A stretch of DNA of 27,893 nt from IMG/VR virus record IMGVR_UViG_3300023118_000025, positions 1 through 27,893 of that record. One strand, written 5' to 3'. This document shows positions 1-27,893 of this stretch, piece after piece. Every line of letters begins with the position of its first letter. Within the stretch, counting starts at the first letter, position 1. Position numbers and translations under genes: made by a program. This DNA comes from a virus. The notes under the pieces were generated by a model. The model saw nothing but the letters and a program-made list of their open reading frames with translations. It did no database searches and was not told the DNA's origin.

Positions 1-1345
1 ACGGTGTGCGTTCGCCTTGTTCCACAGTACTGTGCCAGTACCGAGTATTCAGGAGAAGATCCCAGTCGTACCCCATGGCCTTGATTTCTTCATACAGTTG
101 CGTTGGTTCACAGCGCAGGGAGTCCGGGAAGTTCAACGCCGCTGCCATCTCCCAGTGCATTTCCATCAGGATACGTGCAGCGTTTTGCAACTTGTAAGAT
201 TCGCGCAGTTTCTGACGAACCTTGGTGCGCTGCAAAGCAACGTCTGGAACCAGCGCCAGCGCGTAGTTGCGATCGTTACCTACCAGGCCGTAGCGCCCAG
301 CGTTACGCAGCAGGTAGTAGAAGTTCGACATGTACGGCAACAGACCTTCTTTCTTCGAGATGATCAAAGGCAGAGGGATGTTGTCGATACCGAACTTACC
401 GCGGTAGTTCGTCACACGGATTTCGATCAAGTCGGTGGTGGTGTCAACCGACTCAGGCGACCACGGGAATTCAGCGCGCTTATCGTCACCCATCAGCGTA
501 CTGAAGTAGGTAATGGCGTAACAATTGCCGGTCTGGAACGAGTAGTTCTCAGGAATCCGTTTGATCTTCAGATCGCCCTTCATTGCCTTGAGCAACTTCA
601 CGTTTGGCTTACGTGGGTCGAGCTGATACGACTGACCGATGTGACCGGTGGTCAGCCAATAGATGCCGTGCTTAGCAACGAGGTCAGGTGCCTGGTCGAC
701 GATCTGACTCTTACCGCTGTTGACCTTCATGGCCAACATGTTGTTGTCGGAAGAACCTACATCGTTCTTTTCGAGCATTTCCGTTGCGCCCTCAGTCTTC
801 AGGCCAGAGAACGAGTCGGTGAACTCGATGACCGGAGTGAAGTACATGTAAGGCTTATCGGTCTGAGGATCGATGATTTCGTAAGCAACCATCTTCTCAT
901 TCTTGTAGCGATCCTTGGCGAACTGCTTCAAGTTGTTGATCATTTCGGTGCCGTCAAGATCGACGGAGCTGGTGAAGAACAGACGACCTGCCTCGATGAG
1001 GTCTTCTGGCACCTTGATGCCCGGAAGAGCAATCGACATGGCCTCACGCACCAGACGCTCTACACGGCGCGCTTGCATGCTGGACTCAGTGTCATGGGCG
1101 TGCATGACACAATCGTCGAAGGCGCGCATCACAGCGCCTGCACAGCCTGCTGCCAATGTCGACTTGAACATGTTCGGCTCAGCAATGATTCCCCAGAACT
1201 GGGCGAAGCCGCCATTGCAGATAGTTTGGCCTTTGTGGCCCCTGACCCAGCTGGACGCGGTAATGTCCAAAATCGTGCCAGTGTTAGGCATCGGATAGAA
1301 CGCTCTTGCTTTTTTCGCGTAGGAATTACCGAAAGCAACTGTCAC
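1..1345 (-). CDS. UvsX/RecA-like recombinase (3' end beyond the left edge)
   Basis: The frame is open without a stop for 448 codons and runs off base 1, so the C-terminus is missing. The start is GTG at 1345-1343, with GGAG (1358-1355) nine bases upstream. The protein reads as a RecA-fold ATPase. A Walker A-like loop GIIAEPNMFKST (residues 52-63) has Phe where classical P-loops have Gly, as in T4 UvsX. An acidic DTE (85-87) sits where RecA has its catalytic Glu. A Walker B-like FTDSFSGL (175-182) matches the RecA 'DS' motif. A segment near 222-238 (VAKHGIYWLTTGHIG) matches the RecA/UvsX strand where alternative partners are sensed. The inferred role is strand exchange in phage recombination and repair. 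Another RecA-fold ATPase, such as a DnaB-like helicase, is less likely because of the DS motif. The antisense strand is also open over most of the gene, which is a codon-bias shadow. Confidence 0.7.
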   Translation of the reverse strand, partial: MTVAFGNSYAKKARAFYPMPNTGTILDITASSWVRGHKGQTICNGGFAQFWGIIAEPNMFKSTLAAGCAGAVMRAFDDCVMHAHDTESSMQARRVERLVREAMSIALPGIKVPEDLIEAGRLFFTSSVDLDGTEMINNLKQFAKDRYKNEKMVAYEIIDPQTDKPYMYFTPVIEFTDSFSGLKTEGATEMLEKNDVGSSDNNMLAMKVNSGKSQIVDQAPDLVAKHGIYWLTTGHIGQSYQLDPRKPNVKLLKAMKGDLKIKRIPENYSFQTGNCYAITYFSTLMGDDKRAEFPWSPESVDTTTDLIEIRVTNYRGKFGIDNIPLPLIISKKEGLLPYMSNFYYLLRNAGRYGLVGNDRNYALALVPDVALQRTKVRQKLRESYKLQNAARILMEMHWEMAAALNFPDSLRCEPTQLYEEIKAMGYDWDLLLNTRYWHSTVEQGERTP

Positions 1346-1451
1346 GTTTAAATGCTCCACTAAATTTAATTACACAGTATAGGGAGTCGTGGTAATTTAA
1401 TAGTTCTGATATGGAATCTTTACCCCTGAATTAGCCGGAGTCTATACCTTC
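1346..1451. promoter_or_regulatory. divergent intergenic region between recombinase and 1452 gene
   Basis: About 106 AT-richer bases separate two divergent genes, so both promoters should lie here. A TATACT (-10-like) is on the minus strand at 1381-1376, but I see no convincing -35 box at normal spacing. On the plus strand CGGAG (1436-1440) is a weak ribosome site 11 bases before the ATG at 1452. The same hexamer (TATACT/AGTATA) recurs in the divergent region near 5822. Promoter placement is inference. Confidence 0.3.
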
Positions 1452-2309
1452 ATGCCGAAGATCAACCCGAACATCATGAACGAGCTGGCTAATGTCGAGC
1501 TCAATTCTCTCGAGAGTCTTTGCCGCATGGGTTCGGACCTTTCCACCGAATCACTGCAGCTGCCGTTCATCGATACCGTCAAATCGAAGTTCAACGAATT
1601 CGTCGATCGCTCCTCCACCTTCCTCAACGGTTTGAAGGTGGGCAACTACCGTTCTAACAAGTTGAACTACCTCAGCGCTGTGGCCAACTTCAACCAGGCG
1701 AACTACTCCACCAACCGTTTGATCCCCCTGCACGTAGCACCGGGCTTCAACGGCAAGCTGGTCCCGTTCCTCAACTATCTGCTCGAGCACATCCTGCCGG
1801 TGGTTGAGCCACTGGAAGCTACCCTGAAGAAAAGCAACACCCGCCTGGCTCAGATCCTGAATGAACCTGATCGCTTGGCTGCGCAGAGCGGCATCAAGGA
1901 ATTGCGCAATTCGATTCCTCTGATCACCCTCGAGCAACTGAACAAGGTGAAGACCTTCTTCAACAGCTCCAACACGCCAGAAATACAGGCGTCCAAACTG
2001 ATCGACCGTAACGCCGATCTGGAAACTGCATTCAAGCTGACCAATGAGTTGAACGACCGTCTGGCCAAAGCCAACCTGTCCGGCATCGACTCCATGGTCA
2101 ATCGCTTCGCCGATCTGTCCAAGAGCTTCAAGGACCATCTGGCTGCACACGATGATGCGGTGTCTGGTAAGGTCGGTAGCCAACTGTCCGATCTGTTCTA
2201 CACTCTGGGCGTTACTGTCAGCGCTGCAGCGGTTCTTCTCGAGATCCTGCCTCAGCACGTACAGGCCATGGAAAAGAACATGCAGATGCTGGAAAAGAAA
2301 AGCGCTTGA
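1452..2309 (+). CDS. helix-rich protein of unknown function
   Basis: I do not recognise this 285-residue protein. It lacks a signal peptide or membrane segment. Most of it looks alpha-helical, with long amphipathic stretches such as residues 110-150 and 185-235. The C-terminal part (about 236-262) is hydrophobic and small-residue rich (LGVTVSAAAVLLEIL), followed by a Lys-rich end. No Cys/His metal site or nucleotide-binding motif is visible. It is first in a two-gene plus-strand unit, with its stop 20 bases before the next GTG. A virion or scaffold-type role is possible because of the coiled character, but this is a guess. Confidence 0.8.
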   Translation: MPKINPNIMNELANVELNSLESLCRMGSDLSTESLQLPFIDTVKSKFNEFVDRSSTFLNGLKVGNYRSNKLNYLSAVANFNQANYSTNRLIPLHVAPGFNGKLVPFLNYLLEHILPVVEPLEATLKKSNTRLAQILNEPDRLAAQSGIKELRNSIPLITLEQLNKVKTFFNSSNTPEIQASKLIDRNADLETAFKLTNELNDRLAKANLSGIDSMVNRFADLSKSFKDHLAAHDDAVSGKVGSQLSDLFYTLGVTVSAAAVLLEILPQHVQAMEKNMQMLEKKSA

Positions 2310-2329
2310 TCTAAAAGGAGGGTGCAGCT

Positions 2330-2839
2330 GTGGGCTTTCTATACATCTTTGGCGAAACACATGGCGACCCTTCTGATGTGCGGCGCATTGAAAGAGAAAC
2401 TCGAAGAATACAACCGGCCGTTATAGCCCACGAGCTGCTTTATGACGATCGATGTGCTTCTCTAGCCGGAATTAATTTCAGGTTATCGAAATGCAAGAAG
2501 GGCGGCATTTGCGACCCTGATCTGAATAAGGATATTTACGAACTTGGCAGGGATTTGAACGCGCAACTCATCGGCATTGATATCGAGGTCGATAATCCGA
2601 GGTTATCGTTAAAGCAAAAATTCGCTATTCGGGAAAGGCACATGTCTGACGAATTGGCGCATCTTTTGAAGAGGGTCGAGGCCGAAGATATAGACATCGT
2701 CGCCGTCGTTGGTGACACGCATCTTCGATCTATCCAAACCAAAGAGTTAGGTCCATCTTCTCCAATTGTGCAAAAATTCAGTTATTCGAAGAAAGTGGTC
2801 ATCAACAGGTCCACTTCTTCTCAGGCAGAAATACCCTAG
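2330..2839 (+). CDS. TIKI/TraB/EreA-like GxxH superfamily protein
   Basis: This 169-residue protein starts at GTG 2330, with a strong AAAAGGAGG (2313-2321) eight bases upstream. It begins with GETHGD (residues 8-13), then HELLYD (34-39), GIDIE (82-86), RERHM (101-105) and VVGDTHLRSI (126-135). Two GxxH motifs (G8-H11 and G128-H131), a conserved Glu after the first helix (E35) and a mid-protein Arg/His-Met motif are the signature of the superfamily holding TIKI metalloproteases, TraB/PrgY, ChaN and EreA. The spacing fits a compact single-domain version; family members are usually 250 residues or longer. There is no signal peptide or membrane segment, so it should act in the cytoplasm. Members are metal-binding hydrolases or inhibitors of peptide or small-molecule signals, and the substrate here is unknown. 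The gene follows the 1452 gene and ends in a hairpin at 2855. Confidence 0.6.
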   Translation: MGFLYIFGETHGDPSDVRRIERETRRIQPAVIAHELLYDDRCASLAGINFRLSKCKKGGICDPDLNKDIYELGRDLNAQLIGIDIEVDNPRLSLKQKFAIRERHMSDELAHLLKRVEAEDIDIVAVVGDTHLRSIQTKELGPSSPIVQKFSYSKKVVINRSTSSQAEIP

Positions 2840-2854
2840 AATTAGCTATAGCGA

Positions 2855-2887
2855 CATACACGCCCGGCTAAATGCCGGGCGTGTATG
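2855..2887 (+). terminator. bidirectional hairpin with conserved TATGCTG tail
   Basis: A perfect 14-bp stem CATACACGCCCGGC/GCCGGGCGTGTATG (2855-2868 and 2874-2887) with loop TAAAT lies between the convergent genes ending at 2839 and 2892. It is followed on the plus strand by CTGTTT. There is no long U-tract. It belongs to a family of similar hairpins at 7911, 12660 and 20338, with shorter relatives at 21597 and 21723. Confidence 0.75.
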
Positions 2888-2891
2888 CTGT

Positions 2892-3290
2892 TTACATTTG
2901 CGAGCGAGCGTAGCAGAAGACTGCTTTTGCATCACGGACCAGTTCGGATTGATCGTCGTACCTGGCCCAGTCAGGGCAACCATTCACGAGATCGCAAGCG
3001 AGTGCAGGTAACTGTTTCTCGTCAGCGAGGAAGGTCTCGAACGCCTTGTCAGCATTCGTTTTACCCCAGAGGATACTGCTCATGGCAGCAGGCAGTTTCA
3101 GCGAATTTTCTCGGTGAGCCAAACCGAATCGCTCGTTCAGTTGAATGAGCTGATCCTTGGTTGGGTTCTTGATGCCGCGGAGTTTGAAATATAACGACGA
3201 AAGAAACAGCAGCCGTTTTATGCTCAGTTGTTTAACCTGAGGAAAAGCGGCTGTACCGAAACTTTCGCTTTTCAACGCTTTAGCACTCAT
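2892..3290 (-). CDS. small protein of unknown function (132 aa)
   Basis: The start chosen is ATG 3290 (MSAKALKSESFG), preceded by AGAGG and lying 23 bases after the RNase H gene stop. A longer frame upstream would overlap that gene and lacks a ribosome site. The protein is basic in its first half (KQLSIKRLLFLSSLYFKLRG), with a later acidic region and two Cys near the C-terminus (L-A-C-D and V-F-C-Y). I do not recognise a family. It is the last gene of a minus-strand unit with the spanin candidates and RNase H, ending at the 2855 hairpin. Confidence 0.75.
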   Translation of the reverse strand: MSAKALKSESFGTAAFPQVKQLSIKRLLFLSSLYFKLRGIKNPTKDQLIQLNERFGLAHRENSLKLPAAMSSILWGKTNADKAFETFLADEKQLPALACDLVNGCPDWARYDDQSELVRDAKAVFCYARSQM

Positions 3291-3312
3291 AACGAGACCT
3301 CTGCGGCCAGTG

Positions 3313-4812
3313 TTATTTGACCGCGTAGTAAATGTTAGCTTCAGTCCTCGCCCAAAGTCCAATGTCGCCCGAGTTCAGTTCGACCAAGGTTGCGTAACGA
3401 CCCACCACGTCGGAATCACGCCACGTAACGACCTTGACAGATTTGACATCCTCTGCTAAAGCCGCTAATTGATTTCGACTCAGTATGTCGCCACCCAGGA
3501 TCAAGCGCACCTTGTCCTTGAACAACTTTGGCTCATCCTTCGAGCTCTCAAGGTTAAACTCTACATCGACGTCAAGATGCTTAGTCACAGGGGTGATGAT
3601 AGACTTGAGCTTACGGACTACCTTTTTAGCTCCGTGATCCTCATAAAGTACGTCCGTAAGATCGGTAATCCGATAGTACGAATCGCCCTCTACGACCCGA
3701 TCCAGAACACGGGTCAAGCTCTCCCATTGCCGCACGCCCCGAAATCCAAGGCCTGCAGGTCTCAGTTGTGCAAGTATTGACTTCTTATTTGCATCGATCA
3801 CATCGAAACGTTTAGGATTCGTGTACAGGAAAGTTGTCCCATGTTGGGTCAGTTCCTTATACGTCTTCGGTGAAAAGACTGCATCCAAATGTCCAATGAT
3901 GATGTAACCGACTCGGTTGATGTCTTTGCTCATCGCATTAAGGCGAAGGCACTCCATGACCGGATCATGCTCCTTAACCCGGACTACCCCCATGAAGTTA
4001 TCGGCATATGGTTTGCCGAATAGATCATCTTCCTTATCCTTCGTACCATGGGCACCAACGTAGTAAACGTGCGAACCATCTTCACGCTTGTAGTCGTCGC
4101 CTGTGGTCGAGAAATACCACCGAGGTGCTTGCAGGATGCGGGGCACTGCGATGTCTTTATTGTTCCAGTAGCCTTGAGCTTCCTTGAACGTTTCGACCTG
4201 AGTGCTGTTACGGCTTTGCCCCAACACCTTACCGCGAGTAGCCAGATCGTCAGCACGAGTGTTACCCATCTCGCCGCTGTGACCCTTGGCCCAACTCAAA
4301 CTGAGCTTCAGGCCACGGGCAATACCCGCATCAGCAAGACGTACAGCTTCTTCCCACAAAGGCTGGTAGGCAACCGGGTTACCGGATTTGAGTCTCCAGC
4401 CTTTAGTGATCCAGCCACGGACGTGACTGTTGAAACCCTGGACGACGTAACGGCTATCGGAGATGATCTGCACATCGTCGATCTGGTCGTGACGCGACAA
4501 CCATTCCAATGCCATCACAAAAGCATCCAGCTCACTTTCGTTGTTGCTTTCGTAACGAGGCCTACCTGAACACATGTCCAGGTATTCAACCGGTGTCACT
4601 TTGTTGCCAACACAACTTGCGATGTCTTTGTCTTTACTTTCGAACAAGTACCCTTTATCGGAAGGTACTGCTTTTGGATTCCCTGTGCCTTTTTTAGGAG
4701 GGTCGAGTGTGTAGGTGTACCCGTGAACGCCTCGACCGCCGACTTTACTGTGCGGATCAAAACCACCGTCGCAATAGAGGACTGCACGAGTTGCAGTTGG
4801 TGTATCCGTCAT
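3313..4812 (-). CDS. RNase HI domain fused to an uncharacterised C-terminal region
   Basis: Residues 9-195 form an RNase HI domain, which degrades the RNA strand of RNA:DNA hybrids, for example replication primers. The active-site set is complete: D15 (YCDGG), E94 (NNESEL), D119 (ISDSRY), H178 (WAKGHSGE) and D188 (TRADDLA). Compared with a typical 155-residue RNase HI there is a large insertion between the first strand and E94 (about residues 37-85). The protein then continues for some 300 residues with no motif I know: beta/alpha mixed, with 'VGYIIIGHLDAVFSP' near 310 and a basic segment near 410. The start is ATG 4812, with AAGG nine bases upstream. The C-terminal part may bind DNA or a replisome partner, but this is inference. 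Confidence 0.85.
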   Translation of the reverse strand: MTDTPTATRAVLYCDGGFDPHSKVGGRGVHGYTYTLDPPKKGTGNPKAVPSDKGYLFESKDKDIASCVGNKVTPVEYLDMCSGRPRYESNNESELDAFVMALEWLSRHDQIDDVQIISDSRYVVQGFNSHVRGWITKGWRLKSGNPVAYQPLWEEAVRLADAGIARGLKLSLSWAKGHSGEMGNTRADDLATRGKVLGQSRNSTQVETFKEAQGYWNNKDIAVPRILQAPRWYFSTTGDDYKREDGSHVYYVGAHGTKDKEDDLFGKPYADNFMGVVRVKEHDPVMECLRLNAMSKDINRVGYIIIGHLDAVFSPKTYKELTQHGTTFLYTNPKRFDVIDANKKSILAQLRPAGLGFRGVRQWESLTRVLDRVVEGDSYYRITDLTDVLYEDHGAKKVVRKLKSIITPVTKHLDVDVEFNLESSKDEPKLFKDKVRLILGGDILSRNQLAALAEDVKSVKVVTWRDSDVVGRYATLVELNSGDIGLWARTEANIYYAVK

Positions 4813-4872
4813 GTCCTGAAACCTTAAAGTGAAATGGTTACCTAAAGGATAGGTTGATCTCGTAGCTTTTCA

Positions 4873-5286
4873 TCAGGACCGTCTTGCTTTGATCTCACCG
4901 ATCAGGCATTTACGTTCCGTGTGCAAACGTCTGAGTTCCGTACGCTGCAGCTTGATGTGAGCGATCAACAAATCAACGACGGCTTTGTTAAGCTCGTCTT
5001 TGTTCTTTCCTTCGATCTTTGAAAGATCAGGTAAGCCAATTTCACTGACGTTGTCTTCCGCCTTCTCAATGGCGATGACGCAATCATGGATAGCATCAGG
5101 TTTAGGCAGGTGGGTAGACTTGTCCACCACCTGCACCGTTTGAGCGTTGGCAGAACCAGTCGTGTTATACGGCGATTCACCAACGCTTGTGTAAATGGTA
5201 ATGCTGGTAGAAGGTACAACGGGAGTGCATGATCCAAGTAAAAGCAGTGGGATTTGGATCATGAGACGCGGGTTAAGTTTAGCCAT
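4873..5286 (-). CDS. putative o-spanin (outer-membrane lipoprotein, Rz1-like)
   Basis: This 137-residue protein opens with a short basic stretch, a hydrophobic core IQIPLLLL and the lipobox LGSC, placing the lipidated Cys at residue 20. The mature part has a Thr/Ser-rich linker and then a helical, charged region (about 80-137) that could pair with an i-spanin. The gene lies 14 bases after the coiled-coil membrane protein gene (5301), the usual i-/o-spanin order, but the two are separate rather than embedded. Spanins join the inner and outer membranes in the last step of Gram-negative lysis. A plain phage lipoprotein with another role cannot be excluded. The endolysin candidate is far away at 19579. 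Confidence 0.55.
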   Translation of the reverse strand: MAKLNPRLMIQIPLLLLGSCTPVVPSTSITIYTSVGESPYNTTGSANAQTVQVVDKSTHLPKPDAIHDCVIAIEKAEDNVSEIGLPDLSKIEGKNKDELNKAVVDLLIAHIKLQRTELRRLHTERKCLIGEIKARRS

Positions 5287-5300
5287 GGTCGTGTCCGGGG

Positions 5301-5795
5301 TTAAAGGTTCTTAAGCTGGTCTTCAACGTAGTCCTTCAAAGACTTATCTGGTACAGCTCTACGTGGTCGATCAGCGGGGACAGGCGTTTTTACAGGATCC
5401 TTCTTAGGACTCTTCAACGGATCAGGCTGAATCGTCAACGTCGGAGGTACTTGATCCGATGGAGGAGGTGTTACGTCTGCAGGTGGCGGATGTCCTTTCC
5501 CAAAGGCATGCTCCATGAGCTGCTTCTTTTCTCCTTCTAGCGTGGCTATGCGTTCTCGCAAATCGGCTATAACCGTCGCGTTATAGCCCAACTGTTGATT
5601 TGCCACAGCAAGTTCGTCATAGACTTTGTCAGCGTTCCCGCTGACCTTGATGAAAATGAGGAAGACCACCAGAATGCAGGCGATGAGAAAACAAGCCAAC
5701 TTATTCTGTGCAACGATCTCCTGTAATGCCTTCTCTTTGAGAAACCATTCTCGAAGAAAAGGGAAGAGGGATTTGAGTATTAAGAGAAACGTCAC
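5301..5795 (-). CDS. putative i-spanin (inner-membrane coiled-coil protein)
   Basis: The start chosen is GTG 5795, because GAGGG lies eight bases before it. The in-frame GTG at 5804 touches the ribosome site and is unlikely to be used. The 164-residue product has one clear membrane segment at about residues 33-49 (LACFLIACILVVFLIFI), a coiled-coil region at 57-95 (VANQQLG...LRERIATLEGEKKQL) and a Pro-rich tail (about 100-150). An N-terminal amphipathic, hydrophobic segment (2-19) precedes the membrane helix. The topology and the lipoprotein gene directly downstream fit an i-spanin. The Pro-rich periplasmic part is more typical of o-spanins, so the roles are tentative. Confidence 0.5.
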   Translation of the reverse strand: MTFLLILKSLFPFLREWFLKEKALQEIVAQNKLACFLIACILVVFLIFIKVSGNADKVYDELAVANQQLGYNATVIADLRERIATLEGEKKQLMEHAFGKGHPPPADVTPPPSDQVPPTLTIQPDPLKSPKKDPVKTPVPADRPRRAVPDKSLKDYVEDQLKNL

Positions 5796-5907
5796 AACGA
5801 ACACCCTCTATTTTTGGAAATAGTATAGTTTCAGACCTACACGGGGTGTATTTTTACACCTTAGAGACGCATACCTTTATCGCTAAAAAACACCCGAGGT
5901 GTCATCT
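5796..5907. promoter_or_regulatory. divergent promoter region with repeated ACACC/GGTGT sites
   Basis: This 112-base region separates the divergent spanin candidates and the 5908 gene. It holds a perfect inverted repeat GGTGTA-TTTT-TACACC (5845-5860), an overlapping TACAC-GGG-GTGTA (5838-5850) and a third pair ACACC-CGA-GGTGT (5890-5902) that covers the ribosome site of the 5908 gene. ACACC also occurs at 5801-5805, at the ribosome site of the 5795 gene. AGTATAGT (5822-5829) is -10-like on both strands. This could be an operator array or a translational hairpin. Function is inference. Confidence 0.4.
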
Positions 5908-7233
5908 GTGAATATCTTTAAGGCTTTTGCCCATATCGGGGCACTGTCCGATAACGCTCCCGGCGTCGTGGCACCTGTGGGCGAGCTTTCGAAGTGGTCC
6001 CTGACTTTTGTCAAAGAGAACACGCTCCATGTGCTGCCCGAATTCCCTGACGAAACGCTGGTGGGTTTCAGCTATAAGGAAGACGATGTCGTCAAACCTG
6101 TACCTGCAGGCACGATCTCCAGCTGCTTCGTGGCAGTGAGTTGGATCTACACTCAGGCTAAGTTGGGTAGCTTCAACGACATCAAGGACAGCTTCCAGCA
6201 GAAGTTCATTACCAACTTCGGTAATGAATTCGATTTGATCGATTCGGGTAAGATGATCCAGTTCCAGTCGTACTTTGCGCCTGAGTACATCGTCATCGCA
6301 CCTAAGGATCAATCGATCTCTGATAGCTGGCGCATCTGGTTCGCCGACGATTCGTTCTTCAACCAGTACGACGAGTTCGAAATCGTTCCCGTTGTTCCTC
6401 TGATTCCTCTGGATCTGTTCTTCGACGATTACGATACCGTCAAGGGTCTGATCGAAGGTCTCCAGCAGTCCGAGCTGTTCGATCGAATCCGCATCGCTCG
6501 TGACGTTTATCCAGAAACCTATCAGCGCTCCGACGTATTCACCTGGCAGCAGGCGAGCAATCATGCGCTCAAGATTGATACCGACTGGGTGACACTGGTC
6601 TATGGCGCGGCGGGCAACAACCTCGACGCTGTGAAAGAAGCTCTGCGTGACTACATCCTGAAGCCTGGTAACTCGACCCACACTCGCGATGAGTGGGCTG
6701 AGATCTTCCCGGACATTTTCACGTCGACTGAGTTCATCATCACCCCGATGTGGCATCTGCCGGCGGTTCCAGGCGGCGACCGTCAAGTCGGTACGTTCTC
6801 TGGCGTCACTCAGCACAAGATCGCTCGTGAAATGTGCCACCTGACCTGCAAGGGTGTGAAGTACACCAATGAACACATTGATGAAGTAATCTCGTCGGTG
6901 CCTTCTCAGTATCGTTCCCTCATGCTTGCGGTCGTGGGTGGTCCTGAGAACCGTGATGGCGTGGATGTGCTCAATGAGGTCTTCGCGGACTTCATGAACG
7001 TACCTATCACTCACATCGACTTTGGTCGGATGAGTCAGAAGACTCGCACCTGGATCGCTACTGTTCTTGACCCGATGCTGATGCACGCTGAAGACATGAC
7101 GGTCAACTCAGGTGTACCTGCAGGCTTCAACCGCGTGGTGCGTGACGGTGTCGTCTATCTGGCCAAGAGCTACGATAAGTTCCTTTATCTGGTTGTGACC
7201 GCCTACAGCGTCAATAAACTGGCCGCTGGCTAA
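5908..7233 (+). CDS. probable virion protein of unknown function (441 aa)
   Basis: The start chosen is GTG 5908, because GAGG (5896-5899) lies eight bases upstream. A GTG three codons earlier overlaps that site. The protein is acidic and mixed alpha/beta, with an Asp/Phe-rich stretch (PLIPLDLFFDDYDTVKGLIE near 170-190). It has no signal peptide, membrane segment or catalytic motif that I can identify. Codon use is highly regular, as in the structural genes further right, which suggests strong late expression. It is followed 11 bases later by the 7245 gene, so the two are probably co-transcribed. Confidence 0.8.
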   Translation: MNIFKAFAHIGALSDNAPGVVAPVGELSKWSLTFVKENTLHVLPEFPDETLVGFSYKEDDVVKPVPAGTISSCFVAVSWIYTQAKLGSFNDIKDSFQQKFITNFGNEFDLIDSGKMIQFQSYFAPEYIVIAPKDQSISDSWRIWFADDSFFNQYDEFEIVPVVPLIPLDLFFDDYDTVKGLIEGLQQSELFDRIRIARDVYPETYQRSDVFTWQQASNHALKIDTDWVTLVYGAAGNNLDAVKEALRDYILKPGNSTHTRDEWAEIFPDIFTSTEFIITPMWHLPAVPGGDRQVGTFSGVTQHKIAREMCHLTCKGVKYTNEHIDEVISSVPSQYRSLMLAVVGGPENRDGVDVLNEVFADFMNVPITHIDFGRMSQKTRTWIATVLDPMLMHAEDMTVNSGVPAGFNRVVRDGVVYLAKSYDKFLYLVVTAYSVNKLAAG

Positions 7234-7244
7234 GGGGTGGTCTG

Positions 7245-7889
7245 ATGGCTCGTCTCACTCCAGCATTAGGCGCCAAGGGTCTGTTCTCCCTTCGCCTTCC
7301 GTTTGTCGCTACGGCCACAGTGGTTTATCGGGTAGGTGCTGAGCAAACTTTTGAGGACATGATCAAACGCGGTCTCGATCCTCAGAAGGTTGTTTACGAT
7401 CCAGTTGGGTTATCGTCAGTCGATTACGCCAATGACCAAGCGGCAGGTGCGGCGATCATTACGCTCCTGTCGGATACGGAGCTTCCGAAATACGTGCCGG
7501 ACACGTACATCGATTCGTATCCAAACATGGGCGTGATTCCTCACTCTCGTGTGGTCATGGCAGCCGACCTCGGTATGTTGCCTGATACCTACGACCTGAC
7601 TCGCGCACAGCAAGCGTTTGCCAAGGCGATCTCTGATGACATTGGGGTCGCTCCAAATATCGTGCTGTGCGTAGCGCCAGTCTCCGATGCTATCACTCAG
7701 GAACAGTACGTTCAGAACTTGAATGCGCGCAATGCTGCGATCGAGAACCGAACAACCGACTACGCATTGCTCCTGCAAGCCCGTGATCAAATCGCGGCCT
7801 TGACTCAAAGTAACGCGCAGCTTATTGAGATCATTGAGCAACAGCAGGCGATCATCGATGAGCTGAACGGCACTGCGCCTGGCGACTAA
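7245..7889 (+). CDS. unknown protein with C-terminal coiled coil (214 aa)
   Basis: ATG 7245 follows GGGGTGG. The N-terminal two thirds are mixed alpha/beta (Ala/Asp-rich, several VVYD/VVMAAD-type strands). The last 45 residues (about 165-208) form a heptad-like coiled coil rich in Gln and Ile (LLLQARDQIAALTQSNAQLI), suggesting oligomerisation. I do not recognise a family. It pairs with the 5908 gene and ends before the 7911 hairpin. A virion assembly role is possible. Confidence 0.75.
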   Translation: MARLTPALGAKGLFSLRLPFVATATVVYRVGAEQTFEDMIKRGLDPQKVVYDPVGLSSVDYANDQAAGAAIITLLSDTELPKYVPDTYIDSYPNMGVIPHSRVVMAADLGMLPDTYDLTRAQQAFAKAISDDIGVAPNIVLCVAPVSDAITQEQYVQNLNARNAAIENRTTDYALLLQARDQIAALTQSNAQLIEIIEQQQAIIDELNGTAPGD

Positions 7890-7910
7890 ACAAAAAAAAA
7901 GAAGTAAAGG

Positions 7911-7943
7911 CATACACCCCCGGCTCAATGCCGGGGGTGTATG
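7911..7943 (+). terminator. bidirectional hairpin with conserved TATGCTG tail
   Basis: A perfect 14-bp stem CATACACCCCCGGC/GCCGGGGGTGTATG with loop TCAAT lies between convergent genes. CTGCG follows on the plus strand. On the left is A9 (7892-7900) then GAAG, which on the minus strand gives a run of nine T after the stem at a 10-base distance. The twin at 20338 has the same arrangement. Confidence 0.75.
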
Positions 7944-7950
7944 CTGCGTA

Positions 7951-8364
7951 TCAGAAAATCATGTTTTCAAGCTTTCGGATGTCGTCAAGATCAGCCTTGC
8001 GAGTTTCTTCGCTCCTGTTGAGTTTGCCTGTGAGAAAGATTTTGTACGAGTGAAGATACCGCAGTGTTTTTGTCAGGAACCCATTGACCTCAGTGACCTC
8101 GGTTGGTTTCTTCAGGAACAGTCTGACGCGATCGTTGTAAATGATGCACGATCCTTCATCTGTCCTTTCTACCGGGTATCCTTCTTTTACCAAACGATCA
8201 AAGTGAACTGCAGGGATGTCCAAATCGACGCGGGCAGTCATGTCGCGAACACCGGCCATCACCAGACTCGAGCCTACGCCCAGAACTACATCCTTGTAGC
8301 CCATGTTCGTGGCGCTGAGCAGAAGAGCAGTTTCGACTTCGATTATTTTACGAGTGCATTGCAT
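7951..8364 (-). CDS. nucleotidyltransferase-fold protein (137 aa)
   Basis: The start is the second of two nearby ATGs, with GGAGG seven bases upstream; the first ATG is in another frame. The protein shows GVGSSLVMAGVRD (29-41) followed by VDLDI (46-50). This is the G[GS]S...DxD core of the DNA polymerase beta-like nucleotidyltransferase fold. The C-terminal KADLDDIRKLENMI (about 123-136) resembles the 'K..D..D+..L' end of AbiEii/MNT-type proteins. At 137 residues it is minimal in size. Family members transfer NMP to proteins, tRNA or small molecules; whether this one is active is unknown. A third catalytic acid may lie near RVRLFL (about 79-84), but I cannot place it. It is the last gene of the minus-strand operon headed by the SMC-like ATPase. 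Confidence 0.5.
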   Translation of the reverse strand: MQCTRKIIEVETALLLSATNMGYKDVVLGVGSSLVMAGVRDMTARVDLDIPAVHFDRLVKEGYPVERTDEGSCIIYNDRVRLFLKKPTEVTEVNGFLTKTLRYLHSYKIFLTGKLNRSEETRKADLDDIRKLENMIF

Positions 8365-8428
8365 TGCATGTCCTCCAGAGGACTTTAAATGATGTATTCA
8401 TCTACGCAATGTGTGACTGAAAGAAAGT

Positions 8429-8665
8429 TTATTCTTCGTTTTCTTCGGGAACGTATTTCCTGTAATGCGTGAAATTATCGGGAGCGACGTAAACTTCCAA
8501 TGTATCGCCGCGTTTGAACCGCAAGTCCCAGCGTTCATCGGCTGGGATGTTGACGCCAACACTCTGACCTTCAGTGCTGACGTACATTTTCCCGTATCTG
8601 AATGTCGAGACTTTACAAACCCCGAAGAAGTCCTCCTCGGGGAATTCATATTCGCCGTTAGACAT
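8429..8665 (-). CDS. small acidic protein of unknown function (78 aa)
   Basis: ATG 8665 is preceded by AGGAG at seven bases. The start overlaps the end of the upstream gene by eight bases, typical of translational coupling. The product is acidic and probably beta-rich (KVSTFRYGKMYVSTEGQSVG, later GDTLEVYVAP), which suggests a small barrel, and ends in EENEE. No family is recognised. An overlapping longer frame of 83 codons starting at 8649 lacks a good ribosome site and was not chosen. Confidence 0.7.
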   Translation of the reverse strand: MSNGEYEFPEEDFFGVCKVSTFRYGKMYVSTEGQSVGVNIPADERWDLRFKRGDTLEVYVAPDNFTHYRKYVPEENEE

Positions 8666-8831
8666 GACCCACTCCTAGCTTCCAGACAATGACCACTATA
8701 CCAATAGCGAGCATCGTACTGATGGAAGCTAGAACGCCGCTTGGTCCAACGCCGGATTTACCAGCGTACCAGCCAGTGACGAATGTGCAGGACAGACCAA
8801 GGGCCACAATCCAGACATAGACTAGGTCCAT
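8658..8831 (-). CDS. small two-helix membrane protein (57 aa), copy B
   Basis: The start is ATG 8831, whose A is shared with the TAA stop of the gene before (TAATG); GAGGG lies upstream. The product MDLVYVWIVALGLSCTFVTG... has two predicted membrane helices (about 3-20 and 33-51) separated by a Gly/Lys loop (WYAGKSGVGP). Size and helix layout match the 8831-9004 gene, and a GYxxG[RK]-like turn is shared (GWYAGK versus GYLHGR). A holin-like or inhibitor role is conceivable, but the operon partners are DNA-processing genes. A longer upstream frame would cover copy A and is rejected. Confidence 0.65.
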   Translation of the reverse strand: MDLVYVWIVALGLSCTFVTGWYAGKSGVGPSGVLASISTMLAIGIVVIVWKLGVGHV

Positions 8832-9004
8832 TATACTGCCCTCGACCACATGAAGACGCCCAGACCGATTACTGTCGCCATGTTCACTAAGATCACAGTG
8901 ACAGTAAACAATTCTACCGGTAAGTGTCGCCCATGCAAATACCCGACACCAGCACCTACAGTTACGCAAATCATCACGAGCCACAAAAGATTTTGTTCAC
9001 TCAT
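8831..9004 (-). CDS. small two-helix membrane protein (57 aa), copy A
   Basis: This 57-codon frame starts at ATG 9004, directly after the stop of the SMC-like gene, with GGAG nine bases upstream inside that gene. It ends in TAATG, shared with copy B. It reads MSEQNLLWLVMICVTVGAGV, then a GYLHGRHLPVE loop, and a second helix ending in FMWSRAV. Two membrane helices with a charged short loop are visible. Its length is identical to copy B and the layout matches, which suggests tandem duplication. The function is unknown. Confidence 0.65.
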   Translation of the reverse strand: MSEQNLLWLVMICVTVGAGVGYLHGRHLPVELFTVTVILVNMATVIGLGVFMWSRAV

Positions 9005-11440
9005 TTACGAAAACTCCACATGACGGTTGTATTGATGCGGATAGTTGATGTTGCGGTCATCCAGAATGATGGTTTCTGAATTGGGGAACGCGGTCTGTCC
9101 ATCGAGACTGTGGCTGATGATCAGCACCTGAGAGTATCGATCGTTGTCGATCAAGTCTTTCATGAGCGGAATCAGGTTGTGGCGATGCACTTCGTCAAAC
9201 GTTGCACCCAACTCATCAATCCAAAGTGGGTACTCGGTAAGGTTCATGCAGATGTAGCCTGTCAGCACAAACGCAATGTCGATGATGTCAACACTAGCAC
9301 CACTGCCATTGGCAATGTCTGGCCGCTGAATGTTGTTCACGATCAATGGGAATTTGTATTTCAACTCATCCCCACCTTCAATACCGGGCAAGATGTAAAG
9401 CGGATAGCCCCACACCCGCTGTATCATCTCGTTGACGCCTGTGATGATGCCTGAGAGCTGTAAGGTGATCTGCTCGGCAATGAGTCCATTCTTCGGACAA
9501 AGTGCGTCTACGAGCGCCTTGGTGGCTTCTAGACGGAGCAGCGCTGTGCTGTGCTTGACTTCAAGATCCTTAAGGACCGTTTCGTGAGATTCATTCTCAG
9601 CGATGGCCTGCTCATGGATACTCAATGTCTCAAGCGTCTTCTTGATCAGCCCTTCCACCATGACATCAGCCTGATGGTTGCTGTAATCGATCAACGCTTG
9701 TTTCAGTTGTTCGTAACCTTGATTGCACCGATGCAGACGTTCGGTGTAAGCCGTGTGGTTACGGATTACTGTTTCAACGCGTAGACGGCGTAGCTTAAGG
9801 TCCTGGATCGTTTGGAAGATACGGTTGTACTCATGCTCAGTTTCAAGATAAGCGTCACGTACTCCAGCCAGCTCAGGTGCCTCTTCCCGCAGATCAGCAA
9901 ATACATGTTCAATCTCTTCGATGCGATGACTCAGCTTTTCACGCTTACGGGCCACTTGTTCATCACGCGCATAGACCGATGTGCAGATAGCTAAGCCAGC
10001 ACCAAGTTTCACCCAACCTGCTTGTTCGAGGTAAGTGAACAGACCTGGGTATTTGTTCAGGTATCGATCCTTGATATCCTCCAGCTGCCCGTAGAGTTTG
10101 ATGTTCTCACGGACCTCTGCCTGCTTGGCGTTCAGTTCGTTCAACTCGTTCAACTCTACCGTCGACATGCTGCTGCCGTTTTGGTAACGAGCATTCAGCT
10201 CTTCCAAACGCCCTGCTTCAATACCCGGTTTAAACACATGGGTGCAAGAAGGGCAGGTGACCTCAGCACAACGATGGATGTGCATGATCTGACGATCAAT
10301 ATCTTCGAGAAGTCCATGGATCTTATCGACGCGTTGTTTCTTAGCGTAGACTCGATCGTTGATCTGCTCGACTTCATCTCGGGTTACCATGACAGACGGG
10401 ATGTCGCTGATCGCTTGAGTCAATGCATCGATTGCATCATTAGCTGGGATGAGCAGGCTATCGTGCAATCCGGTGATGGATTTAGGACTTGCATCCAATT
10501 CTCGTTTAAGCTCAACCAACTCAACCTTCAGTTCATCGACAGGTACAGAAAGCAAATTGTCGGCTTTCTCTTTCCGACTGCGCAGTTTGTCAAGGTTCTC
10601 ACCATTGACCTTCAACTCACCAGTCAATTGGTTAATCGAAGCCAAAAGATCTGACGACATTTCGTACAGTTCTTCGAGGCTGTTGGCGTCAAGCGTGTCA
10701 GGATATTCAGCATAGGCGAACTCCTGAGTGTTGCGCTTGATGTCATCGATCATCCACTGGATCTGCTCTGTCGTACGGACTTCTTCACCAAGGAAGTGTT
10801 TCGGTTCGTTCATCAGAAGCTTCAGTGTTTCACGCAGCTCCAGCGCTTTAGCGCGCATGGCTTGCAGATCCTCAGGTTCGATCATGTTCTTGCGAGCAAA
10901 ACCTACCTGATTACGCAACCATTCTTCAACAGACTTCGCAGCACTGTAAGCTTTCTGATAATCCTTGTGCTTACGGAAGGCGTATTCGAAATCAACCGAC
11001 GAGAAGTTGGCAATGCAATCACGACGCTGTGTGGCAGTCATCTTGGTGAAACGAAGATTGCCAGACAAGAAGTTGTGCAGCTCACGAGTCCAGCCAAGGT
11101 GCTGTTTGATCAGCTCCAGTTGCGCTGTAACGTTGCGGCCTTTGTTCAGGTTCTCGCCACCGTCGATGCTGAAGAAGAAAGACCACTTACCGTTGAGTCG
11201 GTTCTCCAGCCTGTAGCGATGACCCTTGTGGAAGACCACTTGAATAAGCCAACCGCCTTCATCGAAGTCACTAGCTTCTGGAGGTAGTGGGGAGAAAGCG
11301 ATTTGTATGAGGCTAGTCTTGCCGCTCCCATTGGTGCCGAGCACCATTTGTGCTTTGCAGGTGGGGCGAATGACGACACGTTCTTTATCGTTTAGGGACG
11401 TGCGGTTGCAGCGAAATAGATCAACTTCTTCGAAGAACAT
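9005..11440 (-). CDS. gp46/SbcC/Rad50-like SMC ATPase subunit
   Basis: The 811-residue protein has a Walker A GTNGSGKT (about 35-42), long coiled coils, a central zinc hook CPSC (about 396-399), a signature-like NGSGASVDIIDIAF and a Walker B WIDELG (about 735-740), followed by an ISHS switch His. This is the complete layout of the SbcC/Rad50/T4 gp46 family, which partners with an Mre11/gp47 nuclease to process DNA ends and recombination forks. The nuclease gene is not in the window. GGGGA precedes the ATG. The gene heads a compact operon with two small membrane proteins, a 78-residue protein and a nucleotidyltransferase-fold protein, with overlaps or close spacing up to 8429. Confidence 0.9.
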   Translation of the reverse strand: MFFEEVDLFRCNRTSLNDKERVVIRPTCKAQMVLGTNGSGKTSLIQIAFSPLPPEASDFDEGGWLIQVVFHKGHRYRLENRLNGKWSFFFSIDGGENLNKGRNVTAQLELIKQHLGWTRELHNFLSGNLRFTKMTATQRRDCIANFSSVDFEYAFRKHKDYQKAYSAAKSVEEWLRNQVGFARKNMIEPEDLQAMRAKALELRETLKLLMNEPKHFLGEEVRTTEQIQWMIDDIKRNTQEFAYAEYPDTLDANSLEELYEMSSDLLASINQLTGELKVNGENLDKLRSRKEKADNLLSVPVDELKVELVELKRELDASPKSITGLHDSLLIPANDAIDALTQAISDIPSVMVTRDEVEQINDRVYAKKQRVDKIHGLLEDIDRQIMHIHRCAEVTCPSCTHVFKPGIEAGRLEELNARYQNGSSMSTVELNELNELNAKQAEVRENIKLYGQLEDIKDRYLNKYPGLFTYLEQAGWVKLGAGLAICTSVYARDEQVARKREKLSHRIEEIEHVFADLREEAPELAGVRDAYLETEHEYNRIFQTIQDLKLRRLRVETVIRNHTAYTERLHRCNQGYEQLKQALIDYSNHQADVMVEGLIKKTLETLSIHEQAIAENESHETVLKDLEVKHSTALLRLEATKALVDALCPKNGLIAEQITLQLSGIITGVNEMIQRVWGYPLYILPGIEGGDELKYKFPLIVNNIQRPDIANGSGASVDIIDIAFVLTGYICMNLTEYPLWIDELGATFDEVHRHNLIPLMKDLIDNDRYSQVLIISHSLDGQTAFPNSETIILDDRNINYPHQYNRHVEFS

Positions 11441-11511
11441 TTAATGTCCCCGGCATGTTTACGTTGTATTATCGGTGGGCTCCGTGAACTTTCATTATCA
11501 GGTGTCTCGAC
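11441..11511. promoter_or_regulatory. divergent intergenic region between SMC-like and spike genes
   Basis: 71 bases separate two divergent starts. A TATTAT (11466-11471) could be a plus-strand -10 box for the spike gene, but no clear -35 is visible. AGGTG lies seven bases before ATG 11512. Minus-strand promoter elements are not evident. Confidence 0.25.
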
Positions 11512-12378
11512 ATGCAGGCTTCAGTATTCAGAACGGTCGGTCAAGGCCGGATCGATAGCAACAAACCGATCGTAAACCCAGATGGCAGCATCTGCACTGA
11601 AGTCGAGATCATTCCTACCGAGTGGATCGCGATGCGCGATGGTGAGATGACTCAGAACACCACCGTCATGGAGTACGAAACCAAGGACCAGTCCGACAAC
11701 GTCGTGAAGGGCGGTATCCTCGGTACGAACACTATCAAGGCAACATGGCTGCCTGGCGCTACCAGTAACAGGTTGACGCCTCCCGATGTGCGCCGTGGTG
11801 TGCGCGTAGAGATCATGCAGGCTGCGGATGAGGATAAGTACTACTGGCGAGACTTGGGACTTGATCACAACCTGTTCAAGCTTGAGACAATCATCATCGG
11901 CATTTCCAACACTCAGAGCGAAGGCGACACCGCACTGAGCCCTGCAAACATGTACTGGATCGAATTCTCGACGCACAGCAAGCGCCTCGCTTTTGCTACA
12001 TCGAAGTCCGATGGTGAGCCCTACATGTACGAGATGTATTTCGATACCAAGAACGGCGAGTTCAATCTCACCGATGACATCGGTAACTTCATCAACATGG
12101 TGAGTAAGCTGTCCCTAATTCATGTACAGAATGACAAAGGCACATTCGTCAAACTGGACAAGAAGGACTTCAAGGCGTACGCCTCTCAAGATGGCCTGAT
12201 CGACATCGGTCGAGATGTCGTCATCGATGTGGGTCGGGATATGGCCATCAACGTAGGGCGTAAGTTCAGCGTCAATGCCAAACAAGAAGTCATGCTCGAT
12301 GGTGCAGGTAGCAAGTATACGGCGAAAGCTGGTAATGCAACCATCTCTGCACCGACCGTGGATATCACGCAAGGTTAA
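11512..12378 (+). CDS. baseplate central spike (gp5-type beta-helix)
   Basis: The 288-residue protein has an N-terminal region (about 1-130) with a probable OB-type fold ending in TPPDVRRGVRVEIMQ...DEDKYYWRD. This is followed by a region with WIEFSTHSKRLAFATSKSDGEP (about 148-165), and then a regular beta-prism stretch (about 225-288: DIGRDVVIDVGRDMAINVGR, then ...VMLDG...). The last part repeats a V/I-x-V-x-G-R-D pattern, as in the C-terminal spike of T4 gp5 and VgrG. Unlike T4 gp5 it has no lysozyme domain. It is followed after nine bases by a PAAR-like gene, the normal tip partner. The likely role is penetration of the outer membrane during infection. No chaperone-like gene is adjacent. 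Confidence 0.75.
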   Translation: MQASVFRTVGQGRIDSNKPIVNPDGSICTEVEIIPTEWIAMRDGEMTQNTTVMEYETKDQSDNVVKGGILGTNTIKATWLPGATSNRLTPPDVRRGVRVEIMQAADEDKYYWRDLGLDHNLFKLETIIIGISNTQSEGDTALSPANMYWIEFSTHSKRLAFATSKSDGEPYMYEMYFDTKNGEFNLTDDIGNFINMVSKLSLIHVQNDKGTFVKLDKKDFKAYASQDGLIDIGRDVVIDVGRDMAINVGRKFSVNAKQEVMLDGAGSKYTAKAGNATISAPTVDITQG

Positions 12379-12387
12379 GGAGGTCAC

Positions 12388-12654
12388 ATGCCAGGCGTTG
12401 CATTAGTAGGATTGAATCAAGCAGGTGGCGTGCAGAAAGGTGGTGGTCAGTCTTTCTGTAAAGGCAATGGCGCCCTTGTATCGGTGGTTGGTGATGCCGT
12501 AGAGTCTCACGGCAACGGACCCCACCAAGGCGCCCGGATGGTTCAAGGTTCGACCTTCTTCAAAATCAATGGCATTCCTGTCTGCATCGCTGGCAATCTT
12601 GCATCGTGCGGAGATGCCACTGACGGCCAAGGTTGGTTCAACTGCAGCAACTGA
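12388..12654 (+). CDS. PAAR-like spike tip protein
   Basis: The 88-residue protein starts at ATG 12388 after a strong TAAGGAGGTCAC. It reads MPGVALVGLNQAGGVQ, then GDAVESHG, H.GARMVQGS, INGIPVCIAG and ASCGDAT. These are the spaced Gly/His/Cys features of PAAR-domain proteins (including the C-terminal C-x(n)-C zinc-like residues). PAAR proteins cap the spike in phages and type VI secretion. There are three Cys late in the protein plus one near residue 24. The gene is coupled to the spike gene upstream. Confidence 0.85.
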   Translation: MPGVALVGLNQAGGVQKGGGQSFCKGNGALVSVVGDAVESHGNGPHQGARMVQGSTFFKINGIPVCIAGNLASCGDATDGQGWFNCSN

Positions 12655-12659
12655 TGCAG

Positions 12660-12693
12660 CATACAGCCGGAGGCTTGAGCCTCCGGCTGTATG
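12660..12693 (-). terminator. bidirectional hairpin with conserved TATGCTG tail
   Basis: A perfect 15-bp stem CATACAGCCGGAGGC/GCCTCCGGCTGTATG with loop TTGA separates the convergent genes ending at 12654 and 12697. The TATGCTGCA tail is on the minus strand here (TGCAGCATA at 12655-12663), overlapping the stop region of the PAAR gene. Confidence 0.75.
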
Positions 12694-12696
12694 ACT

Positions 12697-13965
12697 TTAC
12701 CCTAAGTACTCGTTACCCAGTTCCATCAGCCAACCGCGACAGTACTGGAACGGCTTACTCGACACTTCTGCATCAGGGACATAGTCGTCTGCAGCAGGTG
12801 GTTTCGTTTGGCCGTAATAGTTGTAGTTGTAGCCGGAGTCGATGCAGAGCACCCACGTACCCGATTCAGGCTTTGCAATGTACTCGGCCAGAAAACCTGT
12901 GTCCAACTGCAGGGGCAGCGAAGGACGGGCGTAGGTGTAGTATCGGCCTGGCAAATCAGTCTGTTCGACCTCGTCCAGATTCCAGTACATGTGTTTGGCA
13001 TCGAGCAGGATCACGAAAGTCTGGGACAATTCCATGAAGGCACCGATGGCTTCGTCTGACATGGCTTTCATCATGTCAAGCGTGTCATGGTGCTGTGGAA
13101 CGCGATCGAGTTTCTCTTCGACCGTAGACCAGTCGATGAAGCCCTTGGTGTCGAAGTAGCGGCGCAGCAATGGAATGCGCCACCACTCGATGATCATGGA
13201 GCTATCGCCCTGAATCCGGTAGTGCTGGTTGGAGTGATGGAGGATGCCGCCCAGAGAGGTCATGACGACCTTGTCCGACAAATCGACGTCTGGACCGAAT
13301 GAGATGCTGAAACCGTCCTTTAACTTACCGCCTTCGGTGAGTGGCTTGAGCATCTCACGCTTGACCGGAATGAACGTCAGCTCACCCAGTTGCTGGAAGC
13401 TAATGATGCCGAATTGGTTGGCATTGGAGATGTAAACCGAGCGTCCAGCGTCAGTAAGGCGAATGCCTGCGGTGGAGTAGTCGGAGATATGCAACAAACC
13501 GTTGACGGTGAAGAGGCAGTTGCGATACACCTTTTCATAGTCAGCATCAAGTTTAGTGATCTTGAGATCGGTCAGCTCAGATGTCGGCAGTTCGTTGCCA
13601 TCGCCATTCCATGGATGTGCGAGCTGCGGATCGAAACCCGCATTAATGAGATCGTTGTATTTGATCACATTCTTCTTGACGCCAAACTTTGCGGGATCGA
13701 TGGTGGTGGTCGGGAGCGTGGTTTCTCCCAAAGAGGTCAACCACTGTGCAATCGTGAAACGCGGATCTGTGCGGTAGATCAAGTCTGCCGCATCAGCAAG
13801 GTTCAGCAGATACGTGTCACTGGTGGCGCTGTTGGTCAGCATCAGATGGCACTCAGTACCTTCAAGGAAAGAACGCACGGACCCATCCTCAGGACTCAGC
13901 AACTGTTCTTTGAATCTGGACCCAGGCGTGATGGAACGGGTGTACGCTTTCACACAGCTGTACAT
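12697..13965 (-). CDS. unknown protein, single minus-strand gene (422 aa)
   Basis: ATG 13965 is preceded by GAGG at about nine bases. The protein is acidic and mixed alpha/beta, with aromatic clusters such as IIEWWRIPLLRRYF (about 259-272) and SGYNYNYYGQTKP near 385. It has no signal peptide, membrane helix or known motif. It lies alone between the spike/PAAR genes and the fibre block, with a hairpin downstream and a divergent start upstream. A virion-associated role fits the surroundings but is not shown. Confidence 0.75.
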   Translation of the reverse strand: MYSCVKAYTRSITPGSRFKEQLLSPEDGSVRSFLEGTECHLMLTNSATSDTYLLNLADAADLIYRTDPRFTIAQWLTSLGETTLPTTTIDPAKFGVKKNVIKYNDLINAGFDPQLAHPWNGDGNELPTSELTDLKITKLDADYEKVYRNCLFTVNGLLHISDYSTAGIRLTDAGRSVYISNANQFGIISFQQLGELTFIPVKREMLKPLTEGGKLKDGFSISFGPDVDLSDKVVMTSLGGILHHSNQHYRIQGDSSMIIEWWRIPLLRRYFDTKGFIDWSTVEEKLDRVPQHHDTLDMMKAMSDEAIGAFMELSQTFVILLDAKHMYWNLDEVEQTDLPGRYYTYARPSLPLQLDTGFLAEYIAKPESGTWVLCIDSGYNYNYYGQTKPPAADDYVPDAEVSSKPFQYCRGWLMELGNEYLG

Positions 13966-14044
13966 ATGCGCCTACCTCGACAAAAAATAATATGCTCAGC
14001 GTCTAACCGGCGCTAAGACCCATAGTTTTAACGGAGAAACAACG

Positions 14045-15385
14045 ATGGCCGGCGAAGACGTCACCGACTACCTGTACCCGCTTGATATCACCGGGAATGC
14101 GATCACCAACAAGGTGGAGGATGAACGCCATACCCTGAATCCACCGCCGTCTCCCGAAGAGAACAATGGGGAAATCAACTTCCATTTCATTCTTCCGTTT
14201 GCGGCTCCGTTTTACCGTGACAGCGTAAAGCTGCGACACGTCGCCAGTAACCGCATTCTGATCCGTGGCGTTGACTTCGCCGTCGGTCATAAATACATTG
14301 AAGCCTCCTTCGAAACCGAAGGCGCTCGTGGCGGTATCTACGCCAGTATCATGTTCATGGATCCCGCCCTGTCTGGTCAAGTCGTGTTCGACGAATACCA
14401 AACCCTGGGCGGTAACTGGACGCTGGATGAGAACAAGATCTTCGAGATCATGTCCAACCGGGCTGTCGATCCTCGCACACTGTCGTACGAAGATGTGTCC
14501 GGTAAGCCTGAGCAGTTCCCAACGCTTCCGCACAACCACGACATCAACGACATGACAGGTGCGGCCGAGTTGGTCGCTGCCATCTATGCCGTATCGGCTG
14601 CTGTGCGTGAACGCACTCAAATCTGGCTGGACAACCCTCCGCATTTGCCAGGCGACCTCACGCCTGAGCTGATTGCCCAGTACAACGTCGGTATTCAGCA
14701 GCAGTTCCTGAACTACTACACCAAGCTGCAGACCGACAACAAGCTCGACAACCTCGACACCGTACTGCGCCAACTGATTGCCGACATCCAAAATGGTACC
14801 GGCACTGCGCTGGACGATTACCTGAAGAAAGATGCTGCACAGCTGCTGTACGTGCTGAAAGACGACATGGCGAACTTCGCTACCAAGCAGTTCGTCAACG
14901 ACTACACCTACAGCGCCGAAGAAATCGATCAGATGTTTGCCACATTGAACAGCGATCTGCAAGCTGTGGTCGAAGGCATCATCAACCTGGCCATGAACCA
15001 GTACGTCGTTGATTACTGCACCACTACCAACATCGCGCTGCAAGATCTGCCGACGGTTGACGGTGTTCTTCTGACAGCGCGTAAGACGGTGCTGGCTGCA
15101 TTCCAGACCGATGCTCGTCAGAACGGCATGTACATTGCCGACGCTGGCGCCTGGCGTCGTGTGGACTATCCGATCATCGAAGCCCTGTTGGTTAAGGTGC
15201 GTGCTGGCGGCGCTGTCTTTGGCGGTACCCAATGGGACCTGACCACTAAAGGCGCGATCACCGTGGGTACGACAGCGCTGAACTTCAAGCGCGTTGGTAA
15301 CATGGGCAAACGCGATCTGTTCGTTTCGACTTCTGCACCTGTAGCGGGCACTGGCGTCATCGGTGACGTGTGGTTCCAGATCTAA
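14045..15385 (+). CDS. tail fibre/baseplate-attached fibre (446 aa)
   Basis: Residues 10-30 (LYPLDITGNAITNKVEDERH) and 148-170 (EDVSGKPEQFPTLPHNHDIND) match the same positions of the 16243 gene product, so both share an N-terminal attachment domain of about 190 residues. The centre is helical (about 200-330: DYLKKDAAQLLYVLKD...). Residues about 335-430 carry the recurrent fibre module: TVDGVLL...QTDARQNGMYIADAGAW..., then GGTQWDLTTKGAITVG. The end, STSAPVAGTGVIGDVWFQI, is a typical fibre tip. ATG 14045 follows CGGAG at nine bases. The gene starts the plus-strand fibre block and is followed by a glycine-rich adhesin 12 bases later. Confidence 0.75.
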   Translation: MAGEDVTDYLYPLDITGNAITNKVEDERHTLNPPPSPEENNGEINFHFILPFAAPFYRDSVKLRHVASNRILIRGVDFAVGHKYIEASFETEGARGGIYASIMFMDPALSGQVVFDEYQTLGGNWTLDENKIFEIMSNRAVDPRTLSYEDVSGKPEQFPTLPHNHDINDMTGAAELVAAIYAVSAAVRERTQIWLDNPPHLPGDLTPELIAQYNVGIQQQFLNYYTKLQTDNKLDNLDTVLRQLIADIQNGTGTALDDYLKKDAAQLLYVLKDDMANFATKQFVNDYTYSAEEIDQMFATLNSDLQAVVEGIINLAMNQYVVDYCTTTNIALQDLPTVDGVLLTARKTVLAAFQTDARQNGMYIADAGAWRRVDYPIIEALLVKVRAGGAVFGGTQWDLTTKGAITVGTTALNFKRVGNMGKRDLFVSTSAPVAGTGVIGDVWFQI

Positions 15386-15397
15386 GGGGTTAGGACA

Positions 15398-16219
15398 ATG
15401 CCTAGCATCAATATCAAAACGGCTGACAACGTGTACTCAAGGCTGAGAAAGCCGTACGTGTTGCAGCCGGGAGGGTGGGTCGAGTGCAAGAAGGTATTTG
15501 TACGCGACGCCGATGACTGGAAAGAAGTCTGGCCAGGTACCTTCATCTATACGCACACTGGCACTGGCTACAACCTGAACATCGCTGCGCTGTTTGGCAA
15601 TAGTCCGTATGCCGGCAACTATATCTTCATCAACGACGGTAACATTCTGTCGACCAACCCTGCTGTTGCTGCGCTGTCTGCTGGGACATTCTCTGCAGAT
15701 GCAAAACTGCAGGTCATCAACAACGGTCTTATTGCAGGTGCCGGTGGTGGTTCAGGTGCGAATGGTGGTCCTGCGCTCGATGCCACCGCTCTCATGTCGC
15801 TGACCAACAACGGCACGATTGCTGGTGGTGGTGGCGGTGGTGGCGTCGGTGGTAGTGCGCAGATGAAGTCTGGCGGTAACAACGCAGTCTGGGCTTACGG
15901 TGGCCAAGGTGGTCGCGGGCAAGGTCCTGACGCCGCTACTGCCGGTGCGTACGGTCAGCGCGTTGCTGACCTCAATTACTACCCTAACCCTCCGCAAGAT
16001 CCAGCGGTGCCTCTGTTCGATGGTTCTGATGGTGCATCTGGCGCTGGTGGAGAAGGCGGTAACTGGGGTCAGCCTGGACGTGCCGGTTATCCGTATTGGG
16101 CTTGGACTCTGTACGCGGCTGTAGGAGCTACTGCCGGTGGTTTGGGCGGTGCGGCTATTCGTTATTCTGGCAACGTCACATTCGTTACCACGGGCGACAT
16201 TCGTGGTCAGTTGCAATAG
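15398..16219 (+). CDS. glycine-rich receptor-binding adhesin (gp38-like)
   Basis: The N-terminal 110 residues carry an attachment region (LRKPYVLQPGGWVECKKVFV, DDWKEVWP) typical of Gly-rich fibre adhesins. The rest holds Gly stretches, for example IAGAGGGSGANGGPA (112-126), IAGGGGGGGVGG (141-152) and GASGAGGEGGNWGQPG later. These are typical of a polyglycine-II sandwich as in T4-superfamily gp38 adhesins. It follows the fibre gene directly, matching the fibre-adhesin gene order. It likely sits at the fibre tip and contacts the host receptor. It is the gene most likely to vary between relatives. Confidence 0.65.
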   Translation: MPSINIKTADNVYSRLRKPYVLQPGGWVECKKVFVRDADDWKEVWPGTFIYTHTGTGYNLNIAALFGNSPYAGNYIFINDGNILSTNPAVAALSAGTFSADAKLQVINNGLIAGAGGGSGANGGPALDATALMSLTNNGTIAGGGGGGGVGGSAQMKSGGNNAVWAYGGQGGRGQGPDAATAGAYGQRVADLNYYPNPPQDPAVPLFDGSDGASGAGGEGGNWGQPGRAGYPYWAWTLYAAVGATAGGLGGAAIRYSGNVTFVTTGDIRGQLQ

Positions 16220-16242
16220 TTCATTGAAAGGGTTTTGTCGAC

Positions 16243-17136
16243 ATGGCCGATACCATCTTTAAATACCCGCTGGACCTTTTGGGGACCAGCATTGATAACA
16301 AAGCGATCGATGAAGCACACACGATCGGCACTCGAGTAGGCCGCATCTTCGTCACCGACTACGGTCCGTTCTTCGGTAACAGCGCTGTCATCGTTGATGC
16401 GGTTACTGGCAAGCCGCTGGAGCCGGTCAAGGATTACCGCCTGATCCACAAGTACAAGGAAGCCACTGACCGGGCAGGTCAGGCTGTGTACGCTGGTGTG
16501 CAGATCGTCAACCCTGACGTGAGCACCGAGATCCTGATTACCTGCCAATACGTGGGCGGCGAGTTCTCGTATTCGTACTACGCGCTCAAGCAAGCCATCG
16601 AAGCACTGCAGAACGACGACCGTCAGGTCAACTGGGGTGATTTGGTTGGCGTACCTGCGCAGTTTGTGGCAGCCCCTCACCTGCACGACATCTACGACCT
16701 GTACGGTCTGAAGTGGATGATCGAAGCCGAATATGACGTGGCTGCTGCGATCCGTGAAGGCGATGGTGCTTCCCGCACCCTGTTGCTCAAGCAGCTGTCG
16801 GATCGTGATGTTTACTGGACGGGCATCATTGAAGGTCTGCAGAAATCCTTCAAGCCGTTGGTAAGTGAGATGGTCACTTTGGGTCCAGGCGAATCGACAA
16901 CGTACGACATGAAAGACATGCTCGGCGAAGACTGGCGTCTGTGGGACATGTTGGCTGCGCAGATCCGTTCTCGTGTACAAGACCCGGACTCGACATCGCC
17001 GACGTATCTGTCGATGATCAACTCCGAAGACGTGATGACCACCGGTATCAGTACTGAGGGCATTATCACGCTGGTGAACTACCACACAGCGACGCTGGAG
17101 TTCTACGTGCGCATTGACGTACCTCGAGCTTTCTAA
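16243..17136 (+). CDS. second fibre-type/baseplate protein (297 aa), paralogous to 14045 product
   Basis: It starts MADTIFKYPLDLLGTSIDNK, then E..HTIG, PFFGNSA, W.DLVGVPAQFVAAPHLHDI and AAAIREGDG. The order and spacing match the first 190 residues of the 14045 product. The remaining part (about 190-297) lacks the fibre tip module and ends in a short beta domain (FYVRIDVPRAF), so it may be an adaptor rather than a full fibre. The shared domain resembles the 'YPLDLTGT..DN' domain seen at the N-terminus of phage baseplate and fibre proteins. GAAAGGG precedes the start. It is co-transcribed with its neighbours. Confidence 0.65.
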   Translation: MADTIFKYPLDLLGTSIDNKAIDEAHTIGTRVGRIFVTDYGPFFGNSAVIVDAVTGKPLEPVKDYRLIHKYKEATDRAGQAVYAGVQIVNPDVSTEILITCQYVGGEFSYSYYALKQAIEALQNDDRQVNWGDLVGVPAQFVAAPHLHDIYDLYGLKWMIEAEYDVAAAIREGDGASRTLLLKQLSDRDVYWTGIIEGLQKSFKPLVSEMVTLGPGESTTYDMKDMLGEDWRLWDMLAAQIRSRVQDPDSTSPTYLSMINSEDVMTTGISTEGIITLVNYHTATLEFYVRIDVPRAF

Positions 17137-17146
17137 GGAGTAAGTC

Positions 17147-18934
17147 ATGGCCGAAGTCGGACTGTCCCGCCCAGGCGGGCTGTATCGCACGGCGATCTCG
17201 TTGGACTGGGTGCTTGAAGATGAGGTTGACCGGTTTAGCTTCACGGTCAACGGTCCTCAGCCAACTATGTCGCGATACATCGCCTACGATACCCTGAATC
17301 CACCAAACCCGTTCTTGGCAATCACCCAGGACGGACGCGGTAACGTTGTTTACGATGGCGGGTTCCCAAAGTTCTACAATGCCAGTCAGTTCAATCTCAA
17401 CGCCACAGTGTTTTCTCAACTGACTGGGGCTGGCAAGTATCTGCACAACGCTTTCAACTTTTGCGCCAACCCTGCGAAGGTCGCTGTAGGCAATAAGAAA
17501 ATTCTGTTGCTCGGTGATGCCGCTGGTACACAGCCTGACTACTTGATTAAAGCAACGAGGGGCGATGGGTTTTTGACTTCGCTTCAATCGATGCTGCGAG
17601 TGGCCGGTTACACGGGTGTCTTTAAAGATCGTCTTGATTACCCTGGCGGATATTTGAACCCAACGTTTGCAGAACTCGATGAGTACTGCTGCGTATTCAT
17701 GATGAGTTCTGACTATTCTTCGGGTAGAGCGTGGATCACCGATCAGGCCGTAACGGACATGGTCAGTTATCGCGAGGCCGGCAATGGACTGATCTTCATT
17801 ACAGACCACGGCGCCAACACGAACGCTACCTTGGAACAACAGGATGCCCGTCCAGTTGGTTTCTACATGACGGCCAACCGAGTGATGCGCCAATTCGGTT
17901 CGTTCTTCACCGGCAACTTCGACCGGGTTCCGGTTAACATCGGCTTCCTGCGCAGAACGTACGGCGATCATGCGTTATATAACGGCATGTCGAACTCTGA
18001 CACGCTGGCGGCTGGCTATAGCGAATCGAAAGTGATCGTGGCCACGTATCCCGAATACACCAAGGACACTGCGCCTACGCTGAACTTTAACACTGACGGC
18101 AAATACGTTGTCTCTGTTCTTGCAGTGATGAAGGACGGTACCACCCGAACCTTCCGCTATCTGTACAACGTCGTGCTGGGTGAATTCCTGTGGTGGCGTA
18201 AGAACGATGGCACAACACTCGGCGATGTCTACGACACGTTCCGTTCTTCTTCCGACTTCCTTCCGTACATCGAGTCGGTGGGCGAAGGTACGCTGTTTGG
18301 TAACATCCTGCGTAACGGGAAAAAGATCGCTACGTTCCGACGTGACGACATCAACGGCACTTCGTTTAACTGGTTCTCCGGCACGAACGTGTTCCCTGTG
18401 GACAACGATGACGTCTTCACGATTGCTGTGCTGACACCATTCAGTTACAACAAGAACCTTGAAATCAATCGTTTCCAGCCAGCGATTGGTAACACGATCG
18501 ACTTCGCTAAAACGAAGTTCTTGTTGGCTCAGGATCAGTACGCAGGTGTTCCAACGAAGAAGGTGGTCAATGAGATCATCGAGGACGTGGATTATCTGTT
18601 CCCTGAGTACAACCTAACTGCCGTCGGTAACCCCGCACGAAACGTCAGTATCCTGAAGCAATTCGTTGCTGGGTTTGTGGGTCTGGATACAACGGCCTAT
18701 ATCTACCCGACCACGGTTGCGACCAATCAGGCGAAAGCCACGCTGACCACAGAACCTCACTGCATCATCGATGCTCAACTCAACCAAGTGTTTGAGTACG
18801 TCTATCCACAATGGGTACTCGTGCCTGATTTGACTGCACAGGACTTCTTGGGCTTCCCAAGGTTTGTCACTGGCATCACTAACGGCATCCGTTTCCGTCT
18901 CGGCGCGAAAGGCGTGATCAACCGAGTCAACTGA
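17147..18934 (+). CDS. large virion-type protein with GATase-like Rossmann region (595 aa)
   Basis: The start after TAAGGAG is strong. Residues about 115-230 read as alternating strand/helix: KKILLLGDAAG, DEYCCVFMMSSDYSSG, then QAVTDMVSYREAGNGLIFIT (about 202-222) and DHGAN. This resembles the class I glutamine amidotransferase-like (DUF4350-type) fold, in which a strand-helix-'GGGL+++' unit recurs. No Cys-His-Glu triad is evident, so the fold may be structural. The rest is beta-rich, with many aromatic residues. It sits among fibre genes and is probably part of the tail or baseplate, but this is inference. Confidence 0.65.
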   Translation: MAEVGLSRPGGLYRTAISLDWVLEDEVDRFSFTVNGPQPTMSRYIAYDTLNPPNPFLAITQDGRGNVVYDGGFPKFYNASQFNLNATVFSQLTGAGKYLHNAFNFCANPAKVAVGNKKILLLGDAAGTQPDYLIKATRGDGFLTSLQSMLRVAGYTGVFKDRLDYPGGYLNPTFAELDEYCCVFMMSSDYSSGRAWITDQAVTDMVSYREAGNGLIFITDHGANTNATLEQQDARPVGFYMTANRVMRQFGSFFTGNFDRVPVNIGFLRRTYGDHALYNGMSNSDTLAAGYSESKVIVATYPEYTKDTAPTLNFNTDGKYVVSVLAVMKDGTTRTFRYLYNVVLGEFLWWRKNDGTTLGDVYDTFRSSSDFLPYIESVGEGTLFGNILRNGKKIATFRRDDINGTSFNWFSGTNVFPVDNDDVFTIAVLTPFSYNKNLEINRFQPAIGNTIDFAKTKFLLAQDQYAGVPTKKVVNEIIEDVDYLFPEYNLTAVGNPARNVSILKQFVAGFVGLDTTAYIYPTTVATNQAKATLTTEPHCIIDAQLNQVFEYVYPQWVLVPDLTAQDFLGFPRFVTGITNGIRFRLGAKGVINRVN

Positions 18935-18945
18935 CAGGAACCACA

Positions 18946-19569
18946 ATGAACCAACCCGTACCAGAAGTTCCAATCAACGTACAACGCACCAACCCGTACG
19001 CAGGCGCCGATCGGGGGCTTTTCCTGATCCATTATCCTGATGGGCCAAAACTTGCACGCGTGCACGCTGCACGTTACGTTACGCATGGCCCTAACGGCGC
19101 TGTGGGCGTTTTGGAGTATCAGGTGATGCAGTACAGCCAGATGCCGTCAACGCCTGCTGAGTACGCTGCTGGTGAGCTTCTGAATGCTCCGGATGGTTCA
19201 CAGTGGTTCGACCGTCTGGTGCGTGGAGCTGTCCTCGATCCGATCCTCGTTGAGTATTGGGTCACCGACAGCTTCATCAACTGGTACCACGGTGAAGATG
19301 GTGCGAAGCTCACTCAGCAAGAAAAGGACAAGGTGAAAGTTCAGGGCACTGAGTTCACCACGACCATGGGCGGCTTCGCTGGCTTGAAGGGTATCGAGCT
19401 GAACGCCACCTACAACTCGGTAGATGGCGCTCCGATCTCTCGCATCTCTGCAGTGCTCGAGATCGAGTACGAGCGCGACGGTGAAACGTTGCACACCGAG
19501 GAGAGCAATCTGCCCGCTGGCGAGTTCGATCCAGTGCGCCAAGCTCTCTCCATCCTCAAGACCAAGTAG
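18946..19569 (+). CDS. unknown protein in fibre block (207 aa)
   Basis: ATG 18946 follows CAGGA. The protein has a beta-rich N-terminal half (GLFLIHYPDGPKLARVHAAR) and a mixed second half with a charged C-terminus (EIEYERDGETLHTEESN). It has no known motif. It lies between the large virion-type gene and the lysozyme, with gaps of 11 and 9 bases, so it is co-transcribed with both. Confidence 0.75.
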   Translation: MNQPVPEVPINVQRTNPYAGADRGLFLIHYPDGPKLARVHAARYVTHGPNGAVGVLEYQVMQYSQMPSTPAEYAAGELLNAPDGSQWFDRLVRGAVLDPILVEYWVTDSFINWYHGEDGAKLTQQEKDKVKVQGTEFTTTMGGFAGLKGIELNATYNSVDGAPISRISAVLEIEYERDGETLHTEESNLPAGEFDPVRQALSILKTK

Positions 19570-19578
19570 AGGTGTATC

Positions 19579-20316
19579 TTGGCTGATCAAAAAACTACCG
19601 TGAAACAAACCCAGACCTGGCTCAAGACGCTTGGCTTCTACAAACTGGCTGTAGACGGTGACTGGGGCAATGGATCGAAGAAGGCGCTGGATGATCTTCT
19701 GAACTCCACATTGGACAACACCAAGGTCTTCGGTGTGGCCAAGTTGGCGTGGGGTTCCAAACTCAAGGATGCCGAGATCGCTCGCGTCAAGCAAATGGTT
19801 GCGAACCTGCGTTGGCCTCCATTGGCTCTGCAGTGGATCATGGGCAACATCGCGTTCGAGACGGGTCGTTCGTTCCTGCCGTCCCAGACCAACGGTATCG
19901 GTGCTACTGGCTTGATTCAGTTCATTCCACCGACTGCCATCGTCTATTTCAACACCGCTGCTCAGATCGCCGCAATGACGGCCGAGCAGAAGAAGGCAGC
20001 TGGTAAAGAAGCCTGTGCGCGTCTCGGCAAGATGACTGTCCTGGAGCAGCTGGAGTATGTTGAGAAGTACTTCATGCCGTACGCCGGTAAGGTCAACAAC
20101 GTCGGTGACGCGTACCTCGCCATCCTCTGGCCGGCTGGCGTAGGCAAGCCTGACGACTACGTGTTGTGGTCCAAAGACAAGCAACCTACCAGCTACGCTC
20201 AGAACGCTGGACTGGACATGAACCTCGACGGTACGGTAACGCGTGCCGAATGTACTCACCGTGTGACCAACCTCCTCGTGGAAGGTTTCATCGGTGACAA
20301 GGTTCGTTCGTTCTAA
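19579..20316 (+). CDS. lysozyme/transglycosylase with peptidoglycan-binding and EF-hand-like segments
   Basis: The start is TTG 19579, with GAGG six bases upstream; no earlier in-frame ATG exists and the first internal Met is deep in the domain. Residues about 6-40 form a peptidoglycan-binding domain (QTWLKTLGFYKLAVDGDWG). The catalytic region has AFETG (92-96; E94 the probable acid) and a GLIQF motif (111-115) as in goose-type/SLT lysozymes. Residues 213-224 (DMNLDGTVTRAE) match a canonical calcium EF-hand loop. The architecture is that of phiKZ gp144-like endolysins. It has no signal peptide. It may be the endolysin, or a virion-associated lysozyme because it follows the fibre genes. Confidence 0.75.
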   Translation: MADQKTTVKQTQTWLKTLGFYKLAVDGDWGNGSKKALDDLLNSTLDNTKVFGVAKLAWGSKLKDAEIARVKQMVANLRWPPLALQWIMGNIAFETGRSFLPSQTNGIGATGLIQFIPPTAIVYFNTAAQIAAMTAEQKKAAGKEACARLGKMTVLEQLEYVEKYFMPYAGKVNNVGDAYLAILWPAGVGKPDDYVLWSKDKQPTSYAQNAGLDMNLDGTVTRAECTHRVTNLLVEGFIGDKVRSF

Positions 20317-20337
20317 GCAAAAAAAAAAAGAAGCAGA

Positions 20338-20368
20338 CATACAGCCCGGCGCAATGCCGGGCTGTATG
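20338..20368 (+). terminator. bidirectional hairpin with conserved TATGCTG tail
   Basis: A 13-bp perfect stem CATACAGCCCGGC/GCCGGGCTGTATG with loop GCAAT lies between the convergent genes ending at 20316 and 20378. CTGTC follows on the plus strand. On the left is A11 (20319-20329) then GAAG, like the 7911 hairpin. Confidence 0.75.
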
Positions 20369-20377
20369 CTGTCTTAG

Positions 20378-21481
20378 TTACATTCGGTGAGCTTTGGTCA
20401 GAGCAGCGATCTGTGATTCGATTACATCGGAAGGTACAATGGCGTCATCGAACACCGCACCCAATTGCTTAGCTACACCTTCCATCGCGCTAAGCCAGCT
20501 GCTGTAGCCGACGAACATGATTTTGTAATCTTCCATCTTTTCGAGACTGACTTTTGCTTCGCCGGCCACCTGTGGATCGAATGTAAAATTAAACGATTTA
20601 CCACCTGCCCCATACGCCATGTTGATTCCACTACCGGAATCGTCAATCACGAACGTCTTTGTCCCACGACGGAGGATAGTCAGATACGTGATCTGGCTCT
20701 GATTGCGCAGGGGACTCAGAGGGCGCAGATCAACTGTTTCAGTGCCGATGCCGTCGAATACACCATAGAACAATCCATCGAAGAAACCTTTGGCTGGCGC
20801 TGGTTTCAGGCAGCTTGGGTCAAAGGCCACCCGAAAGTTCTCGGTGACCGTATCGCCCATCAGCTCACCCCAGCGAGCCATGAACTCCTCAACGATGTAT
20901 TGCTCAATCCAACCACCTTGTTCACTCGATACAAAGCCGCAGTGGTGGAACTTAGTAACTCGGTCAAGGCAGTTCGTTTTGTGAGTGAGGAAGAACTCGC
21001 CGTTGTAATCCTCGTTGATGTACCAGCTCCCATGCAGGCTGGTATTTTCATCTGAGAAACCGAGCGCGGTGGTCGGATAGTTCTTATTGCGGAAGTCCAC
21101 GCTCCAGATACGGTTCAGCTCCATCTTTGCGAACATGTGCTGACCCTTGGCGTAAAGACGACCGAGCTTAGCAACACCACCGTCGAATTCTCTGACCGAA
21201 CCTTGCAGTTGTTCGATCAGGTTCTCGTAGCTGCTGACGCCGATGTCTCGGTCAGCCAGATATTCTGTGATCTCTTTCAAGAAGTAAGGGCTACCGATAC
21301 GGCTACGGATGTCGTGGTCGGACATCTGAGCCGTGATCTCAGTAGTACCTAAGGACAACCCGATCTCCAGCTGGTAGTTGGGGACGATCACGGTGTATAA
21401 ACCCGTTGGGGCAGACAGTGGCTGGTTCAGGTCGTGCAGGATTACTTGTACGCCATCGATGACTACAGTTGGGTTTTGCAT
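20378..21481 (-). CDS. unknown protein, probable virion (367 aa)
   Basis: ATG 21481 follows AAAGGAAA. The protein has a beta-rich N-terminus (VVIDGVQVILHDL), a central region with FLTHKTNCLDRVTKFHHCGF (two Cys and two His within 15 residues, a possible metal site) and a small-residue-rich segment near 300 (IDDSGSGINMAYGAGGKSF). No known family is visible. It is transcribed from the minus strand downstream of the portal gene, after a 282-base gap with two hairpins. Confidence 0.75.
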   Translation of the reverse strand: MQNPTVVIDGVQVILHDLNQPLSAPTGLYTVIVPNYQLEIGLSLGTTEITAQMSDHDIRSRIGSPYFLKEITEYLADRDIGVSSYENLIEQLQGSVREFDGGVAKLGRLYAKGQHMFAKMELNRIWSVDFRNKNYPTTALGFSDENTSLHGSWYINEDYNGEFFLTHKTNCLDRVTKFHHCGFVSSEQGGWIEQYIVEEFMARWGELMGDTVTENFRVAFDPSCLKPAPAKGFFDGLFYGVFDGIGTETVDLRPLSPLRNQSQITYLTILRRGTKTFVIDDSGSGINMAYGAGGKSFNFTFDPQVAGEAKVSLEKMEDYKIMFVGYSSWLSAMEGVAKQLGAVFDDAIVPSDVIESQIAALTKAHRM

Positions 21482-21596
21482 GATACTGTTTCCTTTTGTT
21501 TACCCTAGAGGTTATTCTCGTCAGGTAGTAAATAGGTTTTGACTAGCCATTGTCCGGCGTTGTCAGTAGTATCATGTATCGCTGTAATTTTATTCG

Positions 21597-21627
21597 TTGC
21601 AGCATAAAGGTAGGGTTAGCCCCTACC
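21597..21627 (-). terminator. short hairpin with TATGCTGCAA tail (distal copy)
   Basis: The stem GGTAGGG/CCCTACC (21609-21615, 21621-21627) has loop TTAGC. On the minus strand it is followed by TTTATGCTGCAA. It is shorter than the convergent-junction hairpins, but shares the TATGCTG tail. Confidence 0.5.
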
Positions 21628-21722
21628 CTATTTATAGTTAAATATAGAACCCTTACCCTAAGCCGAACGAGTCGATTGCACTATACAAATACACCAAAAA
21701 GTAAAAAGTTACAATCTAACTA

Positions 21723-21756
21723 TTGCAGCATAAACGGATGGGCCGAAACCCATCCG
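21723..21756 (-). terminator. hairpin behind the portal gene with TATGCTGCAA tail
   Basis: The stem CGGATGGG/CCCATCCG (21735-21742, 21749-21756) has loop CCGAAA. It lies seven bases downstream of the portal stop on the minus strand and is followed there by TTTATGCTGCAA. It is probably the portal gene terminator. Confidence 0.6.
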
Positions 21757-21763
21757 CAAACAC

Positions 21764-24619
21764 TTAGATCGTAGGTGGACTCAGGTCGTCGCTGTCATCC
21801 TTGGTCAGCTTACCTTCATCATCGTCTTTCGACGTATCGTCAGCGGCGTCCTCATCTGCACTGCCAGTCCCACCATCACCATCAAGATCAGGAGGGTTCA
21901 GATCATCGCCCCCATCGCCGGTACCTTCGTCACCAGCTCCGGTCAGATCGTCATCAATCTCTGGAGCGCCCAGATCGTCTTGACCATCACCTGAGTCATC
22001 CTGATTACCGAGTCCATCGTCAGCAGGTTGTTCAGGTTCCTCAGGAGCACCAGCTGCCAAAGCTTCCTTAGCCTTAGCATCCAGCTCAGCCAACTTCTTA
22101 ACATCACCCTTGCGCAAAGCAGCAGCGCGCGCAGCTTTCTTCGAGTATTCGCTAAGAGCACCCATGACCGCCTTGGAGTAGGATTCCATTTCCTCACCCA
22201 ATTTGAACAGCGGGCTACCTTCTTCATTCGTACCGAAGATATCCAGGTCACGGAACAGACCACGCTCACGCATCCAGCGACGCAGCTCACGACCTTTCCA
22301 TGCAGCCTTCGCACTCTCAAGGCCAGCTTGAGTGACTTCATCCATGTAACCGTCGAAGTACTCTTCCTTGATATAAGCCGAGATAAGGTCATCGAGATTT
22401 TCTTCGTATTCCTTGAAGATCTCGAGCTGCTTAGACATGCTGTCGGTCACGACTTCAGGCAAGCTCACAGTCAGCTGATTCATGAAGCGTTCGAGGAAAC
22501 CTTCAGGGTCATCGCTGAATTCTTCAGGGATGTCATCAGGGTTCTCATCGATTAGGTCCATCAACGAATCGATCAGCAGGCCAGAGTTCAGCGTGAAGAT
22601 ACGCACGTAGTCAGAGATCTGAGGGTTGGTGTCGCCCTGCAACACCATCACACGTTTGAGCAACATCACAGACTGGCGCACAATGCTAGTTGCAAAGTCC
22701 GCTTGGTTCACGCCGTCTACCATCTCTGGTGTCAGGCTGAACACACGGACCAGGTCAGCACGCAGCTGTTGCAAGAACTCGGTGTCTACAGGCTTGTAGG
22801 AGCTCTCAGCCGCAGTGATCTCAGTCTCCACGGTTGGATAACGAGGGTTACCCGTTACCGACACGGAGAACGCAGACATCTGAAGCTGCTCGGCCAGGCT
22901 CTGTGGGCTGCTAATGCCCAGAGGGAACTGGTTGAAAGCGAGTGCCATGGCCTCACTGGTCATGAACGTTGCGGCCGCGATAGGATCGCGATCGTTTTCG
23001 TCCAGAGTCAGTTTGATGTTCTTACCCGGAATGGCGTTGCGCGTCATGCCGATAACCGATGCCATGATCACAGCAGCACGCTGTGCAGCCAGGGTCTTGG
23101 CATCTTCCAGGATAGAACGACCGATACCGTATTCGTTGTAGTCGTACGCCCAGTAGACCATCAGCTCAGCAGGAACGTAGAGCAGGGTGGTCAGCTGGTT
23201 CTTGCAGGTACGGGCGAGCAACATGCGGTCGATGTGGTCGGTGCGAGACAACTCGAAGTCGCCACCCAGCATGCCATTCTTCAGACGTGCAAGGATGTCG
23301 CTTTCGATCATGTCGCCGTGCATGTTAGCCAAACGATCGATCACTGCATCGCTGGCGTTGGAAATTCCGCCCTCTACCGTCTCCTTCGACATGTTCAGGA
23401 GTTCGCCAGCTACTTGAGAAGCCGAACCTACCTGATCGGCACCAGAGACAGTGCCACGACGAATGTCTTCGTAGAAGTCAAGCGAAGCGGTGTAGGAGAC
23501 CGGATAGCCATTAGCGCCAAGCGCCACGATGTAGGCCAGGTGGTTAGTCGGATCACCTGGAACAAAGATCGGGATGACCGATTCAGCTGCGAGGTGATAG
23601 ACCAGCGGGTGACCGACAGTCTTACCGCCTACCTGTTTAAGGGTAGGGATGACTTCCAGACGGTTCTTCGACGTCTTCTGTGGGGCACGGAAGAAACGAT
23701 TGAACACAGCCTGATCGCCGATCGTCTTATCGGATTTTTTACGCTTGCGTGCTTTAGGATCGAGGCCTGCTGCGACATCATCGTTGTGCTCCCTCTGACG
23801 ACGAGCACGGCGACGTGATTCGAGTTCCGGTGTTCCGTACACTGTTTCTAATGCACGAGCTGTACGGACCTTCTGGACAGCTGGAGTACGCAGTGCCACC
23901 AGGTTGTCGGTGACGCGAATTGGAAGCGACAACTTCTTCGCCTTGGCGCCACCGACCTTGATGGTATGGTGTTCCAGCATCTCTTGGGTATTTATGCGAC
24001 CGCGAGCGGACTCAAGGCTCATGTAGTGGGTGTCGGTTTGACCGGCAACCTGAAGGCCGAAGATGCCTTTTGGTTTGAACCACTTGTTCTCCCACTCGCC
24101 ACCGAAATGGTTGACCGATTCCATACTGGCTTGAGAGTCCTCGCCGCGCACCAGACGATCGATCGAAGCTTCAGGCAGGATCATGATTGGGTGAGAGCCC
24201 GACATGATCAGCGCATCGTCCAGCCATGTGGCGACCTTACGCTCAAGCTTCTGCTCGCCAACGAAGTGCTCGTGCAACAGATCGACCATGGCGCCGGTCA
24301 GTGGTGTGTCGTTACCGCAGTTGTTCTTAAAGAGCAGGCTGGTGGTTGCAAGATCTCCTGGAGCTACAACCGCACTGACCAAGATCTCCCGAGGAAGGTT
24401 GAGGTCAGGCATGATTTTGAAGATGTTGCGAATGTCGGTGGTTTCGCGCAACGTCCGGCGGAAGACAGCATTCAACGCCGCGGTATCGACGTCCCGACCA
24501 CCAGGCCCACGAGGTTTATTCCTGTCGGCCGTCAGTCGGTCGACGACTCGCTGGTCGGCTTCCGAAATATCCTTGAAGCGTTCGACGCGAGAAGATCCAC
24601 GTCCATTTTCGTTTTCCAT
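21764..24619 (-). CDS. portal protein (T4 gp20-like), 951 aa, long acidic tail
   Basis: The start chosen is ATG 24619, with AGGAG eight bases upstream. The frame remains open to 25087, but this only mirrors the 24653 gene. The core about residues 475-660 shows LLYVPAELMVYWAYDYNEYG, then GIGRSILEDAK, SVTGNPRYPTVETEI and FSLTPEMVDG. These are the recurring features of T4-type portal proteins, the dodecameric ring for DNA entry at the capsid vertex. At 951 residues it is much longer than T4 gp20 (524). It carries an N-terminal extension with basic patches (ESRRRARRQR) and a 90-residue C-terminal tail (about 858-951) rich in Asp/Glu/Gly/Pro. A portal-specific accessory region or a disordered tail is likely. 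Confidence 0.75.
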   Translation of the reverse strand: MENENGRGSSRVERFKDISEADQRVVDRLTADRNKPRGPGGRDVDTAALNAVFRRTLRETTDIRNIFKIMPDLNLPREILVSAVVAPGDLATTSLLFKNNCGNDTPLTGAMVDLLHEHFVGEQKLERKVATWLDDALIMSGSHPIMILPEASIDRLVRGEDSQASMESVNHFGGEWENKWFKPKGIFGLQVAGQTDTHYMSLESARGRINTQEMLEHHTIKVGGAKAKKLSLPIRVTDNLVALRTPAVQKVRTARALETVYGTPELESRRRARRQREHNDDVAAGLDPKARKRKKSDKTIGDQAVFNRFFRAPQKTSKNRLEVIPTLKQVGGKTVGHPLVYHLAAESVIPIFVPGDPTNHLAYIVALGANGYPVSYTASLDFYEDIRRGTVSGADQVGSASQVAGELLNMSKETVEGGISNASDAVIDRLANMHGDMIESDILARLKNGMLGGDFELSRTDHIDRMLLARTCKNQLTTLLYVPAELMVYWAYDYNEYGIGRSILEDAKTLAAQRAAVIMASVIGMTRNAIPGKNIKLTLDENDRDPIAAATFMTSEAMALAFNQFPLGISSPQSLAEQLQMSAFSVSVTGNPRYPTVETEITAAESSYKPVDTEFLQQLRADLVRVFSLTPEMVDGVNQADFATSIVRQSVMLLKRVMVLQGDTNPQISDYVRIFTLNSGLLIDSLMDLIDENPDDIPEEFSDDPEGFLERFMNQLTVSLPEVVTDSMSKQLEIFKEYEENLDDLISAYIKEEYFDGYMDEVTQAGLESAKAAWKGRELRRWMRERGLFRDLDIFGTNEEGSPLFKLGEEMESYSKAVMGALSEYSKKAARAAALRKGDVKKLAELDAKAKEALAAGAPEEPEQPADDGLGNQDDSGDGQDDLGAPEIDDDLTGAGDEGTGDGGDDLNPPDLDGDGGTGSADEDAADDTSKDDDEGKLTKDDSDDLSPPTI

Positions 24620-24652
24620 TAACTGCTCTCCTAAAAGATCAGGTATTAAACC

Positions 24653-26914
24653 ATGAACGCCTATTATCGGCTCTATATCAAAAGCATTTTGAGTTTGGCG
24701 GCAACGCTGATCATCAAAAGCGAATATGAAGTTTCGGCCGTTAATGGGCTGCTGCAAAAACTGAACTACGACGTCGATCCAGATGACCCCTACTCGTGGA
24801 AGTATTACCTGAACCTCTCGGGTCAGTACCACAAGCGAGACATCGATCAGATTAAAGCATTGTCTGGCGGCACTCAATCTCGGATGCAAGTCATTTCGCT
24901 TGACACCGAGGAAGTGATTGACTTCACCGTGGAGAATCTCAAGATCCATCGCGGTACGAAACGTCAGTATGTCTACGGTTCGAAGTATTACAACGACCTG
25001 CTCGCCGCATACCCCGATCAGGTTAGTCTGATCAAAGGGATTGTAAACCCAATCGACATAGGGACAGCCCTTGCGGCTGATGACCATACCATCTTATTTT
25101 ACGATAAGACGTTGGTTGAGCCCGCTGAACAGCAGTTGATTGCTAAGTTGCAAGACCGAATTCTCCGTTACTTTGTTCGCTTCTACAACATCGACTACAA
25201 CCTGTTCGAGCCATACGCTTACCCAGGTTTGTTCGGCGTGCTGCAAGCACGGATCTCTTCGTGGATCATCAACATCCGTAAAGCGGCGTGTCGTACCGAT
25301 CAGGCTCACAGCTATCACATTCGCCAGTACCTGCTTTCCTTCAGCGCAGTCGGTAAAGAATTCGACTACATGACGCAGAAGCAGAAGCTGTGGCTGTACC
25401 GTAACATCAAGTACCTGAATCGTAACTTGGGTCGCCAAGAGATTCTAGAACTGGTCACGAAACACATTCTGACCGACCGTGGATACAATCTCTCCGGCTA
25501 CCGTGTTGAGCACGATTATGAGAACCTGGTTTATACCGGTATCCCTAAAGTCATGCTCAATCGCTACACGCTGAACGGCATCGCTGCCGCGGCTGGCGAT
25601 CCGACCAAGACAGTGGGTCAGATGCTTGACCTTGAGTTGAACGAAGCCAGAGATAACCCAGTCGTTCGCGACGACGTTGAAACCGACTACACTCGTCGTG
25701 TGGTCAACAGCAAGTTCATTGGCCTTAAAACCAAGGTCCTTGAATCCAACGTCGTTGACCGTACCGATGCTGAACCTTTCACGCTGTCGGATGTGCTGCT
25801 GAACCACTGGCTTTACTTTGCGCATTTCGGTCTGTACAAGTCGGTGGTCGCTGTAACCAACCCTGCCAATGGAGACGTCTACAAACTCTCCATGGAAAAT
25901 GCTTTCATCTTCTACCTCTACGCATACAACGCAGCCAATAACCAAAAGCTGCCGCACCTGCCTGTTCTCGGCGCTAACCGCGTAGTGCGACTGCCCGCAC
26001 CAGAGTTTGCTGAACTGCGCGGTATGGCAACCAAACGTCGTGTGCCTGATTACTTCATTGACTTCATCTTGGATAAACAGGTACCGATCAATGCGTACGT
26101 CAGTATCGAAGCGTTCCGTGAAAGCTGCGTAGAGATCCACAAGAACATGTTGGCGCTTCGCGACATGCGGCATTACCAAGGTGATTACAAAACCGAAGGT
26201 TCTCTGCATGCCATGATTGATCGTTGCTACATGGACATCAGGATCGATCTGGGCGAAACGAAGACGTACGACGAGTGGTTTGAAGAAGTTGGCATTGATG
26301 CTGAGTCGATGGGGCCGGTTGAGTTCGGCGCCATGGCTTCAGAGATCCTGAAGATCGCCACAGGTGCTGACTTGGGCGTGACGCTGCGCATGCGTGACGT
26401 ACATGCCGCAATGATCCGGATCATGGAAACCCTGTCCTCTTACTCGGTGCAGTTCATTGCACAGATTAACGACAGCCCGATCAAGATCATCGATGGTAAG
26501 TTCCCTAAGCTGTCGCTGCCTGAGATTCACACGGACGTTACGATCGATATCGAAAACCCGTTGCCGACGATCCTCAACCTTGAGGAACATCATGTAACGA
26601 CGATGGAGATCCCGGTATCGACGCCTTGCATTAAGTTGTCGTCCACCACGTCCCAGCACTTTTTTGAAATCCCGGTCTCTGTCAATGTTAAGTACCTTGG
26701 CACGTCGCAGTCTTTACAGCCAATCGAAAACCCGATTCCTCTGATGCGCATCATCCCTGATGACATAGTTGACTTGTCTACTCTGTCTCAGGACGGCATC
26801 TACGGATACAGTCCGCTTGTGCCGAAAGACTTGTCTGATTTGGTTACCGGTTCTCAGTTGGGTGGCTACGGCGCTCTGACAGATAGTCGCAGACGGGTTC
26901 TTCTCGGCCTGTAA
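24653..26914 (+). CDS. large unknown virion-type protein (753 aa)
   Basis: ATG 24653 lies only 33 bases from the divergent portal start, with a weak ribosome site (AGG). The protein is helical with many Tyr and Arg residues (RQYVYGSKYYNDLLAAYPDQ near 103-122) and a beta-rich, Pro-rich C-terminus (IENPLPTILNLEEHHV). It has no known motif. Its large size and place between the portal and another structural gene suggest a virion protein, possibly baseplate. It is followed after 16 bases by the 26931 gene. Confidence 0.75.
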   Translation: MNAYYRLYIKSILSLAATLIIKSEYEVSAVNGLLQKLNYDVDPDDPYSWKYYLNLSGQYHKRDIDQIKALSGGTQSRMQVISLDTEEVIDFTVENLKIHRGTKRQYVYGSKYYNDLLAAYPDQVSLIKGIVNPIDIGTALAADDHTILFYDKTLVEPAEQQLIAKLQDRILRYFVRFYNIDYNLFEPYAYPGLFGVLQARISSWIINIRKAACRTDQAHSYHIRQYLLSFSAVGKEFDYMTQKQKLWLYRNIKYLNRNLGRQEILELVTKHILTDRGYNLSGYRVEHDYENLVYTGIPKVMLNRYTLNGIAAAAGDPTKTVGQMLDLELNEARDNPVVRDDVETDYTRRVVNSKFIGLKTKVLESNVVDRTDAEPFTLSDVLLNHWLYFAHFGLYKSVVAVTNPANGDVYKLSMENAFIFYLYAYNAANNQKLPHLPVLGANRVVRLPAPEFAELRGMATKRRVPDYFIDFILDKQVPINAYVSIEAFRESCVEIHKNMLALRDMRHYQGDYKTEGSLHAMIDRCYMDIRIDLGETKTYDEWFEEVGIDAESMGPVEFGAMASEILKIATGADLGVTLRMRDVHAAMIRIMETLSSYSVQFIAQINDSPIKIIDGKFPKLSLPEIHTDVTIDIENPLPTILNLEEHHVTTMEIPVSTPCIKLSSTTSQHFFEIPVSVNVKYLGTSQSLQPIENPIPLMRIIPDDIVDLSTLSQDGIYGYSPLVPKDLSDLVTGSQLGGYGALTDSRRRVLLGL

Positions 26915-26930
26915 GTAAGAGGGAGGCGAG

Positions 26931-27884
26931 ATGATCGCACCGGAAACGTTATTGAAGATGCACCCGCTCGATGCGGTCAGGGCACAGATCCAAGAGCAAG
27001 TTCGAGCACCTCTGAAAGCCTCCCATCTGAAGATCGATAAGCCGGTCTCTCTGGGGGGTCTTCGGACTCAGGTGTTTGCAACGATCGATAAGAAGCGAGC
27101 GCCTGTTGAACTGTGGGATCGTACTGGCGGTTTCGTGTTTGAATACGACCGCCTGGACCTGGGTAGCTTCATCCAAGGAATGGATGTTGACCTGGCCAGT
27201 CAGCTCCCTACGGAATCTGACGATCTGATCAGGGCGTTGCTCAGCCCTCGTGACATTGTCATTGCCGATGACGACGTGGTCCCAGCTGTTTATACTCAGC
27301 TGGGTGCGGCGGAGATCATTGCTGCTGAAGAATCGTATCGCTGGACAGGTGCGATGACGCTAATGATCATTGGTCAAGCATTGGAAATCTTGGCACTCGT
27401 CAGGAACCGCTCCTTCACGTTACCTTTCACAGCTGATTATAATTCGGCGACGGTGTTAGGTACTTTGATCATGCACCTGAACCTCATGAACCCTGGCCTA
27501 CCTAAAGCAGTTCAGGAAACCATGTTTGCGATCGGTGTGCCTGAGCAAATGGGTGCGGATCATGAAGGCGACAACACCCGCTTGCTGATGACCTTTGATG
27601 GCTTTCCGTACGTTGGTGAGTTCTACGTCACGTATCAACGCCGTAGCTTTCCAAAGACGTTCCGCAAGTCGGTTAAGTTGTCTGGTCCTGGGCTTGTCAA
27701 CACGGCTCAGATGGCAGCGATGCTCTCCGCCTCAATGGGATGTACGATCACTGTAGCTGACATTGCCCCCGAACTGGTGCCAACACAGGCCGTAGGCAGT
27801 AAGCAAAAAGTAGCTGTGAACTTTCACGGCAGCTCGTTAGCCTATGTCGGCTCAATTCTGGTTGAGTACAACCGAACGGTCTAA
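26931..27884 (+). CDS. probable structural protein with four repeated beta-units (317 aa)
   Basis: ATG 26931 follows GAGGGAGG. The protein shows four repeats of a [W/Y]-x-G-x-hydrophobic-x-hydrophobic unit ending in Y[DQN]R or similar: residues 62-74 (TGGFVFEYDR), 138-147 (WTGAMTLMII), 227-237 (YVGEFYVTYQR) and 305-315 (YVGSILVEYNR). The repeats are spaced 76-91 residues apart, which suggests four related small beta domains. Unit 2 lacks the final Tyr-Arg. No catalytic motif is visible. The stop is nine bases before the right edge. Confidence 0.7.
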   Translation: MIAPETLLKMHPLDAVRAQIQEQVRAPLKASHLKIDKPVSLGGLRTQVFATIDKKRAPVELWDRTGGFVFEYDRLDLGSFIQGMDVDLASQLPTESDDLIRALLSPRDIVIADDDVVPAVYTQLGAAEIIAAEESYRWTGAMTLMIIGQALEILALVRNRSFTLPFTADYNSATVLGTLIMHLNLMNPGLPKAVQETMFAIGVPEQMGADHEGDNTRLLMTFDGFPYVGEFYVTYQRRSFPKTFRKSVKLSGPGLVNTAQMAAMLSASMGCTITVADIAPELVPTQAVGSKQKVAVNFHGSSLAYVGSILVEYNRTV

Positions 27885-27893
27885 GTCTTTAAT

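What the first reader, a model, noticed from the sequence alone, without database searches (positions are those of the whole stretch)
2330..2839. Phage gene with the two GxxH motifs of the TIKI/TraB/EreA superfamily
Seen: GETH (8-11) and GDTH (128-131), plus HELL and RERHM motifs in the right order. Established: this superfamily contains metal-dependent proteases and inhibitors of peptide signals (TIKI, TraB, PrgY) and the EreA esterase. A compact soluble phage version could act on a host signal, toxin or defence molecule. It is 169 residues, smaller than usual members.
Basis: partly seen in the sequence, partly recalled or inferred. Interest (0 to 1): 0.6.

Follow-up and report, generated by a model that had tools for sequence, protein, structure and literature searches.

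The report
Minimal TIKI-fold hydrolase in jumbo phages
A large bacterial virus carries, as an inserted extra gene, a very small protein with the fold and all five known catalytic positions of TIKI/TraB hydrolases (enzymes that cut peptides or esters), and it belongs to an unannotated family found only in phages so far; its target is unknown.

Summary
ORF 2330-2839 (169 aa, GTG start, GGAGG ribosome site) belongs to a family seen only in phages: 30 named phage records plus about a dozen metagenomic viral contigs. In 21 diverse members (down to about 25% identity) E9, H11, E35, R101 and H131 are invariant. These match the published 2His/2Glu catalytic set plus the conserved Arg of TIKI hydrolases, at near-identical spacing. 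AlphaFold models of two lineages (pLDDT 93) both give TIKI-superfamily structures as top PDB matches. Profile comparison agrees (ChaN 83%, TraB 66%, TraB against ChaN 86%; all decoys under 1%). The gene is a single-gene insert: syntenic relatives, including PCH45 and SPLA10, lack it, and in one about 91%-identical neighbourhood the upstream stop codon runs straight into the same terminator hairpin. No signal peptide is apparent, so it should act in the cytosol. Best reading: an accessory, cytosolic, minimal TIKI hydrolase acting on a host or phage substrate. Catalysis is inferred; the substrate and the 'signal, toxin or defence' role are untested, and I found no direct evidence of anti-defence. 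New variant of a known kind.

The parts
2330..2839 (+). TIKI-fold gene, 169 aa, GTG start, stop codon included
2316..2323 (+). ribosome-binding site (AAGGAGGG) upstream of the GTG start
   Evidence: sequence
2351..2362 (+). codons for GETH, residues 8-11 (E9 and H11: first His/Glu of the active site)
   Evidence: invariant G, E and H in 21 members
2429..2440 (+). codons for HELL, residues 34-37 (E35: second catalytic Glu; H34 is not conserved in the second lineage)
2630..2644 (+). codons for RERHM, residues 101-105 (R101: conserved TIKI arginine)
2711..2722 (+). codons for GDTH, residues 128-131 (H131: second His of the active site)
2855..2887 (.). hairpin, perfect 14-bp stem with 5-nt loop, between convergent genes; probable shared terminator; also present in relatives that lack the TIKI gene
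1452..2309 (+). upstream core gene (PHROG 4682, unknown function) that the TIKI gene follows; the two are probably co-transcribed

Best explanation
The gene encodes a minimal, single-domain, cytosolic hydrolase of the TIKI/TraB/ChaN/Ere superfamily. A parallel beta sheet places E9, H11 (after strand 1), E35 (end of strand 2) and H131 (after strand 4) at one end of the sheet, with R101 from the long helix beside them. By analogy with TIKI and Ere enzymes, a His-Glu pair activates a water molecule that attacks the carbonyl of a peptide or ester bond, and R101 and the conserved C-terminal residues (L132, R133, S144, R160) help hold the substrate. The phage gained it as an accessory gene placed between the stop codon of a core gene and that gene's terminator, and it most likely acts inside the infected cell on a host or competing-element molecule. 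Shown: sequence family, invariant residues, predicted fold, insertion and empty site, purifying selection. Inferred: catalysis, cytosolic location, peptide or ester as substrate. Unknown: the substrate.
For: Homologues in 30 of 50,697 phage records, found by tblastn with two different queries, and in IMG/VR contigs; none in 72,556 plasmids, and none confirmed in the bacterial and archaeal genome scan, which is sensitive to close relatives only. All five catalytic positions are invariant in 21 members. The spacing E-H-E-R-H is 2/24/66/30 here against 2/28/71/29 in RRSP, where E3900, H3902, E3930, R4001 and H4030 were each shown to be needed (PMC6254334). AlphaFold pLDDT 93.3 and pTM 0.88 with motifs at strand C-termini; Foldseek PDB top matches RRSP (E 6e-5, probability 1.00) and ChaN (E 2e-3, 0.99) (PDB codes identified). 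Second-lineage model, pLDDT 93.1: RRSP (1.00), HopBA1 (0.92), BcR135 (0.60). Viral structure library: TraB family protein of Marseillevirus LCMAC201, E 1.6e-5. hhalign against ChaN 83% and collinear over the length, against TraB 66%, control TraB against ChaN 86%; 18 shuffled or reversed decoys at most 0.42% and 8 real unrelated families at most 0.50%. Pfam PF01963 in 5 of 14 members and NCBIfam traB in 3. Accessory insert: eight syntenic relatives have UvsX / PHROG 4682 gene / [no insert] / next gene / RNase H, and L120 joins the stop codon directly to the same hairpin; a profile search of seven of those records finds no copy, while the same search finds it in 4 of 4 positive records. The gene has the lowest GC (46.1%) and GC3 (48.8%) of the 22 window genes measured. 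Purifying selection.
Against: The window protein alone matches no Pfam or NCBIfam family, and the member scores are below curated cut-offs. Foldseek TM-scores of about 0.5-0.6 show the same fold class, not a close relative. No coordinates were available to measure active-site distances. Some superfamily members are not known hydrolases (ChaN binds haem; PMT lacks the catalytic residues), so retained residues do not prove catalysis. Low GC is weak evidence of foreign origin, since two nearby genes are almost as low.
Confidence: 0.75

Rival explanations
1. A non-catalytic TIKI-fold ligand-binding protein (ChaN-like), which binds haem, a metal or another small molecule in the infected cell rather than cutting anything.
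For: ChaN gives the best profile match (83%) and is the second distinct protein in the PDB search; DUF5694 and ChaN were weak Pfam hits of family members.
Against: The whole 2His/2Glu plus Arg set is invariant. As recalled, ChaN is a secreted or lipid-anchored haem-uptake protein, whereas this protein starts directly at strand 1 and has no signal sequence. A lytic phage has little apparent use for haem uptake.
Confidence: 0.13
2. A small-molecule esterase or hydrolase (EreA/EreB-like) that destroys an antibiotic or metabolite rather than cutting a peptide or protein.
For: One member matches Erythro_esteras (E 0.0072) and the second-lineage model matches BcR135, an Ere-family protein (0.60). 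Ere enzymes use the same His-Glu pair (PMC6254334).
Against: TraB and ChaN profiles match more members. Ere enzymes are much larger, with an added helical domain for the macrolide (own knowledge), absent here. A phage gains little from macrolide resistance.
Confidence: 0.15
3. A virion protein (structural, or packaged and injected), as one record's annotation 'structural protein' (Arash gp103c) implies.
For: Annotation; jumbo phages of this group inject many head proteins (PMC5694885).
Against: It is absent from syntenic relatives and has an enzyme fold and invariant active site. The main text of the SPN3US virion paper does not mention the product under the gene-number forms I searched, but the correct number and the supplementary tables were not checked, so injection is not excluded.
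Confidence: 0.1
4. A chance ORF, or a Rossmann-like fold (for example a P-loop kinase) with coincidental GxxH motifs.
For: Thymidylate kinases and SRP GTPases appear lower in the Foldseek lists.
Against: Those matches have TM about 0.3 and no P-loop is present; the motif set is invariant and under purifying selection.
Confidence: 0.01

Closest known systems
RRSP catalytic C2 domain (PDB 6A8J, 6A7H, 5W6L), TIKI-family endopeptidase
   Same: Best PDB match in both lineages; same 2His/2Glu plus Arg set at nearly the same spacing; acts in the cytosol
   Different: RRSP is about 470-490 residues with an added N lobe needed for activity on its substrate (PMC6254334); the phage protein is one 169-residue domain with 12-19% identity over the match. 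No shared substrate is implied.
TraB/PrgY/GumN family (Pfam PF01963, TIGR00261)
   Same: GxxH ... R[END]xxM/A ... GxxHL pattern; profile hits in 5 of 14 and 3 of 14 members; hhalign 66%
   Different: 263-position family; its plasmid members (PrgY, TraB) are membrane-bound and thought to act extracellularly on pheromone (PMC7117660). The phage protein has no apparent membrane segment or signal peptide, and has GE/GD where typical TraB proteins have G[TS]/GA.
ChaN (Pfam PF04187, PDB 2G5G)
   Same: GExH first motif; full-length collinear profile match, 83%
   Different: ChaN is a haem-binding protein of about 255 residues; no haem ligand or secretion signal was identified here
PHROG 14325 (unknown function)
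   Same: The window protein matches it, E 2.5e-10; it is part of the same phage family
   Different: It carries no function or fold assignment

Membership tests
TIKI/TraB/ChaN/Ere superfamily | First GxxH (GExH) motif with catalytic Glu and His after strand 1 | tested here: met
   G8, E9 and H11 invariant in 21 members; strand 4-9
TIKI/TraB/ChaN/Ere superfamily | Second catalytic Glu at the end of strand 2 | tested here: met
   E35 invariant in 21 members after realignment; strand 31-34
TIKI/TraB/ChaN/Ere superfamily | Conserved basic residue near the active site | tested here: met
   R101 invariant, 30 residues before H131; in RRSP R4001 is 29 before H4030
TIKI/TraB/ChaN/Ere superfamily | Second GxxH motif near the C-terminal end of the domain | tested here: met
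   GDxHLR invariant at 128-133
[quoted passage not shown]
   Foldseek: only TIKI-superfamily structures at the top, in two lineages. Sheet order was not inspected on coordinates.
TIKI/TraB/ChaN/Ere superfamily | Catalytic residues cluster in space | not testable with these tools
   No coordinates are returned; inferred from positions at strand C-termini
TIKI/TraB/ChaN/Ere superfamily | Hydrolase activity | not testable with these tools
   Needs an assay
TraB/PrgY/GumN (PF01963) | Score over the family's curated cut-off (26.8 bits) | tested here: not met
   Window protein no hit; in a search of ten whole viral contigs, members reach about 13 bits. Not filed as a PF01963 member, only as a relative within the superfamily.
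TraB/PrgY | Membrane anchoring or secretion | tested here: not met
   By reading the sequence: strand 1 begins at residue 4, no hydrophobic signal or membrane segment; no dedicated predictor was run
ChaN (PF04187) | Match to the family profile | tested here: inconclusive
   Member hit E 0.17 with Pfam; hhalign 83% to a ChaN alignment built here
Ere (PF05139) | Match to the family profile and extra helical domain | tested here: not met
   One member, E 0.0072; protein too short for an additional domain

The most novel reading that the evidence does not exclude
A phage-specific family of minimal cytosolic TIKI peptidases that disarm a host signal, toxin or defence protein during jumbo-phage infection; if so, the first TIKI protease shown to work in phage-host conflict, and a natural minimal catalytic core of the superfamily (members as short as about 140 residues).
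Probability: 0.25. Interest if true: 0.78.

Novelty: new variant of a known kind. Interest (0 to 1): 0.45.

Why it matters
The family is carried by culturable, partly nucleus-forming jumbo phages, whose protein-level host takeover is poorly understood. It gives a defined active site to mutate and an unknown substrate to look for. It may also be the smallest natural version of the TIKI catalytic core, helpful for the open question of whether these enzymes need a metal. As a fold assignment for a hypothetical protein it is modest; its value depends on the substrate.

Tried and rejected
Direct Pfam, NCBIfam, PADLOC and PDB-sequence searches with the window protein: nothing. Single-sequence scan of viral contigs: no relative; the alignment-based scan worked. 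Scan of bacterial and archaeal genomes: no relative confirmed, but this is sensitive only to close relatives. Plasmids: none. Guilt by association: nearest neighbours of the closest homologues give no consistent partner and almost no known family. I suspected ADP-ribosyltransferases next to the L015 homologue from motifs; Pfam and PHROGs do not support this, so it is dropped. Seoulvirus and Machina homologues lie near a macro-domain gene, but this is not seen in other lineages. First MAFFT alignments (A1-A4) misplaced the second Glu between the two lineages; a local-pair alignment places E35 in one column in all 21. hhalign against a 5-sequence TraB subset gave a low, uninformative score. Sigma-70 promoter scan: no site. 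Literature: no paper found in the held library on a phage TIKI/TraB protein; the Bazan and Sanchez-Pulido papers are not held, and most subscription journals are missing.

Full report
Observation. The ORF at 2330-2839 (+) encodes 169 residues with the four motifs at the stated positions. It begins with GTG after a strong ribosome-binding site, 20 bp after the gene at 1452-2309, and ends before a perfect 14-bp-stem hairpin at 2855-2887 that lies between convergent genes. The motif pattern did not arise in 20,000 shuffles and is unique among the long frames of the window.

Family. The window protein alone matches only PHROG 14325, of unknown function. tblastn finds 30 phage records of 50,697, the same set as found with the SPN3US homologue: Erwinia, Salmonella, Klebsiella, Shewanella, Escherichia, Proteus and Stenotrophomonas phages, most of them jumbo phages; the genera Seoulvirus, Iapetusvirus and Miamivirus are in the nucleus-forming family Chimalliviridae. 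IMG/VR adds closer relatives at 37-44% identity. No plasmid match; no bacterial or archaeal genome match was confirmed, within the limits of a pattern-based scan. All records call it hypothetical, apart from 'structural protein' in Arash and 'putative lipoprotein' in pEa_SNUABM_43. In 21 members G8, E9, H11, E35, F98, R101, E102, M105, G128, D129, H131, L132, R133, S144 and R160 do not vary. H34, the H of HELL, is not conserved: only the E is. dN/dS is 0.08-0.30 where it can be measured.

Fold. From an alignment of 14 members AlphaFold gives pLDDT 93.3 and pTM 0.88. The strands are 4-9, 31-34, 79-82, 123-128 and 156-159, and each motif sits at or just after the C-terminal end of a strand. [quoted passage not shown]), then ChaN 2G5G. 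A separate model of the SPN3US lineage (pLDDT 93.1) gives RRSP, HopBA1 and BcR135. That paper lists PMT, HopBA1, Bcr135 and ChaN as TIKI-superfamily structures. In the viral library the only named distant match below E 0.001 is a TraB family protein of a Marseillevirus.

Profiles. Members, but not the window protein itself, hit TraB_PrgY_gumN (5 of 14, best E 4.9e-4), erythromycin esterase and TIGR00261 traB (3 of 14, best E 2.3e-4). I built TraB and ChaN alignments from whole-genome searches and ran hhalign: the phage family against ChaN 83% with GExH, strand 3 and GxxHL collinear, against TraB 66%, with TraB against ChaN at 86% as the positive control. Eighteen reversed or shuffled decoys reach at most 0.42% and eight real unrelated phage families at most 0.50%.

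Active site. In RRSP E3900, H3902, E3930 and H4030 are each essential for cleavage in vitro, and R4001 is needed too (PMC6254334). The corresponding spacing here, E9-H11-E35-R101-H131, is 2/24/66/30 against 2/28/71/29. This supports a water-activating His-Glu hydrolase. Whether a metal takes part is open: Tiki is reported as metal-dependent and RRSP as metal-independent. Catalysis is inferred, not shown.

Gene as cargo. Six IMG/VR contigs and the named phages PCH45 and SPLA10 carry the same order, UvsX-like / PHROG 4682 gene / next gene / RNase H / virion protein, without the TIKI gene. In L120, whose neighbouring proteins are 83-93% identical, the stop codon of the PHROG 4682 gene (TGATCT) runs directly into the same hairpin. 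A family-profile search of seven of these records finds no copy elsewhere, while the same search finds one in each of 4 positive records; the viral contigs may be incomplete. The insert has the lowest GC and GC3 of the 22 genes measured, which is weak support for recent gain. So the gene was either gained by the window's lineage or lost by all sampled relatives; gain is simpler. Using an upstream core gene's transcription and terminator is typical of accessory phage genes.

Function. Accessory status, lack of a signal sequence, small size and an intact active site point to an intracellular enzyme used in host takeover or conflict. I found no direct support for a specific target: PADLOC gives nothing, neighbours are inconsistent between lineages, and Seoulvirus and Machina homologues lie near a macro-domain gene but others do not. 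Rivals are a ligand-binding ChaN-like protein, a small-molecule esterase, and an injected virion protein.

Verdict. I file it as a new, phage-specific, minimal variant within the TIKI superfamily, not as a member of PF01963, whose cut-off it does not reach.

Noticed in passing
window 4873-5286 and 5301-5804 (-): Adjacent ORFs, one with a lipobox-like LLGSC and one with an N-terminal hydrophobic segment and a proline-rich tail; they look like an outer- and inner-membrane spanin pair, unannotated by Pfam.
   Followed up: no
window 12388-12654: 88-aa PAAR-like spike-tip protein (Pfam E 2.1e-4, below the cut-off) beside a baseplate assembly gene.
   Followed up: no
L014 and L015, about 5400-10500: Genes flanking the TIKI homologue overlap it end to end, and several share a short MKIxDLFE-like N-terminus, which could be a packaging or targeting leader.
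   Followed up: partly
L006 3800-5449 and L007 3794-5452: Seoulvirus and Machina homologue lies between an acetyltransferase-like gene and a macro-domain gene, just before a transglycosylase.
   Followed up: partly
L002 6001-6453 (Arash gp103c) and pEa_SNUABM_43 171863-172153: Family members annotated 'structural protein' and 'putative lipoprotein'; neither name is supported by what was found here.
   Followed up: partly
BFVD A0A6B7EUB3: Another 168-residue viral protein of unnamed origin matches the model (probability 0.99, TM 0.51/0.52); possibly a second viral TIKI family.
   Followed up: no
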